Positions 1 to 64,000 of a stretch of DNA of 64,000 nt are shown piece by piece (within the stretch, counting starts at the first letter, position 1; every line of letters begins with the position of its first letter). The position numbers and the translations under genes were made by a program. The notes beneath the pieces were generated by a model. That model did not search any database. It worked only from the letters and a program-made list of their open reading frames with translations, and was not told the DNA's origin. The stretch is from NCBI RefSeq assembly GCF_000814845.2, contig NZ_CP010431.2, positions 2,604,001-2,668,000 of the forward strand. Reading direction: 5' to 3'. This DNA is from Pandoraea sputorum (lineage in GTDB: Bacteria > Pseudomonadota > Gammaproteobacteria > Burkholderiales > Burkholderiaceae).

Positions 1-293
1 CGCGAGAACTGATCGAGCGTGGCGAGTTGACGGGCCGCGAGCGGTGCCGCGATGACCCCGGGACGGTAGGCGAGCAGAATTCCCAGCCGTTGGGTCGCGG
101 CTGCGACGTGGCTACTGACGAGGCTGCCTTCCGGGCCGTTCGAGAAGTAGCCGATGAGGGCGCGGTCGAAACCGGCCGTCTCATGGGCCTGCGCCATGCG
201 CGTAATGAACGTGGGGTCGACGGCCGCGCCCGTGGGTTGATCGACTTCGGACCCCGGCGCTGCCGTGATCATCCCGATAATTTCTACGCTCAT
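1..293 (-). CDS. LLM-class flavin-dependent oxidoreductase (alkanesulfonate monooxygenase-like), N-terminal part
   Basis: The frame is open from ATG at 293 to the left edge, giving the first 97 residues; the rest lies outside the window. GGAG lies 7 bases before the ATG. The protein starts MSVEIIGMI and continues with HETAGFDRALIGYFSNGP and LAYRPGVIAAPLAARQLATL, the first beta-alpha units of the luciferase-like TIM barrel as in SsuD and related FMNH2-dependent monooxygenases. The family oxidises substrates such as alkanesulfonates using reduced flavin from a partner reductase. The specific substrate cannot be read from this part. A sulfonate-type binding protein lies about 10 kb away (9947-10933) but is not adjacent. 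Confidence 0.82.
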   Translation of the reverse strand, partial: MSVEIIGMITAAPGSEVDQPTGAAVDPTFITRMAQAHETAGFDRALIGYFSNGPEGSLVSSHVAAATQRLGILLAYRPGVIAAPLAARQLATLDQFS

Positions 294-433
294 AAGTGCA
301 CTCCATACAGGCAAAGTGCGAGCGTAGCGGGCGCATGGCCCGCCGTGAACGAAGGAAATCGGGATACGTTATGCCGCGAGTCGGCATAAGCATCGCCAGC
401 GTGCGACGCAATCCTTAAGACGAGATTTGGCGC

Positions 434-1600
434 TCACCAGCCGTGCAGACGTGGCCACGTTGCGACATCGCGATCCTGATCGATGGCGTGGTACTCGGGA
501 AACTGCGCACCCGTCGCACACGCGTGATTCGGCAGAATGCGAAGCAGCGTGCCGATGGGGAAGCGTGCCACGATGTCCCCGTCGGCTCCACCCTCGCGCG
601 ACAAAATGCCGTGCTCCTGATTCGCACCGCTCAGCACGTAACCGGGCACAACGCTGCCGTCGATTCGGCAAACCTGCCCGTAGCCGAAGTCATGCTTCTG
701 CTTTTGTGTGCCCCGGTCGCGGCTCATGGCCATCCAGCCAGCGTCGACGATGGCCCAGCCTTTGTCGGCCTGATGTCCGATCACCGTCGTGAGTACGCTC
801 AGTGCCAGCTCGTCGGTCGTGCATACGCCCACGTTATGCATCACCAGATCGAAGAACACATACACACCGGCGCGGACTTCCGTCACGCCTTCCAGGTGTT
901 CGGCGGCGAGCGCGGTGGGCGTCGAGCCGACGCTCACGACCGGACACGGCAGACCGGCATCGCGCAGACGCGTTGCCGCCAGCACGCAGCCCGCACGCTC
1001 CTGTTCGGCGATGGCGGCGAGCGCTTCGGGCGTGTCGAAGTCGTAGCTCGAACCGGCGTGCGTCATGACGCCGCCCAGCTTCGCGCCGCCATCGTGCAGC
1101 ACGCGGGCGACGTCGATCAGGGCGTCCTCACCGGGACGGATGCCCGAGCGGTGTCCGTCCGTATCGATCTCGATCCACACGTCGAACGTCTCACCATACT
1201 CGGCCCCGAAGGCGACGATGGCCTGCGCCGACGCCACGCTGTCCGTGATGATCTTCAGATCGCAACCCCGGCGACGCAACGCCAGCGCCGCAGGCAACTT
1301 GCTCGCCACCATGCCTACTGCATAAAGGATGTCGGTTACGCCGTGGTCGAAGAAGTGCGCAGCTTCTTTGAGCGTGGACACAGTGATGCCCGTTGCACCA
1401 GCATCGATTTGGGCTTGTGCAACTTCCACGGACTTGCTGGTTTTGACGTGCGGCCGAAATCGCACGCCGAGCGTGTCCATGCGCGATTGCATGCGGCGGA
1501 TGTTTTGTTGCATGCGGGGCACATCGATAACGGCGGCAGGCGTTTCCAACATTTCCAGCGTTCGCAAGGACGCGAGCGCAGCGTTGTGGGTCGAAGTCAT
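434..1600 (-). CDS. DSD1-family PLP enzyme (D-serine dehydratase / D-threonine aldolase-like, alanine racemase fold)
   Basis: The product is 388 aa. The N-terminal alanine-racemase-type barrel has PHVKTSK with the predicted PLP lysine K53. The C-terminal domain has PNHACATG with H359 and C361, the HxC zinc pair typical of eukaryotic-type D-serine dehydratase and D-threonine aldolase. Known family members act on D-amino acids or beta-hydroxy-D-amino acids using PLP and a metal. It starts 11 bases after the stop of the HAD gene on the same strand, so the two are probably one operon, with a LysR gene divergent at 2385. The exact substrate is unknown; dehydratase and aldolase activities cannot be told apart from sequence alone. 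Confidence 0.88.
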   Translation of the reverse strand: MTSTHNAALASLRTLEMLETPAAVIDVPRMQQNIRRMQSRMDTLGVRFRPHVKTSKSVEVAQAQIDAGATGITVSTLKEAAHFFDHGVTDILYAVGMVASKLPAALALRRRGCDLKIITDSVASAQAIVAFGAEYGETFDVWIEIDTDGHRSGIRPGEDALIDVARVLHDGGAKLGGVMTHAGSSYDFDTPEALAAIAEQERAGCVLAATRLRDAGLPCPVVSVGSTPTALAAEHLEGVTEVRAGVYVFFDLVMHNVGVCTTDELALSVLTTVIGHQADKGWAIVDAGWMAMSRDRGTQKQKHDFGYGQVCRIDGSVVPGYVLSGANQEHGILSREGGADGDIVARFPIGTLLRILPNHACATGAQFPEYHAIDQDRDVATWPRLHGW

Positions 1601-1611
1601 GGCGATGATTC

Positions 1612-2277
1612 TCAGGCGGTGGCGTGGAAGTGGCGAAGCCAGTCGAGTGCAGGGGCAAGCGTGGGCGCTTCGCCATCGGGGGCGGGCGCACCGTCGGGAC
1701 GCGACAGGCCAACACGGTTATGCCAGAACGTGCGCAAGCCAACGGCGGACGTGCCGAAGAGGTCGTAACCGGAACCGGCGACGAAGGCCGCATCGCTGGC
1801 GTCGACACCAAGCTTGTCGAGGGCCAGACGATACGGGCGAGGGTCGGGTTTGTAGAACCCGGCTTCCTCCGACGTCACCACGACATCCCAGTCGATGCCG
1901 AGCAACGCGGCGGCTTGATGCCCGAGTGTCTTCGAACAGTTCGTGACGACGCCCAGTTTGCAGTGCGGACGAAGCGCCTGAAGCAACTCGCGTGCACCGT
2001 CCCAGGCGGGGAGTGTGAGCCACTCGGCTTCGAGCGCAAGCGGTGCCGACGGCGGCAGACCGACGTGCGCCGCCGCCTCGCGCACCAGTTGTTCGTAGCT
2101 CACATATGCGCCGCAGCCGTAGGTGCGTCGCAGATACTCCGCGCGCCACGTGCGGCCCGTAGTTTCGCTACCGGCGGCGCGATTCCATACGGTCCACGAG
2201 TCGAGCAGCGCCGTCAGAAGATCGAAGAGCACGGCGCGCGGCCAGCCGGTCTCGCGGGCGGGGGATGTGTCGGACAT
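1612..2277 (-). CDS. HAD-superfamily hydrolase (haloacid-dehalogenase-like)
   Basis: The product is 221 aa. The ATG at 2277 is preferred because GAGG lies 5 bases upstream; the frame is open further upstream without a better site. HAD motif I is RAVLFDLLTALLDS with nucleophile D19, motif II VVTNCS, motif III lysine K143 in FYKPDP, and motif IV GSGYDLFGT. The residue two after the nucleophile is Leu21, not the Asp of HAD phosphatases, so the enzyme is unlikely to be an ordinary phosphatase; dehalogenases also lack that Asp. It is first in a two-gene operon with the DSD1-type PLP enzyme. The substrate is unknown. Confidence 0.85.
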   Translation of the reverse strand: MSDTSPARETGWPRAVLFDLLTALLDSWTVWNRAAGSETTGRTWRAEYLRRTYGCGAYVSYEQLVREAAAHVGLPPSAPLALEAEWLTLPAWDGARELLQALRPHCKLGVVTNCSKTLGHQAAALLGIDWDVVVTSEEAGFYKPDPRPYRLALDKLGVDASDAAFVAGSGYDLFGTSAVGLRTFWHNRVGLSRPDGAPAPDGEAPTLAPALDWLRHFHATA

Positions 2278-2384
2278 GACAGCCTCTTTCATTGTGATTT
2301 TGCGTGAGATGACTGGACGCAGTGTAGGAAGGGTAGGGCGTGCTGTGGTTAAATTACGGCACATCAAACATTAAGCTCAGGTGA

Positions 2385-3377
2385 ATGATTCAGATCGAAG
2401 ACCTGCGTCTGATCGAGGCGCTGTCGCAGTCGGCATCGCTGAGTGCGGCGGCGCGCATGCTGAATGTGACACCGCCCGCGTTGTCTGCCCGTCTGCGCAA
2501 ACTCGAAGCGACGCTGGGGCTGGCGCTGGCGACACGCACCTCACGTCAGCTTAGTCTCACGGCCGAAGGCGAGCGGCTGGCCCGAGAAGGGTCGGCGTTG
2601 CTCGCACAACTGGACGCGCTGCCCGAGTCGTTTCGACGCGAGGATAAACGTCTCACCGGCACGCTTCGCATTTCTGCCCCGTTCGGTTACGGACGGCACC
2701 ACGTGGCCCCGGTGCTGGCGCGCTTCGGGCTGTTGCATCCGGATTTGAAGCTGCAACTGGAGCTGCGTGAAACCCCGTGGCCGGACAAACACGACTCGGA
2801 CGCCGTCATTCATGTGGGCGCCGTGCGCGATTCGTCGTGGATTGCCCGGCCGCTTGCGCCGAATGACCGCTGGCTGTGTGCGAGTCCCGCCTATCTGCAA
2901 CGACACGGCACACCGACTGAGCCGCACGCGCTACTACAGCATCGCTGCATCTGTATTCGGGAGAACGACGAGGACGCTTCGTTGTGGCGGTTTCGACGTC
3001 GGGCGAAGACGTCCACCAAAGTTGCATCCGCGACGTCCCGGCGTGCCCCGGCACGCGACAGTGTGCGCGTGGTGCCTGCGTACACAACGAACGACGGCAG
3101 CGTCGCACGGGAGTGGGCGGAGCAGGGGCTGGGGCTGGTGCTGCGTTCCGAGTGGGACACGCGCGACGCCGTGGCGGCGGGACGTCTCGTGCGCGTGCTT
3201 GCGGACTGGGACTTCGACAGCGCACCCGTCACGCTGCTGGTGCCGACGCGTCGCGGGCGCACTGCACGTCTGCAGGCGCTCATGGCGTTTCTCGAGGAGG
3301 CGCTGGCGACGTCGGCAGCGGTGCGCCGTCCTACACGTTCTACACGTCCTGAAGGTCCTGCAGGCGCGCGGCTCTAA
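2385..3377 (+). CDS. LysR-family transcriptional regulator
   Basis: The product is 330 aa. The N-terminal winged helix-turn-helix spans roughly residues 1-60 (LIEALSQSASLSAAARMLNV, then SARLRKLEATLGLALATRTS). An LTTR substrate-binding domain follows, beginning near GTLRISAPFGYGR. The ATG at 2385 follows a weak AGG. It is divergent from the HAD/PLP-enzyme operon (start 2277) with about 107 bases between, the usual arrangement for an LTTR controlling its neighbour. That target is an inference. The stop lies 5 bases from the convergent MFS gene. Confidence 0.9.
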   Translation: MIQIEDLRLIEALSQSASLSAAARMLNVTPPALSARLRKLEATLGLALATRTSRQLSLTAEGERLAREGSALLAQLDALPESFRREDKRLTGTLRISAPFGYGRHHVAPVLARFGLLHPDLKLQLELRETPWPDKHDSDAVIHVGAVRDSSWIARPLAPNDRWLCASPAYLQRHGTPTEPHALLQHRCICIRENDEDASLWRFRRRAKTSTKVASATSRRAPARDSVRVVPAYTTNDGSVAREWAEQGLGLVLRSEWDTRDAVAAGRLVRVLADWDFDSAPVTLLVPTRRGRTARLQALMAFLEEALATSAAVRRPTRSTRPEGPAGARL

Positions 3378-3382
3378 AGCGC

Positions 3383-4648
3383 TCAGGCCGGTTGATGGGA
3401 GTGCCGGGCGCTGAGGGTGCGTGCGCGGTTGGCCAGCACGCTGCACAGTACGAGCAGGATTGCCGTCATGAAGAACACCGCCGGGAGTCCGAACACCACG
3501 GCGATCTGACCGCCGATGATCGGGCCAATGACCTGCCCGCTGAATTGCGCCGACTGCAGATAACCGAGCAGTTTTCCAGTGCTACGCTCGTCCACGGCGT
3601 GACGCGCTAGCTTACCGATGGCGGGCAGCAGACCGGCCAGCGTCATCCCCATCAGCACGCGCAGCGCGGCCAACTGCCACCATTCGGTGACGAACGCCTG
3701 TGGAATCATCACCAGGGCGGTTGCGATCAGACACCCGACGATCACGCGCCAACTGCCTACGCGGTCCGCCAGCGCGCCGAGCTTCGCCGCAGTCAACATG
3801 CTGCCCAGCGCCGAGCTGGCCATGACCACACCGGCCACACGCGTGAGGTGCGCTCCGTCCACACCCAACTGACCGATGTAGACGGTAATGATCGGTTCGA
3901 TGGACATGTTGGCGAGCAGCACCATCATGCCCGTGAACAAGATGGCGGCGATGATGCCCACGCGCGCTCGGGGCATGGGCGCGGTCGTGCCCGGCGTGGC
4001 TTTGCGCTTGCTGTCACGTGTGCGGTCGAAGTCTTCGCGAACGCCGAAAATCGTGAGCAGAGCAGTCACCGAGATCATGCCCGCACAGGCGAAAAAGGTG
4101 CCTCGAATGCCGAGTAAAGGTGGCAACAGACCGCCGATCAGCGGGCCGATCAGGTTCCCCGCGAGTGCGCCGGTCGAGAGTACGCCGAGCGCCCAGCCTG
4201 CACGATCGCGCGGCGCTTGCGTGCCGATCATCACCGTGGAGGCTGACGCATAACCGCCGATCAACCCCGTCAACAGACGCAACGCGACGAGTTGATAAAC
4301 GTTGTGCGCAATACCGATGAGCGACGTCACGATCACCATGCCCACGGCGGCGCGAATCAGCATGGGCCGACGCCCGAAGCGGTCGGCCAGATGTCCCCAG
4401 ATCGGCGCGGTCACAGCGGTGCCGAGAAACGTCGCACTGAACGCGACCCCGGACCACTGAATGACGGCCGATTCCGGCGCGACGCCGAGTTGCTTGACGT
4501 ACAGTGGCAGGAACGGCAGCAACATGCTGAGTCCGGCGAGCGTCGTGAACGAGCCGAAGACACAGATGGCGAGGTTACGTTGCCAGTAGGGATGGTTGCG
4601 TTCGGTGTAACTGGCGGTAGGGGGAGTGGATTCGGACGGGGGATTCAC
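3383..4648 (-). CDS. MFS transporter (drug-efflux type, 12 TM)
   Basis: The product is 421 aa. The GTG at 4648 is chosen because AGAGG sits 5 bases upstream; upstream in-frame ATGs encode a polar, unlikely extension. Hydrophobic segments start near NLAICVFGSFTTLAGLSMLL. MFS motif A is seen as GHLADRFGRRPML in the 2-3 loop and again, weaker, as GALADRVGSWRVI in the second half, giving the two six-helix bundles. The family exports small molecules using the proton gradient; the substrate is unknown. It is convergent with the LysR at 2385-3377, and another LysR lies upstream on the same strand (4750-5724). Confidence 0.87.
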   Translation of the reverse strand: MNPPSESTPPTASYTERNHPYWQRNLAICVFGSFTTLAGLSMLLPFLPLYVKQLGVAPESAVIQWSGVAFSATFLGTAVTAPIWGHLADRFGRRPMLIRAAVGMVIVTSLIGIAHNVYQLVALRLLTGLIGGYASASTVMIGTQAPRDRAGWALGVLSTGALAGNLIGPLIGGLLPPLLGIRGTFFACAGMISVTALLTIFGVREDFDRTRDSKRKATPGTTAPMPRARVGIIAAILFTGMMVLLANMSIEPIITVYIGQLGVDGAHLTRVAGVVMASSALGSMLTAAKLGALADRVGSWRVIVGCLIATALVMIPQAFVTEWWQLAALRVLMGMTLAGLLPAIGKLARHAVDERSTGKLLGYLQSAQFSGQVIGPIIGGQIAVVFGLPAVFFMTAILLVLCSVLANRARTLSARHSHQPA

Positions 4649-4749
4649 AAAAACCTCTGAGTTTCGCGATGCCCGCGCGGCACGGGACATCGAAATCCGC
4701 ATACCGGCAGGCAACGCGAACGCGGCCTGCCGACGGTGATGTGCCGAGT

Positions 4750-5724
4750 CTATTCCGTGCGAGGACGCTCGGATACGGCTGTGGCGCGTACGTCACTCTT
4801 ACGCGGCGCGGATGAATGTGCAAGCGTCTCCATCAGATAATCGACGAAAACCCGCGCACGCGACGGCAGCGTCTTGCTGTGTGGGTACATCAGACTCACC
4901 GGGCGAGAACGTCCCGCGTAGTCGGCTAGCACTTCGACGAGCTGACCCGACGCGAGATCCGCTTCCACGATGAAGCGGTAGGTCTGGAAAATGCCGCCAC
5001 CGGTTCGCGCGAGCGTCACACCGGCAAGCACATCGTCCGCACATCGAAAGTTGCCGCGCGCGTGGTACTCGATGTCGTTGCCTGCATCTCGGAACAACCA
5101 CGGGATCGGGCGTCCCGTACTCGGCAAATCGAACTCGATGCAATCGTGAGCGGCGAGATCGTCCGGTGTCTTCGGCGTGCCAGCGCGCTGGAGATAGTCG
5201 GGGTGGGCGACGACGACCAGTGCGGCGTCTTCGAGATGTCGCGCCACCATGCGCGACTCGGGTTGGGCCCGGAAGCGAACCGCGAAGTCGAAGCGTTCCT
5301 CGTGCAGGTCGATATTCTGGTTGCTGACCTGAATGTCGAGCTTGATGAGCGGGAAACGGGCGCGGAATTCAGGCAGCACCGGCAGCAGCCGGTAATGACC
5401 GTAGGTCGTGGGCACGCTGATTCGCAACGTACCCGATGGCTGCGACTGCGCACCCGACACCCGCCGTTCGGCCTCCGCCAGCAGACTCAGCGCAGTCCGG
5501 CATTCTTCGAAATAGGCGCTGCCGCCCTCCGTCAGACGGATGCTGCGCGTCGAGCGCACGAACAGGCGCACGCCCAGTCGCTGCTCCAGCCGCGCGACCG
5601 ACCGGCTGACGGCAGCGGGCGTCACGCCCGCCTGATTGGCGGCCGCCGTAAAGCTCCCAGCCTCCGCCGCCAGACAAAACAGTTCGATGCTGCCAAGCAG
5701 GACATCGTCGAATTGACGTTGCAT
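4750..5724 (-). CDS. LysR-family transcriptional regulator
   Basis: The product is 324 aa. The HTH is seen in ELFCLAAEAGSFTAAANQAG and AVSRSVARLEQRLGVRLFVR, followed by the effector domain from GTLRISVPTTYGHYRLLPVL. This sequence type resembles the CrgA/AaeR-like LTTR group that often controls efflux or aromatic aldehyde/quinone genes. It is divergent from the SDR gene starting at 5872, so the SDR and tautomerase pair is the most likely target; the MFS gene downstream on the same strand is another. Effector unknown. Confidence 0.9.
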   Translation of the reverse strand: MQRQFDDVLLGSIELFCLAAEAGSFTAAANQAGVTPAAVSRSVARLEQRLGVRLFVRSTRSIRLTEGGSAYFEECRTALSLLAEAERRVSGAQSQPSGTLRISVPTTYGHYRLLPVLPEFRARFPLIKLDIQVSNQNIDLHEERFDFAVRFRAQPESRMVARHLEDAALVVVAHPDYLQRAGTPKTPDDLAAHDCIEFDLPSTGRPIPWLFRDAGNDIEYHARGNFRCADDVLAGVTLARTGGGIFQTYRFIVEADLASGQLVEVLADYAGRSRPVSLMYPHSKTLPSRARVFVDYLMETLAHSSAPRKSDVRATAVSERPRTE

Positions 5725-5871
5725 GTTCGCGATTGATTACACGATGTAAAAAGACAAGTGTAATCGCATGCGTTTTTCGCGTCTTCAATCATGAATAGAG
5801 TGTGTTCAACCGGCGGGGCGGACGGATTGGCCGACGCCCCGGCAGGCGAAACGACATCAAGGACATCCATC

Positions 5872-6606
5872 ATGAGCAAGTCGGAACATACGGTCATCAT
5901 CACGGGCGCTACGAGCGGCATTGGTCTCGGACTGGCGCAGTCATTCTTGCGCGACGGGTACAACGTCGTCGGCACCGGGCGCAGCAGTGCTCGTCTAGAG
6001 AAGACGGCGGCTTTGCTGAACGCAGGCGAACGTTTCCTGCCGGTCGCGGGCGACGTCGCCGATCCGTATGCCGCCACCGCAGCGTTTGCGAAGGCGATCG
6101 AGACGTTCGGTCACGTCGACGTGCTGATCAACAATGCAGGCATCTTCGCGGCGAAGCCGTTCGTCGACTTCACGCCGGAGGAGATCGAGGTGCAGATCGC
6201 CACCAATCTCAAGGGTACGCTGTACTTCTCGCAGGCGGCCGCACGCCACATGAGCGAGCGCCGCAGCGGACGGATCGTGAACGTGACGGCATCGATCGCT
6301 CTTCAGGCGCATTCGGGCGTGCCGGCGTTGCTGGCTGCGGTGCTCAAGGGCGGGATGAATCAGGCGACGAAGGCACTGGCGCTGGAACTGGCGCCGTTCG
6401 GCGTCACCGTCAACGCCGTGGCCCCGGGCGTGGTGAATACGCCGATGCATGCGCCCGAGACGCACGAGACACTGGGCAAGATGCATCCGCTGGGCCGTAT
6501 CGCGGAAGTCGAGGATGTCGCACGCGCGGTGCGGTACTTCGTGGAGAGCGATTACGTAACCGGCACGATTGCACCGGTGGACGGCGGTTACGCCGCCGGT
6601 CGCTAA
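5872..6606 (+). CDS. SDR-family oxidoreductase with the catalytic Tyr missing
   Basis: The product is 244 aa. The ATG at 5872 is supported by AAGGA 8 bases upstream. The Rossmann motif TGATSGIG (G12-G18), NNAG at 87-90 and a C-terminal VTGTIAPVDGGYAAGR are classical SDR features. The active site reads S141 then AAVLK with K159, so the YxxxK tyrosine position is Ala155. Typical SDRs need that Tyr as the acid/base, so either another residue substitutes or the reaction differs. It is followed 66 bases later by a 4-OT-type tautomerase and may act on the same unsaturated keto-acid or quinone-like substrate; that pairing is inference. Confidence 0.88.
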   Translation: MSKSEHTVIITGATSGIGLGLAQSFLRDGYNVVGTGRSSARLEKTAALLNAGERFLPVAGDVADPYAATAAFAKAIETFGHVDVLINNAGIFAAKPFVDFTPEEIEVQIATNLKGTLYFSQAAARHMSERRSGRIVNVTASIALQAHSGVPALLAAVLKGGMNQATKALALELAPFGVTVNAVAPGVVNTPMHAPETHETLGKMHPLGRIAEVEDVARAVRYFVESDYVTGTIAPVDGGYAAGR

Positions 6607-6672
6607 TCGCTGCGACGGCCGCTCATTCGCGATGAGTCGGTCGTCTTCCCCCAACATCCATAGGAGCCAGTC

Positions 6673-6888
6673 ATGCCGTTCGTCAGCATTCGCATTACCC
6701 GTGAGGGCAACACCGTCGAGCAGAAGGCGCAGGTCATTCGCGAAGTCACCGACACACTGCAACGCGTACTGGGCAAGCCGCCGCATCTTACGCACATCGT
6801 GATCGAGGAAGTCGATACCGATAACTGGGGCTACGCGGGCCAGACAACCACCGAGTTTCGGCGTCAGTCTGCCGAGAACAAGGCCTGA
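6673..6888 (+). CDS. 4-oxalocrotonate tautomerase-family protein
   Basis: The product is 71 aa. It starts MPFVSIRITREG, so Pro2 becomes the N-terminal catalytic proline after Met removal. GGAG precedes the ATG at a good distance. The short beta-alpha-beta length matches 4-OT subunits, which form hexamers and move double bonds in enol/keto acids. It ends with DNWGYAGQTTTEFRRQ. It is probably cotranscribed with the upstream SDR and ends just before a terminator hairpin at 6917. Confidence 0.88.
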   Translation: MPFVSIRITREGNTVEQKAQVIREVTDTLQRVLGKPPHLTHIVIEEVDTDNWGYAGQTTTEFRRQSAENKA

Positions 6889-6916
6889 GGTCTGCGCGTT
6901 TCCGATGTTGCCGATG

Positions 6917-6958
6917 GCACGCCGCCGTCATGCATTGGGAGGGCGGCGTGCTTTCGTT
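6917..6958. terminator. Hairpin terminator between convergent genes
   Basis: GCACGCCGCC at 6917-6926 pairs perfectly with GGCGGCGTGC at 6942-6951 across a 15-base loop, followed by TTTCGTT. It lies between the tautomerase stop (6888) and the TonB-receptor stop (6968), and could serve both strands. Confidence 0.75.
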
Positions 6959-6967
6959 CGGACGTTG

Positions 6968-9178
6968 TCAGAACGGCTTCGACATCGCCAGATAGAACGT
7001 GCGTCGCGGCCCGAACTGCGGTGCGCCAACGCCGATGCCGGTGCCGTCGCGCAATTCGTAGACACGGTCGAAGACGTTCAGGACCGACAGCTTTGCATCG
7101 AAGCGGCCGACCCCCGGCAAGTTGAACTTCTCTCCAACGCCGAGGTTGACCTGAAGGTACGCCGGAAGGTGCTCGCTGTTGACGAACCCGCTGCGCAGCC
7201 CCGAGCCGAACAGCGCATCGGCCGATAGCAGCGTTCTGCCCCACTGATAAGACACACCGGCCGAAGCGCTCACCTGCTGGTCGTGATCCAGATGCACCCA
7301 GTGATTGGCGATGTAGGCCAGTTCGTCGGCACCGAAGTTGAACTGTCCGGTCTCGATGCCCTGTCCCATTGCGCGCGAGAGGGCGACGTTAAGGTACGCG
7401 CCGACGTTGCCCTGACGGTAGTTGACGGTGCCTTCCACGCCGTAAATGCGGCCGTTCTCGTAGTTGAACGTCGAATAGATCAGGGCATTGCCGAACTGCC
7501 CTTCGTCTTGCAGATGGTTCACGCGTCGATAGTAGGCGTCCAGCCCGACAGTAATCGCCGACGTCAATTGATGCGAGACACCCAGATCGAAGTAATCGGA
7601 GCGTTCGGCGCGCACGGCGGTGTTCGCGTCGGAGGGTAGGGCGTTGGTCGTATTGAGGAATTTCGCGACCGAGGTGGTATCGATCTTCTCGGTGGCTGGC
7701 GGCGTGAAGTAGCGCGAATACCCGGCGTGCAGACGCGTGCGGCTCGTCAGGTCGTACGTCAGCCCCAGACGTGGCGACAGTTGGCCCTCGTTCGTCACGG
7801 TATTCACGTGATCGTAGCGGGCGCCGTAGTTGAGCGTCAGACGATCGGTCGCCTTCCACTCGTCTTGCAGATACAGGCCGTAGGTGGTACCCCGGTCGTT
7901 TGCGTTGTCCACGATGGTCAGCGGCGTGCCGCTCGTCTGCTGACCGTTGTCGTCGGCGGGGAAGACGCTCGACGTGTTATCGACGCTGAAATGCTCCTGC
8001 TGCACGAACAGTCCGAAGCGCAGCGTGTGGCGGTCGGTGAGCTTGTAGCTGCTGTCGGCCTGCACGCCATACGCTTCATTGCGGCGCGTGATATTCGAAG
8101 CCACGCCGTTGTAGACGAGATCGCCGATCGGGTCCGGTGTGTAATCGACGCGGCTGGTGCGATGGAACAGGGAGATCTGAGTGTCGAGCTTTGGCGAGAC
8201 GTGGCTTTGCCATGACAGTACCTGGAAGTCGGTCAGTTCGCGTTGGTGCGCGTTGAGGCTCGACGAATCGGGCGTTGCTCCGTTGTCCAGCGTGAACTGT
8301 GGCGCAACGCCCGGCAGGTTCGGAATCTGGAAGCGGTTGTTCGCGGTGCCGAACATGAACGACACGCGATTATCCGGGTTCAGCAGGTACGACATCATGC
8401 CGAACGCGTTCGTCTGATTCGTATGGTCGTGAATCGCGTTGCGGTCGCCCGTCGGATTCTCGATTCCCATGTCGTTGGCCGAAACCCGCGCGCTGAAGTA
8501 GTAGCTGAGCGCCCCTTTAGTGCCGTACAACTGGGTGCTCACCTCGCGGTCGGCATGGCTGCCGAACACCACGCCGACTTCGCCGCCGAAGGCCTTCGGG
8601 GGTTCGCCGGTGTCGGCGGTGCCGTCGGCGAGGCCGGGCGAGCCTTTGGTGTGAATGTCGACGATACCCGCCGTGCGATAGCCGAACTGCGCCGGCAGGG
8701 CGCCGGTGATCAGATTGATTTGCGACGCGATGCGCGCATCGATAGCCTGACCGAATCCGCTGATCGATTCCGGAATGATCACACCGTCGATGCGGTATTG
8801 CAGGTTCGCGTGATCGCCGCGCACGTGCAGCTGGCCGTATGAGTCCTGCACAACGCCCGGCGCTTGCAGGAGCACCTGATTGAGCGGTGTGTTAGCGCCG
8901 AGTGGCAGTGCCTCGATATCCGTGTGGTCGAAGTTGTAGACCGAGCTGCCGGTATCGGGCGAGAGCGCGTTACGTGCGGCGTCGAGCCGCCTGGCGGAGA
9001 CGGTCGTGCCGGAGAGCGCGACATTGGCGTCGCCCGGACTAGCGGTCGATTGGGCGTGCGCGTTGATCGCGAAGGCCGACGCCGCTGCCGCCGCGAGGGC
9101 ATGACGGGCGAAGCGGACGAGATGTGGGGCGCGCGAAAAATGCGTGGGACGAACGAAAGGAATCCATCGGGCAGACAT
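6968..9178 (-). CDS. TonB-dependent outer-membrane receptor
   Basis: The product is 736 aa. The ATG at 9178 has GAGG a few bases upstream and gives a Sec signal ending near FAINAHAQ. A plug domain follows (NTPLNQVLLQAPGVVQ, then LHVRGDHANLQYRIDGV), then a long beta-barrel of alternating strands, ending in TFYLAMSKPF with the terminal Phe needed for barrel assembly. The family imports metal chelates or cofactors with TonB energy. The ligand is unknown. It lies downstream of a small DUF2946-like protein and a palindrome (9753-9781) that looks like a Fur-family operator, suggesting metal control. Confidence 0.9.
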   Translation of the reverse strand: MSARWIPFVRPTHFSRAPHLVRFARHALAAAAASAFAINAHAQSTASPGDANVALSGTTVSARRLDAARNALSPDTGSSVYNFDHTDIEALPLGANTPLNQVLLQAPGVVQDSYGQLHVRGDHANLQYRIDGVIIPESISGFGQAIDARIASQINLITGALPAQFGYRTAGIVDIHTKGSPGLADGTADTGEPPKAFGGEVGVVFGSHADREVSTQLYGTKGALSYYFSARVSANDMGIENPTGDRNAIHDHTNQTNAFGMMSYLLNPDNRVSFMFGTANNRFQIPNLPGVAPQFTLDNGATPDSSSLNAHQRELTDFQVLSWQSHVSPKLDTQISLFHRTSRVDYTPDPIGDLVYNGVASNITRRNEAYGVQADSSYKLTDRHTLRFGLFVQQEHFSVDNTSSVFPADDNGQQTSGTPLTIVDNANDRGTTYGLYLQDEWKATDRLTLNYGARYDHVNTVTNEGQLSPRLGLTYDLTSRTRLHAGYSRYFTPPATEKIDTTSVAKFLNTTNALPSDANTAVRAERSDYFDLGVSHQLTSAITVGLDAYYRRVNHLQDEGQFGNALIYSTFNYENGRIYGVEGTVNYRQGNVGAYLNVALSRAMGQGIETGQFNFGADELAYIANHWVHLDHDQQVSASAGVSYQWGRTLLSADALFGSGLRSGFVNSEHLPAYLQVNLGVGEKFNLPGVGRFDAKLSVLNVFDRVYELRDGTGIGVGAPQFGPRRTFYLAMSKPF

Positions 9179-9275
9179 GCCGGACCTCAGTGTGCTTGAC
9201 GTGTGGACGCCGCGCAGCCGGTGGCAGACGCGCCAGCGCTGGCGCGTCGCGACCTGCGACGGCGAATGTTCTGAT

Positions 9276-9674
9276 TCAGGCGAACGACACTGAGGGGTGA
9301 GGAGGGTCGCGATTACGCGTCGGCCCCCGCAAGACGGAGCGCACGTGCACCGGCGCAACCGGTGGGTAGTGCCACTCGCGCAGCGGCGGGAGCGAAGCGA
9401 AGACGGGCAGTGCGGGGAGCGCAACGTCAACCGCGATGAATGCAAGGCATTGCTCGCAGACGGCGTCTGCGTCGTCCGAACGCTGACCGGTACGACCATT
9501 ACCACCGCTGCGACCGACATCGCCATGTTGACGTTGCGCGTCCGCAGGTTCCACCGCTGCGACCGACGTAGCCGCCAGCGCGGACGCGGTGTGAAACACC
9601 ACGTGCCGTGCAAGGGCCATCTGCGAGACGAGCACGCAGACGATCAGCCAGAAAGGAAGCCAGCGGCGATGCAT
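9276..9674 (-). CDS. Small membrane/secreted protein, DUF2946-like
   Basis: The product is 132 aa from ATG 9674. It begins MHRRWLPFWLIVCVLVSQ, one transmembrane or signal segment, followed by an Ala-rich region, CEQCLAFIAV, and a C-terminal RGPTRNRDPPHP tail. This layout (N-terminal helix, CxxC-like pair, Arg/Pro-rich tail) resembles DUF2946 proteins that often sit next to TonB-dependent metal receptors. It is on the same strand, 97 bases upstream of the TonB receptor, and likely cotranscribed. Function unknown; the family assignment is from memory of similar loci. Confidence 0.65.
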   Translation of the reverse strand: MHRRWLPFWLIVCVLVSQMALARHVVFHTASALAATSVAAVEPADAQRQHGDVGRSGGNGRTGQRSDDADAVCEQCLAFIAVDVALPALPVFASLPPLREWHYPPVAPVHVRSVLRGPTRNRDPPHPSVSFA

Positions 9675-9752
9675 GAGCCGACGAGAAGCGGAAAAAGAGG
9701 AACGTCGAGAATCGGACGACAAACCGGACGACAAATCGCGACACAATCAAAT

Positions 9753-9781
9753 GCAACTCAATTGCAATGCAACTGAGTTGC
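9753..9781. promoter_or_regulatory. Nested inverted repeats, probable Fur-family (possibly Zur) operator
   Basis: GCAACTCA at 9753-9760 pairs with TGAGTTGC at 9774-9781. Within it lie a perfect TTGCAATGCAA (9762-9772) and GCAACTGAGTTGC (9769-9781). Several overlapping GCAA/TTGC half-sites suggest cooperative dimers. It is about 80 bases upstream of the DUF2946-like gene and TonB receptor. That a Fur-family repressor binds here is inference. Confidence 0.5.
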
Positions 9782-9946
9782 GAATTCTGTCACATTAGCG
9801 GGGGCTTTGCCAAGTCGGAAAGCTGGGCGGAGGCGAACGGGGAAGATCGGGAAAGCGCGGAAGAGGGAAGGCCGCGCGAGGCGGGGCGACGCGCCACCGA
9901 GGGCAGCCACCCGGTGGTGGCGTCCGTTCAAGTGGCGCGCAAGACT

Positions 9947-10933
9947 TCAGGCAATCGGCTGACGCAGGGTGGCGTCGGCGACACGAATTTGTCGCGGGAT
10001 CAGCTTGAGTTGCAGGAACGTGTCGGCAATCCGTTGTTGCGCGGCCAGCACGGATGGTGACACTGGCTTATAGACATGGGCGTAATGACGCAGCCCCTTC
10101 TCGATAATTTTGGCGTCGAGCCCCTGAACGGGGGCCAGTTGCGCGGCGGCTGCGGCATAGTCGCCACGAATTTGCTGCCCCGTCTGGCCGAGGGCGTCGA
10201 GCGTTGCTTTGATGACGTCGGCGCGTTTTTCCGCGAAGGCCCGTTGACTCAGGAAGAACTGGTGGTGGTCAGCCGCGCCTTCGGCATTGGCGAGCAGACG
10301 CACCGGACTCTGGTCGAGCACGGCAGTAAGGAACGGGTCCCAGATGGCCCAGGCGTCGACCGAGCCGCGCTCAAGTGCTGCGCGGGCGTCGGCGGGTGCA
10401 AGAAACACAGGGCTGACGTCGCCGTAATCGAGCCCGTGCTTGCGCAGCAACGCAACGAGGAACCAGTGGACATCCGACCCCTTGTTGAACGCCACGCGCT
10501 TGCCGCGAAGATCGGCCACCGTCTTGACGGGCGAATTGTTGGGCACGACGACGCCCTCGGCGAGGGGAGTGGGCACCTCGTAAGCGCTGTAGACGAAGTC
10601 GGCCCCGGCCGCTTGCGCAAAGACGGGCGGTGCTTCGCCGACGTATCCGAAGTCGATTGCGCCGACATTCAGCGCTTCGAGCAATTGCGGGCCAGCCGCA
10701 AACTCGGCCCACGTGACTTCCACGCCCAACGGCTTGAGCCGCGCCTCCAGCGAGCCATTCGCTTTGGCAAGCACGAGGGTGCTCGCTGCCTTCTGATAGC
10801 CGATGCGGAACTTGCCCGGCTCGTAGGCGGCGCGCGCCGGGAACGACGGCAGCGCTGCCGCTGCCGCTCCTGCGCTGAGGACTGTAAGGAACTGACGGCG
10901 TGAAATAGCTGAGATGGCGTTATGCGGTTTCAT
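9947..10933 (-). CDS. Aliphatic-sulfonate-type ABC transporter substrate-binding protein (SsuA-like)
   Basis: The product is 328 aa. The N-terminus has SRRQFLTVLSAGAAAAALP, a twin-arginine-like signal ending near PARA. The mature protein begins KFRIGYQKAASTLVLAKANG and has VTWAEFAAGPQLLEALNVG, GYVGEAPPVFAQAAG and DAWAIWDPFLTAV, all typical of periplasmic SsuA/TauA binding proteins for sulfonates or related oxyanions. No ATPase or permease gene is adjacent, so it is an orphan that may feed a transporter elsewhere, for instance with the LLM monooxygenase at the left edge. Ligand not certain. Confidence 0.87.
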   Translation of the reverse strand: MKPHNAISAISRRQFLTVLSAGAAAAALPSFPARAAYEPGKFRIGYQKAASTLVLAKANGSLEARLKPLGVEVTWAEFAAGPQLLEALNVGAIDFGYVGEAPPVFAQAAGADFVYSAYEVPTPLAEGVVVPNNSPVKTVADLRGKRVAFNKGSDVHWFLVALLRKHGLDYGDVSPVFLAPADARAALERGSVDAWAIWDPFLTAVLDQSPVRLLANAEGAADHHQFFLSQRAFAEKRADVIKATLDALGQTGQQIRGDYAAAAAQLAPVQGLDAKIIEKGLRHYAHVYKPVSPSVLAAQQRIADTFLQLKLIPRQIRVADATLRQPIA

Positions 10934-11035
10934 GAGCGTAGCCCGTGCAATGGCGTTGTAATGAATGTCGGTCGATGCACAGGAATTATCCGGACCGGGT
11001 CCACGCGGGCAACGAAGCGATTCTGCTTTAGATAT

Positions 11036-12577
11036 TCACGGCCGCGGTGCAATGTAAGCGACGCAAAGCGGCATTGCCGAGCCGGGTTTGTTGCCGCCGT
11101 GGTACGAGAACGGGAGCGTCTCGCGGGCGTCGATGGTCAGCGACGGCCAGAGGGCGAGCGTGTTCGCGAAGCTGGCGCGTCGACACGACCGGCCGGGGTG
11201 GCCGAGCAAGATCGCCCCTCGGGCGCGGACCTCCACTTCGTCGAGGTCATTTGTGTAGATGTTGGGACGCTTCTTCTCCGACCAGCGGGTGAGCAGGCGC
11301 GGCTCGCCCGGCGCATAGAACGTCAGCCACGTGGCGAGATGGTCGTTGCCGACGTAAGCCAGTGGTGCGTGATAGCGTGCCTGCCAGCGCTGTTCAAGGG
11401 CGATGCTCGCGGCCTTGATTCCGGCGAACTTCTCTCCGGTGTTACGCAGGTTCAGGCCCAGCACCGTCGCATAGCCGATCCACACCGTCAGCCCCACGAC
11501 GGGCAACCAGCGTGAAATTCGCGGGGCGCGCTTTGCCGTGATCGGTACCACGCACGCGACGAGTAGCGCGGGAAGCGGCACGGCGAACGGTTGCAGCCAT
11601 TCGGAGATGCGTCCGCCTTCGTGCAGGGTGAAATACACGAGGATGGGCAGCAGTGGCGTAAGTACTGTGACCGTAACGACCCAGCTCGGCGCGGCCGGAC
11701 GCCTGAAGCGAAGCCCCGCCAGATGCATGACGAATGCGAGCGTCGCCACAGGATAGAACGCCGTGAGTGCGCCGCGCAGACCGCGCCAATTCAGCCGTTG
11801 ATGGATCTGGTCGTCGACCCAGCGCACCGCTGCGAAATCGTGCTGTAAAAGCCAAAGGATGTTAGGCGCAATCAGGCCGAAGAAGACGAGCAGCCCGAGC
11901 AGAAGGGCCGGGTGACGGTAATGGCGGCGCGTGTCAGGTGTCCTCAGCGTCATGACAAACATCCCACCCAGCAGTGCGAACGTCGAATACTTGGTCATGG
12001 CGGCCAGACCGGCGATGACGCCGAACGCGAACCAGAACCTTGGCGAATCGAACATCGCGCGCACGAAAAGCCAGAGCATCCACGGCCAGAGCATGACTAG
12101 AAGATAGTTGTCGTTGTACGGGAGGATGTCGATGTTGATCGCCCCCGTCAGGTGCAGACTCAGCATGGCAAGCCAGGCGAGACGCTCGTCCCCCGATAAC
12201 CGGTTGGCCAGATGCCAGACCCCCAGCATACCCACGGCAACCACGGCGAAGTGCGACGCGTACCAATAGAACGCAAGCGCTTCGCCGTTAAGCCCTAACG
12301 CTAACGCTGGCCACATCGAGAACCCGACCAGCCAAGGGTTCTTCGGTGTTCCCCATTCTGCATTGCGCGCCCAGTTCAGGGCCTCGACGGCGTCGAAAGG
12401 TACGGTGGGATCGAGGGCTGCGCTCGTGAGCGTCCAGACGATGGCGTACACCGTCACATAGAGCGATGGCGAAAACTGAACGGCGACGGCCGCGCGGCTG
12501 AAGAGTGTTCGCAACGTGATCGTGCGACGCACCGGCGCATCGGTCGGCGAAGTGGAGGGGGCGACGTGATTTTGCAT
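11036..12577 (-). CDS. GT39/ArnT-like membrane glycosyltransferase
   Basis: The product is 513 aa with about 10-12 hydrophobic segments. After the first TM segment comes the acidic loop DPTVPFDAVEALNWA (D56, D62, E65), matching the catalytic Asp loop of PMT/ArnT-type enzymes. YNDNYLLVMLWPWMLWLF and DARETLPFSYHGG near the end are typical of bacterial family-39 proteins. The family transfers a sugar from a polyprenyl-phosphate carrier to lipid or protein on the outer face of the inner membrane. No lipid-A or polysaccharide genes flank it, so the acceptor is unknown. Confidence 0.82.
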   Translation of the reverse strand: MQNHVAPSTSPTDAPVRRTITLRTLFSRAAVAVQFSPSLYVTVYAIVWTLTSAALDPTVPFDAVEALNWARNAEWGTPKNPWLVGFSMWPALALGLNGEALAFYWYASHFAVVAVGMLGVWHLANRLSGDERLAWLAMLSLHLTGAINIDILPYNDNYLLVMLWPWMLWLFVRAMFDSPRFWFAFGVIAGLAAMTKYSTFALLGGMFVMTLRTPDTRRHYRHPALLLGLLVFFGLIAPNILWLLQHDFAAVRWVDDQIHQRLNWRGLRGALTAFYPVATLAFVMHLAGLRFRRPAAPSWVVTVTVLTPLLPILVYFTLHEGGRISEWLQPFAVPLPALLVACVVPITAKRAPRISRWLPVVGLTVWIGYATVLGLNLRNTGEKFAGIKAASIALEQRWQARYHAPLAYVGNDHLATWLTFYAPGEPRLLTRWSEKKRPNIYTNDLDEVEVRARGAILLGHPGRSCRRASFANTLALWPSLTIDARETLPFSYHGGNKPGSAMPLCVAYIAPRP

Positions 12578-12802
12578 GCGCGCTTCGACCGGGCGAACGC
12601 GCGCATGTTCTTCACGTTATTTTGCAATCCGAATCAAAGAAAGTACTGATGAATTGCGATGTATGTTGTTGTTTTTGTTAGGGTTTTTGGCGTCGTGACC
12701 GTGTGCTGTGGGCCGTTTTTAGTCAAGCTTGTTCACAAACGTCAACAAAACAAAACGAATGAAAAAGGACGACAACAAATTGCCGCTCGACGACGTCGCT
12801 CG

Positions 12803-13216
12803 TCAGCCGTTTTCGAGCGGTGCGTCAACGATCAGTGCCGCGTTCACCTGACGGATGCGCTGATCGACAAAATACCCACCGCCTTCCTGATAGCGCAGAT
12901 AAAGCCGACCGCAGTCGCGGCACCGGCAGACGTTCGCGCGGTTGTAGGGAAAGTAGCGCGGCGCGATGGGCGCGTTCGTTGCCCAGTAGGACGTGCCGTC
13001 AGGGTGATACTCGCTGAACGTCGGTTCAGGCTCATTTGGCGCGAACAGCGTGCCGACGACTTCGAGCTGCGCATCGGGCAACGAGTTGGGCAGGCTCGCC
13101 CATCCGTCGAGCGGCGTCCGGGTGCATTGGCAATCGGTGGAAAGGGTGGCGGACGATTCGGCGCGAGCGGCGAGGTCAGCGAAAGCGGTGTGATCGAGGT
13201 AAGGAAGATCGGTCAT
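12803..13216 (-). CDS. Hypothetical protein with two Cys clusters
   Basis: The product is 137 aa. CQC (C29, C31) and VCRCRDCGRLYLRY (C97, C99, C102) suggest a zinc-ribbon-like site. The rest has no signal peptide or membrane segment. It is flanked by an A+T-rich 225-base spacer on the downstream side. I recognise no function; the frame is taken as real for its composition and isolated position. Confidence 0.65.
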   Translation of the reverse strand: MTDLPYLDHTAFADLAARAESSATLSTDCQCTRTPLDGWASLPNSLPDAQLEVVGTLFAPNEPEPTFSEYHPDGTSYWATNAPIAPRYFPYNRANVCRCRDCGRLYLRYQEGGGYFVDQRIRQVNAALIVDAPLENG

Positions 13217-13372
13217 GGGGACTATTGAAGTGGCGTCTGGCCGTCATCGTGCCTGATCTTGCATCGTCGGGGAGGCACGGTGCGACGGTGTTCGCCATGG
13301 TAGCGCACCCGGGAAAATGAAACATGGCTCATCGCCGCCGCCCATCGAATCCCTGATATTCGCTGCCCCGAA

Positions 13373-13391
13373 ATTAACTTCAGATGTTAAT
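13373..13391. promoter_or_regulatory. Inverted repeat ATTAAC-N7-GTTAAT, possible operator
   Basis: There are perfect six-base arms around a 7-base spacer in the intergenic region between the Cys-cluster protein (start 13216) and the esterase (start about 13472). It could bind a dimeric regulator. No regulator gene is adjacent, so it is only a candidate. Confidence 0.3.
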
Positions 13392-13471
13392 CTTTTGCGC
13401 GTCCGTCCTCGAAGGCGGATGTTATGCATAACTAGCGATTCACTAGACATCGATTGACATCAGGAGGGTAT

Positions 13472-14386
13472 GTGTTCGAAATGTTCCGTCAACAAGGTGG
13501 GCGTCTGACCCGACAGTTGCCGAAGTTTGCGTCGGGTTTGATGGCCGCGGCAGCATTGCTCGGTGCCCCGGCGCACGCGAGCGAGGTGTTGTCGAGCGAG
13601 GTCTACAGCAAGAATCTGTCGCGCCCGCTGACCTACAACGTCTACCTCCCGACGGGCTACGAAGCCAGCGGCAAGACGACGTACCCCGTGCTGTATCTGC
13701 TGCACGGTAACGACGGCGTGAAGAACGACTGGGCGGTCAAGGGCCACATGCAGTCGACCATGGACAAGCTGATCGGCCACGGCGACATTCCGCCTGCCAT
13801 CGTGATCATGCCGGACGCCGATACCAACTGGTACGTGGATCTGAAGGAGCGCATGGAAACGGCATTCTTCAGCGAGTTGATTCCGCACGTCGAGAAGACG
13901 TATCGGGCGATCAAGACGCGCGACGGACGTCTGATCGGCGGCCTGTCGATGGGCGGGTACGGTGCAATGCGTTACGCACTCAAGTATCCGGAGAAGTTCA
14001 AGGCGGCTGCGCTCATGAGTCCGGCCATCTACAATCCGGAGCCGCCGAAGGACTCTTCGGCTCGCTTTGTAAAGGTGTTCGCCGAACCGAACACGAACGG
14101 CGAGTACAGCGCGCGAGTCTGGCAGCAGAACAACTACCCGGCGTACTTCGACGAGTTCCTGAAGAAGGGGATCAAGGTGCCGATGTACATCAACTCGGGC
14201 GATGACGACGATTTCAACATCGAGATGGAGGCCACGCGCTTCTATGAGTTGCTGCGTGCGAACAAGCAACCGGCGGAGTTGCGCATCGTGGACGGCAAGC
14301 ATGAGTGGCCGGTCTGGGCGAGCACGCTGCCCGACGCGCTGAAGTACATCTTCCGCGATGTTCAGCGTCCGCAGCGCAATGACTGA
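13472..14386 (+). CDS. Secreted esterase, alpha/beta hydrolase (esterase D / feruloyl-esterase-like)
   Basis: The product is 304 aa from GTG 13472, which has AGGAGG 4 bases upstream; ATG 13481 is the alternative. A signal peptide ends near PAHAS. The catalytic serine is in GGLSMGGYGAMR (S159), the His in DGKHEWPVW (H277), and acidic residues lie in NSGDDDDF. YPVLYLLHGNDG and the hydrophobic core match the PF00756 esterase family, which includes antigen-85-like and siderophore or feruloyl esterases. Predicted to act in the periplasm or outside the cell; natural substrate unknown. It ends at a bidirectional terminator shared with dgdA. Confidence 0.88.
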   Translation: MFEMFRQQGGRLTRQLPKFASGLMAAAALLGAPAHASEVLSSEVYSKNLSRPLTYNVYLPTGYEASGKTTYPVLYLLHGNDGVKNDWAVKGHMQSTMDKLIGHGDIPPAIVIMPDADTNWYVDLKERMETAFFSELIPHVEKTYRAIKTRDGRLIGGLSMGGYGAMRYALKYPEKFKAAALMSPAIYNPEPPKDSSARFVKVFAEPNTNGEYSARVWQQNNYPAYFDEFLKKGIKVPMYINSGDDDDFNIEMEATRFYELLRANKQPAELRIVDGKHEWPVWASTLPDALKYIFRDVQRPQRND

Positions 14387-14418
14387 CGTCTGATCCAGCG
14401 GTTGACGTGATTCAACCC

Positions 14419-14457
14419 CGGCCCCTCGAATCCATGCGACCGAGGGGCCGATCGTTT
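14419..14457. terminator. Hairpin terminator between esterase gene and dgdA
   Basis: CGGCCCCTCG at 14419-14428 pairs perfectly with CGAGGGGCCG at 14441-14450 across a 12-base loop, followed by ATCGTTTTG. It sits between two convergent stops (14386 and 14475). Confidence 0.8.
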
Positions 14458-14474
14458 TGAAACCACGGTGTCGA

Positions 14475-15839
<1,365 letters not shown>

Positions 15840-15905
15840 CTAAGCAGCGCTCTGCTTTCATAAAAGCGAATAATGCTAATGAGAGATAGTAGTGAGACTA
15901 ATATC

Positions 15906-16769
15906 GTGAGCGCGACACTGGAAATCGATTTGCTGCGCTCGTTCACGGCCATTGCACAAGCCGGTTCGCTCAGTCGCGCCGCGCAGCGCATCGCCCGAAC
16001 GCAGTCGGCGCTGAGTCAGCAGATGAAACGCCTGGAGGAGATCGTCGAGCAGCCGTTGTTTCAGCGCACAGGGCGCGGCGTGGTGCTGACCGGCTCCGGC
16101 GAGCGTCTGCTCGGTCACGCGCAACGCATTCTTCGCGCACACGACGAGGCGATGGCCGACATGTCGGGGCGCGGGCTGAGCGGGACGATCCGGTTCGGCT
16201 GTCCGGATGACTATGCCGCTGCGTTCCTACCCCATCTGCTGCGCGAGTTCGCGGTGGTGCATCCGCATGCGCAAGTCGAGGTGATTTGCGAGCCGACACC
16301 GAGATTGCTGGAACAGTTATCGCGTCACGCGCTCGATCTTGCCCTTATTTCGTTGCCCGACGGCGTGGACACGCCCAATGTGATCCGGCGCGAAGCATTG
16401 GTCTGGATCGGGAGTCCGGGGCTCGACGGGGTGCTCTCGAACCCGGACGAACCCTTGCCGCTGGCGCTCTCCGATTCCGACACGCTGGACCACATTGCGG
16501 CATGCGATGCGCTCTCGAAGGCCGGACGGGCGTACCGGATTGCCTACGCGAGTAGCAATCTGGCAGGACTTACGGCGCTCGCACGCTCCGGACAGGCGTT
16601 CGCGGTGATGACGCAAACGGCAGTGCCACCGGACTTACGCATTGTTACAGCTGATACCTTGCCGACGTTGCCGTCCGTAGGGATTACGGTAAAGTTCGAT
16701 CGCGCGCGTCCCAGTCACCTGAGCGTGGCGTTCGCCGATCAGATTAGGCAGACGCTGGCAGTGATGTAA
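15906..16769 (+). CDS. dgdR: LysR-family regulator of dgdA
   Basis: The product is 287 aa from GTG 15906; an in-frame ATG at 15873 would add 11 residues and no ribosome site decides between them. The HTH is in LLRSFTAIAQAGSLSRAAQR and SALSQQMKRLEEIVEQPLFQ, followed by an effector domain from GTIRFGCPDDYAA. The divergent position next to dgdA matches the known dgdR repressor gene in B. cepacia, which responds to dialkylglycines. The name rests on context plus family rather than on a recalled sequence. Confidence 0.85.
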   Translation: MSATLEIDLLRSFTAIAQAGSLSRAAQRIARTQSALSQQMKRLEEIVEQPLFQRTGRGVVLTGSGERLLGHAQRILRAHDEAMADMSGRGLSGTIRFGCPDDYAAAFLPHLLREFAVVHPHAQVEVICEPTPRLLEQLSRHALDLALISLPDGVDTPNVIRREALVWIGSPGLDGVLSNPDEPLPLALSDSDTLDHIAACDALSKAGRAYRIAYASSNLAGLTALARSGQAFAVMTQTAVPPDLRIVTADTLPTLPSVGITVKFDRARPSHLSVAFADQIRQTLAVM

Positions 16770-16983
16770 GGCTGATGTGCATCGACAGAGCGTCGTTGCA
16801 CGTTCCCGTGGAGGCGAATTTCAAGCACAATTGCGCGTTGCGCAGACGAACGGGCCAAGTCCCGGGCAGGCGCAACAGTCAGTCAAAAGAATCCGGGTTC
16901 TGTGCATTGGGGGCATCGATGGCCAGAGATCCGGGGTAATGCAGTCTTCGCAAGTTTTTGCGATTTTTTGTATCGAGGTCGAT

Positions 16984-17112
16984 ATGTTGGCGCGTTTCGT
17001 GGCGTTTTCTCTGGTAATCGGTTCGCTGTTTGCACTGGCGGGTTGCAACACGGTCGACGGCGTCGGTCAGGACATTTCGGGCGCGGCGCGCACCGTCAAG
17101 CGCGCGCTGTAA
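16984..17112 (+). CDS. Entericidin-like small lipoprotein
   Basis: The product is 42 aa. GAGG lies 5 bases before the ATG. A hydrophobic signal ends in a lipobox LAGC with lipidated Cys, then NTVDGVGQDISGAARTVKRAL, the standard entericidin A/B tail. These are tiny membrane-anchored lipoproteins, some linked to stationary-phase or envelope stress. Nothing here shows an antidote/toxin pair: only one copy is present. Confidence 0.85.
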   Translation: MLARFVAFSLVIGSLFALAGCNTVDGVGQDISGAARTVKRAL

Positions 17113-17320
17113 GTCATTCACGCCGCGCGAATCCGTTCATGCCTCGTTTTGGTGCCAATTCGCCGAAATGAGGCCGTGCTTGACGCGCTATCTCAAGTTT
17201 TCCGCCTTCTCGCCGTTGGAGCCGCTAACGCTGTCATGAAGGTACGGGTATCGTGCCGGGTGGCAGACGGTGGCGGCCGCTCTCGGTGGCCACAAAATGG
17301 AAAGAAAGGCGGAAGCGCAA

Positions 17321-18859
17321 ATGTTGAAAAATTGGACGATTCGTTGGCGGTTGCGGATGGCCGTGGCTGGTCTGGCAGCCCTTGTGCTGATCATCGGTGG
17401 GCTGGCGCTCATTGGATTGCGCGACACCGTGGGGAGCTTGCGCGAGGTCTACGACAAGGAACTGGCGAGCACCCGTTTACTGGGCGAATCGGAAATTCAT
17501 ATCGGCCGCGCGCGCGCTGTCGTGCTGCGTGCACCGCAAGCGCCGTCTGAAGAGATCAAGGCGGCTGACGTCAAGAAGGGCGCCGAGTACTGGGGTGAGT
17601 CGGAGAAGGCATGGCAGGCCTACCTGGCGTTGCCGTCGGACGCCGAAGAACAACGTCTTGCGAAAGACGTGACCGGTACCCGCCAGGCGCTCAAGGACGC
17701 TTTCACGTTGATCCAGAACAGCATTGCTGCCGGACAGACCGACGTCTACTACGAGCAGGCGGCGGTGCTGGGCAAGCGTTACACGTCGTACGTCAACGCT
17801 AACGAAGCGCTCAAGAAGCTTTACGACGAGCGGGCAAAGTCCAGCTTCGATTCGGCGGTGTCGACCTACGATCGCTTGTTTGTCGTGACCCTCGGCGCGA
17901 TTGCGTTTGCGATTATCGCGGCCTTCCTGACGGCGCGCTCGCTCAATCGTGCGATCACGCGACCGCTTGACGATGTCCTCGAACACTTCCAGGAAATCGC
18001 TGACGGGAATCTGCAACGCGCCGTGCATGCAACGTCGACCGACGAGATGGGCCGCTTACTGGGCGCACTCGCCAATATGAAGACGCAGCTCAACGATACA
18101 GTCTCCCGCGTGCGCAAGAGCGGCGAAGCGATTGCGGCCAGCGCGCGTGAGATTGCTGCGGGCAATCTGGATCTGTCGGCCCGCACTGAGCAGCAAGCGG
18201 CCTCGCTGGAGGAGACGGCGGCGAGCATGGAGCAACTGACCAGCACAGTGCGTCAGAACATGGAGCATGCGCGTCAGGCGAACCAACTGGCGCGACAGGC
18301 GAGCGACCAGACGGGGGCGGGCGACACCGCAATGACCGAGGTTACGGAAACCATGCGCGCCATCGATGCGGGGTCGGCACGGATTCGCGACATCATTGCG
18401 CTGATCGACGGCATCGCATTCCAGACCAACATCCTCGCCCTGAATGCAGCCGTCGAAGCAGCGCGTGCGGGGGAGCAGGGGCGTGGGTTTGCGGTCGTCG
18501 CCGGTGAAGTGCGTACGCTGGCACAGCGCTCGGCAAGTGCGGCGCGCGATATCAAGACGCTCATCGAGACGTCGGCCGAGCGCTCGGCGGCGGGCAGCCG
18601 CATCGTGGGTGAGGCAGGCGCGGCGATGAGCAGCATTGCGAACAGCGTGCAACGCGTGACAGACATCATGGCGGAGATTTCGGCCGCGTCGGAAGAGCAG
18701 ACGGCAGGCATCGATCAGGTGGCACGAGCCGTGACGCAAATGGACGAGGTCACGCAGCAGAACGCGGCACTGGTCGAGCAGGCGTCGGCGGCGGCCCAAT
18801 CGCTGGCCGAACAGGCCGAATCGCTGAAGTCCGCCGTCGCGGTGTTCCGTCTGGCGTAA
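17321..18859 (+). CDS. Methyl-accepting chemotaxis protein (Tar/Tsr type, four-helix-bundle sensor)
   Basis: The product is 512 aa. The ATG at 17321 has GGAAG 5 bases upstream; the GTG at 17270 is less likely. TM1 is near [19 protein letters not shown], then a periplasmic helical domain, TM2 near [18 protein letters not shown], and a HAMP domain. A long cytoplasmic coiled coil has the conserved hairpin tip [20 protein letters not shown] followed by [12 protein letters not shown]. There is no C-terminal NWETF-type CheR/CheB tether. It senses a periplasmic ligand and signals to CheA; ligand unknown. No che genes are nearby. Confidence 0.94.
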
Positions 18860-18865
18860 GCCGAA

Positions 18866-19483
18866 TCAGATCGACGAACGCCCCCACCATTCGCGCACGA
18901 AGTCGCCGCGGTCCGGGCGGGGCGTGACTTCCGGGTTCTCAGGCGGCGTACCGACGAAGAGGAAACCGAGCACTCGTTCGTTCGGTTCAAAGTCGAGAAT
19001 GCTATGGATGTCGGGGTCGTAGGCGTCGACGCCGGTGGCCCAGAAACCGCCGTAACCCAGCATATGGATGGCGTTCAGCAGATTCATGCTGGCTGCGCCC
19101 ACGCTGAGGAGTTGTTCGATTTCCGGCACTTTCGTCGCCGTCGAAATAGACGCCGCAATGACGATGATCATGGGTGCCGCAAAGGCTTTGCGACGGCGCT
19201 GCTCGTGCGCCTCGGCAGGCGCTTCCGGATCGCGGCTGGCGGCGGCTTCGACGAGCGCTTGTCCCAGATCGTGACGGGCGTCATCGCGCACGACCACGAA
19301 ACGCCACGGACGCAGACGTCCGTGATCGGGGGCACGTAGCGCAGCATCGAAAATCAGATTCAGTTCGGTATCGCTGGGCGCTGGCGCTGCGAGCGGCCAT
19401 TGGGACTGTCGCGAGAGCAGTGCTTCGAGAGCCAATTGCCGCGAAGCCACATCCGGCGGCGAGAATTCAGGGGTCGTACCCAT
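18866..19483 (-). CDS. Nitroreductase-family FMN protein (YdjA-like)
   Basis: The product is 205 aa from ATG 19483 (GGAGA 9 bases upstream); an ATG at 19516 would add 11 residues. LIFDAALRAPDHGRLRPWRF is the nitroreductase FMN-binding start, and NLLNAIHMLGYGGFWATG and NERVLGFLFVGTP are the conserved later blocks. It is short like the YdjA subgroup. The family reduces nitroaromatics, quinones or flavins with NAD(P)H. A Fur-like box lies 53 bases upstream of the chosen start (19537-19557), suggesting iron control. Confidence 0.88.
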   Translation of the reverse strand: MGTTPEFSPPDVASRQLALEALLSRQSQWPLAAPAPSDTELNLIFDAALRAPDHGRLRPWRFVVVRDDARHDLGQALVEAAASRDPEAPAEAHEQRRRKAFAAPMIIVIAASISTATKVPEIEQLLSVGAASMNLLNAIHMLGYGGFWATGVDAYDPDIHSILDFEPNERVLGFLFVGTPPENPEVTPRPDRGDFVREWWGRSSI

Positions 19484-19536
19484 CGGGGGGATTCTCCAGA
19501 AATGGAACCCCATCATCCGCTATCTACGTAAAAAAT

Positions 19537-19557
19537 GCAAAATGATTCTCATTTGCA
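19537..19557. promoter_or_regulatory. Fur-like box
   Basis: AAATGATTCTCATTT is a perfect 6-3-6 palindrome flanked by GCA/TGC, matching the core of Fur boxes in Burkholderiaceae. It lies between the nitroreductase start (19483, minus strand) and the carboxymuconolactone-decarboxylase-like gene (19680, plus strand), so it could repress either. It is closer to the nitroreductase. Confidence 0.6.
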
Positions 19558-19679
19558 ATATTGCCGAGTACTCCCTTGGATGGCGAGGCGTTTCATGCCT
19601 CGGTAGGACGGCGTTATTCCGCGAAAGCTTGTAACCTACGCGTTCACTTCCTCACACGCCTGTCCGGCGCACGTCATCC

Positions 19680-20072
19680 ATGAGCCAGCAAAAGCCTGTC
19701 GAATACGTTTGCGCAACACCTGAAGTCAAAGCCGTCTTCGACGACATCAAAGCGACGCGGGGCGTCCCCGACGTCAACAACTTCTGGAAGTACATCGCAC
19801 AACATCCGCCGACCTTAGCGCGGACCTGGGGCAGTCTGAAGGACATCATGGCCGATGGCGCGCTCGATCCGCTGGTCAAGGAGCTGATCTACGTCGCGGT
19901 CAGCGTTACGAACAATTGCGGATATTGCGTTGCGAGTCACACTGCAGGCGCGCGTCGTGCGGGGATGACCGACGAGATGTTCGGCGAACTGCTGGCCGTC
20001 GTGGGCATGGCCAACGAAACCAACCGGCTCGCCGTCGGCTACCGGGTGCCGATCGATCCGGCCTTCGAGTAG
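19680..20072 (+). CDS. Carboxymuconolactone decarboxylase / AhpD-family protein
   Basis: The product is 130 aa. The redox motif NNCGYCVASH has C80, C83 and H87, the AhpD CxxCxxxH site. An all-helical fold with IYVAVSVTNNC and GMANETNRLAVGYRVP fits the CMD family. Such proteins act as thiol peroxidase reductants or, in other subgroups, decarboxylases; the presence of CxxC favours a redox role. It is divergent from the nitroreductase with a Fur-like box between. No function assigned beyond family. Confidence 0.85.
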   Translation: MSQQKPVEYVCATPEVKAVFDDIKATRGVPDVNNFWKYIAQHPPTLARTWGSLKDIMADGALDPLVKELIYVAVSVTNNCGYCVASHTAGARRAGMTDEMFGELLAVVGMANETNRLAVGYRVPIDPAFE

Positions 20073-20118
20073 GCGACTTGGCAGCGACGTCGACATTCGC
20101 GCGACGTTCAGGCGACGT

Positions 20119-21375
20119 TCAGCGCGCCAAATTGCGAGTCGTGTCCCGCGCCATCCAGCGGCGGTAGCGGCGCGTCTGACATGCCGCGCCAAGTTGCTGG
20201 GCGATCAGCGCTCGCATGGGTGAGACGGTCGGGTTCGTCACCCGGCCGGTACTCAGGCGCATGAGCTGAAACTTGACGACGGCCATGTTCGCCATCGACC
20301 CCAGCATCTTGTTCTTCCAGCGAATCGGCTTGAGTTGCGGCTCCGACGGCTGCCCCAGACGCCAGCGATTCGGCAATTCGGGATCGATGGAGAGTGCCGT
20401 CGCCATGCCCACCATCGCTACACCGCTCGCGATCACCTGGTCCGCAACCGTCCGACGGCGAATGCCGCCCGTCACCATCAGTGGCATCGTCGCCACGCCA
20501 ATCATTTCGCGTGCGAATTCCAGAAAATAGGCCTCGCGTGCGAGCGTCCGTCCGTCGCGCGATTCGCCCTGCATCGCGGGCGCTTCATAGCTGCCGCCTG
20601 AGAGTTCCACGAGGTCGACGCCCAGCGCGCCGAGCATCTGAATAACGCGACGTGCGTCGTCCGGCCCGAATCCGCCACGTTGGAAATCGGCCGAATTCAG
20701 TTTGACGGCCACCGCGAAGTCGGTCGCGACAGCCGCACGCACGGACCGCACGATGTCGAGCAGCAAGCGGGCGCGATTCTCGAGACTTCCGCCCCAGCGA
20801 TCCTGACGCTTGTTCGTCAGCGGCGAGAGGAACTGACTGAGCAGATACCCATGCGCTGCGTGAATCTCTACGCCAGTAAAACCGCTGCGCTCGGCGAGCA
20901 GCGCGCTTTGGGTGAAACGTGCAATGACCTCCGCGATATCCGTCTCCGTCAATTCTCTGGGCATCGCGAAGCGCTTCGAGAAGCTCCCGAGTTCAAGGGC
21001 GACCGCAGACGGTGCGACGGTGGCCTGACCCAGCGCGGACTGCATTTGGCGACCCGGGTGATTGAGCTGCATCCAGATCTGCGCGCCATGCTGCCGCGCC
21101 GCCAGCGCCCATTGTCGGAAGCGTTCGAGATGCGCGTCGTTTTCCAGCACCACGCCGCCCGGACCGGTCATCGCTCGCGCGTCGATCATGACGTTGCCGG
21201 TGATGATCAGGCCAGCACCCCCTCGACCCCACGCGTCGTACAGGCGAAGCAGTTCGTCGGACGGCGCGTGATCGGCGTCCGCCATGTTTTCTTCCATCGC
21301 CGCCTTGGCAATGCGGTTGGGGATCGACGTGCCGTTCGGCAAGGCAAGTGGAGCAAAGAGCGACATGGTGGACAT
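20119..21375 (-). CDS. Old-yellow-enzyme family NADH:flavin oxidoreductase
   Basis: The product is 418 aa. The TIM-barrel start is LFAPLALPNGTSIPNRIAKA. WMQLNHPGRQ and VEIHAAHGYLLSQFLSP carry the FMN/substrate-binding His residues, and NKRQDRWGGSLENRARLLLD is the standard OYE block. It is about 40-50 residues longer than minimal OYEs, with a C-terminal tail rich in Arg. It reduces activated C=C bonds using FMN. It is divergent from a MerR regulator (21459) with a MerR-type palindrome in the shared promoter, so it is likely induced by electrophiles or a related signal. Confidence 0.92.
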   Translation of the reverse strand: MSTMSLFAPLALPNGTSIPNRIAKAAMEENMADADHAPSDELLRLYDAWGRGGAGLIITGNVMIDARAMTGPGGVVLENDAHLERFRQWALAARQHGAQIWMQLNHPGRQMQSALGQATVAPSAVALELGSFSKRFAMPRELTETDIAEVIARFTQSALLAERSGFTGVEIHAAHGYLLSQFLSPLTNKRQDRWGGSLENRARLLLDIVRSVRAAVATDFAVAVKLNSADFQRGGFGPDDARRVIQMLGALGVDLVELSGGSYEAPAMQGESRDGRTLAREAYFLEFAREMIGVATMPLMVTGGIRRRTVADQVIASGVAMVGMATALSIDPELPNRWRLGQPSEPQLKPIRWKNKMLGSMANMAVVKFQLMRLSTGRVTNPTVSPMRALIAQQLGAACQTRRYRRWMARDTTRNLAR

Positions 21376-21411
21376 GGCCGTACCTCGAATCTTCAGTTGA
21401 CGATGGCACGA

Positions 21412-21437
21412 CCATAACCTTAAAGTTCACTTTAATG
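21412..21437. promoter_or_regulatory. MerR-type operator in divergent promoter
   Basis: TTAAAGTTCACTTTAA (21420-21435) is a 7-2-7 inverted repeat embedded in ACC...GT-like flanks, the shape of MerR/SoxR operators. It lies between the OYE gene (start 21375) and the MerR gene (start 21459), so the MerR protein probably controls both. Confidence 0.6.
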
Positions 21438-21458
21438 TCAAGTGCCTGGAGCGTGAAA

Positions 21459-21914
21459 ATGAAAATCGGAGAGTTGGCGCGGGTGAGTGGCGTGGCGGCG
21501 TCGCGAATCCGCTTTTACGAAGCGCAGGGCCTGCTGCCCAATGCGCTGCGACAGATCAATGGCTATCGCGAGTACGACGGCGAGGCACTGACGCGTCTCG
21601 ATTTAATTCGGCGCGCGCAAAACGCCGGATTTTCGTTGGACGAAATCCGCACGATCCTGCCGCCGGATCTCAGCGACTGGCCACACGACAAATTGCTTGA
21701 CGTGCTACGCCGCAAGGTGGACGAGATCGAGGCGCTGGAACGGAATCTGGCGCTATCGAAGCAAAATCTGAAGGCGGTAATCGATGCCATCGAACATCGC
21801 GAGGAAGGGGAAGACTGCCGGGCCGCGTCGCAACGTGTGCTGACGTCGGTGCGCCGGGCCGAAGACAGTGCTGAGCCTGCGTCCCGGCGCGCCCCGGTCA
21901 AAAAGCGCGCCTGA
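21459..21914 (+). CDS. MerR-family transcriptional regulator
   Basis: The product is 151 aa. The ATG at 21459 has GGAG 8 bases upstream and gives the usual start MKIGELARVSGV. The HTH and wing include IRFYEAQGLLPNALRQINGY, followed by the dimerisation helix KLLDVLRRKVDEIEALERNL. The C-terminus holds one Cys (EDCRAASQR) and a basic tail, without the Cys cluster of metal- or redox-sensing members. Divergent from the OYE gene, it is its probable regulator. Confidence 0.9.
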   Translation: MKIGELARVSGVAASRIRFYEAQGLLPNALRQINGYREYDGEALTRLDLIRRAQNAGFSLDEIRTILPPDLSDWPHDKLLDVLRRKVDEIEALERNLALSKQNLKAVIDAIEHREEGEDCRAASQRVLTSVRRAEDSAEPASRRAPVKKRA

Positions 21915-21937
21915 CGCGCCCGACAGCCACGACGTAT

Positions 21938-22762
21938 TCAGCGACTGGCAAGAATCTCGTTGGCTTTCGCGATGACCGGTGCGTCGATCATCTTGCCATC
22001 CAGTGCGACGGCTGCACCTGCGCTGGCATTGGCGGCGGCGACAACGCGTTCGGCCCATGTAATTTCATCGTCGCGCCACGCGAATGCCGCGTGAACCGGC
22101 GCTACCTGACGCGGGTGGATGCACAGTTTCCCCCGGAACCCGAGCGCGCGAGCGCGGCGGGTGGCGGCCTCGATTGATGCCGAATCGTCGAGCACCGTAG
22201 TCACACCATCGACGGGTGCTGCGATGCCCGCGATACGCGACGCCAGCGTGATGTGTGAGCGGAAGTACAACAACTCGTCGGCGTCGCCCTCGATGCCGAT
22301 GTCCAATTGGAAATCGATGGTACCGAACATTAACCGGTCGACGCGTGGCGCAGTGGCGATCTCTCCCAGCACGGCAAATGCCTGCGCCGTCTCGATCAGC
22401 GGTACGAGTTGCAGCGACGGCGCAGCGCTTTTCACAACGCGGGCGAGGGTGCCGGCATCTTCCGTCTTCGGTACGACGAGGCCGCTGAGTTGCGTCAGAC
22501 CAGCGAGTGCTGCGACATCCTCGGCAAACCAGGGGGTCGACGCGGCATTGATACGCACATAGACCGGGATCGATGTCGTGGGACTCGGCGCCATCAGCCA
22601 TTGCACCACCTGCGCCCGGGCAGTCAGTTTGTCGGCGGGCGGCACGGCGTCTTCGAGATCGAGAATGACGGCGTCCGCGCCCGAAGCACATGCCTTGTCG
22701 AAACGTTCCGGACGATTGCCCGGCACGAAAAGCCAGCTACGAATGACAGGATGTTTTTGCAT
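21938..22762 (-). CDS. HpcH/HpaI or CitE-type CoA-ester lyase
   Basis: The product is 274 aa. RSWLFVPGNRPERFDKA, LDLEDAVPPADK (acidic metal ligand), VPLIETAQ and FGTIDFQLDIG are the hallmarks of the CitE-like malyl-/citramalyl-CoA lyase family. These cleave a hydroxyacyl-CoA into acetyl-CoA (or propionyl-CoA) plus glyoxylate or pyruvate with Mg2+. It starts 3 bases after the CoA transferase stop, so the two are coupled; together with the transporter upstream they make a hydroxy-acid degradation unit. Exact substrate unknown. Confidence 0.9.
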   Translation of the reverse strand: MQKHPVIRSWLFVPGNRPERFDKACASGADAVILDLEDAVPPADKLTARAQVVQWLMAPSPTTSIPVYVRINAASTPWFAEDVAALAGLTQLSGLVVPKTEDAGTLARVVKSAAPSLQLVPLIETAQAFAVLGEIATAPRVDRLMFGTIDFQLDIGIEGDADELLYFRSHITLASRIAGIAAPVDGVTTVLDDSASIEAATRRARALGFRGKLCIHPRQVAPVHAAFAWRDDEITWAERVVAAANASAGAAVALDGKMIDAPVIAKANEILASR

Positions 22763-22765
22763 CGC

Positions 22766-23953
22766 TCACACCACCTGCGCTGCGTGCAGCGCTTCGATCT
22801 GCGCCGACGTGCGGCCAAGCTCGGTGAGAATCGCGTCGGTGTGCTGTCCCAGCGCCGGAATCGGATCCATGCGTGGCGCAAACGCTGCGCTCGCTGACGG
22901 CATGCCCGGCGGAATCGGTGCCTTGATCGTGCCGTTGGGCGTTGCGACGTTTGCCCAGCGCTCACGCGCGGCGAGTTGGGCGTGTTGCCACACGTCGTGC
23001 ATCTCGTTGAGGTTGGCGTTGGCGATGCCCACGGCGTCGAGTCGACTCACTAGTTGCGGTGCCGAGAGTCGCATGAAGACTTCGCGGATGATGGCACGCA
23101 GCGCATCGCGATTCTCGAGACGCTTGGGGTTGGAAGCAAAGCGTGCGTCTTCGGCGAGCGCCGGCTGTTCGAGAACCTTGTCGCAGAAAATCTTCCACTC
23201 GCGCTCGTTCTGCAAGCCCAGCATGACGGTCTTCCCGTCACCGGTTTCGAACGGCCCGTACGGAAAGATCGTTGCGTGCGCTGCACCTGCACGGGGCGGG
23301 GGCGTCTGATCGTCCACGGCGTAATACAGCGGAAAGCCCATCCACTCGACCATGCATTCGAGCATCGAGATGTCGATGCGCGAGCCTTTGCCGGTCTTGC
23401 CGCGCTGGATCAACGCCGAAAGGATGTTCGTATAGGCGTACATGCCTGCGGCAATGTCCGCAATCGAGCACCCAGCCTTGGCCGAGGCCTCAGGTGAGCC
23501 CGTCACCGACAGAAAGCCCGATTCGCTCTGGATGAGCAAGTCGTATGCCTTCTTGTCGCGATAGGGGCCGTCCGGACCGTAACCCGAAATGCCGCAAACG
23601 ATGATGCGGGGATAGCGCGCCGACAGCACTTCGTAGCTCAGGCCAAGGCGGTCGGCCGCGCCGGGGGCGAGGTTCTGCACCAGGACGTCGGCGTCGGCGA
23701 GAAGGTCGTGAAGGACCGACTGGGCGGCGTCCTGTTTCAGGTCGAGCGTCAGACTTTCCTTCGAGCGGTTCGTCCACACGAAGTGCGACGACATGCCGTT
23801 CACCCGTGCGTCGTAAGCGCGGGCGAAGTCACCTGCGCCGGGCCGCTCGATCTTGATGACGCGCGCGCCCAGATCGGCCAGTTGGCGGGTGCAGAACGGT
23901 GCCGCAATGGCGTGTTCGAGCGCGATGACCTTGATGCCGTCCAAGGGCCTCAT
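22766..23953 (-). CDS. CaiB/BaiF-type class III CoA transferase
   Basis: The product is 395 aa from ATG 23953 (GGAG about 10 bases upstream); the frame is open much further upstream but encodes a shadow of the transporter gene. DGIKVIALEHAIAAPFCTRQ, ADLGARVIKIERPGAGDFAR and RIDISMLECMVEWMG (with the conserved Asp that carries the acyl anhydride) identify the family. It moves CoA from a donor such as succinyl-CoA to an organic acid. It sits between a 2-hydroxycarboxylate transporter and a CoA-ester lyase, so malate, citramalate or a similar acid is the likely substrate (inference). Confidence 0.92.
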   Translation of the reverse strand: MRPLDGIKVIALEHAIAAPFCTRQLADLGARVIKIERPGAGDFARAYDARVNGMSSHFVWTNRSKESLTLDLKQDAAQSVLHDLLADADVLVQNLAPGAADRLGLSYEVLSARYPRIIVCGISGYGPDGPYRDKKAYDLLIQSESGFLSVTGSPEASAKAGCSIADIAAGMYAYTNILSALIQRGKTGKGSRIDISMLECMVEWMGFPLYYAVDDQTPPPRAGAAHATIFPYGPFETGDGKTVMLGLQNEREWKIFCDKVLEQPALAEDARFASNPKRLENRDALRAIIREVFMRLSAPQLVSRLDAVGIANANLNEMHDVWQHAQLAARERWANVATPNGTIKAPIPPGMPSASAAFAPRMDPIPALGQHTDAILTELGRTSAQIEALHAAQVV

Positions 23954-24003
23954 GACAGAAATCTCCGAGAAAACCAGTTGAGTGGGGCGAGGCGGTCGCC
24001 GGG

Positions 24004-25401
24004 TCAGACGATCTTCGCGAGCACGATAAGGCTCAGCGTGATCGTGATGGCGCCGCCGATGCGCGTGGCGATTTGCGCGAACGGCATGAGTCGCATGCGG
24101 TTCGCTGCGGTGAGGATGGCGACGTCGCCCGTGCCGCCCATGCCGCTGTGCGTGCCGACGACGATGGCTGCGTCGATGGGATGCATGTTCATGCGGCGCG
24201 CTACGACGAAGGCGGTGACCATCAGGGTGAGGACCGTCGCGACGATGGTCACGAGCGTCGGCACATTGAAGGAGGCGACGACCTTCTGCCACGGCGTGAT
24301 CACGACACCGATGGCGAACAGCAGCGGGTAGGTCACCGCCGTCGCGAAGAATTTGTAGACGACGCCAGCACCGGCTTCGAGCTTTGGCGAGAAGATGAAG
24401 CCGATCTTCGCGGCGACGGCCAGCACCAGCATCATCACCGGTCCGGGTAGGCCGAGCGTGTTCTGCGCGAGCATGCCGACGAAGTACAGGCACACGGCGA
24501 TCATGCCAGCCGCCGCGATGTCCGTCGCATCGACCGCCTTCGCAGGTTCAGCGTGCACGTCGTGTGCGCCGATGTCGTCGCTACCCGTTCGCATGAGTTG
24601 CCCGTTACCCGTCAACGAGGGGTAACGCTTGCCGAGCGCGTTGAGTACCCCCGAAAACACGATGGCGCAGACGTTGCCGAGCATGACGGCAGGCAATGCC
24701 TGCGCGAGGAGGTCGCCAGCGCCCTGATGCATGACTTCCGAGTAGCCGATGGTCAGCGGAATTACGCCTTCGCCCAAGCCGCCGGACATGACCGGGATCA
24801 CGACGAAGAACACGGTGTGAAACAGGCCCATGCCGAGCATCGTGCCGACGGCTGTGCCGACGATGCCCGCGAGCACCGATCCGATGGCGAGCGGGACGAA
24901 GATGCGCACGAAGCCGCCAATCAGCACCTTACGGTCCATGCTCAGAATGCTGCCGACGATGATCCCGGGAATAAATAAGTACAGGAAGTTGCTTTGCTTC
25001 CAGAAGGCTACGATGGGGGTGACGACAGACGGGGGCAGCACGTTCGCGAATACCAGCCACGAGGGCAGGAACGTCACGAGAATCACCGGGCCGCCAATGC
25101 TGCGAAAGATGGGGATTCGCTGACCGACTTCCATGCAGGTAAAGCTGCACACGGCCAGCAGCGCGATGATCGGCGAGAGTTCGGCGGAGAGTTTGCCGGT
25201 GGTGAGAACGGTCGTCGCGATAGCGGCAATGAGCACCAAGTGGACCGGTAACGGCACGATGCCGACGCGCATGTCCATGATTCGCCACCACAAGTCGCGC
25301 AGCGGATGGTGCTGTGCTGCCTGAGAAGCTACCTGAGCGCTTTGATTGCTTTGGCCGCCCTGACCGCGTTGTGCGGCAGTGGCCGAGAGTCCGTCTCGCA
25401 T
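24004..25401 (-). CDS. 2-hydroxycarboxylate transporter (2HCT/CitS-MaeN family)
   Basis: The product is 465 aa from ATG 25401, preceded by GGAG 8 bases upstream; the ATG at 25419 has no such site. About 11-12 TM segments are seen. The two family signature loops are present: MSGGLGEGVIPLTIGY in the first half and GMGGTGDVAILTAANRM in the second, the GGxG reentrant hairpins that bind citrate or malate. The family uses Na+ or H+ symport for citrate, malate or lactate. It is first in an operon with CoA transferase and CoA lyase genes, and divergent from a LysR at 25650. Confidence 0.93.
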   Translation of the reverse strand: MRDGLSATAAQRGQGGQSNQSAQVASQAAQHHPLRDLWWRIMDMRVGIVPLPVHLVLIAAIATTVLTTGKLSAELSPIIALLAVCSFTCMEVGQRIPIFRSIGGPVILVTFLPSWLVFANVLPPSVVTPIVAFWKQSNFLYLFIPGIIVGSILSMDRKVLIGGFVRIFVPLAIGSVLAGIVGTAVGTMLGMGLFHTVFFVVIPVMSGGLGEGVIPLTIGYSEVMHQGAGDLLAQALPAVMLGNVCAIVFSGVLNALGKRYPSLTGNGQLMRTGSDDIGAHDVHAEPAKAVDATDIAAAGMIAVCLYFVGMLAQNTLGLPGPVMMLVLAVAAKIGFIFSPKLEAGAGVVYKFFATAVTYPLLFAIGVVITPWQKVVASFNVPTLVTIVATVLTLMVTAFVVARRMNMHPIDAAIVVGTHSGMGGTGDVAILTAANRMRLMPFAQIATRIGGAITITLSLIVLAKIV

Positions 25402-25649
25402 CCTGCTGTCTCCGTCCATTTGGAATTGGTTTGTTGACGGGACTATAGGCGCGTAGCCAGCGTCGAAGGAAATACCGATTTTGGATGCGGGTATAGGGTA
25501 AAACTATGGCTTGAGCTTCTCGTTGCGCGGGAATGGCGCAAAGATGGCTTTCTATGCAACGAAAACCTGAGTTTCACGATGCATCGTATAGCAGTACGCT
25601 ATGGCTTTTCGTTACTGCCAACCGACCCGTCTCGGAGGCCGATGCCGTT

Positions 25650-26621
25650 ATGGACGTGAGACAACTCAGGAACTTCGTGGCTATCGTCGATAGCGGCAGC
25701 TTGTCGAAGGCGGCGGAGCGGTTACATATCGCGCAGCCATCGCTGAGCGCGCAATTGCGTGGGCTTGAGGACGAGCTGCAAACGCAACTTCTGGTACGCA
25801 GTGCGCAGGGCGTGACGCCGACCGAAGCAGGCAAGGCGTTGTATCGCCATGCGCGCGTGGTGTTGCGTCAGATGGAGCAGATACGTCAGGAAGTGCGAGA
25901 GGGCGGCGGCAGCGAGGCGGGGCCAGTGGCCGTGGGATTCCCGACGACCATTGCGTCGATCCTTGCTGTGCCGTTATTTGCGCGCGTGAGGGAGCAGTAT
26001 CCGGGGATTCGATTGCAGATTTTCGAGAGCATGAGCGGGTACATCGGCGAGTTGCTCGCCAACGGACGGCTCGACCTCGCGATGCTTTTTCGCGACTCGG
26101 AAACGCGGGGCATCTCGGTGATGCCGTTGTTCGACGAGGAACTGTATGTGCTGGGCGGGCACCGGGTGTGTCCGGCGATCTATGAGGATGCTGAGCACAA
26201 CGCTGACGGGACTTGCCCACTGGAGAAGCTGGACAACGTGCCGATCGTCGCGCCGAGCGCGTCGAACGGCTTGCGCCTGCTGATCGAGCGGAGTTTTGCG
26301 CAGGCGAATACGGAGTTGAACATCGTCGCGGATATCGACTCGCTGCCGACGCTCATCGACATTGCCCGCTCGGGCGACGCGTGCTCGATCCTGCCCGTGT
26401 CGGCATTGGCGTCGCGCGACCCGGCCTTACGTCCGCCCTCGCGTCGGATCGTCGCACCGCACCTGCAACGCCCGGCGAGTGTGTGCTGGTCCAACTCACT
26501 CCCGGTAGGCTCGGCGACGGTCGCGGTACGTCAGTGCATCGCCGACCTCATCCGGGAATTGCAGGCGGATGGACATTGGACGGGAATTACGTTGCGGCGC
26601 GGGAGTTACTGGCCAAATTAG
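25650..26621 (+). CDS. LysR-family transcriptional regulator (Nac-like)
   Basis: The product is 323 aa. The start ATG 25650 gives MDVRQLRNFVAIVDSGSLSK; the upstream in-frame extension has no LTTR character. The HTH region is followed by an effector domain with GPVAVGFPTTIASILAVPLF and RLDLAMLFRDSETRG, the pattern of Nac/Cbl-like LTTRs. It is divergent from the 2HCT transporter operon and is its likely regulator, with the hydroxy acid or a CoA product as inducer (inference). Confidence 0.9.
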   Translation: MDVRQLRNFVAIVDSGSLSKAAERLHIAQPSLSAQLRGLEDELQTQLLVRSAQGVTPTEAGKALYRHARVVLRQMEQIRQEVREGGGSEAGPVAVGFPTTIASILAVPLFARVREQYPGIRLQIFESMSGYIGELLANGRLDLAMLFRDSETRGISVMPLFDEELYVLGGHRVCPAIYEDAEHNADGTCPLEKLDNVPIVAPSASNGLRLLIERSFAQANTELNIVADIDSLPTLIDIARSGDACSILPVSALASRDPALRPPSRRIVAPHLQRPASVCWSNSLPVGSATVAVRQCIADLIRELQADGHWTGITLRRGSYWPN

Positions 26622-26690
26622 CTTTTCATGACGAGTCCCCGCCGCTGGCGGAGCGGTTGCGCTGTCAACGGACGGATGAAGCATCGCCGT

Positions 26691-27698
26691 CTACCATGCA
26701 CGCACTTCGTTGTCCGCTTGAATCACTTTCGCAAACTGTTCGTGAGACACATTTCCGCCGGAAATTACGGCGACTACGCTTTTGTCGCGGAATGATCGTA
26801 TCTCGGAGAGGACGGCGGCGAACGCGATGGCTCCTCCGGGTTCGGTCACTAGTTTGAAATGACGGAAGAGAACGCGCATCGCAGCCTCGACGCATGCGTC
26901 ATCAACCAGCAATACGTCACGAACGGATTGCCTCATGAGATCAAAGGTGAGGGCGCCTGGACGCCGATTTCTAAGTGCGTCACATATTGTGATGCCGACA
27001 TCAGGTGCTTCGCAGGGCTCGCCCGCTAACAGGGATCGTTTCGTATCGGCAGCCGCCGTCGGCTCCGCGCCCAATAGCGCGATCGGACTATGCCCGACGA
27101 CCAGCGCAGCGCCAGCGATCAGACTTCCTCCTCCGCACGGGTAAATCAGTGCATCGGGTGCGCTGCCGTTGTTTGTCTCAGAGAACTGAGAAAGTAACTC
27201 AAGCGTTACCGTGGCTTGCCCATCGATGACCGAGATGTCGTCATATGCAGGTATGACAACCGCGCCCAACCTGGCCGCGATCGACTTTCCCATCTTCACT
27301 ACATCTTGCGTATCGGATGCCGTATACACGTCGGCCCCACGACTAAGAATATTGTCGACCTTCACCTTAGGAATCCACGGAGGTACGACGACCGAGGCGG
27401 GGATCCCCAAGTCTTGTGCCACTTCTGCTAATGCTGCGCCGTGATTGCCTGAGGACCATGTGAGCAGGTGAGAAGCGGATTCGTCGGACGTCGAAGCCAG
27501 CGTTTTGTTCAGAGCCCCTCGAATTTTGAATGAACCGGTTCTCTGTAGATTCTCCGCCTTTATGAACAGATTGCATTGCAATCGATCGTTCAGGTAATCG
27601 GACTTCAATAGTGGAGTGGTCTGAATGAACGAGGATATTCTGGCGGAGGCAATCTCAAGTCGATCCGCGATGCCCCCTGAATTTGTGTTTACTATCAT
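26691..27698 (-). CDS. PLP-dependent threonine dehydratase / serine racemase-like enzyme
   Basis: The product is 335 aa. The ATG at 27698 has GGAG 8 bases upstream. The fold-type-II PLP motif is TGSFKIRGA with lysine K58, the phosphate loop is CGGGSLIAG, and SSGNHGAALA is the Asn-loop. Members deaminate Ser/Thr, racemise Ser, or (in gene clusters) make 2,3-diaminopropionate or related amino acids. It is last in a four-gene operon with a Ddl-like ligase, so supplying an unusual or D-amino acid to that ligase is the simplest role, though a housekeeping dehydratase is possible. Confidence 0.87.
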   Translation of the reverse strand: MIVNTNSGGIADRLEIASARISSFIQTTPLLKSDYLNDRLQCNLFIKAENLQRTGSFKIRGALNKTLASTSDESASHLLTWSSGNHGAALAEVAQDLGIPASVVVPPWIPKVKVDNILSRGADVYTASDTQDVVKMGKSIAARLGAVVIPAYDDISVIDGQATVTLELLSQFSETNNGSAPDALIYPCGGGSLIAGAALVVGHSPIALLGAEPTAAADTKRSLLAGEPCEAPDVGITICDALRNRRPGALTFDLMRQSVRDVLLVDDACVEAAMRVLFRHFKLVTEPGGAIAFAAVLSEIRSFRDKSVVAVISGGNVSHEQFAKVIQADNEVRAW

Positions 27699-27761
27699 TT
27701 TCTGTGCTCCGTGCGGTTGATTTTTCTTTTCTAATGTTGTGAGTTCTTGGATTAATCATTT

Positions 27762-28382
27762 TTATGTCTCTACAATAATTCCGCGTCCTGCATGAAACCG
27801 TTCCGCTGTTTCCATATTTATGGCGGCGTCTTGCTGAAATGGAGGAATTCCGGAAGGATTGTGTAGGTAAAGCGTTTTCCCCTCAATTCCGTGAACAAGA
27901 ATAAGATGACCGCCTTTTCGATTGTTGGGGTTGTTCGGGGATCTAATTTCGGTGCTTACGGATGAAATCACCATGAATGATTTTTTTATGAATTTCCCCA
28001 CATAATCAAATTTTTCATTTTCGTATATGAATGAATTTATTTTATAGGCATCCCGAATCCAATTGCAAAAAGGCTCGTATATTAGGCCTTTGACTGAGTT
28101 GTCGCTGATTTTTATGTATGCGCCCCATGATGTTGCTGCCTCGATTAGCTCTCGCCTGTTTGGATGTGGAATTTTCATGAAATCCAGAATTGATTCAAGG
28201 CACGCAATTCCACATGATCGATTGCTCCAGAAGCGATAGTCATCCGGCGTTGCGAATCCGGAATTAATCCAGTCGGGATCTTCGCAGGGATCCATGTTGA
28301 ATTTTATGATTTTCTCATTCAATTCTGGATTTGCCCACTGTGATCTGTAAGGCACGTTTTTATGGCGATAGTCGTTGGGCAT
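27762..28382 (-). CDS. C39/papain-like cysteine enzyme (BtrH-N-like fold possible)
   Basis: The product is 206 aa. AGGA lies 7 bases upstream of the ATG. The start VPYRSQWANPE, then RSCGIACLESIL (C57), GGHLILVHGIEG (H159) and LHNPSGIPP (N175) form a Cys-His-Asn triad in the order seen in Peptidase_C39-like proteins. There is no signal peptide, so it is cytosolic. Such folds are proteases or acyl-transferring enzymes; in a natural-product operon a peptide-bond-forming or -trimming role is plausible. The gene overlaps the end of the MFS gene by 23 bases. The DNA is much more A+T-rich than the surroundings. Confidence 0.78.
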   Translation of the reverse strand: MPNDYRHKNVPYRSQWANPELNEKIIKFNMDPCEDPDWINSGFATPDDYRFWSNRSCGIACLESILDFMKIPHPNRRELIEAATSWGAYIKISDNSVKGLIYEPFCNWIRDAYKINSFIYENEKFDYVGKFIKKSFMVISSVSTEIRSPNNPNNRKGGHLILVHGIEGKTLYLHNPSGIPPFQQDAAINMETAERFHAGRGIIVET

Positions 28383-29553
28383 GTCTTCTTCCTATGTCTC
28401 TAAGAAGTGGAAGCGATATGAGTTGCAGGATTGATAGCGCGGCCGCGAGCGCAAGTGCCACGCGGTAGCTTTCCCATGTGCAGATGAATGAACCTAGTAC
28501 AGCACCGAGAGGCATAAATCCCCAAGTGATCGATCGATATATCCCCGTGATTCGGCCGAGCACTCTTTCGGGAACAAAGCGCTGGCGATATGTAATAGAA
28601 ACGACATTCCATATCGCTAGGAAGAATCCGTAAATGAATAGCGCTAATGAGACAAACATTGGCGGCCCTCCGGTTAGTCCGACTAGAGGGAGGACTGTCA
28701 TGGCGAGGATGGACGCACAGATGAGCGGGAAATGGGGGAGGTTTGAGATGAGCTTTGTCGACAGAATCGTTCCAGTTAGGGACCCAAACGCGATCGATGA
28801 CATCATCAGGCCATAGCCGAATGTGGTGAGTCCCAGTCCGCTAGCACTGTCAAAGACATAAAGAGCAAAAGCTGAGCTCCATACGCCATAAGAAGTCATC
28901 ATTATTGATGCGACAAGAAGAGTTCCAAAAAGAGTTCGATCCTTAAGAGGGGTGAGTATCTGTTGTGGTTTGGTTCTTATTGGGTTTTTATGAATTGATT
29001 GGGGATTTTTTGGGTGGCCATGAATTAATATGATTCCTATTTGAATTACAATCAATGATTCTATCAGAGTTTTCGGGCCGCCAATTAATGCGGCGCCAGC
29101 GAGAATCGGAGCAATCAACTGTGAGAATGCTGCCTGCAACCCTAGAAATAATGAATTTATTTTTTTGAGATTTTGTTTTTGTGATATTTTCGGAATTGAT
29201 GTCTGGATTGCCAGCTCTGCCGAGATGTCGCCGATGGTTATGATTGTGGAGAGAACTATAAATTCAGAAAAATTTAATGATTCAAGGAGTATCAATACAA
29301 TAATAATCGAAAGTGATGTCAGCCTTATTAAGGAGCCTGATAAAATTATTTTTTTGAATGAGAGATGATCTATCGCAAACCCTACGAGGACCGGTGAAAA
29401 CAGCCAAGGAAGCTTCGATGCAGCAATCGACATACCTATGGCGGATGGGTCGCTGTTTAGGGAGATTGCAAGTACGGGAATCGAAGATCGAAAAATACCT
29501 TCTCCCAAGAAATTCAGTGTGATCATGGACCACATTGGCAGATTTCTTGACAT
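28360..29553 (-). CDS. MFS transporter in the A+T-rich operon
   Basis: The product is 397 aa with about 11-12 hydrophobic segments (MWSMITLNFLGEGIFRSSIP, then IIVLILLESLNFSEFIVLST and TLFGTLLVASIMMTSYG). It resembles exporters of small peptides or antibiotics. Its ATG shares one base with the TAA stop of the Ddl-like gene (TAATG), so translation is coupled. Two 60-base stretches inside it (29161-29220 and 29281-29340) each have 21 G+C of 60, against roughly 60 percent or more in flanking genes, which points to recent acquisition. Confidence 0.87.
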   Translation of the reverse strand: MSRNLPMWSMITLNFLGEGIFRSSIPVLAISLNSDPSAIGMSIAASKLPWLFSPVLVGFAIDHLSFKKIILSGSLIRLTSLSIIIVLILLESLNFSEFIVLSTIITIGDISAELAIQTSIPKISQKQNLKKINSLFLGLQAAFSQLIAPILAGAALIGGPKTLIESLIVIQIGIILIHGHPKNPQSIHKNPIRTKPQQILTPLKDRTLFGTLLVASIMMTSYGVWSSAFALYVFDSASGLGLTTFGYGLMMSSIAFGSLTGTILSTKLISNLPHFPLICASILAMTVLPLVGLTGGPPMFVSLALFIYGFFLAIWNVVSITYRQRFVPERVLGRITGIYRSITWGFMPLGAVLGSFICTWESYRVALALAAALSILQLISLPLLRDIGRRHAQRLSP

Positions 29554-30485
29554 TACGGCCGATATTTTCTGGAGGTTTCGATCGTTTCGATCAATCTAGA
29601 TATCAGGTCTTCATAGTCCCAGTTCAGGGCGTATCCCATTTGAGCCAGGTTCCCATGTCTCGATAGCCCTGGAAGTGTGTTCACTTCCAGAAACCAGGGG
29701 GCTGTGTCGTTGAGGATGAAATCAACACGTGCAAATCCTCTGCAACCCAGCGATGAGTAGATGCTGAGTGCCATTTCCTTGAGTGAGAATTCCTCGGATT
29801 TTGAGATTTCCGCCGGACAGAGATAGGCGCGACGTGAATTGCCGCACTTAACGTCGAAGCTATAGAACTGTTCGTCGTGCCGTGTTTCGAGTAGGGGAAG
29901 CGCAACGGGAATGCCTGCAATTTCAATGATCCCGACGCTTATGTCTTTTCCCGGTACGAACTGTGCGGCGACAAATAGCGGCAGTTCGTCGTTAGCCGCC
30001 GAGGAAGCCCAGTCGTAGAAGTCGTTGGCACTGGATAAGATCCGGGCGCCTTGACTGCATCCATTGGCCGCAGGTTTAACGAATACCTGCGACCCCAACG
30101 TTCTGAAAAGTTCACGGGGCTCAGGTAATCGTCCGCGCCTGAGATCGATCAGTCTCGATCGGGGAGTGCGAAGGCCGGAGCTTTCAGCAATCGCGTTGGC
30201 AAACGGCTTGAAGTATGCAGCGGCACTTGCTGCAACGCCTGAACCCGAATAGGGGATACGCAACAGATCAAGGGCACCTTGGAGTTTTCCGTCCTCGCCA
30301 TACCAGCCGTGCGTAGTGAGAAAGGCGCATTCGATTTGCTCAAGTTCACGGAAGTCGAGTTCCGCGGCATCGAAAAGTGTCGTGCTGATACCAAGTGATA
30401 TGCACGCTTCGCGGACGTGCTTTCCGGAAAGAAGCGCCCCGGGACGCTCAGGGCCGTAGCCTCCGGTGATGATGCCCAGTTGCAT
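29553..30485 (-). CDS. ATP-grasp ligase, D-Ala-D-Ala ligase-like
   Basis: The product is 310 aa. GGAG lies 5 bases before the ATG. Ddl landmarks are present in order: GGYGPERPG (E13 for the substrate amine), TTHGWYGEDGKLQGALDLL, IPYSGSGVAASA, the ATP-grasp lysine in VFVKPAANGCSQGA, FARVDFIL and EVNTLPGL. The region after EVNTLPG reads SRHGN where housekeeping Ddl has a Ser-His-Ser-Leu run, so the subsite for the second amino acid looks altered. It likely joins two amino acids with ATP. It is first in an operon with an exporter, a cysteine enzyme and a PLP enzyme, not in a dcw cluster, so a specialised ligase is favoured over cell-wall Ddl. Confidence 0.85.
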   Translation of the reverse strand: MQLGIITGGYGPERPGALLSGKHVREACISLGISTTLFDAAELDFRELEQIECAFLTTHGWYGEDGKLQGALDLLRIPYSGSGVAASAAAYFKPFANAIAESSGLRTPRSRLIDLRRGRLPEPRELFRTLGSQVFVKPAANGCSQGARILSSANDFYDWASSAANDELPLFVAAQFVPGKDISVGIIEIAGIPVALPLLETRHDEQFYSFDVKCGNSRRAYLCPAEISKSEEFSLKEMALSIYSSLGCRGFARVDFILNDTAPWFLEVNTLPGLSRHGNLAQMGYALNWDYEDLISRLIETIETSRKYRP

Positions 30486-30674
30486 GGCACTCCCCCCATC
30501 CTTTGCGAAAATCGCAGACCAAAGGTGACGGGGGGTTGAGCGGTATTAGAGCAGAAAAGGCTCTGTTACTCATGATTCGGCGGATGGGAATTTTCTGAGA
30601 TTTTTTCGCAGATGGAGACGTGGCGGGTCGCGTCCAAGCGATATAAAGACGTCACCATTTTCCCACCCTCCAGC

Positions 30675-31106
30675 TTACTGACGCATCCCGATCGCCAGAC
30701 GGTTGAACGCGCTCATCAATGCGATGGCGAACGTCAGGTCGGCGATTTCGGCGTCGGTGAAGTGTTCGCGCAGCGGGTTGAAGTCTTCGTCCGGGGCGTT
30801 GGTGCGATCGATGGCGCCGACAGAGTCGGCCCAGGCGAGGGCGGCACGCTCACGGTCGCTGAACTGCGAGCTCACCCGCCAGCCGCCGACGCTGTCGATT
30901 TTGGCATCGGCCATGCCACCGGCGCGCAGCGCCTTGCTGTGCATCTCCAGGCAGAAGGCACATCCATTGATCTGCGACACGCGCAGATAAACCAGCTCGA
31001 TCAGCGGTTTGCCGAGACTGCTTTTCTCCAACGCCTTTTTCGTGGCGACGAACCCTTGATAGGCATCGTTCGACAGCGTGAAATAGGACAGGCGAAGCGT
31101 ACTCAT
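30675..31106 (-). CDS. AhpD-like alkylhydroperoxidase / CMD family protein
   Basis: The product is 143 aa from ATG 31106, with GGAG 7 bases upstream. NGCAFCLEMHSKALR has the CxxCxxxH redox site (C49, C52, H56). The rest, VGAIDRTNAPDEDF and LTFAIALMSAFNRLAIGMR, is the standard AhpD-like helical core. It likely reduces peroxides with a thiol partner. It is divergent from a MocR regulator (31254), a common pairing, and therefore is a likely target of that regulator. Confidence 0.88.
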   Translation of the reverse strand: MSTLRLSYFTLSNDAYQGFVATKKALEKSSLGKPLIELVYLRVSQINGCAFCLEMHSKALRAGGMADAKIDSVGGWRVSSQFSDRERAALAWADSVGAIDRTNAPDEDFNPLREHFTDAEIADLTFAIALMSAFNRLAIGMRQ

Positions 31107-31253
31107 CGAAATTCTCCAGAAATTAACTGAGCAAGGGGCATGGGTTAAGGCTTGATGCGAACTGCAGGGGGATTGTCGCAACGTCACCAATTTACGAGAA
31201 TCATGGCCTAGTAGTCAGATGCAAGAATTGACGGAATCAATGGGACATCGCGA

Positions 31254-32699
31254 ATGGATTTTCCGCTTTTAAGTCCGCACCTGAAGCCCGGCCCGGGTGA
31301 CGACGCACCGCTCTACCTCCAGCTGTATCGCCGCTATCGCGACGCCATCGCCTCCGGCAAACTCCGGGCGGGCGACCGCGTGCCGTCCGTGCGTAGCCTT
31401 GCCAGCGAACTCAATCTCGCCCGTGGCACAGTCGAGCTGGCCTATCAGATGCTCACCAGCGAAGGCTATTTCTCACCGCGCGGCGCGGCCGGGACGTTCG
31501 TGTCGCCACGACTCGAACACCTTAGCGAGACGGCCGCGCCGGTCGTCACTCCGGCAACTCCCGTGCCCCCGCCGCGTGATGCGCTCGCGGCCGTCGGTGC
31601 GCCGCGTCCGTTCCAACTGGGCCTTCCCGCATTGGATGCATTCCCCCGCAAGACGTGGGTGCGTCTGGCCGGACGAAGTCTGCGCGTCATGGACCTCGCA
31701 TCGATGGCCTATCCCGATCCCGCCGGGTACGCGCCGTTGCGCCATGCCATTGCCACCTATCTCGGAATCTCTCGCGGCATCGCATGCTCCGCGCAGCAGG
31801 TTTTCGTCACGGCGGGCTATCGTGCCGCCCTCGATCTCGTGTGCCGGACGTTGATCGAGCCCGGCGCGCAAGGCTGGTTCGAAGAACCGGGATACCCTTA
31901 CGCACGGCACTTTCTGACGAGCGTCGGTATGCGCCTCGCAGCGATCCCGGTCGACGAAGAGGGGCTTAACGTGGAAGAGGGCGTGCGCCGCGCTCCGAAA
32001 GCTCGCTTCGCCGTCGTGACCCCGACCCATCAGAGTCCCACCGGGGCGACGATGTCCTTACCCCGGCGGCTCGCACTGCTCGAATGGGCAAGCGAGCAGC
32101 AGTCGTGGATTGTGGAAGACGACTACGACAGCGAGTTTCGCTATCACGGGCGTCCATTGCCCGCGCTCAAGAGTCTCGATCACGACGGCCGGGTGCTGTA
32201 CACCGGCACGTTCAGCAAAGTGCTGTTCCCCGGACTTCGGCTTGCGTACCTTGTGGTGCCCGACGTCCATATCGAGCGTTTTACGCAGGCCGCCAATCAA
32301 CTGGGCGGACCGGGCTCGGTCCACGTGCAGACGACGGTAGCGGACTTCATGGAGCAGGGGCATTTCGCACGGCACCTGCGCAAAATGCGGGCGTTGTACG
32401 CCGAACGGCGCGGCTATCTCGTCGATGCGCTGGCCGACGTCTTTGGCGAAGACCTGTACGTGCAGCCACAGGCTGGCGGCATTCAGACGCTGGCGTATCT
32501 GCGCCACGCTCTCGCCGAACGGGACGACGAAACCATCTCGCTTGCCGCCCACGCGCAAGGCCTGGCGGTGCACGGGCTGCGCCACTGGTACGGCAACACG
32601 CCATCTCGGTCTGCGTTGCTCCTCGGCTTCACCAACATCCCGGATAGCGCGACGGCACGGGCGCTGAGCCTGCGATTGCGCGCGTCGATAGCGGGCTGA
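31254..32699 (+). CDS. MocR-family PLP-dependent transcriptional regulator
   Basis: The product is 481 aa. The N-terminal GntR winged helix (QLYRRYRDAIASGKLRAGDR, VPSVRSLASELNLARGTVEL) is fused to a class-I aminotransferase domain with the PLP lysine K322 in TGTFSKVLFPGLRLAY. The family binds PLP as a sensory ligand and controls neighbouring genes, often vitamin B6 or amino-acid genes (PdxR, GabR). Divergent from the AhpD-like gene; effector unknown. Confidence 0.93.
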   Translation: MDFPLLSPHLKPGPGDDAPLYLQLYRRYRDAIASGKLRAGDRVPSVRSLASELNLARGTVELAYQMLTSEGYFSPRGAAGTFVSPRLEHLSETAAPVVTPATPVPPPRDALAAVGAPRPFQLGLPALDAFPRKTWVRLAGRSLRVMDLASMAYPDPAGYAPLRHAIATYLGISRGIACSAQQVFVTAGYRAALDLVCRTLIEPGAQGWFEEPGYPYARHFLTSVGMRLAAIPVDEEGLNVEEGVRRAPKARFAVVTPTHQSPTGATMSLPRRLALLEWASEQQSWIVEDDYDSEFRYHGRPLPALKSLDHDGRVLYTGTFSKVLFPGLRLAYLVVPDVHIERFTQAANQLGGPGSVHVQTTVADFMEQGHFARHLRKMRALYAERRGYLVDALADVFGEDLYVQPQAGGIQTLAYLRHALAERDDETISLAAHAQGLAVHGLRHWYGNTPSRSALLLGFTNIPDSATARALSLRLRASIAG

Positions 32700-32892
32700 A
32701 CGAGGCCGGATCGAGCCGGTCGTCAGCGCCCATCGGAGTTTCGGGTCGGAGCGCCCGATAAGACCACGTCAGGACAGGTGCTTTCGAAACCCGCTATGCT
32801 TCGTTGACTGGCGCACGCGCGCCCCAAAAAAACACCGTGCCGGTGGCGACTCAGGCTCGCCCCGCGCCCCAAGCTTCTCAGGAGTCCCCCTC

Positions 32893-33834
32893 GTGGCAGC
32901 GTTCGACATCGACGATATCGTTTCTTCATTGCATTCTGCCCGCCTGCGCTGGCGCGACGGGCAGCGACGCCTGCTCGAACCCGGTGGTCGCGATCTGCCG
33001 TCGCGCGAGCGTCTCGCAGACATCGTCGTGCAACTCAAGGGCGCGCTGTTCCCCATGCGTCTCGGCCCGCTCGACCTGCACCAGCAAGGCGAAAACTACT
33101 ACGTCGGTCATACGCTGACGAGCGCACTGAACGGTCTGGCCGAGCAAGCACGCCTTGAATGGCGCTACAAGGCGCGTCACGACGCCGCCATCACGGCAAC
33201 GCTCATCGAAGAGCGTGCGCATTCCGCCATTCAACAATTCGCAGGCAAGTTGCCTGAGATTCGCGATTTGCTCGATCAGGATGTGCTCGCCGCCTATCAG
33301 GGCGATCCGGCGGCGGGCAGCGTCGACGAAGTGTTGATCTGCTATCCGGGCATCCACGCGATGATTCATCACCGCATCGCCCACGAGCTGTACCGGCTCG
33401 AACTGCCGCTGCTCGCCCGCATCATCGCCGAGCAGGCACACTCCGAAACCGGGATCGATATCCATCCGGGCGCGCGCATCGGTGCGGGCTTTTTCATCGA
33501 TCACGGGACTGGTGTCGTTATTGGCGAGACGGCCATTCTCGGCCAGCGTGTGCGCGTGTATCAGGCGGTCACGCTGGGGGCCAAACGCTTCCCGGCCGAC
33601 GACGACGGCAACCCGCGCAAAGGCCTTGCGCGTCACCCGATCGTCGAGGACAACGTCGTCATCTATGCCGGTGCGACGATTCTGGGTCGCGTCACCATCG
33701 GCGAAGGCTCCGTCATTGGCGGCAATGTGTGGCTCACGCAAGACGTGCCACCGTTTAGCAACATCACGCAGGCACGCTCGCGCACCGAAGCTGGCTCACC
33801 GCCTGTCTCCGGCTGCGATAACGATCGTTCCTGA
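32893..33834 (+). CDS. epsC: Serine O-acetyltransferase, EpsC type
   Basis: The product is 313 aa from GTG 32893, with GGAG about 8 bases upstream. The N-terminal helical domain is followed by the left-handed beta-helix: ETGIDIHPGARIGAGFFIDH, GTGVVIGETAILGQRVRVYQ and GATILGRVTIGEGSVIGGNV. This is the EpsC/CysE hexapeptide-repeat acyltransferase core. It makes O-acetylserine from Ser and acetyl-CoA, the first step to cysteine. At 313 aa it is longer than CysE and matches the EpsC subgroup. No cysteine-synthase gene is adjacent. Confidence 0.9.
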   Translation: MAAFDIDDIVSSLHSARLRWRDGQRRLLEPGGRDLPSRERLADIVVQLKGALFPMRLGPLDLHQQGENYYVGHTLTSALNGLAEQARLEWRYKARHDAAITATLIEERAHSAIQQFAGKLPEIRDLLDQDVLAAYQGDPAAGSVDEVLICYPGIHAMIHHRIAHELYRLELPLLARIIAEQAHSETGIDIHPGARIGAGFFIDHGTGVVIGETAILGQRVRVYQAVTLGAKRFPADDDGNPRKGLARHPIVEDNVVIYAGATILGRVTIGEGSVIGGNVWLTQDVPPFSNITQARSRTEAGSPPVSGCDNDRS

Positions 33835-33852
33835 TGTAAGCGACGCGCGTCG

Positions 33853-34875
33853 TCAGACCGGTGCCGGCGGCGCAGCGATGCGCGCACGCACCTCCGGCGA
33901 CGCGAGGCACGTCGTCACCGCTTCGAAGCCCGGCGAGCCTGCATACGGCGCGACGCGCACCGGCGGGCTATGATTCGCCGGGCAAAGGACGACGGCTTCG
34001 TCACTGCCCACAGCGCTCAGGTCGAGAATCGACGACGAGCGCGTCATCATGAAAAGCGGGTGTGCACGCGTGCGCGCCCGCATGCGCAGATAGCGAATCA
34101 GCGCCTCTTGCGTCGGCTGTGCCAGATCCTGCTCGATCATGTCGACGACCAGCGCACCGGCACGATCGGCTTCCAACGCCGTCACCAGAATCGTCAATGC
34201 ATCGGAGGGTTCTGCGCCATCGTCCACTAGCCAGATCAGCGCCTGATCGACACGTCGTTGCAGCGCATTGTCGATCGAAGCCTTGCCAGAGGCCACCACG
34301 CGCGGCGGGTCCAATCGGTCCAGTCCAAGAAACGCGCCGTTCGGCAGGGCTTGCGCCAGACGCATCGCCAGTCGTGTCTTCCCGCTACCCAGCGAGCCGA
34401 TGATGTAGTTCAGCGCACGAATGTCGCGCATTTCGAACCACTCGCCGCCCCAAGGCCAGGGGAGTTCGAAGGCGACACTCGGTGCCGCTTCTTCAACAAG
34501 GCCTGGCAATTCGCCGCGATTGGGCATTCTGCCGCTTGCGAGTTCGGCACGAAGGCTTCGCACCGTCTCCAGTCGACGCAGTCGCTCTCGGATCTCTGCA
34601 TCGAGTGAGTGTTCGTGCGCCTCAAGGGCTGTCGACAACGTTTGGGCATTGCCCTTCAAGACACTCGCGACCTGCGCGAGGCTCAGGCCCAATGCCCGAA
34701 GCGCGACGACTTCGGACGCGCGCGCCATCTCGGCACTGTCATACGTGCGATAACCGGCCGAGGATCGTTTCGGCGACAGCAGGCCGTGCTGCTCGTACAA
34801 CCGAAGCGCCTTATTCGAGACGCCAAGCCGCCGCGCCGCTTCGGACGCATTCAGACTCACCACAGAATCCTTCAT
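33853..34875 (-). CDS. MerR-type HTH fused to a P-loop ATPase domain
   Basis: The product is 340 aa. Residues 1-110 are a MerR HTH and coiled coil (ASEAARRLGVSNKALRLYEQ, HGLLSPKRSSAGYRTY). Residues about 145-330 hold an ATPase-like domain with Walker A GSLGSGKT (160-167) and a Walker B candidate ALVVDMIEQD (D245). Ordinary MerR proteins lack an ATPase. The role is unknown; nucleotide-dependent regulation is an inference. It is divergent from the penicillin acylase gene (35093), where a TetR-like palindrome sits in the shared region. Confidence 0.82.
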   Translation of the reverse strand: MKDSVVSLNASEAARRLGVSNKALRLYEQHGLLSPKRSSAGYRTYDSAEMARASEVVALRALGLSLAQVASVLKGNAQTLSTALEAHEHSLDAEIRERLRRLETVRSLRAELASGRMPNRGELPGLVEEAAPSVAFELPWPWGGEWFEMRDIRALNYIIGSLGSGKTRLAMRLAQALPNGAFLGLDRLDPPRVVASGKASIDNALQRRVDQALIWLVDDGAEPSDALTILVTALEADRAGALVVDMIEQDLAQPTQEALIRYLRMRARTRAHPLFMMTRSSSILDLSAVGSDEAVVLCPANHSPPVRVAPYAGSPGFEAVTTCLASPEVRARIAAPPAPV

Positions 34876-35027
34876 CGTTCACCTCTTGGTGTTGATCGGG
34901 GTGACGCCATCGTCGAGCCGTCCCCAAGGGGCAGGTCAAGCCTTTGCGATCTGTCGGGACGATTCACGACCGCTCCATACGCTACGCAAGCCCCGGATAA
35001 CTGTCGAGTTATCTTCTGAATAATTAA

Positions 35028-35041
35028 CCGACCGGTCGGTT
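35028..35041. promoter_or_regulatory. Palindrome ACCGACCGGTCGGT, TetR-type operator
   Basis: A perfect 14-base palindrome 51 bases upstream of the penicillin acylase start. The sequence is the classic core of many TetR-family operators. No TetR gene is in the window, so the binding protein would be encoded elsewhere; the adjacent MerR-ATPase is not expected to bind this shape. Confidence 0.6.
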
Positions 35042-35092
35042 ATTGTCATGTTAGGCTTCAATGCACATCCTCAAAAAACTACGGAGACATCG

Positions 35093-37786
35093 ATGACTTT
35101 GAATTTCTGCTCGCCTGTTTCAGTGAGTGCAACGCCCACTGGCATTCGACATCAAGCTGCGAGTCCCGGCCGTAGTCGGGTTTCGCTGGTGTGTGCAAGC
35201 GTATCGGCGGCGCTGGTGAGTCTGGCGCTGGTCGCCCCGAGCGTTGCGAGTGCCGCGCCGGGCGCAACAGGAGCAAAAGGAGCACCGGCGGCCACCGCCG
35301 TCGACAAAGTCCCGGGGCGTACCGACGTCACCATCAAGCGCGACGAATTCGGTGTGCCGCATATCTACGCATCGACGACATACGCGCTGTTCTACGGCTA
35401 CGGCTACGCCATTGCGCAGGATCGTCTGTTCCAGATGGAGATGGCGCGACGCAGCACGCAGGGCACCGTGGCGGAAGTGCTGGGCGAGAAATTCGTGGAC
35501 TTCGACAAGTCGATTCGCGGCAACTACTGGCCCGCATCGATCCGTCGCCAACTGGCCGATCTGCCGCAGCGCGAGCGGGATATTCTCGACGGCTATGCCG
35601 CTGGCATGAACGCGTGGATCGCGCAGATCCGCGCGAAGCCGGACCAGCGCATGCCCAGGCAATTCAACGACTTCGGTTTCCAGCCGACGAACTGGGACGC
35701 GTTCGACGTCGCCATGGTCTTCGTGGGGACGATGGCGAATCGCTTCTCCGATGCGACGAGCGAGATCGACAACCTTGCGTTGGTCACCGCACTCAAGGAC
35801 AAGTACGGTGCGCAGAAGGGTATGGCGTTGTTCAACGAGCTGAAGTGGATCGTCAATCCGGATGCGCCGTCGACGGTACCCGCGTCGGACGGCGTCTATC
35901 CGGTGAAGGTCGGCCCGGCGACCGGCGCGGCCATGCAACCCCTCGCACGCTACGACGGACCGGCGCCGATGTTCGCGCGACTGGCACGCGGCAACGACGG
36001 CGGGCTTCTGCATGAGGACACAGAAACCAATGCCGCGACGATGCTCGCGCAATTTGCCGAGTCGGGCCAGCCGGGTCTCGCCGGTTTCCCCACGACGAGC
36101 AATATGTGGATCGTCGGCAAGGGCAAAGCACGCGACGCTCGCGCAATCATGCTCAACGGCCCGCAGTTCGGCTGGTTTGCACCGGCCTACACCTATGGCA
36201 TCGGCCTGCATGGCGCGGGCTTCGATCTCGTCGGCAATACGCCGTTCGGCTACCCCTGCATTCTGTTCGGTCATAACGGCAAGGTGTCCTGGGGCTCGAC
36301 GGCGGGCTTCGGCGACGACATCGACATCTATGCGGAGAAGCTCGACCCGGCCAATCCGAACCGCTACTTCCACAACGGTCAGTGGCACGACATGGAAAAG
36401 CGCGTCGATATCATCAAGGTGAAGGGCGGGGCGCCGGTCGTGCAGGAGGTGTATCGGACCGTGCATGGCATCGTGATGCAACGCGACGCTAAGCAGCCGA
36501 TTGCCTACGCCAAGGCGCGCGCGTGGGATGGCCTCGAAGTGCAGTCGCTGCTCGCGTGGACGCATCAGGCGCAGGCGCAGGACTGGAAGTCGTGGACGGC
36601 GCAGGCCGCGCGTCACGCGTTGACCATTAACTGGTACTACGCCGACGTGTCCGGCAATATCGGCTACGTCCACACGGGCGCTTATCCGGCGCGTCAGCCT
36701 GGCCATGATCCGCGTCTGCCGGTGCCGGGTACCGGCGAGTGGGACTGGAAGGGACTGCTGCCGTTTTCCACCAACCCGAAGGTCTACAACCCGAAGCAGG
36801 GCTGGATCGCCAACTGGAACAATTCGCCACAGAAGGGGTACCCGGCGAGCGATTTGTTTGCGTTCCTGTGGGGCGGCGCGGACCGCGTGGTCGAGATCGA
36901 CAAACGGATCGAAGCGCACGACAAGCTCGGTGTCGACGAGATGTGGCAGATCCTCAAGGATACGAGTGCGGTGGACGTCAATCGTCGTCACTTCCTGCCG
37001 TTCATCGAACGCGCGACGGCGAACCTCCCGGCCAGCGACGCACGCCGTCAACTCGCTATGCAACTGACCGCATGGAATGGCCTGAGTCGTGATGAGAAGC
37101 ACACGGGGCATTACGACACAGCAGGTCCGGCCGTCATGGACGCGTGGCTGAGCGCCATGCTCAAGCGTACGCTCGGTCAGGTCGTTCCCGCGCCGTACGA
37201 CAAGTGGTTCCTGGCAAGCGGTTACGCCGCCCCGCAGGACGGCCCGACGGGGTCGCTCAATATCGGCAACGGCAGCAAGGTGTTGTACGAGGCGCTGCGC
37301 GGTGACAAGGCAAGCGTGCCGCAAACGTTCGATATCTTCGACGGCAAGCGTCAGGACGACGTCATTCTGGCGGCGCTGGACGACACCATCGCGTCGCTCA
37401 AGACGAAGCTTGGCCCCGACATGGCCACGTGGCGCGCGCCCACCGTGCCGCTGACGTTCCGCGCCAACAACTTCTTCGGCGTGCCGCAGGCCAACGCGAA
37501 CGAAGCGGTGCGCACGCCCGTCTACATGAACCGGGGCACGGAGAACGATCTGATCGTGTTCGGACCGAAGGATAGCGCCGCGAAGGTCGAAGCGTTCGAC
37601 GTCGTCGCACCGGGACAGAGCGGCTTCATCGCGCCGGACGGCACTCGCTCGCCGCACTATGCGGATCAGGTGGAGATGTACACGTCGTTCGGCCGGAAGC
37701 CCCTGTGGCACGACACGGCGGACGTGAACCGGGCGGCAAAGTCGGTGGAGCGACTGCGTATCGAGCGGGTGTCAGACAGTGAATAA
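35093..37786 (+). CDS. pac: Penicillin G acylase
   Basis: The product is an 897 aa precursor from ATG 35093 (GGAG 6 bases upstream). A signal peptide ends near SVASAA. The alpha region is followed by a spacer and the autocatalytic cleavage site PTT/SNMW, making S336 (codon 36098-36100) the N-terminal nucleophile of the beta subunit. From there, stretches such as [20 protein letters not shown] and [20 protein letters not shown] match what I recall of the E. coli enzyme almost exactly. It is an Ntn hydrolase that removes phenylacetyl groups from penicillin G and related amides in the periplasm. Its natural role is probably scavenging aromatic amides. Confidence 0.95.
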
Positions 37787-37800
37787 GTCGCACTAAGCCG

Positions 37801-39075
37801 TCAGGCCAACCCCGTCGCACCGGCGATCACGCACAACGCGACGACCGCCAGCGGCGGGGTTTTCCACCGGACCAGTAGCACGAAGGCAACGATGGCGAGC
37901 GCGACATCGGCAGCGCTGTGAACGGCGCTGGTCCACACCGGCGAATACAATGCCGATGCCAGAATCCCCACGACCGCGGCATTGATGCCCGCGAGCATGG
38001 CTGCTGTTGACGGACGAGTCCGAAGCGTCTGCCAATGCGGGAGCGCTGCGATCACCAGCAGCAGTCCCGGAAGGAATACGCCGAGCGTGGCGAGTGTCGC
38101 GCCTAGCCACGAATGGGACGGTGCGCCCGCCATCCACCCGAGATACGACGCGAAAGTAAACAACGGGCCGGGCACGGCCTGCGCCGCGCCGTAGCCAGCG
38201 AGAAAGTCGTTCGCCGACACCCATCCTGTCGTGACTGTCTGCGCCTGAAGCAGCGGTAACACGACGTGGCCGCCGCCGAAGACCAGCGCGCCCGAGCGGT
38301 AGAAGCCGTCAAAGATGGCGATGGCCCGGCCGTTCGTCCACTGATGCACGAGTGGCAGGCCAACCAGCAGTGCGGCGAAGAGCACGAGAGACGCCACGCT
38401 CGCCGTGTGAGAAATGTGGAATCGCAGTGTCGGTACGTCGGGAGATGCCGGGGTGGCGTTCGATGTGCGAAGCAGCCCGTAGCCGAGCGCCGCGCCGAAA
38501 ACGATCACGATGAGCTGCGCGAAGACCGTCGTCGTCAGTGCAAGGACCGCAATCGCCGCCAGCGCGATACCCGCTCGCCGTACGTCGGCGCATAGCCGTC
38601 GTGCCATGTCCCAGACGGCTTGCGCCACGACAGCCACCGCTACCAGCTTCAGACCGTGCAGAACGCCGTCGCCGACCGTGCCACCGAGATGTGGCGCGAG
38701 TACGGAGAACAAGAGCAACAGGCACACCGACGGCAGCGTAAAACCGCACCATGCCGCAAGACCGCCGAGCCATCCGGCGCGCAGCAACCCGATGGAAAAG
38801 CCGACCTGACTGCTCGCTGGACCGGGCAGGAACTGACACAAGCCGACCAGATCGACGAAGCTTGCGTCGTCAAGCCACCGGCGTCGCGTGACGAATTCGC
38901 GGCGAAAGTAACCGATGTGTGCGACGGGACCGCCGAAGCTGGTCAGCCCAAGCACGAGGAACGCGCGGAGTACGTCGAGTGCAGCACGCGGTCCGGTGGC
39001 CGTGGTCGAAGGCGGTGTGAGGTCGGACGAAGACGGTTCGGGCACGGCGGGTTCGGGAGATAGTGTCGATGTCAC
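37801..39075 (-). CDS. chrA: Chromate transporter ChrA (CHR family)
   Basis: The product is 424 aa from GTG 39075; the frame stays open upstream but that part is Arg-rich shadow sequence. Two CHR repeats are visible: FLVLGLTSFGGPVAHIGYF in the first half and FDGFYRSGALVFGGGHVVLP in the second, each followed by a Pro-Gly-Pro turn (FLPGPASSQVG and AVPGPLFTFASYLG). The family exports chromate by proton antiport and protects against Cr(VI); some members move other oxyanions. No ChrB regulator is adjacent. It is convergent with pac, 14 bases apart. Confidence 0.92.
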   Translation of the reverse strand: MTSTLSPEPAVPEPSSSDLTPPSTTATGPRAALDVLRAFLVLGLTSFGGPVAHIGYFRREFVTRRRWLDDASFVDLVGLCQFLPGPASSQVGFSIGLLRAGWLGGLAAWCGFTLPSVCLLLLFSVLAPHLGGTVGDGVLHGLKLVAVAVVAQAVWDMARRLCADVRRAGIALAAIAVLALTTTVFAQLIVIVFGAALGYGLLRTSNATPASPDVPTLRFHISHTASVASLVLFAALLVGLPLVHQWTNGRAIAIFDGFYRSGALVFGGGHVVLPLLQAQTVTTGWVSANDFLAGYGAAQAVPGPLFTFASYLGWMAGAPSHSWLGATLATLGVFLPGLLLVIAALPHWQTLRTRPSTAAMLAGINAAVVGILASALYSPVWTSAVHSAADVALAIVAFVLLVRWKTPPLAVVALCVIAGATGLA

Positions 39076-39323
39076 GACGGTAGCACGTCCGGATGTCACG
39101 CGGCCACGCGGCGAGATGTGCTGCCGGTCGCGGTGGTTTGTCACAGGTCTCCCAATCGTGCAATGCGGTTGGGGCAATCGTCTATTCCCGAACAGTTCGC
39201 GGTTCGTTTCAGCAATCGTGTGGAGCCTCGGCGCGATAGCGTTTGTTTCCGTGTCGCGAGCGGCGATCTGTCGTGCCTTCGCACGGCGGCCGCTGGCGGC
39301 CCGACGCCCAGGAGAGACGTTCC

Positions 39324-39989
39324 ATGACTCGCATGCATCCATCGATGCCACACCATGCCCATCGGCCAAACGCCCATAAGCGCGATGCGCCACCGCGCAG
39401 GCGTTGCCATGCCCTCGCGGACGACTGGGGCGCGGGGCGCGCATTGCCTCGCAGACCGCTGCACAACAGCGCACGGGCGCAGCGCGGCGAAGTGGGATCG
39501 TCACGTGCGCCAGGAGAGGACGTGCGCAGCCAGGCGGCGAGCGCTGCGTTTGCGCTGACATTTCTGGCGCTCGCGAGTGTCGCGAGTGTCGCCAACGCAG
39601 CTGCGGCCGACGTGCCACGAGGTCCTTTCACCGGTTTGCGTGCGAGGGGGAGGCGTCAGACGGTGCTCCCCGTCGTCAGCACGCACCCCCCTGCGACGTT
39701 GGCGCAGTCACAGGCCATCGCAGGTATTCGCACACTGCTGAAGTTTCGTCCGGCACCTGACGAAAACGGGAACGTCGCATCCCAGTGTTTGCCGTCACCG
39801 AGAACATCGGCGATTGGCATTTCGCCACCCGCTGCCGATAGCGAAGCTGCGCTTCGCATGGGACTATCCGCCTATCGCGAGGACCTGCAGCGAGTCGTCG
39901 TCGCCATGATCCGTGATTCCGTCGCTGCCGCCCCCCTGAAACGCGCGAGGCGTTCGCGAACGCCGAGGTGCTGCGCCCTCGGTACATGA
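39324..39989 (+). CDS. N-terminal part of putative deaminase-toxin gene (frame broken at 39931-39936)
   Basis: AGGAG lies 9 bases before the ATG at 39324, a good start. The product begins with a His/Arg/Pro-rich leader, then a hydrophobic stretch AFALTFLALASVASVANAAA (possible late signal or membrane segment) and a helical region ending near RVVVAMIRDSVAAAP. The frame then runs out as LKRARRSRTPRCCALGT and stops. The next frame continues with sense-like sequence right across the C6 run, so this is read as the first 204 or so codons of one gene, with the large C-terminal part at 39968-42607. Confidence 0.7.
   Translation: MTRMHPSMPHHAHRPNAHKRDAPPRRRCHALADDWGAGRALPRRPLHNSARAQRGEVGSSRAPGEDVRSQAASAAFALTFLALASVASVANAAAADVPRGPFTGLRARGRRQTVLPVVSTHPPATLAQSQAIAGIRTLLKFRPAPDENGNVASQCLPSPRTSAIGISPPAADSEAALRMGLSAYREDLQRVVVAMIRDSVAAAPLKRARRSRTPRCCALGT
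39931..39936 (+). other. C6 homopolymer frameshift site in the toxin gene
   Basis: Upstream frame reads GCC GCC CCC CTG; a one-base slip back (or one extra C) gives GCC GCC CCC CCT GAA ACG and continues as PPETREAFANAEVLRPRYMT into the long downstream frame. This could be a true indel, a sequencing error, slipped-strand phase variation or ribosomal slippage. Confidence 0.7.
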
Positions 39990-42607
39990 CGCTACGTGTT
40001 ACCCACAAAGGAACGAAGGGCTGGCCGCCGCCCAGCATCTACTTCGCGCCGTCCGGTATCACGCTTAACCTACGCGACGAACAGGGTCGCTGGCGACCGT
40101 TCGCACTCACGCTCGCCGCTCAGGCGCCCGCACTCGTCGTGCCGCTGCCGACTTGCCGGGGGCAGAGTCCGGCCGACGCGGAATGTATCAAGCGAACACT
40201 GGGACCGTTGTTCTGGGGGGATCGTTGGGCATCGATTGCCGAGAAGATCGACGACACCGACACGGTACGGTTCGTATCGATGCGTGCCGGTGCGACGGTG
40301 TCGCCGGGATGGCCGTCGCCCGACACACCTGTGCTTGAATCGCCCGATATGGAGGAGGTCGCCGAAATCCTTCTGGAGACGCTGATTCGCGGCGAACCGT
40401 CGAATGAAAGGCTCGGGTCGCGTCTCCGGCGAAGTGCGATGAACGACGTTGGCGGGGCGCGGACACTGGCGACGCGATTGCGCGCCTCCGGTCTCGAGTG
40501 CCTCGCTGCCGTGATCGGTGCAGGCACGTTCGACAACGATGCCATGGCTTTGCTGCGGCACCTCTGGCCTTCGGGGCCCGTACAGGTTTCCGATGTTGTC
40601 GCTTTGCCGCAGCCTCCCGCGCCGGCGACGTTCCCGCACGAGTCGTTCAGCGGCCCGCTCGGACGCGGCGTGCAGTGGGTCTTGCCCCCGAACGTGTACG
40701 TCGAGTATCGGCCCGACCTCACGCAAAACGGGGTGAAGGTCTTCGACGTCGACGGCACGCTATATGGCGCAACCGTCGCCCGCACGCGCAAGCACGCTTC
40801 CGACCTGCGTCCGTTAGACCAGATGCGCAACGAACTCGGACCGCTCGCGTTGTGCCGCATTTCGCGCGGCGTCGGCATCGATGTCGACGGTATGTGTCTG
40901 GAGTGCCACACTGAACCGGACGGCGAGGTGTCCGTCACCGAGCAGGGGGCAACGATCACACAGCATCAGGTGCTGGAGGCTTCTCCGCTGGCACGTCTGC
41001 GCGTCGCGGTGTATTCGCAGCCGTTCGAATCCGAGGACGGACGTCGGCAGTTCTTCGCTTTCGGACGTCTGGGTGAATTCGACGCGCAGGGCGTGCCACG
41101 GGTGACGTCGAACTCTCCACTGGTACCAGGTGAAGTCTACGCACGAGAGCTGGAGGGCGAACTCGGCTACTTTGAGCAGGCCACGACGGCAGGCCCCATG
41201 GGGGGACGCCGCGTTCGTCTCACGCTCGGGAACATGCATGTCGCTGCGCCCTTCGGCACGTATCGCGACCGTCACGAGGTGTTGCACGGCGTGGTGCAGT
41301 TGTCGCGCGAGGTCTACTACCGGTTCGCGTTGCCCGGCGGGAATGTGGGAGAGGCGGGCGGGATACCCCGGCGCGTGCGTTTGCAGTATCGCCACGCGGG
41401 GAACCGCGATATCCGTGAGTACTGGATCGCACAGCATCATCGTGCGGCGGCGGAGAACGCCAGTGTTCTGCCAACGATCTCGTACGGGGAGGCGCGCACG
41501 TTACTGCAACTGTATCTGCGCATGTGGGAGCAGGCGCCATCGCCGTCCGAGGTGTGGCACGGCCTGGAGGACATTGCGCTGTCCGTCGCCGAGGCCCGCG
41601 AAGCGGTCGGGCAGCTCACGCACGCCATCGAGTGGCATGTGGCGTCAGCGCGAGGTGCGAATAATGGCGACGGTGGAGACGCTGATGAAGTGGACGGTCC
41701 GCGCGTGCGCTCAGCGCCCGAGGTCGATCCGGCGTTGCTTCCGATGTTCAACCGGCTCTGGTCGCATTGGCAGCGTTATCCCGGTCAGGCGGACGCTTTC
41801 ATCGGTGCAGTGGCGCGCGACTTCGTATCGCGCCCGACACCACTGGCGGTATGGTCGCAACTGCCGTTCACCGGCGACGTGCAAACGACGCGCGATGTAC
41901 TCGCACTATTCGAGGAAGTCTTCCCCGGTATGCCAGATCTTCAATCGGTGGTGTCGGGCAAGGCTCGGGCTGCTCGTGACGTCGACAACCGAATGCGTCA
42001 CGTGTCGACGAACGCCAATATCGCGCTCGCCGAAGTCACACTCGCAGACGGCACGCGAACGATCTACTATTGCCTCTCCGGACTCCAGCGGCGTGTGCTG
42101 CCGACGAACGCTCCGACGGTGCGATTCGTCGATGCCGGGCGCGCTTATCTCGAACGAGAGAACAACGTCATCACACAGCAAGGCGAGGACCCGCTAGCAC
42201 GAGCGCAGGCGCACCCGACCGAGCCACCCGAGTTGCGGTTTGTCGTCGCCGACGCCAACCTGCCGACGTATCACGCAGCGTCAGGCACGGCCAAGTCGCG
42301 CACGCTCGACACCGAGCGCCTGATTCTGGCTCAGATCTATGCGGACCATCCGGCTGGCGAGAACGTCGTGCGCTCGATCGTGATGTGCTCGCGTATGCCA
42401 TTCTGCGACTCCTGCGCGGTCAACCTGGCGATGGTGCCCTACCACTATCCCGATGCGGCGCTGCGCTTCTACTACGTCGCATCCGGGCCGCTTACCCGCA
42501 CACCGTCAGAGAACGCACTAGCCCTCACGCAGGCCCCGGTGACCGGGTTGCCGCGGGACCGGGCAGTTGCTCACGCGCCCGACAGTCACGTGCATTCGAC
42601 CCTCTAA
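39968..42607 (+). CDS. Large protein with C-terminal deaminase-like zinc motif (candidate eCIS effector)
   Basis: The frame holds 879 codons from a GTG with no clear ribosome site. The N-terminal two thirds match no family I recognise. The C-terminus reads SRTLDTERLILAQIYADHP then SIVMCSRMPFCDSCAVNLAM: a D-T-E (42308-42316) followed by a C-x-x-C (Cys at 42404 and 42413) and a YYVASG strand. This is the [HDC]xE...PCxxC zinc arrangement of the nucleic-acid/nucleotide deaminase superfamily found in bacterial polymorphic toxins. It lies just upstream of an ABC transporter and a full eCIS cluster, so secreted or injected toxin is the leading idea. No immunity gene is obvious. Alternatively it is an inactive remnant. 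Confidence 0.72.
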   Translation: MLRPRYMTLRVTHKGTKGWPPPSIYFAPSGITLNLRDEQGRWRPFALTLAAQAPALVVPLPTCRGQSPADAECIKRTLGPLFWGDRWASIAEKIDDTDTVRFVSMRAGATVSPGWPSPDTPVLESPDMEEVAEILLETLIRGEPSNERLGSRLRRSAMNDVGGARTLATRLRASGLECLAAVIGAGTFDNDAMALLRHLWPSGPVQVSDVVALPQPPAPATFPHESFSGPLGRGVQWVLPPNVYVEYRPDLTQNGVKVFDVDGTLYGATVARTRKHASDLRPLDQMRNELGPLALCRISRGVGIDVDGMCLECHTEPDGEVSVTEQGATITQHQVLEASPLARLRVAVYSQPFESEDGRRQFFAFGRLGEFDAQGVPRVTSNSPLVPGEVYARELEGELGYFEQATTAGPMGGRRVRLTLGNMHVAAPFGTYRDRHEVLHGVVQLSREVYYRFALPGGNVGEAGGIPRRVRLQYRHAGNRDIREYWIAQHHRAAAENASVLPTISYGEARTLLQLYLRMWEQAPSPSEVWHGLEDIALSVAEAREAVGQLTHAIEWHVASARGANNGDGGDADEVDGPRVRSAPEVDPALLPMFNRLWSHWQRYPGQADAFIGAVARDFVSRPTPLAVWSQLPFTGDVQTTRDVLALFEEVFPGMPDLQSVVSGKARAARDVDNRMRHVSTNANIALAEVTLADGTRTIYYCLSGLQRRVLPTNAPTVRFVDAGRAYLERENNVITQQGEDPLARAQAHPTEPPELRFVVADANLPTYHAASGTAKSRTLDTERLILAQIYADHPAGENVVRSIVMCSRMPFCDSCAVNLAMVPYHYPDAALRFYYVASGPLTRTPSENALALTQAPVTGLPRDRAVAHAPDSHVHSTL

Positions 42608-42790
42608 GCGGGACGTCTACGGATTTTTCCCCTATATTGACCGCTCGCGCTGCACATTACAGCGCCTCGCAACGCCTGATGCTTTCCCGGGGCGTCAGCT
42701 TGTGCTGCGGCCCGCTTGCATGACATCTGCATCACGTCTGCATCGGACGGCGATATCTCAGCTATTTCTGCAATAAGGAACGAAGAACGC

Positions 42791-44530
42791 ATGACGGCGC
42801 CAGAGGCTTCCCCGCGCAAACCCGCCATCGGACTCGGCAGTGCCGCCCGTGACCTGTATCGCGCACTGTGGCGACATGCGCAGGGCGTACGTATGCATCT
42901 GCTGGGCGCAGCGGGGTTGCTCTCGGCGGCACAACTGCTCCGGCTGACCATGCCGTGGCTTGCCGCGCAGGCCATCAATGCGCTTCAGCAGGGCGATATG
43001 ACGGTCGCGGGACGCTGGATCGTCTACCTCGTCGGCATCTATCTCCTGTCGTGGTTGTTGCATGGCCCGGGGCGAATTCTTGAGCGCAATGTCGGCGTCC
43101 GGGTGCGCTTGCGTCTGGCCGATCAGTTGTATGCACGCATTGCGGTTGCGCCGCTGGCGTGGCGAGACGGACGACATTCTGGCGAGTTGCAGCATCGCGT
43201 CGTGCAATCCAGTCGCGCATTGTCGGACTTCGCCCAGAATCAGTTCGGATATCTGCAAAGCGTATTCAATTTCGTCGGCCCGCTGGTCGCGCTGGCGCTG
43301 TTGTCGCGTACCAGCGGTGCGATCGCCGTGACCGGGTATGTCGTCATCGCCATCATCATCCTTCGATTCGACCGCGTGCTGATGCAACTCGCACGTGCCG
43401 AGAACGATGCCGAGCGTCGCTATGCAGCGGCGCTGCTCGATTTTGTCGGCAACGCGGGCACGGTGATCGGTCTGCGCTTGCAGGCGGCATCGCGCAAGCT
43501 GCTCGGACATCGGATGGACGCCGTGATGGTGCCGCTGCGACGAACGGTGACGGTCAACGAAGGCAAGTGGTTCGCCGTCGACATCCTCGGCATGGGGTTG
43601 ACCTGGATTCTCGTCGTGGTCTACGTGTTGCAGTCGCGCGTACCGGGACAGGCCGTGATGCTCGGCACGGTGTTCATGATCTACCAGTACGCACAGCAGG
43701 CGGCGACGGTGGTCGGTGCGATGGCGTCGAACTTCCAGAGCTTCGCGCGGATGCACACGGACTACGGCAGCGCCGAGCCGATCTGGGACGCCCCGAGCGA
43801 TCCGGATGCCGCCGTCCCGGCGGTCATCGCCGACGCGCCGTGGCGCACGCTGACGTTGCGTAACGTCTCGTGGAATTATGCCGATGATGCGCGCGGCGGG
43901 TTGCGCGGCGTCGACCTCACGCTTCGGCGCGGGTCGCGCGTAGCGCTCATCGGTCCGAGCGGCGGTGGCAAAAGCACGTTGCTGCGAACGCTTGCCGGTC
44001 TGTACCTTCCGCAACACGGCGAACTGCTACGCGACGGCAACGCCACCGACTGGTCGGATCTGCGCACATTGGCGACGCTGATTCCCCAGGAAACCGAAGT
44101 GTTTGAAGCCAGCGTTGAAGAGAACCTGACGTTCGGTGAACCGGCTGACGCACAAGCGCTCCAGACAGCTGTGCATGCGGGCGTATTCGACGACGTGCTG
44201 CAACATCTCCCGGACGGCCTGTCGAGCACGCTCAACGAGCGCGGTAGCAATCTTTCCGGTGGTCAACGCCAACGGCTTGCGCTGTCGCGCGGTGCGTTGG
44301 CGGCGCAGGGCAGTTCGCTGTTGCTGCTCGACGAACCGACGAGCGCGCTCGATCCGTTGGCCGAAGGGCGCGTGTTCGACCGCATGTACGACGCGTTTCC
44401 GACGGCATGCATCGTGGCGTCCGTGCACCGGCCGAGTCTGCTGAGCCGCTTCGACACCATCGTGGTCATGGAAAGCGGTCGTGTTGTAGACGCGGGGCCA
44501 AGAGACGAAGTGCTCGCCCGGCGAACGTGA
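42791..44530 (+). CDS. ABC transporter, fused membrane and ATPase domains
   Basis: The product is 579 aa from ATG 42791. About six TM helices occupy residues 25-300. The ATPase domain has Walker [10 protein letters not shown], signature [13 protein letters not shown] and Walker [14 protein letters not shown], plus the H-loop in [12 protein letters not shown]. It is a homodimeric type-I exporter half-transporter, as used for lipids, peptides or drugs. It lies between the toxin-like gene (stop 42607) and the eCIS operon, ending before a strong terminator, so it may serve the toxin or be unrelated. Confidence 0.9.
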
Positions 44531-44971
44531 TCCGGTGGCGTTGCCCCTTTTTGTCGCTTACATCCCCGGCGGAAGTCCACCCTCGTGTACACGCCGCCAA
44601 CGCGTGAACATGACCTGTGGGGCAACGTCAAACCGTCGCCGGTCGTCCCGAGCGAGCGCCAGGACATCTCAACTCGCTCGAAATGCACAGCCCACCGGTC
44701 CAATAGCCGGTGGGCTGTTTGCCTTGGAAGACTGCCCAATTCATTACGAATTTTCACGAGCGCGCTATTCGCTACGCGCTTGTGCTACAGTTCCGCAGCA
44801 AAAAATCAAAAGCCAACATTCCGGGCGGTGCAAAAACGCTCAGGAATCCAGATCGTCGTGTTTCGCTATGCGACACGATGTAAGAAATTTTGCGACACGC
44901 CAGTTCCAGTAGTCGAAAGTGCTGTACCGAATCAGATTTTGCAACCGCATTGCGAAAGGGTATCGGGGACC
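44531..44971. other. 441-base intergenic region before the eCIS operon
   Basis: It holds the terminator hairpin (44687-44718) in the first half. The second half (44719-44971) is moderately A+T-rich and must contain the eCIS promoter, but I see no clear -35/-10 pair or operator. GCGACAC occurs twice near 44870-44900. No open frame with coding character was seen. Confidence 0.5.
44687..44718 (+). terminator. Intrinsic terminator after ABC transporter
   Basis: ACAGCCCACCGG at 44687-44698 pairs perfectly with CCGGTGGGCTGT at 44707-44718 across an 8-base loop, followed by TTGCC. It separates the ABC transporter from the eCIS operon. Confidence 0.8.
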
Positions 44972-45547
44972 ATGATTAACGCTGCTGTGGGCCACCTTGC
45001 GGGGCGGCTCAACGAACACTTAAAACAAACGTATACGCTCGACGGCGACATCGTGACGATGTCCGGTCTGGTCGAGGTGAGCGGTCAGGCTGTCGCCAAC
45101 ACCAGCAACCGTCTGGTCGTGATGCTCACACACATCGAGCGCGACTCCGGCCCGGTTCGCAAGGGCATTCCGGGCGACGCGGGGGCATCGAGCCTGTCGC
45201 TCGGCGTGGCACCGCTGTATCTCAATCTCTATGTCATGGTGGCGGCTAATTTCTCGGGTGGTCACTACGAGGATTCGCTCAAGCTGATCTCTGCGGCCAT
45301 CGCATTCTTCCAGCGCAATCCTGTATTCGATCATCGCTCGTCGCCGTCGCTCGATCCGCGTATCGACCGGCTGATGCTCGAGATCGAGAATCTGGATATC
45401 CGTGAACTCAGCAACCTCTGGACGATGCTCGGTGGCAAGTATCTGCCTTCCGTGTTGTACAAGGTTCGCCTGATGGCGCCGGATACCGGCGACATTACCG
45501 GCACCGTGCCGACCGTGCGTGCGCCGGTCCCCGCGATTAGTCACTGA
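44972..45547 (+). CDS. eCIS tube/sheath terminator, Afp16/Pvc16 N-domain-like (DUF4255)
   Basis: The product is 191 aa from ATG 44972. MINAAVGHLAGRLNEHLKQ, LAPLYLNLYVMVAANFSGGH-type core and LMLEIENLDIRELSNLWTML match the Pvc16_N/DUF4255 domain. In Afp and PVC particles this protein caps the tube and sheath end distal to the baseplate. It is the first gene of the structural operon. The family is characteristic of eCIS and absent from T6SS. Confidence 0.88.
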   Translation: MINAAVGHLAGRLNEHLKQTYTLDGDIVTMSGLVEVSGQAVANTSNRLVVMLTHIERDSGPVRKGIPGDAGASSLSLGVAPLYLNLYVMVAANFSGGHYEDSLKLISAAIAFFQRNPVFDHRSSPSLDPRIDRLMLEIENLDIRELSNLWTMLGGKYLPSVLYKVRLMAPDTGDITGTVPTVRAPVPAISH

Positions 45548-45561
45548 GCGGAATCGAGGGC

Positions 45562-46503
45562 ATGCTCACGTCTGCTTCCACGCCGGTGGTGCCGGGCTAT
45601 ACACGCCTGTTTTCCATCGACGTCACCCACGCCTACTGGACGATGCCGCACCTATGGCTTCGCCATGAGGCTACGTCGGACACCGCCGAGTGGGTGCGCC
45701 GCCGCGACCTGCTCGTGCGTGCGCATCGTCAGGGCGTGGCGGTTTTCTGCGCGGCCGAGCGTCGAGACCTTCTGCTCGACGGCGTCCGACGCGGGGATGC
45801 CGTGGCGACGTTCAAGTGGTACGCGCAGGACACCGCATTTTCCCTTTACACGTCACCGACACGCCCGGCTGCGCAGCTCGGGGCGTCTGTGTGCTTCGTC
45901 ACCAGCGTAGCGAGCGTGCCCGTCGATGGACAGACGTCGGCACGTCGGCTGCATGCGCAACCTTACATCGACGCCAGCGATGTCGTACCCGTCGATTCGC
46001 CATTGCTCGCGCCATATCTCGAACGCGCCGATCGCGTGAGTGCGCCGGTGCTGATCGTGCAAATCGACCTCGCCGATCAGGTGGCGGGCAGCGAGCCGGG
46101 GGGCATCGACTATGTGGCGAATTTCGGCGCGCGTGAGAGTTGCTGGCGCTATTACTACGTGTGCGCGGATGCAGAGGAAGCCGCCGATGGCGCGCACGCG
46201 CTGAACATCGTCGATCTGGACGAAAAGGTGAGTTTTGTCACGGCAGGCCGCGAGGCACGTCCGGGCGGACGTCACGCCGTGATCTTCGAGAGTGAGCAAG
46301 CAATTGCAATGCAGCAGCAATACCCGCAGCGATTTCAGTTGCGGGAACGGGGCCGGTCGGGTGAACGCGTGTTGATCCGGAGACTGCCCAATGCCGACAT
46401 CGGCAGCCTGACGCAGAAGACGCCGAAGGTGCACAAACCGCAGGACGCTGAACTAGCGGCGCAAAGCCGGGCAGTACTGGTATCCGAGATCTACATCAAT
46501 TGA
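45562..46503 (+). CDS. eCIS-locus protein of unknown function
   Basis: The product is 313 aa. No signal peptide or TM segment. It begins PGYTRLFSIDVTHAYW and contains CWRYYYVCADAEEAAD and QRFQLRERGRSGERVLIRRL. It looks like an all-beta protein. It lies 14 bases after the Afp16-like gene and 22 before the sheath gene, so it is part of the operon; accessory or cap-interacting role is inference. I do not recognise a named family. Confidence 0.75.
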   Translation: MLTSASTPVVPGYTRLFSIDVTHAYWTMPHLWLRHEATSDTAEWVRRRDLLVRAHRQGVAVFCAAERRDLLLDGVRRGDAVATFKWYAQDTAFSLYTSPTRPAAQLGASVCFVTSVASVPVDGQTSARRLHAQPYIDASDVVPVDSPLLAPYLERADRVSAPVLIVQIDLADQVAGSEPGGIDYVANFGARESCWRYYYVCADAEEAADGAHALNIVDLDEKVSFVTAGREARPGGRHAVIFESEQAIAMQQQYPQRFQLRERGRSGERVLIRRLPNADIGSLTQKTPKVHKPQDAELAAQSRAVLVSEIYIN

Positions 46504-46525
46504 CATCGATGACCGAGGTGAACAC

Positions 46526-48280
46526 ATGGCGCAATACAAAACACCAGGCGTATACGTAGTCGAGCAAAACGCGTTTCCCAATTCCGTGGTCGAAGTCGCC
46601 ACGGCCGTGCCTGCCTTCATCGGCTACACGCAGTTCGCCGATAACAAAGGCACGCCACTGGCCGGTACGCCGTGGCGTATCAGCTCGATGGCCGAATTCC
46701 TGATGTACTTCGGTGGCCCGCCGCCGACGACTTACTCGCTCGACGCGGTGGCCGCTGCGACGGCGCCGGCCAAGCCTGCCGCCGATGCTGCGGCCGGTGA
46801 TGCCGCTGCTGCGCCTGCCGGTGGCGATGCCGCTGCCACGCCGCCCGCGCGTCCCGTCGTCACCGACCTGTTCATCGGTGCACAGGGCGCGCGCAAGCCG
46901 TTCAAGTTCACGCCGCAAGGCATCGAATACCTGCTGTACTACAGCATGCTGCTCTTCTTCCAGAACGGCGGCGGCCCGTGCTACATCGTGTCGGTCGGCA
47001 CGTACGAGGGTGGCAGCGTCAGCTCCGACGACCTGATCAAGGGCATCCAGTCGCTCGTGAAGGAACAGGAGCCGACGATGGTGCTCGTGCCCGACGCGGT
47101 GCGTCTGTCGCGTCAGGACTGTGCCTCGGTGCAAAAGGAAATGCTCATGCACTGCGGTTACACCATGCGTAATCGTTTTGCGATTCTCGACGTGTTCGGC
47201 GGTGCATGGGACCGTCAGGCACCGGGCGGCGATTGCATTACCGACTTCCGCGACGATGTCGGTTCCTCCTTCCTCGACTTTGGCGCGGGCTACTACCCGT
47301 GGGTCAACACGTCGATCGTGACGGAGAAGGATCTCGACTTCACGAAGATATCCAACCTCAGTCAGCTTCAGACGCTGATCACCGCCGAACTCGATTCGGT
47401 GCTCAATCCTCCGGCGCCCGTATCACCGGCCGCACAAGCGAAGGCCGCACAGGTCAAGACTGTCCTCGCGAAGCTCACGGGCGGCGATGCGGCGAAGACG
47501 GATGCTGCACCGGCAGGCGCAGCGGATGCCGCCGCACCGGCCGCCGAGGGTGACGCAGCCGCAGCCCCCGCCAAGGCGGACGCCACGGCCGCGGCCAAGC
47601 CCACGGCCATGACGAAGGCTGCCATCGCCGATCTGCACAAGACGTTGAGTGTCATCAGCGCTGTCTACGTGCAGGTGCTTCAGGCACTTCAGAAGAAGAT
47701 CAACCTGATGCCGCCCGCCGCTGGCATGGCCGGTCTTTACACGCTCGTCGATAACACGCGAGGTGTGTGGAAGGCCCCGGCCAACATCAGCCTGAACGGC
47801 GTTGTGTCGCCGTGCGTGAACATCTCGAATGCCGATCAGGAAGACCTGAACGTGCCGACCACCGGCAAGTCCGTCAACGCCATTCGCAGCTTCATCGGCG
47901 AAGGCGTGATGGTCTGGGGCGCACGCACGCTCGACGGCAACAGTCTCGACTGGCGCTATCTGAGTGTGCGCCGCACGATGATCATGATCGAAGAGTCGCT
48001 GCGCCTCGCGTGCAAGGCCTATGTGTTCGAGCCGAACACGGCCAATACGTGGGTGACGATCAAGAGCATGGTGCGCAACTTCCTCACCAGCGTGTGGAAG
48101 CGCGGCGGTCTGGCGGGTGCGAGCCCGGACGACGCCTTCCAGGTCTTCGTGGGCCTGGGCGAGACGATGACCGGCGAGGACATTCTCGAAGGCATGCTCA
48201 AGGTGACGGTGCTGGTGGCGGTGAGCCGTCCGGCCGAATTCATCGAGCTGACGTTCCAGCAACAGATGCAGAAGTCCTGA
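46526..48280 (+). CDS. eCIS contractile sheath protein
   Basis: The product is 584 aa. GAGG lies 7 bases before the ATG. It starts YKTPGVYVVEQNAFPNSVVE, the standard sheath N-terminus, and ends in the core sheath domain (WRYLSVRRTMIMIEESLRLA, then FEPNTANTWVTIKSMVRNFL). Two low-complexity Ala/Pro/Asp-rich inserts occur, about residues 74-111 and 297-362. Only one sheath gene is present where Afp and PVC have three. It contracts to drive the tube. Confidence 0.93.
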   Translation: MAQYKTPGVYVVEQNAFPNSVVEVATAVPAFIGYTQFADNKGTPLAGTPWRISSMAEFLMYFGGPPPTTYSLDAVAAATAPAKPAADAAAGDAAAAPAGGDAAATPPARPVVTDLFIGAQGARKPFKFTPQGIEYLLYYSMLLFFQNGGGPCYIVSVGTYEGGSVSSDDLIKGIQSLVKEQEPTMVLVPDAVRLSRQDCASVQKEMLMHCGYTMRNRFAILDVFGGAWDRQAPGGDCITDFRDDVGSSFLDFGAGYYPWVNTSIVTEKDLDFTKISNLSQLQTLITAELDSVLNPPAPVSPAAQAKAAQVKTVLAKLTGGDAAKTDAAPAGAADAAAPAAEGDAAAAPAKADATAAAKPTAMTKAAIADLHKTLSVISAVYVQVLQALQKKINLMPPAAGMAGLYTLVDNTRGVWKAPANISLNGVVSPCVNISNADQEDLNVPTTGKSVNAIRSFIGEGVMVWGARTLDGNSLDWRYLSVRRTMIMIEESLRLACKAYVFEPNTANTWVTIKSMVRNFLTSVWKRGGLAGASPDDAFQVFVGLGETMTGEDILEGMLKVTVLVAVSRPAEFIELTFQQQMQKS

Positions 48281-48414
48281 GCGCGCCCGGGCGCGATCCG
48301 CTAGGCCGGACGACAGCCGCTGCGCACGCAGGAGATCGACAGATGTCGACGCGAAACGCGAAACGTGGGCACGGTCCGGCATTTTCCGCATGCAATCAAT
48401 AGACGAGGTGTGTG

Positions 48415-48873
48415 ATGGCAGACGATGGTTCGAAACAATCCACCACGGTTTGGCCCCTTCCTAAGTTCTACTTTCAGGTGAAGTGGGACTCGCAGGTCAT
48501 GTCGTTTCAGGAAGTGAGCGGCCTGGACGTGCAGTCCGAAGAAATCAAATACCGTCATGGCGATAGCCCCGAGTTCTCCGTGATCAAGATGCCGGGCATG
48601 AAGAAGTACGGCAACGTGACCATGAAGAAGGGCGTGTTCAAGTCCGATAACAAGTTCTGGGACTGGTTCAACCAGATCAAGATGAACACGATCAAGCGGG
48701 TGCCGGTGACGATCAGCCTGCTCGACGAAGCGGGCAAGCCGACGATGGTCTGGACGCTCGCGAACGCGTGGCCGACCAAAATCACGGGCACCGACCTGAA
48801 GTCCGAAGGCAACGAAGTCGCCATCGAGACCATCGAGATCGTGCACGAAGGGCTGACCATCGCCAATAGCTGA
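48415..48873 (+). CDS. eCIS inner tube protein, Afp1/Pvc1-like (gp19 family)
   Basis: The product is 152 aa from ATG 48415 (GAGG 4 bases upstream; GTG 48412 is too close). VWPLPKFYFQVKWDSQVMSF, SGLDVQSEEIKYRHGDSPEF and NEVAIETIEIVHEGLTI are the T4 gp19-like tail tube core. It stacks in hexamers to form the injection tube. Confidence 0.93.
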   Translation: MADDGSKQSTTVWPLPKFYFQVKWDSQVMSFQEVSGLDVQSEEIKYRHGDSPEFSVIKMPGMKKYGNVTMKKGVFKSDNKFWDWFNQIKMNTIKRVPVTISLLDEAGKPTMVWTLANAWPTKITGTDLKSEGNEVAIETIEIVHEGLTIANS

Positions 48874-49015
48874 CGCGTGCGTGCCGCGCTGGTGTGCCCG
48901 CCTCGCGAGCCGCCAGCGCCGGGTGCCGTCGTGCATGTCCGGGGCAAGCGCTCGATTCCGCTCGCCCCCATTTTTCACGTTGTCCTGGCCGTTCCGATTA
49001 CCACGCGTCTGCGCT

Positions 49016-49480
49016 ATGCCGTCATCTCCGTTCGATCCCTATCCGCCGTCAGCCTTTCATTTTCGCGTGATGTTCGCGTCCACCGCCGGTGCGATGGATG
49101 CTTCGTTTCGCGATGTGTCGGGTATCGCGACGGAACTCGATACGGAAGCGGTGCCCGAGGGCGGGGAGAACCGCTTTGTGCATACGCTGCCGAAGGGCGT
49201 CAAGCATCCGCATCTGGAGCTCAAGCGGGGCATCGCCTCAATGACGTCGCCCTTGGTGATGTGGTGCCGTTCGGTGTTCGAGGGCGAGTTCATCGTGCCG
49301 ATCCGGCCGCAGTCGCTGATGGTGCAGTTGCTCGATGAATTGCACCTGCCGATTCGCATCTGGACGTTCGCGAACGCTTTTCCGGTGAAGTGGGAAATCG
49401 AGAGTTTCGGTTCGACGAAAAATGAGGTGGCCATCGAGAAGATCGTACTGAGCTACACCTACTCGAACCGCATGGCGTGA
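49016..49480 (+). CDS. Second eCIS tube protein, Afp5/Pvc5-like
   Basis: The product is 154 aa; the ATG at 49016 gives MPSSPFDPYPPSAFHFRVMF. It has DASFRDVSGIATELDTEAVP and NEVAIEKIVLSYTYSNRMA, the same gp19-like fold as the preceding tube protein but diverged. In Afp-type particles the second tube protein forms the initiating ring between spike hub and the main tube. The longer upstream frame has no tube-like character and was not used. Confidence 0.9.
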   Translation: MPSSPFDPYPPSAFHFRVMFASTAGAMDASFRDVSGIATELDTEAVPEGGENRFVHTLPKGVKHPHLELKRGIASMTSPLVMWCRSVFEGEFIVPIRPQSLMVQLLDELHLPIRIWTFANAFPVKWEIESFGSTKNEVAIEKIVLSYTYSNRMA

Positions 49481-49511
49481 AGACAAGAAAACTGCAAAAG
49501 GGGATTCGCCG

Positions 49512-49706
49512 ATGCCAATCGAAATCGGTCATCTGAGCATCAAGTCGACGATCGTGCAGCGTGCGTCCGACACCGTCGGTGCACTGACGCCGCAGATCGA
49601 AGCGCCGGGCGCGTCGCGCAGCTTCGACGAACAGGCGCGAGCCGATTTGCTCGCCGAATGTCGCTCGCTGGTGCTGGATCTGCTCGAACGGGCGAAGGAG
49701 CGTTAA
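49512..49706 (+). CDS. DUF5908 protein, Afp6/Pvc6-like
   Basis: The product is 64 aa. AGGGG precedes the ATG by about 8 bases. It begins MPIEIGHLSIKSTIVQR, the usual DUF5908 start, and ends in a helix LVLDLLERAKER. Its position between the tube and LysM genes is the standard eCIS order. Its structural role is not well known. Confidence 0.85.
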   Translation: MPIEIGHLSIKSTIVQRASDTVGALTPQIEAPGASRSFDEQARADLLAECRSLVLDLLERAKER

Positions 49707-49709
49707 GCC

Positions 49710-50393
49710 GTGGCGACCAGTCTCACCCGTCGCAAGTTCAGCATTGCGCCGTGCACGGTGTCGAGCGGCCAGATTGCCGTGGACAACAGCCGCACGCCGT
49801 TCGAAGCGCTGATCAACCCGGTCGGCTACAAGCGCAAGCTGAGCATCGAGTACAACAAGAAGCAGACGCTCGGGCAGCCGAGCGCGACGCCGCGCTTTAG
49901 CGCCGTGCGGCCCGAGACCATCAGCATCGACAATCTCGTGCTGGATGGGACCGGCGTGGTGGATGGTACCGACTCGCGCAGCGTAAAGGACATGATCGAC
50001 GCCATGCTGGCGGTGATCTACAAGTACGACGGCAAGAAACACGAGCCGAACTACGTGCGTTTGTTGTGGGGCACGTTCATTTTCTTTGGGCGTGTCGAGT
50101 CCATCGGGCTCGACTACACGATGTTCAAGCCCACCGGCGAGCCGCTGCGCGCCCGCGTGTCGCTGGGCATCGTCGGCTGGGTGAGCGCGACGGAGAGTTC
50201 GCTGCGTGCGAATCTCAGCTCGCCGGACCTGAGTCACCTCGTGGAAGTCACGGCGGGCGACACGCTGCCGCTGCTTTGCAACCGAATCTACAACGATCCC
50301 TCGTATTACCGCGAAGTGGCGCGTATCAACAATCTGACCGGTTTCCGAAATCTGGAGCCGGGCATGATGCTGCGCTTCCCGCCACTGGTCTGA
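49710..50393 (+). CDS. LysM-containing hub/adapter protein, Afp7/Pvc7-like
   Basis: The product is 227 aa from GTG 49710. The N-terminal domain has ALINPVGYKRKLSIEYNKKQ and VRLLWGTFIFFGRVESIGLD. The C-terminal LysM domain (about 175-227) is SHLVEVTAGDTLPLLCNRIY then EPGMMLRFPPLV. In eCIS it joins the spike hub to the tube. It is 3 bases after the DUF5908 stop. Confidence 0.92.
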   Translation: MATSLTRRKFSIAPCTVSSGQIAVDNSRTPFEALINPVGYKRKLSIEYNKKQTLGQPSATPRFSAVRPETISIDNLVLDGTGVVDGTDSRSVKDMIDAMLAVIYKYDGKKHEPNYVRLLWGTFIFFGRVESIGLDYTMFKPTGEPLRARVSLGIVGWVSATESSLRANLSSPDLSHLVEVTAGDTLPLLCNRIYNDPSYYREVARINNLTGFRNLEPGMMLRFPPLV

Positions 50394-50397
50394 CGCT

Positions 50398-52188
50398 ATG
50401 GCCGACTCTCCCGCACTCAATTCCAGCGGCGTGCTCAAGCTAACGATCACCAGCAACGGTGCGTCCCTCGCCGACACGATCCGCGTGATTTCGGTCGATA
50501 TCGAACGCGCCGTCGGGCGTATATGTCAGGCGCGCATCGAGATCCTCGACGGTGATATGCCCGACAACGACTTTCCAGTCAGTGACCTGGACACGTTCGC
50601 GCCCGGCGCGGCCATCGTGATCAGCGCTGGCTATGGATCGAGCGCTACACAGATTTTCGACGGCGTTTTGATTCGCCACAGCATCCGGATCACCGGCGGT
50701 AACGAAGCACGGCTCGTGCTGGAATGCCGTCACAAGGCTGTAAAGATGACGATTGGCAGCTACAACGCCAACTACATCGACATGAAAGACAGCGACATCA
50801 TCAGCCAGTTGATCGGCAAAGCAGGTGCGACGTCCGATGTCGCCGCGACGACCACCCAGCATAAGGAAATCGTGCAGTTCTACAGCACGGACTGGGACTT
50901 CATGCTGCTGCGGGCGGAGGCGAACGGTGCACTGGTCATTGCCGACGACGACGGCAAGATCACGGTGAAAGCGCCGCAGACCAGCGCAGCCGCCGTGTTG
51001 AAAGTGACCTACGGCATGGACCTCATGTCGTTCTCGGCCGACATCGATGCGCGCACGCAGTTGCAGAGCGTCGTGGCCGCTGCGTGGGATCCGTCCACTC
51101 AGGCGATGGTCCAGCAAACGGCGGGGGCTACGTCGCTCTACGAGCAAGGCAACCTGAGCGCATCGACACTGGCGAGCGTCGCGGGGCCAGCCACGTTCCG
51201 TCTGCAATCGACGGTGCCGGTGCCGTCCGACGATCTCAAGTCCTGGAGCGACGCGACGCAAATGCGTGCCGCACTCGCCCGCATTCGCGGACACATGTCG
51301 TTTCAGGGCAGCGCATTGGCCAAACCGGGGACGATGATCGAAGTTGAGGGCGTCGGCAAACGCTTCAGCGGCAGCGTGTTCGTGAGCGCCGTGCAACATC
51401 GCATTGCCGACGGCAACTGGATCTCCGAGGTGGACTTCGGCATGTCGCCGGAGCGGTTCTCCGAGCGCCGGGGCGCGGGCGATGTCATGGCGTCGGGCCT
51501 TGTGCCGGGTGTCGGCGGCTTGCAGATTGGCGTCGTCACGAAGCTCGACGCCGACCCCGAGAACCAGTACCGGATTCAGGTTGCGGTGCAGGTGCTGCAG
51601 GCGGAGACGGTCGGCGTCTGGGCACGGCTCGCGAGCTTCTACGGTTCGTCGGGCGTCGGCGCGTTTTTCATCCCCGAGATCGGTGACGAAGTGATTCTGG
51701 GATATCTCAACGGCGACCCGTCCTATCCCGTGGTGCTCGGCAGCGTCTACAGCAGTCAGCACAAGATGCCTTACGCGCTGAGCGCCGAGAACTTCACCAA
51801 AGCGCTCTGGACGAAGGGGCTGCTCAAGGTCATCTTCGACGACGACAAGAAGGTCATCACGCTCATCACGCCGCAGAAGAACACGATCGAGATGAGCGAC
51901 GACGCCAAGTCGATCTGCCTGACCGATCAGAACGACAACAAGATCCAGATGACGCCGGACGGCATTACGCTCGACAGCCCCAAAGACATCGTCATCAACG
52001 CGAAGGGCAAGGTGAGCATCAGCGCGGTGGGGAATATCGAGCAGACCGCGCAGGCCGATCTCAAAAGTCAGGCGCTCAACATCACCAGCACCGCGAACGT
52101 CGGCTTCACGGCCAAGGGATCGGCCACGGCCGAGCTCTCGGCCAGCGGACAGACGACCGTCAAGGGCGCGCTGGTAATGATCAACTGA
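50398..52188 (+). CDS. VgrG/gp5-like spike, Afp8/Pvc8-like
   Basis: The product is 596 aa. The gp27-like N-terminal region (IEILDGDMPDNDFPVSDLDT, QIFDGVLIRHSIRITGGNEA) is followed by the gp5 OB-fold (YRIQVAVQVLQAETVGVWAR, FFIPEIGDEVILGYLNGDPS) and a beta-helix tail with repeated KxxIxMxxDxIxL. No extra C-terminal effector domain is present. It forms the trimeric spike of the needle. It starts 4 bases after the LysM gene stop. Confidence 0.94.
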   Translation: MADSPALNSSGVLKLTITSNGASLADTIRVISVDIERAVGRICQARIEILDGDMPDNDFPVSDLDTFAPGAAIVISAGYGSSATQIFDGVLIRHSIRITGGNEARLVLECRHKAVKMTIGSYNANYIDMKDSDIISQLIGKAGATSDVAATTTQHKEIVQFYSTDWDFMLLRAEANGALVIADDDGKITVKAPQTSAAAVLKVTYGMDLMSFSADIDARTQLQSVVAAAWDPSTQAMVQQTAGATSLYEQGNLSASTLASVAGPATFRLQSTVPVPSDDLKSWSDATQMRAALARIRGHMSFQGSALAKPGTMIEVEGVGKRFSGSVFVSAVQHRIADGNWISEVDFGMSPERFSERRGAGDVMASGLVPGVGGLQIGVVTKLDADPENQYRIQVAVQVLQAETVGVWARLASFYGSSGVGAFFIPEIGDEVILGYLNGDPSYPVVLGSVYSSQHKMPYALSAENFTKALWTKGLLKVIFDDDKKVITLITPQKNTIEMSDDAKSICLTDQNDNKIQMTPDGITLDSPKDIVINAKGKVSISAVGNIEQTAQADLKSQALNITSTANVGFTAKGSATAELSASGQTTVKGALVMIN

Positions 52189-52231
52189 CGCGCAAGCCAC
52201 GCGTTGGGAAAACGACAGAGGAGACAACGAT

Positions 52232-52534
52232 ATGCCGATGGCCGCCAGATTGACCGACATGCATACCTGCCCGATGCAGACACCCGCCGTGCCTGCGCCG
52301 ATCCCGCATGTCGGCGGTCCGATCATCGGTCCGTGCGTGCCCACGGTGCTGGTCGGCAAGTTGCCTGCCGCCGTGGTCACGGACAACTGCGTCTGCGTGG
52401 GTCCGCCGGACAGCATCGTCATGGGCTCGACGACGGTGATGATCGGGGGGAAACCCGCGGCCCGGGTGGGGGACACTTGCGCGCACGGCGGCGCGATCGT
52501 ATTGGGATGTCCGACCGTAATGATCGGCGGCTAG
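52232..52534 (+). CDS. PAAR-like spike tip, Afp10/Pvc10-like
   Basis: The product is 100 aa. GAGGAG is 8 bases before the ATG. MPMAARLTDMHTCPM, CVGPPDSIVMGSTTVMIGGK and ARVGDTCAHGGAIV are typical PAAR/DUF4150-like repeats with His/Cys metal ligands. It caps the spike. It precedes the gp25 gene here, whereas Afp9 precedes Afp10 in the Serratia order. Confidence 0.92.
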   Translation: MPMAARLTDMHTCPMQTPAVPAPIPHVGGPIIGPCVPTVLVGKLPAAVVTDNCVCVGPPDSIVMGSTTVMIGGKPAARVGDTCAHGGAIVLGCPTVMIGG

Positions 52535-52549
52535 ACGCAGGAGGCACGT

Positions 52550-52993
52550 TTGAGCACAGATAAATCGTTTCTCGGGACCGGCTGGGCGTTTCCGCCGCGC
52601 TTCGGCGACAGCGCCGACATTGGCCGCACGCAGATGGTCGAAGCCGAGGCGGATATTCGTGAGAGCCTCGGCATCATCCTCTCCACGGTGCCGGGCGAGC
52701 GCATCATGCAGCCCACGTTCGGCTGCGGGATCAAGGCGTACGTCTTCGAGGAAATCAGCGAGAGCGTGATGACCGAGATGCGCGACGCCATCGACCGGGC
52801 GATTCTGTTCTTCGAGCCTCGTGTCACGGTGGAGCGCATCGAGATCGACGCGTCGAACGCCATGGAAGGGCGCGTCGACGTGCTGATCGATTACACGGTG
52901 CGCGGCACGAACACCCGCAGCAACATGGTCTATCCGTTCTATTTCCTCGAAGGCACCAATGTGCCGACGGTGCAAATCGAGCCGCAGCGGTAA
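52550..52993 (+). CDS. gp25-like baseplate protein, Afp9/Pvc9-like
   Basis: The product is 147 aa from TTG 52550, with AGGAGG 5 bases upstream; the TTG start is decided by that site. LGTGWAFPPRFGDS, DIRESLGIILSTVPGERIMQ and the following PTFGCGIKAYVFEEISE are the gpW/gp25 core including the conserved EPR-type region FFEPRVTVERI. It is part of the baseplate inner ring. Confidence 0.93.
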   Translation: MSTDKSFLGTGWAFPPRFGDSADIGRTQMVEAEADIRESLGIILSTVPGERIMQPTFGCGIKAYVFEEISESVMTEMRDAIDRAILFFEPRVTVERIEIDASNAMEGRVDVLIDYTVRGTNTRSNMVYPFYFLEGTNVPTVQIEPQR

Positions 52994-53053
52994 TCCGGCC
53001 CGGTGTCCCGATAACAAGAAACGTCACGATCAGCGCAACGACAACACGAACCG

Positions 53054-56000
53054 ATGCACAACCTCATCATTCGAGATGGCACCAGTCAGGCGATGCGGGC
53101 GCTGCCCGCGTTGCAGGACGGGTATTTCCATCTCGACGAGATGACGTTTCACGAACTGCTCGATGTCGTCGTCGAATTCGCGGGGCTGGTGCGCTTTCAC
53201 AACGCCGAGGACCAGCCTGAGGGCGATTGGTCGCCATTCTTTCGCGCCGACGAAACCGTCGTCATGAGTCGAATTCTGGCGTTCGATTTGTCGCGCGAGA
53301 CGGAGCGGTTCGCGCAATGGTGGCGGGACACCCCGGAATATGACGGCGTGCGCGGCAACGGCGCAGGCGTTCGCGCGATGATCGGTGCGTCCCCGGTCCC
53401 GGAACTTGTCGTCACGCTCAACGACTGGTACGTGGCGCTCTCGCAAGCGCAGACGGACAACGGACTGGCACTGCGCACGGTGCTGCGGGCCGTCATCATG
53501 CAACTGAGTCGGCGGGCTTCGGGCGTGCCGCGCGTGATCGAATCGATGTCGCTGCGAGAGCCGCTCGATGCCGTCTGGTCCGAAGCGGAGCACTTGCCGC
53601 ATTCGCCGATGGCGACCGCAGCCACGCATGAACCGGACACTGTGCCGGGCAAAGCCGATGTGCGCGCAGATTTTCACGCGTACATGAAGGCCATCGAGAT
53701 GGTGCGAAAAGAGGCGTTGGCCCGCTTGCCTGCGTCGCTCCAGAGCGGTAATCACGATCCGGCCATCGGCTTGCTGATTGCGTTCGTCAAACAGTTCGAG
53801 AAGCTCCAGAACAAGCTCAACGGGTACACGCAGAAGTTCATCGATTTCTACTACGAACGCATGCTGGGCAGTGCGCCGCGCGGCGTGGTACCCGATCGGA
53901 CGTGGCTGGTGTTGCGTCGCAATCCCGATGCCAGAGATGTCGTGGTCCCCGCAGGGACGGCATTCCCCGCCGGGGTCGACGCACACGGTCACGACATCGT
54001 CTACGAATCGGAAGACGAACTGCGCGTGAGCGGTGCACGCGTGACTCGCGTGCAGACGCTTTATCTCGACCACAACGGCTACAGCATGCCGGAGAACCTG
54101 CTGCCGGAGGATCCGGACAACGGTGCGACCGGTCGCAAGTGGCCCACGGCGGCGTGGTTCGAAGACGTGCCATGCGGGCCACCCGGCGTGGAACATCCGC
54201 AAGCCTGGCCGGTGCTCGGCGCGCCGAAGCCCGGTGCGGGTATCACCCCGCATAGTGCCGCGCGGATCGGCTTTGCGCTGGCCAGCAAAGTGCTGTTGCT
54301 CAAGGAAGGCGAGCGCGCCATCCGGCTGACGATTACGTTCGCCGATGAGCGGTTAGTCACGCAACTCGGACACATCGCCGACGCCGTATTCAATACGCCA
54401 GTCGAAGGCGCTGCCCCGAGCGTTGACGACGGCGAGCACGGGCGAGAAACGGCGAGCGAAAGCCATCTGCGCCGTCAAGACTTGTACCTCAAGATCCTGC
54501 GCAGCCTGTTCTCCGTCTCGCTCACAGGAGAGAAGGGCTGGATCGACATTGCGGGCTACGTACCGGGACTGCTGGGCAACCAGATGACGCTCAGCTTCGT
54601 GCTCGCACCGGAGGCGCCGTCGGTGGTGCGATATTCGACGGCGCTGCATGGTGAAAATTTCGACGTCGACACGCCGCTCGTGCGCTGCGTCATCAATCCA
54701 GGCGCGTATCTGTTCCCGTACGGCTTGCTGCGCAATCTGCCTGTGACCGGTGCGCAAATCGATGTCGACGCGCATGGCTGTCGCGACCTGGTGCTTTATA
54801 ACAACATCGGGCAGCTCAGCGCGGCAACACCTTTTGCACCTTTCGGGCCGCTGCCGCGACTGGGTAGCTATCTGGTGGCGGGCAGCACGGAAATGGCGGC
54901 GAAGCGCATCACACGGTTCAGTCTTCGCATCGAATGGGCGGACCTGCCGCGCGTGACCGGCGGCTTCGGCACGTGGTACGACGGCTACGACGTGCGTCTC
55001 ACAAACGAAGACTACGTGGCGTCGGTCGAGGTGCTGGCCAAGGGCGGATGGTTGCCAGTCGGGGACGCACCGCGCCCCGTCGTGCCGCTCTTTCACACGC
55101 GGGTCACGCCCGGCAAGGGCGAGCGCATCGACAACGCTATCGTGTGGGAGGTGGGCTCGCTCGCGCATCTCTTCGAGCCGGACGAAGGTGTCTGCCCCGC
55201 GCATCCGCTCACATGGGGGCCGGGGGCGAAGAACGGATTCTTCAAGTTCACGTTTGCCGCACCCGCCTTCGCTTTCGGGCACGAGGCCTACCCGCAGGTG
55301 CTGTCGTCGACGATGCTCGCCAACTCACGCAAGCGTATGTGGCGCCGACAGCGCCCGATGCCGCGTGCCCCATACACGCCCATCGTCAACACCCTCTCGT
55401 TCGATTACAGCGCGACCGGTGCGATCAGCGTCGACCGGATTGCGAATCGGGACGAAGACGGCCGCTTCCTGCATCTGTTCCCGTCCGGCTGGGAATCGCT
55501 CGACATGACAAGCTATCCCGCCCCCGAACTGCTCCCACGCTTCGAAGATGCAGGCAACCTGTACATCGGCATCGATGCGAACGACCTCGGTGACACGTTG
55601 ACGTTGCTGTTCCAGCTTCGCGAAGACTCCCGGCCGGTGAGGGTGGACGATGATGTCGATGAAGTACGCCCAGCGGGTTTGCGCTGGAGCTACCTCAGCA
55701 ACAACGTCTGGAAGCCGCTCGCGCTTCGCGACGTCCTCACGGACGGCACGCACAAGCTCATGACGTCGGGAATCGTGACGTTGCGGGTGCCGGACGATAT
55801 CGGCAATCGCAATACCGTCATGCCCGACGGGCTGTACTGGCTTCGCGTGAGCGCCAATCGCGATATGGAGAAGTATTGCAGCCTCTACGCAGTGCACGCG
55901 CAAGCCGTGCAGGTCCGGCGCGGGGCAGACGTACCGCCGGACCTGCCGATGGTCCTGCCAGCGGGCACCATTGCGCGCAGTCGGCGTCCGTTGCCTGGCA

Positions 56001-56893
56001 TCGTGTCCGTCGTGCAACCGCTGCCGTCGTGCGGCGGCCGGGCACCGGAGACGCGCGAACAGATGCGTACGCGCGTGAGCGAACGGTTGCGCCACAAGCA
56101 GCGTGCGGTCACGCCCGCCGACTTCGAATCGATGATTCTCGAGGCGTTTGCGGAAGTCTACAAAGTGAAGTGCTTCGCGAACCTGTCGACCCGGCACGGT
56201 CCGGTCGATTGTGTTCGCCCGGGACAGGCGCTCGTGGTGCCGCTGCCGTACTGGCCTGCCACGAAGGACGGTGAACAGATGCCAATGCTTGACGGCAACG
56301 TCGTCCAGCAGATCGCCGAGTTTGCGAATGCGTTGTCGTCGCCCTGGGCGAGTGTTTCCGTCGAGAACCCAGTCTACGAACGCATTCAGGTGCGCTGCAA
56401 GGTGCGCTTCACCGATCGCGCGGGAAACGGTCACTACCTCGCGCTGCTCAACGCGGCGATCTCGCGCTATCTCACACCGTGGCAGGACGACGTGGGCTAC
56501 CGCACGCACTTCGGATGGTGTATCCGGCAACACGATCTCGAGGCGTATATCGGCTCGTTGCCCTATGTGCAGTACGTCTCGGGTTTTTCGATGCTGCGCA
56601 TCGCGACGGTGGTCGCGGACCCCGACGCGACAGCGGCAGCGGGCACCGACACGCAGACCTTCACGCTATTTGACACCGCCCGGCGTTCGGGCGAAGCCAC
56701 GGCCCTGCAGACGGACATCGTTCCGCTGTATCCGTGGAGCATCGCGATCCCGGTGGCGCACCACGCCATCGAAGCGGTGGACGACGACAAGGATTACGCG
56801 GGCGTGCCGACCACGCTCAGTCAGTTGGAAATCGGCACCACCTTCATCATTTCGGATGACGACCATGAACGGAAAACCGATCGCCCGGCGTAA
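53054..56893 (+). CDS. Large baseplate wedge protein, Afp11/Pvc11-like (gp6/J-like)
   Basis: The product is 1279 aa. The C-terminal part has RAPETREQMRTRVSERLRHK-type sequence, then AVTPADFESMILEAFAEVYK and CRVKVRFTDRAG-like baseplate-J features. The N-terminal 400 residues are mostly helical. Its place after gp25 and length identify it as the Afp11 counterpart that forms the baseplate wedges. It is longer than I expect for Afp11 (about 900-1000 aa). Its stop overlaps the next gene by 29 bases. Confidence 0.88.
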   Translation: MHNLIIRDGTSQAMRALPALQDGYFHLDEMTFHELLDVVVEFAGLVRFHNAEDQPEGDWSPFFRADETVVMSRILAFDLSRETERFAQWWRDTPEYDGVRGNGAGVRAMIGASPVPELVVTLNDWYVALSQAQTDNGLALRTVLRAVIMQLSRRASGVPRVIESMSLREPLDAVWSEAEHLPHSPMATAATHEPDTVPGKADVRADFHAYMKAIEMVRKEALARLPASLQSGNHDPAIGLLIAFVKQFEKLQNKLNGYTQKFIDFYYERMLGSAPRGVVPDRTWLVLRRNPDARDVVVPAGTAFPAGVDAHGHDIVYESEDELRVSGARVTRVQTLYLDHNGYSMPENLLPEDPDNGATGRKWPTAAWFEDVPCGPPGVEHPQAWPVLGAPKPGAGITPHSAARIGFALASKVLLLKEGERAIRLTITFADERLVTQLGHIADAVFNTPVEGAAPSVDDGEHGRETASESHLRRQDLYLKILRSLFSVSLTGEKGWIDIAGYVPGLLGNQMTLSFVLAPEAPSVVRYSTALHGENFDVDTPLVRCVINPGAYLFPYGLLRNLPVTGAQIDVDAHGCRDLVLYNNIGQLSAATPFAPFGPLPRLGSYLVAGSTEMAAKRITRFSLRIEWADLPRVTGGFGTWYDGYDVRLTNEDYVASVEVLAKGGWLPVGDAPRPVVPLFHTRVTPGKGERIDNAIVWEVGSLAHLFEPDEGVCPAHPLTWGPGAKNGFFKFTFAAPAFAFGHEAYPQVLSSTMLANSRKRMWRRQRPMPRAPYTPIVNTLSFDYSATGAISVDRIANRDEDGRFLHLFPSGWESLDMTSYPAPELLPRFEDAGNLYIGIDANDLGDTLTLLFQLREDSRPVRVDDDVDEVRPAGLRWSYLSNNVWKPLALRDVLTDGTHKLMTSGIVTLRVPDDIGNRNTVMPDGLYWLRVSANRDMEKYCSLYAVHAQAVQVRRGADVPPDLPMVLPAGTIARSRRPLPGIVSVVQPLPSCGGRAPETREQMRTRVSERLRHKQRAVTPADFESMILEAFAEVYKVKCFANLSTRHGPVDCVRPGQALVVPLPYWPATKDGEQMPMLDGNVVQQIAEFANALSSPWASVSVENPVYERIQVRCKVRFTDRAGNGHYLALLNAAISRYLTPWQDDVGYRTHFGWCIRQHDLEAYIGSLPYVQYVSGFSMLRIATVVADPDATAAAGTDTQTFTLFDTARRSGEATALQTDIVPLYPWSIAIPVAHHAIEAVDDDKDYAGVPTTLSQLEIGTTFIISDDDHERKTDRPA

Positions 56894-57713
56894 CCGGGAC
56901 ACTTTGCGGCGAAAGTTTGGCAACGGCGAGATGCCGTCGGCCACGGCATTCTCCGAATTGATCGACTCCATGCTCAACATCGTGGACGAGGGGTTCGACA
57001 AGACCCCGGTCGATGGCCTGAAGGTCTCCCAGCTCAATCAGGGCAAGTTGCTGAGCTTCTATCAGAACATCGACCTGAAGAGTCCTATCTGGACGATCCA
57101 GCTTGACAGCGAGGCGGGTGGACTGGCTTTCGGTAACCCCGACAACCCCAACGCGCTCACGTTGCGACAGTTGGGCAAGAAGCCTGCGCGCGACGCGGTA
57201 TCGGGACCGCCGCAGGGGCAGGGAGGGCAGGCAGCGCCGGGGGCCGGACCCACATTCGAACTTGACGTGGCCGGGCGCGTGGTTGCCGACGGGCGTCGCG
57301 GACGCCCGGGTGCGCGCAGCGTGCAGGCTGACGGCAAGTGGCACGACATCACCGACCCGCTCACGGGTTGTCAGGCCTTCGAGATCACCGCCGGTGTCGG
57401 CAAGCGCGGCAGCGGCAAGTTCGCGCTGATGCACGCCTATGCGGTGATGGCTTACAACGGTAAAGGGGATATCGACTACCGTCAGTCGCATTTCGGCAGC
57501 AAATGCAATCGTCTTCAACTGCAATGGGTCGATGCGCCTGACGGCGCGAAGCATAGCTATGTGCTGCAAATGCGTGTCGGCTGTCCGTACGACTCGACGC
57601 GCGATGCCGCCGGTGCGCCGAAGACCTGGGTGACCTATTACCTCACCACGCTGTGGTTCGATCCCGACATGACGGGCAGCGCCACCGACCCGGAGCCCAA
57701 GGGGGCGCAATGA
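56865..57713 (+). CDS. eCIS-associated protein of unknown function (possible fibre/adhesion role)
   Basis: The product is 282 aa from ATG 56865, inside the end of the Afp11-like gene. A helical N-terminus (FSELIDSMLNIVDEGFDKTP) is followed by a Gly/Pro/Gln linker around residue 115 and a C-terminal domain with GCQAFEITAGVGKRGSGKFA, LMHAYAVMAYNGKGDIDYRQ and YVLQMRVGCPY. That last domain type recurs near baseplates of injection systems; I have no firm name. It could be part of tail-fibre attachment. Longer upstream frame (from 56211) is shadow of the Afp11-like gene. Confidence 0.78.
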   Translation: MNGKPIARRNRDTLRRKFGNGEMPSATAFSELIDSMLNIVDEGFDKTPVDGLKVSQLNQGKLLSFYQNIDLKSPIWTIQLDSEAGGLAFGNPDNPNALTLRQLGKKPARDAVSGPPQGQGGQAAPGAGPTFELDVAGRVVADGRRGRPGARSVQADGKWHDITDPLTGCQAFEITAGVGKRGSGKFALMHAYAVMAYNGKGDIDYRQSHFGSKCNRLQLQWVDAPDGAKHSYVLQMRVGCPYDSTRDAAGAPKTWVTYYLTTLWFDPDMTGSATDPEPKGAQ

Positions 57714-58060
57714 CCCACGAGAACGTGAGTGCCACGCCCACGACGGTGGACATCGTCATCGGCACCGACGACGCGCAACTGCTGATGGCCGCGCTGGGCG
57801 AGTTGCCGTTCAAACGCGTCTTCGAGCTGATCGGCGCGTTGAACCGCCAGGCCAACGCCGTCGCCACGGGGGCACCGGTCGTTTGTGCGCTCGACGCGAC
57901 GGCCTTCGCACTGATCGTCGAAGCGCTGGGGCATCTGCCGTATCACCGCGTGCACCGGCTGATCGACGACCTGAAGGCGCAATTGCATGCAGCGAGGCAT
58001 GCGTTTGGCAACGCGGCGGCGGACAGTCCAGGCCGTATGCCGGGGGCGAGGATGCAATGA
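57710..58060 (+). CDS. Small eCIS-associated protein of unknown function
   Basis: The product is 116 aa. Its ATG overlaps the previous TGA (ATGA), and its own TGA overlaps the ATG of the next gene, so three genes are translationally coupled. It has two similar blocks, AALGELPFKRVFELIGALNR and EALGHLPYHRVHRLIDDLKA, i.e. an internal duplication of GxLPxxRVxxLI. No family recognised. Structural adaptor role is inference. Confidence 0.75.
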   Translation: MTHENVSATPTTVDIVIGTDDAQLLMAALGELPFKRVFELIGALNRQANAVATGAPVVCALDATAFALIVEALGHLPYHRVHRLIDDLKAQLHAARHAFGNAAADSPGRMPGARMQ

Positions 58061-60645
58061 ACGCGCCCGAGTCCATTGCCCGCTTTGCGCCCGATCCTCA
58101 GGGGCTAGATTTCGATGCGCTGCGTCGCGCCGGGATCGCGACATTGCAGGCGCTGTGCGGCGATCGCTGGACCGATTACAACCTGCACGACCCGGGCGTC
58201 ACGATCCTCGAACAGTTGTGCTACGCGATCACCGAACTCGGTTATCGCTCGGACTTTGCACCCGAAGATTACCTGACCGACGCCGACGGACAGATCGATT
58301 ACCGGCATCACGCGCTGCATCCGGCGGACGAAATTTTCCCGAGCGAAGTCCTGACGTTCGAGGACTATCGCAAGGTGCTTTACGACACGATCCCCGAGCT
58401 GGAAGACGTCTGGCTGACGCGTGACGAACGCCCGGGGAGCACCGGCCAGCCCGCGCACGGCTTGTGTCGCATCGCCATCAAACTGAACGATGCATTGCTC
58501 GACAGTGCCGACGAGGCGTCGCTTTCGCAGATCGAAGCCGCCGTGTGTCTGCGGGTGCGGGAAGTTTTTCACGCGCACCGGAATCTGGGTGAAGACCTGT
58601 CGGACGTAACCGTCGTGCCGGTTCAGCCGGTGTATCTGAGTGGCGATATTCAGATTCACAGCGAGCGCGACCCGGCGTCCATCTTTGCGGACGTCTTCTT
58701 CCAATGCGCGCGCGCCGTGCATTCTGGATTCCGCATCGAGCGGTACGTGAAAGCGTCCGAGGCCGGTATGACGCTCGACACGTTGTTCGCCGGGCCCCGG
58801 ACGGTGCACGGATACGTCGCCAGCACGGGCGCACAGGCGCAAGGCGCACCGGTTGCGGTGGCGCGTCTCGTCGGACTGGTGCAAGCGGTGGACGGCGTGG
58901 CGCACGTCCAACGTCTGGCGCTGTGTACCGCCGATGGAGCGCCCGTGAGCGGCGACAGTTTGGCGGGTGCGTCCGGCACGGTATTGCGCCTGCGGTTTCC
59001 CGGCGACACGCAGAGCAACTTCCTGCGATTGCATTTCGCCAGCGGGGCGCTCGGGAGTGGCACGCATGCGTTGACGTCCGCCAGCGATCATCGACGTGAG
59101 GAGAAGTCGCGGGTCGTACTCGACGACGCCCGCGTGGCCCTCGCCAAAGCACGCTTCGAGTTCGATACGCTGCGCAATACGAAGCAGTCGCTAGCGACTG
59201 TGGTGCCTGCACCGACGGGCACGTCGCGCGAATTGCGCGAATACTTCTCGATTCAGCATCAGTTTCCGGCGATCTACGGCATCAACCGCTTCGGCGTGCC
59301 GCCCACGGCCCCGCTGGAGAACCGTGTCAGTGCGCACCAGTTGAAGGCTTATCTGTATCTGGCCGAGCAACTGATGGCGAACTATCTGGAAAACCTGCAA
59401 TCGGTCGGCCGCATGTTCTCGGTCGACACGCTGTACGAGACCTATTTTTCACAGCGGATCGACAACGAGGCGTTGCCGGACATTGAAGCGTTTTACACGG
59501 ACGCACCGGACGGCATTCGCAGCCAGTTGGCACGGATCGTCTCGCGCAAGGACCGTGCGCAGGACCGTCGCAGCCGGTTGCTCGACGTGCTGCTGGCCAT
59601 GTACGGCGAGACTTACTCGCAGAAGTCCCTGCGTCGATTCGACGATTATCAGGACGTGCACGGCGCACGCTGGCTGATCGATAACAAGCTGGATTTTCTG
59701 CGTCACATTGCGACGCTCTCGCGCGACCGGGCGTCGGCGTTCGATATCACGGCGGCGGAGATGCGGGCTGACGGACGGCCCAACGTGGCTGGCGTGCACG
59801 CGAAGATCTCGATCCTGCTGGGCTTGCCTGCCGAGCCACCCGGTGCGCCGCTGAGCGATGCGTTAAAGCGTTGGCATTTGCGGTTGCAGGGAGATCACAC
59901 GGCGACGAAGGAAAGCTACGAATTCGCGGCGGCGCGTCTGATCGTGCTCAAGTCTCAAGGGGCGCCTGAGGTTCGTCCGGCCGGTGCGCACACTCAGCCC
60001 GGCGACACGTTGCCCGGCGGCTTGCTCGTGCATGGCGTGCGTCTGGAGAATTTCATTCTCCGACAGCACGACGACGCGGTGCACGTTCATTTCCGCACGC
60101 ACGATGCGCGTCTTGGCGGCAACGCGTCCGGCGAAGTCCTGCTCGCGCGATTTCATGGCGACGACGCGGTGACATACGCCGGACGCTATGTCGAAATTCT
60201 GCGCGAATTTCTCTGTACGCTGAATCAGGCATCCGAGGGTTTCTATCTGGTCGAGCATGTGCTGTTGCGGCCAAAGCGTGTCGGTGCGACGCAAGACGAA
60301 ACGACGGCAGAAGCCGACGTGCAGGCGCGTGAGGCCGAGTCGTTTTTCAACGCACGGGTTAGCGTAGTCTTCCCCGCGTGGACGTCGCGCTTTAGCGATC
60401 CCGACTTCCGCCAGTTGGCGCAGGAGACAGTGTGCCGCAATCTGCCCGCGCATCTGCTGCCGGAGTTTCACTGGATGGATTACGTCTCCATGCGCGACTT
60501 CGAGCATCGATACGAACTGTGGCGCGCGAGGCTGCGCGAGCGGGAGACGGCAACCACACCGGACCGGCTGGATGCCGCGAGTGCCAGCTTGCGTGCGCTG
60601 CTGATGCGACGCCGTCGAGCGCATAACCTGACGTTGTGGGTGTAG
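58057..60645 (+). CDS. Second baseplate wedge protein, Afp12/Pvc12-like
   Basis: The product is 862 aa; the ATG at 58057 has GAGG 5 bases upstream. It begins FDALRRAGIATLQALCGDRW then TDYNLHDPGVTILEQLCYAI and TELGYRS, the characteristic Afp12 start, and continues with DYRKVLYDTIPELEDVWLT and AYLYLAEQLMANYLENLQSV. With the Afp11-like protein it forms the wedge ring. Confidence 0.93.
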   Translation: MNAPESIARFAPDPQGLDFDALRRAGIATLQALCGDRWTDYNLHDPGVTILEQLCYAITELGYRSDFAPEDYLTDADGQIDYRHHALHPADEIFPSEVLTFEDYRKVLYDTIPELEDVWLTRDERPGSTGQPAHGLCRIAIKLNDALLDSADEASLSQIEAAVCLRVREVFHAHRNLGEDLSDVTVVPVQPVYLSGDIQIHSERDPASIFADVFFQCARAVHSGFRIERYVKASEAGMTLDTLFAGPRTVHGYVASTGAQAQGAPVAVARLVGLVQAVDGVAHVQRLALCTADGAPVSGDSLAGASGTVLRLRFPGDTQSNFLRLHFASGALGSGTHALTSASDHRREEKSRVVLDDARVALAKARFEFDTLRNTKQSLATVVPAPTGTSRELREYFSIQHQFPAIYGINRFGVPPTAPLENRVSAHQLKAYLYLAEQLMANYLENLQSVGRMFSVDTLYETYFSQRIDNEALPDIEAFYTDAPDGIRSQLARIVSRKDRAQDRRSRLLDVLLAMYGETYSQKSLRRFDDYQDVHGARWLIDNKLDFLRHIATLSRDRASAFDITAAEMRADGRPNVAGVHAKISILLGLPAEPPGAPLSDALKRWHLRLQGDHTATKESYEFAAARLIVLKSQGAPEVRPAGAHTQPGDTLPGGLLVHGVRLENFILRQHDDAVHVHFRTHDARLGGNASGEVLLARFHGDDAVTYAGRYVEILREFLCTLNQASEGFYLVEHVLLRPKRVGATQDETTAEADVQAREAESFFNARVSVVFPAWTSRFSDPDFRQLAQETVCRNLPAHLLPEFHWMDYVSMRDFEHRYELWRARLRERETATTPDRLDAASASLRALLMRRRRAHNLTLWV

Positions 60646-60647
60646 CC

Positions 60648-63600
60648 ATGGCCGCGCGACATTGGATCCGCTCGTTCAATTTCGATCTGACCTTTGCGTC
60701 GGGCGGCATGGCCATGTCGCAAGGCGAACCGCTGCGAGCGCTGGTCGTCGACCAGTTGCTGCCGGTGGTGGCGTCGGTGTTCGATGAGGCGACGGACGAT
60801 GGCGCAGCGGCGGACATCTACCGTATCGATCGGCTCAACGTCGACCTTGGCGAGGTATACGCCGAGGATCTGCCCGAGACGCTGGCAGAGCGGCTGGCGC
60901 AGGCATTGGCGGACGTGCTCATCCTGCGTCGGGACACAGGTGCTGCGGACGATGGCGGGGCGGGTGAGGAGGGTGATGGTTTCGGTGTCGGAGATGGTGG
61001 TGATGGCGGCTCGGTGGCTGGGCAAATGCGGTTGGAAAGTGACGACGCTTCCGTGTGGTCTCAGGCGGCGCCGACACCTCATGTCAGCAAGTTCGCGACA
61101 GCCACCGCTGCGGACGTGGCCGACCTGATCGCGTTTCTCGCGTCAGGCCAGTCGGCGAAGCCAGGAGTGGCGCCAGCATTGGCGCAGGCCGAACGTGAAG
61201 ATACGTCACACCGGGAGGAACGAATGCGTCGAGACACCGACGCTGTGGCGGCCGACGATATCGAAGGACTTCTGACGCGGGTGCTGGCGGGTGACATACA
61301 GTCCGTCCGACAACAAATCCGGGCGAGCGCGTCGCCGGACATTCTCATTGAGCGGCTGACGAAGCAGTTTCCGGCAGACCGCGTCGAAGCACTTCTTCGC
61401 GCGTTACGTCCGGCAGAGGCATCCGCGTGGTTGCGCCAGCTTGATTCGCTGGATCGCTTGCTTACGACGGTAGGCTGGAACGCGACACAACGCAACGCAG
61501 CGCAATCGGCCGCCCGCGCACGATTGCTCGCAATCGGCCTGCTTCCACCGCACGCCGACCTGCGGGAAATGCCGTGGCATGGTGTCTGGCAATCGGTGCT
61601 GTCGATTGCGCAGGTGCGAGGATTGGCACGCGACGCGTTCGAGTTCGTGGCGAAGGTTGAAGATAGCGTGTGGGCCTACAAGGATTATGCGTCTGCGATA
61701 GCCGTCACCCAGTCGGGAGGGAGATCTCAAGCAGATTTGGCGTTCTCACCGATGATCGACGCCCTGCATCGCGTCGCCGACGCACTCGCAGGCGAGGAGG
61801 TGAGGGCGGGCGGTACCACCGCCCTCCATTCGGAAGTGGTCATGGGTATGGCAGGCGAACGTCCCGACGTGGCGGTATCGACGGCGAACGCATCCCCGCG
61901 TCCCTCCCCACGCGCCCTTACGCGGGCTGGTCTGCGAGTGTTGCTTGCGACAGCACTGATGCGTGCGCAGGCGAAGCCGCTTTACGGCATCTGGCCAACG
62001 TTGGTGGCGAACGAGGCGGGCACTTTGCGCGAAGCACTGCTTCGCTACCTCGCCGTACCGGACCTGCGCGAGCAAATTGCAATGACGTTTCCGGAGTCAA
62101 TGCTTGAGGATATGTTGACGCTCCTTCTGGCGGCACATGCCAACGCGGTGCAAGCGTCGACCCGGGTGCGTCGCAAACGAGCCGACGCGTACGCCGTTGC
62201 GACAAATTCACCGAGCACCGACCATGACATCAATCGAACGTGGGGATGGCGAAACGCATGGTCTCATGACATCGCAGGGCTGTTGGACATCGACGATTCC
62301 GACGAGATGCCCGCGACTAGCTCGCGAGACGAGGCCCTACGGGACGCACCCGTTCTCGACGCTTCGTTCGACATGCGTGCTGAGTCCGACGCTGCGGTCT
62401 TAATAGGACAGGAGAATTCAACGGCTGCGATGTCTGGCGACTCGGTGCAGGACGACCCATCGGACGCGCTCATCGCTAACGAGTCGGTGCCGCGCAGCGG
62501 GGGACGCTATGCACCCGCTGGCGAGCGCAAACCTAACAACCCGTCGTATGTGTTGCCATCGGTGCGGCCATCCACAAATGACGCCGAGGCGCATGCGGGA
62601 GCCACAACTCGACAAGACACGCTTATCCAGGCGCTGTTGAGCGGTTCGGCCGTGGCGCTTCACGAGGATTGGGCTGAATGGACCGGTGAGGAACGCGCAG
62701 TGCTTGCGGCGGTCTGGCGTCATTACGCGACGTACGACACGGTGTTGATGCGCGTCGTGGAGGGCTTTCCGGAAGCGATGCTTGTGGATCTGGCGACGTT
62801 GACGGAGCCGTCTGCATCGGCCGTTTGGGAGGCATTTGGGGGGCTTTCGGTCAGTCGGCTGGTTGATGCAGATCAAGTGTCGGCGTACGCCATTGAACGG
62901 CTGCCCGGCGACACTTCCCGCGCGCTCGACGGCCCCTCCAGCGTTGCCGATAACGGCGGGCATGAGACGCACGCTCAGCCGATCACACGGAACCTGCCGT
63001 CGAAAACCGAGTTCGATCGATGGAAGCGGGAAGTCTGGCATGCGACCTTCATACAGTTACGTGCCATTTCGCCGGTCGCGTCCACGTCATCCACGTCATC
63101 CACGTCGTCCACATCGTCAATCTCGTCCATGTCGTTCGCTGCGCTGGAAGCCATCGCCTGGAGTCGCGGGACGACAGCATTGACACGTCGGGCGCTTGAT
63201 CTGTGGCGAGCCTCCGTCACAAACGCTACCGTGGCTACCACCACCAATACGACTTCCCCGGGCACGATTGCACGTTCGCCGAGCGCGGCCAACAGCATCG
63301 ACGTGGATGACAATGACCGCCGACCGCTGGAGTCATCGACTGCCGCTGCAATGCCATCCGCGTCGGTGCCGCTCCCAGTGAGCCGCCACACTGCGCACGT
63401 AGCGATCCAACGCCTCATTGCGCTTCGCCAACGAGTGAACCCGCAAGGCGGCGATCTTATCGCTCGTGCCTCGTCGTTGCCCGACGCCGAGCGAGTCGAG
63501 CTCCGGCAAATCGTCACGGAGATATCGTCATCGCTAGATGCCGATCTTCTCGGGATCGACGCTCGCCACTGGCAAGCCGTCGTCGACACGATGATCACCG

Positions 63601-64000
63601 TCAGCGAGACGATTCCCGACGCGCACAGAGAAGTGCTTTATCGCTCGATTCTCGACAACACGCCGGAGGTCGATGATCGTCGCGCCGAAGCCGCCGAAGC
63701 CGCCGAAGCCGCCGAAGCCGCCGAAGCCGCCGAAGCCGCCGAAGCCGCCGAAGCCGCCGAAGCCGCCGAAGCCACTGGGCGCTATTACGCGAGTGTGGCC
63801 ACCGCACTCGCCAGCGATGCCGTGCTCGATCTTGACCTGTTCGCGGCGTCGGCGATTGCAGACGTCGCTTCGTCGTCCCCGGACGATCCGGATTTCAATT
63901 CACCCGAACCATTCCCCGCGACATCCCCAAACCGTCCGCCCGCCATGCCGGAAGACTTCATCACCTATCTCACCTCTACGGACTTCCGCCAGGGCAGCAC
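60648..64000 (+). CDS. eCIS tape measure protein (CIS_TMP family, Afp14-like), partial
   Basis: The frame is open without a stop from ATG 60648 to the right edge, at least 1117 codons; I checked it codon by codon. The start HWIRSFNFDLTFASGGMAMS and the block IYRIDRLNVDLGEVYAEDLP then TLAERLAQALADVLIL match the contractile-injection-system tape-measure domain. Several later repeats (LLATALMRAQAKPLYGIWP, LIQALLSGSAVALHED) are typical of the family. It contains an STS-type repeat (63081-63134) and an AEA10 tract (63684-63773). It sets particle length. The C-terminus lies outside the window. Confidence 0.9.
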   Translation, partial: MAARHWIRSFNFDLTFASGGMAMSQGEPLRALVVDQLLPVVASVFDEATDDGAAADIYRIDRLNVDLGEVYAEDLPETLAERLAQALADVLILRRDTGAADDGGAGEEGDGFGVGDGGDGGSVAGQMRLESDDASVWSQAAPTPHVSKFATATAADVADLIAFLASGQSAKPGVAPALAQAEREDTSHREERMRRDTDAVAADDIEGLLTRVLAGDIQSVRQQIRASASPDILIERLTKQFPADRVEALLRALRPAEASAWLRQLDSLDRLLTTVGWNATQRNAAQSAARARLLAIGLLPPHADLREMPWHGVWQSVLSIAQVRGLARDAFEFVAKVEDSVWAYKDYASAIAVTQSGGRSQADLAFSPMIDALHRVADALAGEEVRAGGTTALHSEVVMGMAGERPDVAVSTANASPRPSPRALTRAGLRVLLATALMRAQAKPLYGIWPTLVANEAGTLREALLRYLAVPDLREQIAMTFPESMLEDMLTLLLAAHANAVQASTRVRRKRADAYAVATNSPSTDHDINRTWGWRNAWSHDIAGLLDIDDSDEMPATSSRDEALRDAPVLDASFDMRAESDAAVLIGQENSTAAMSGDSVQDDPSDALIANESVPRSGGRYAPAGERKPNNPSYVLPSVRPSTNDAEAHAGATTRQDTLIQALLSGSAVALHEDWAEWTGEERAVLAAVWRHYATYDTVLMRVVEGFPEAMLVDLATLTEPSASAVWEAFGGLSVSRLVDADQVSAYAIERLPGDTSRALDGPSSVADNGGHETHAQPITRNLPSKTEFDRWKREVWHATFIQLRAISPVASTSSTSSTSSTSSISSMSFAALEAIAWSRGTTALTRRALDLWRASVTNATVATTTNTTSPGTIARSPSAANSIDVDDNDRRPLESSTAAAMPSASVPLPVSRHTAHVAIQRLIALRQRVNPQGGDLIARASSLPDAERVELRQIVTEISSSLDADLLGIDARHWQAVVDTMITVSETIPDAHREVLYRSILDNTPEVDDRRAEAAEAAEAAEAAEAAEAAEAAEAAEAAEATGRYYASVATALASDAVLDLDLFAASAIADVASSSPDDPDFNSPEPFPATSPNRPPAMPEDFITYLTSTDFRQGS
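63081..63134 (+). repeat. Degenerate 9-base tandem repeat encoding Ser-Thr-Ser units
   Basis: Six units resembling TCCACGTCA, in frame, encoding STS STS STS STS SIS SMS within the tape measure gene. A flexible linker is likely. Confidence 0.85.
63684..63773 (+). repeat. Perfect 9-base tandem repeat (GCCGAAGCC x10) encoding (Ala-Glu-Ala)10
   Basis: Ten exact copies of GCCGAAGCC, residues about 1013-1042 of the tape measure protein. Because the unit is 9 bases, copy-number change keeps the frame and would lengthen or shorten a helix. Confidence 0.95.

Follow-up and report, generated by a model that had tools for sequence, protein, structure and literature searches.

Gene organization and base composition of the locus

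The 64-kb window (the whole stretch of Pandoraea DNA that was analyzed) contains a cassette of four minus-strand genes, encoding a Ddl-like ligase, an MFS transporter, a C39-like enzyme and a PLP enzyme. The features of the locus are as follows.

25533-26621, plus strand: flanking LysR-type regulator (Pfam), with its last codons inside the inserted DNA
About 26597-30673, no strand: whole inserted segment, from DNA alignment to six empty sites
26691-27698, minus strand: PLP enzyme gene, 335 aa, fold-II, predicted serine racemase / hydroxyaspartate dehydratase type (Pfam PALP, SSGNH motif)
27762-28382, minus strand: C39-like gene, 206 aa, papain-fold cysteine enzyme without a hydrophobic N-terminus
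28360-29553, minus strand: MFS transporter gene, 397 aa, probable exporter (Pfam MFS_1)
29553-30485, minus strand: Ddl-like ATP-grasp ligase gene, 310 aa, non-canonical clade (Pfam PF07478/PF01820)
30486-30673, minus strand: ligase leader inside the insertion, upstream of the ligase; promoter presumed from position only
30675-31106, minus strand: flanking carboxymuconolactone-decarboxylase-family gene (PF02627 on the longer ORF 30675-31190)

The earlier note on this DNA described a tight A+T-rich four-gene operon of these families that includes stretches at 35% G+C, and this description holds. The ligase stop and the MFS start are joined in TAATG, the MFS gene shares 23 bases with the C39 gene, the C39 and PLP genes are separated by 63 bases, and all four proteins pass the curated Pfam cut-offs of their families. 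The note's gene positions are exact, but the inserted segment is larger than the four genes. The G+C content is 48.9% across 26691-30485 vs 63.0% in the rest of the window, where none of 1048 segments of 3795 bases each (cassette excluded) falls below 60.2%. Within the cassette G+C reaches minima of 31.5% (200-base scale) and 25% (100-base scale), the gap between the C39 and PLP genes has 34.9%, and GC3 of the cassette genes is 0.43-0.58, compared with 0.83 in the one neighbour gene measured. A scan with a consensus promoter found promoter-like sites no more often than in shuffled sequences.

Insertion and distribution in Pandoraea

The genes for the LysR-type regulator and the decarboxylase-family protein are adjacent in 11 other Pandoraea genomes, which thus represent empty sites. 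The alignment with six of these sites ends at about 26596-26602 and restarts at 30671-30675, defining an insertion of approximately 4.1 kb, and comparison of the lysR tail with one empty site and with genome G012 shows that its last codons belong to the inserted DNA. The identical four-gene order is found in 4/32 Pandoraea genomes, at three sites; since it recurs in three further genomes of the genus, it cannot be attributed to chance. The empty sites, the deviant G+C content and the presence of the full set in only these four genomes indicate that the cassette was probably acquired, as the earlier note had proposed. Scattering of the four genes in related genomes, named beforehand as an outcome that would speak against a common pathway, was looked for and not seen, the genes being together in all four carriers.

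Incomplete forms were also observed. Loci L002 and L004/L036 have flanks that are 85-87% identical and carry the C39 gene at a common site (76-77% at the protein level), where the ligase and MFS genes and the PLP gene are present in L002 only; L004/L036 contain the C39 gene without the rest, and this comparison fits loss of the other genes and their later gain equally.

The ligase

The cassette ligase is a paralogue of the canonical Ddl encoded elsewhere in the genome. A housekeeping role is ruled out, as the canonical copy is present elsewhere in 32/32 Pandoraea genomes (the second ligase in 4/32) and the substrate-site residues are absent from the cassette protein. In particular, the ATP-grasp catalytic residues K97, K144, R255, D257, E270 and N272 are all retained, while the positions of DdlB S150, Y216, S281 and L282 are altered in 26/26 clade rows compared. 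At the first three of these, which we take to be substrate-site residues, the cassette ligase has C, C and G and the canonical Ddl of the same genome has S, Y and S, with L at the L282 position. At the S281/L282 positions the cassette ligase reads G-N, and the three VanA/VanO-type ligases used for comparison read S-R.

The ligase tree, which took 13 of the 120 matches listed (2806 matches in total), sets 25 rows apart from canonical and Van ligases with support 100/98, the cassette ligase being separate from the three Van-type rows. Moreover, the ligase misses the NCBIfam cut-offs for Ddl (NF002378, 206/243 bits; TIGR01205, 185/246 bits), and the best Van model, VanG, scores 128 bits against a cut-off of 495. 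Eight ligase matches in other genomes (among 299 Pseudomonadota) were excluded from the clade, all eight having the canonical SL motif, as were 26/37 plasmid ligase records with identity of at most 36.4%.

The C39-like enzyme, the PLP enzyme and the transporter

The C39-like protein has a papain-like fold with the catalytic Cys and His present. The triad is Cys57-His159-Asn175, with Asn invariant as the third residue, and the fold and residues predict cysteine peptidase activity. Proteins of this branch are annotated only as 'C39 family peptidase' or 'hypothetical protein' (among 120/155 proteins listed). A phage origin was rejected, as a search of the phage collection with the cassette protein gave no hit at E 1e-5.

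The PLP enzyme has the PLP lysine, the re-face serine (SSGNH) and the E-x3-A-x-D pattern, and its second and third best solved chains carry the name serine racemase. The SSGNH motif is not decisive for serine racemase, since most non-cassette Pandoraea homologues also carry it; the enzyme is at most 40% identical to these homologues in the 32 genomes. The best NCBIfam match is threo-3-hydroxyaspartate ammonia-lyase, with 232 bits vs the equivalog cut-off of 452. The protein is assigned to the serine racemase / hydroxyaspartate dehydratase class, in which sequence does not separate racemase from dehydratase. Common ancestry of the Pandoraea and actinomycete enzymes was set aside because the PLP tree (15/16 fetched non-cassette homologues, L095 being dropped for an internal stop) does not join them, a weak argument given its long branches; its deep nodes are also poorly supported.

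The MFS protein is a probable exporter, the models that it matches being mainly efflux types; the best NCBIfam model, TIGR00900, gives 89 bits, far under its cut-off of 320.

Linkage of the ligase and C39 genes across bacteria

In all 16 ligase-anchored cases with visible context the C39 gene lies at most 1.3 kb from the ligase gene (4/4 Pandoraea, 11/11 PLSDB plasmids and one carrier among 394 actinomycetes), these counts being small and not independent, as three of the 11 plasmids share match values and two more do likewise. The plasmid ligase is matched whole in eight cases and interrupted in three. Most listed ligase-clade proteins lie outside the 16 cases; among them are candidate pairs from Vibrio mimicus (ligase P0024, C39 P0145) and from metagenomes (P0025/P0138, P0028/P0147 and P0036/P0139), whose putative linkage is suggested by contigs of equal length. 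Genome scans scored the best 5-8 candidates per genome (C39 carrier draws, 394 actinomycetes, 299 Pseudomonadota), and gene contexts cover 19 plasmid regions among 47-52 plasmid C39 records; the L083 locus was read from a contig end.

The ligase-C39 pair is the constant core across bacteria, the PLP and MFS genes being exchangeable parts. The racemase-type partner is a PLP enzyme in Pandoraea, and a PLP enzyme of another branch in actinomycetes; in L008-L010 its place is taken by a homologue of glutamate racemase, which passes TIGR00067 in L009 and L010. The exporter partner is an MFS protein in Pandoraea and a Bcr/CflA-like MFS protein, under the family cut-off, in L008-L010; in L111 the C39-Ddl pair is followed by an EamA transporter. 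On actinomycete plasmids ligase-PLP-C39 is coupled to a MurF and a MurC homologue, and in the Streptomyces clusters with MurF/MurC no exporter was seen. Relatives of the core pair occur in very different bacteria.

Draws anchored on C39 argue for a freer C39 gene. Among 10 unselected carriers, besides the window and two seeds, a ligase is nearby in one (L082); L079 has a PLP fragment and MurF, and the other eight have neither. On Streptomyces plasmids L106-L109 the C39 gene is intact, while the adjoining ligase and PLP genes are interrupted, partial or absent, although its intactness here and in L004/L036 is partly by construction, because these loci were found via the C39 match. C39 relatives also stand alone or adjoin vanHAX or dipeptidase genes. 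The C39 gene directly follows vanX in L013 and L064 and adjoins a van locus in L012, and these three loci also contain MurG and/or MurF; Rhodococcus L113 has the order Ddl-family protein-PLP-C39-M15 (dipeptidase). Other neighbours are an M19 dipeptidase with an annotated dipeptide ABC transporter (L112), a DppA homologue (L058) and an FAD amino-acid-oxidase-family gene (L006 and L032).

Functional interpretation

As the best explanation we tentatively propose, regarding it as quite possible and short of probable, that a D-dipeptide-type metabolite is made by a racemase and a respecialised ligase and leaves the cell through the MFS protein, while C39 shields the producing cell. The cassette would then be a compact production-and-immunity module. 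The PLP enzyme would yield a D-amino acid, or another altered residue of the serine/threonine/aspartate type, and the Ddl-type ligase would use ATP to couple this product with a second residue, in all likelihood another D-amino acid, so that the resulting dipeptide would differ from D-Ala-D-Ala. The MFS protein would carry the dipeptide out, and the cytosolic C39 enzyme would hydrolyse this peptide or one very similar to it; we infer the substrates, the direction of transport and the immunity role. The earlier note suggested a pathway making and exporting a dipeptide or modified amino acid. Production and export of a dipeptide agree with the genes present, with the changed substrate site of the ligase and with the recurrence of racemase-type and exporter partners, the product and activity remaining predicted. 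Further support comes from the separate ligase clade with its retained ATP/Mg residues, the ligase-C39 linkage, the C39 copies that lack the other genes, and the dipeptidase, dipeptide transporter, DppA and oxidase-family genes near C39 elsewhere. The freer C39 gene of the C39-anchored draws, the MurF/MurC genes of the Streptomyces clusters and the weak PLP tree argue against this reading, as does the M15/VanX peptidase next to C39 in L013, L064 and L113, which already provides for hydrolysis of D-Ala-D-Ala.

The main rival, which we consider unlikely, is a van-like module for wall precursors, where the racemase would supply D-X, the ligase would form D-Ala-D-X for incorporation into the stem peptide via MurF, C39 would be a cytosolic D,D-peptidase removing D-Ala-ended precursors, and the MFS protein would pump out the threatening compound. 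The MurF and MurC homologues on actinomycete plasmids, the gene order of L113 and the C39 genes in or beside van loci (L012, L013, L064) point this way, as does the reported gain of an M15B and C39 pair in Ktedonobacteria van loci, which are described as tending to lose vanX (PMC9689679, section 3.3). MurF/MurC without an exporter in Streptomyces likewise fits cell-wall remodelling better. However, the Pandoraea cassettes contain no Mur genes, the S281/L282 positions differ from those of the Van-type ligases, and cleavage of native D-Ala-D-Ala precursors by the lone C39 enzyme of L004/L036 would be expected to damage the wall. Gram-negative cells are, moreover, largely shielded from glycopeptides. 

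That C39 is instead a tailoring enzyme (transpeptidase or maturase) reshaping the ligase product before export is rather improbable, given its presence without a ligase in L004/L036 and many other loci, and beside decayed ligase and PLP genes in L106-L109. A catabolic or salvage cassette, with the PLP enzyme as ammonia-lyase, C39 as peptidase, the MFS protein as importer and the ligase incidental, would explain the best NCBIfam match of the PLP enzyme and the neighbouring oxidase, or dipeptide transporter and M19 dipeptidase, of some C39 homologues. It is very improbable, given that the constant partner, an ATP-grasp ligase, has kept its catalytic residues, that the transporter resembles mainly efflux types, and that the PLP score is far under the equivalog cut-off.

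The production-and-immunity reading can be extended to a more doubtful general one, in which widespread mobile mini-clusters would combine a respecialised Ddl-family ligase with an interchangeable racemase to make a D,D-dipeptide antimetabolite against the D-Ala-D-Ala branch of wall synthesis. The C39-fold hydrolase would confer immunity, also as immunity-only copies in non-producers, and would have been co-opted into van clusters. If true, as few as four genes would suffice to make a D-amino-acid peptide, a minimal route that cluster searches geared to large NRPS/PKS/RiPP enzymes might overlook; this reading would also give a function to the poorly annotated C39 branch and suggest a reason for C39 genes in van loci.

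Comparison with known systems

The literature search, with papers judged partly by title and abstract, found none on the ligase/MFS/C39/PLP set, consistent with the earlier note, which knew of no cluster with exactly this content; still, the C39 gene of Ktedonobacteria van loci had been published (PMC9689679). No role assigned to C39 genes of van loci was found, and the passages of PMC7143919 consulted have the string C39 only as part of a DOI. Compared with the C39 / Peptidase_C39_2 peptidases PCAT1 and ComA, the cassette protein is stand-alone, has the invariant Asn as third residue, and contains neither a hydrophobic segment nor an ABC transporter fusion. The PLP enzyme shares the lysine and sequence motifs of the serine racemase / threo-3-hydroxyaspartate dehydratase family, differing in its low identity to the non-cassette homologues.

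VanC-type clusters consist of the VanC ligase, the VanXY peptidase and the VanT serine racemase. The cassette resembles these and vanHAX in combining a substrate-supplying enzyme, a ligase of the D-Ala-D-X type and a cytosolic peptidase, and C39 relatives adjoin vanHAX. Unlike them, it contains no VanX/VanXY (M15) or VanRS gene, the interval between lysR and the decarboxylase-family gene comprising the four genes only; its ligase belongs to another group, its PLP enzyme is soluble and an MFS protein is added. The D-cycloserine cluster dcs also brings together a Ddl homologue, a fold-II PLP enzyme and a transporter, whereas the cassette lacks the remaining dcs-type genes and its ligase is divergent at the substrate site. 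Finally, bacilysin-type BacD/BacE, an L-amino-acid ligase with an MFS exporter, shares with the cassette the association of an ATP-grasp dipeptide ligase with an MFS exporter, while the cassette ligase is of the Ddl family (PF07478) and has a racemase-type enzyme and C39 as its partners.

Cassette and its insertion site

The four-gene cassette described in the earlier note is real: the ORFs are found at the positions assigned to them, their families are recognised as proposed, and the ORF check returns the same overlaps and gap (a TAATG overlap, a 23-base overlap and a 63-base gap).

Genes of the cassette (Pfam family in brackets)
26691-27698, minus strand, PLP enzyme (PALP)
27762-28382, minus strand, C39 cysteine enzyme, below C39 (Peptidase_C39_2)
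28360-29553, minus strand, MFS transporter (MFS_1)
29553-30485, minus strand, Ddl-like ligase (Dala_Dala_lig)

The segment is indeed A+T-rich within a GC-rich region: its G+C is 48.9%, that of the remaining sequence 63.0%, and all 1048 segments of its size taken from the rest of the 64 kb reach at least 60.2%. One contig of 5.74 Mb makes up the genome, and among proteins related to the C39 enzyme the closest named ones come from Pandoraea.

The cassette is an insertion between a lysR gene and a gene of the carboxymuconolactone-decarboxylase family. The lysR protein, used as a query (E 1e-100) in 32 Pandoraea genomes, retrieved 19 loci, the window being one of them. The two genes are adjacent in 11 others (L038-L042, L044-L046, L048-L050), including L042 of genome G025, which carries the cassette elsewhere, while in genome G012 the cassette lies between them, as in the window. 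In six loci (L047, L051-L055) the retrieved stretch is without the decarboxylase-family gene; in L047 (genome G021) both this gene and the GntR gene are absent between lysR and a serine acetyltransferase-like gene. The DNA alignment with six empty sites ends at about 26596-26602 and picks up again at 30671-30675. The last lysR codons (26597-26621) are replaced by the insertion, and the C-terminus of the regulator is unlike that of an empty-site genome.

The lysR break codon is identical in G012 and the window. Cassette proteins of these two genomes are 38-63% identical, compared with 80-98% for five flanking proteins, and thus the cassette has either evolved much more rapidly than its surroundings or been replaced.

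Distribution and linkage

C39 is present in 6 of the 32 Pandoraea genomes and a second ligase, besides the canonical Ddl, in four, all among these six (chance 4e-4 assuming independent genomes, which they are not). The same four genomes carry the cassette PLP enzyme (at least 58% identity), the remaining Pandoraea matches being at most 40% identical. The complete ligase-MFS-C39-PLP order is observed in the window and three collected loci (L002, L003, L035), and the complete cassette occupies three sites: the lysR site (window, G012) and one each in L002 and L003. The only DNA that L003 has in common with L002 is the cassette, and L003 lies on a different contig from the lysR of its own genome. 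Outside Pandoraea C39 is rare: with the best 5-8 candidates per genome scored, it was found, besides the window's genome, in two of 399 genomes drawn from the order and one of 369 from the class, and in 9 of 394 actinomycetes, two of these being seeds.

With the ligase as anchor, 16/16 cases have a C39 gene no more than 1.3 kb away, namely 4/4 Pandoraea genomes, 11/11 PLSDB plasmids (ligase match whole in 8, interrupted in 3) and the sole ligase-clade carrier among the 394 actinomycetes, though these cases are not independent (three plasmids have identical match values, and two more likewise). With the best 5-8 candidates per genome scored here too, as in the actinomycetes, the window ligase is the only clade member in 299 Pseudomonadota. 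Anchored on C39, the linkage is looser: among 10 carriers from the order, class and actinomycete draws, window and seeds excluded, the ligase is near C39 in one (L082), another (L079) has a PLP fragment and MurF, and the remaining eight show none of these. In L082, a short ORF beside C39 and the ligase (7725-8036) corresponds to the C-terminal part of MurF only; L080 has a tandem pair of C39-family genes (8004-9239), the second only distantly related.

Partners of C39

Gene order varies: glutamate-racemase homologue, ligase, C39 and Bcr/CflA-like MFS in L008-L010 (collected via C39); ligase-PLP-C39 with MurF and a MurC homologue on Streptomyces plasmids; ligase-PLP-C39-DppA homologue in Nonomuraea; Ddl-family protein-PLP-C39-M15 in Rhodococcus (L113). 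On a Streptomyces chartreusis plasmid (L056) the ATP-grasp RiPP cluster tgmABC (16614-18997) adjoins the ligase-PLP-C39-MurF-MurC set. A canonical-type Ddl is paired with C39 on plasmids of R. rhizogenes (L111, followed by an EamA transporter) and Agrobacterium (L060, L115, both typed conjugative). In Mesorhizobium (L112) C39 is preceded by an annotated dipeptide ABC transporter and an M19 dipeptidase. C39 follows a FAD amino-acid-oxidase-family gene in Paraburkholderia (L006) and in a genome of the window's family (L032), and putative PBP2 and RodA genes, assigned by eye from sequence, in L034. This makes the locus of greater interest than an isolated cluster would be: it represents a ligase-C39 core that is rare and mobile and whose racemase and export or wall-synthesis partners are exchangeable.

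The window ligase scores under the NCBIfam Ddl cut-offs. In a tree of 30 rows, it splits off with 24 others (support 100/98) from the canonical Ddl of the same genome, the three VanA/VanO ligases included and one Agrobacterium Ddl. All 26 clade rows compared retain the ATP/Mg residues, yet in place of DdlB S150, Y216, S281 and L282, which we take to be substrate-site residues, they hold C/G, C/R/S/H/N, G and N, respectively, which suggests a changed substrate pair. In a tree with weak deep support and long branches, the PLP enzymes of Pandoraea are not joined with those of actinomycetes, and the racemase-type partner in L008-L010 is a glutamate-racemase homologue instead. One slot filled by different enzyme families argues for the supply of an amino acid in inverted or altered form as its role.

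C39 without the other genes

L004 (C39 at 10001-10633) and L036 (7602-8231) have an orphan C39 at the cassette site of L002 (P. pneumonica). The flanks are 85-87% identical in the DNA alignment, C39 is 80% identical in DNA and 76-77% in protein, and the ligase and MFS (L002 7818-9985) and PLP (10645-11745) segments have no counterpart; small stretches at the edges are unmatched. Either the three genes were lost, or they arrived later around C39; if lost, the orphan is the pattern expected of an immunity gene. Intact C39 genes also occur on Streptomyces plasmids where the neighbouring ligase gene is interrupted (L108) or represented by a C-terminal fragment (L107), or where the neighbouring PLP gene is partial (L109) or left as short remnants (L106), but L004, L036 and L106-L109 were found through C39, so its intactness is partly selection. 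Several further copies are solitary (among them L005, L007, L011, L014, L081, L083-L085), and every explanation must accommodate them.

Possible roles

We tentatively favour, at somewhat less than even confidence, a predicted system of production, export and self-protection: the cassette would make a D-dipeptide-type metabolite, export it and protect the producer from it. A van-like precursor-editing module ranks lower and is rather doubtful. In actinomycetes, C39 directly follows vanH-vanA-vanX in L013 (10001-10612) and L064 (8001-8630) and lies beside a van locus in L012 (10001-10609), with MurG and/or MurF genes at all three. The occurrence of C39 alone speaks against its destroying native D-Ala-D-Ala precursors, an activity that would make a solitary C39 dangerous. 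A tailoring role for C39 is unlikely, and catabolism quite improbable. D-dipeptide production with export and self-protection is ranked above all three.

Within the literature covered by a search on the set or its parts, no paper describing a ligase-racemase-C39 module was found. According to PMC9689679, vanX tends to be lost from the van loci of Ktedonobacteria, which have acquired two paired genes, one for an M15B and one for a C39-family peptidase (family as named there).
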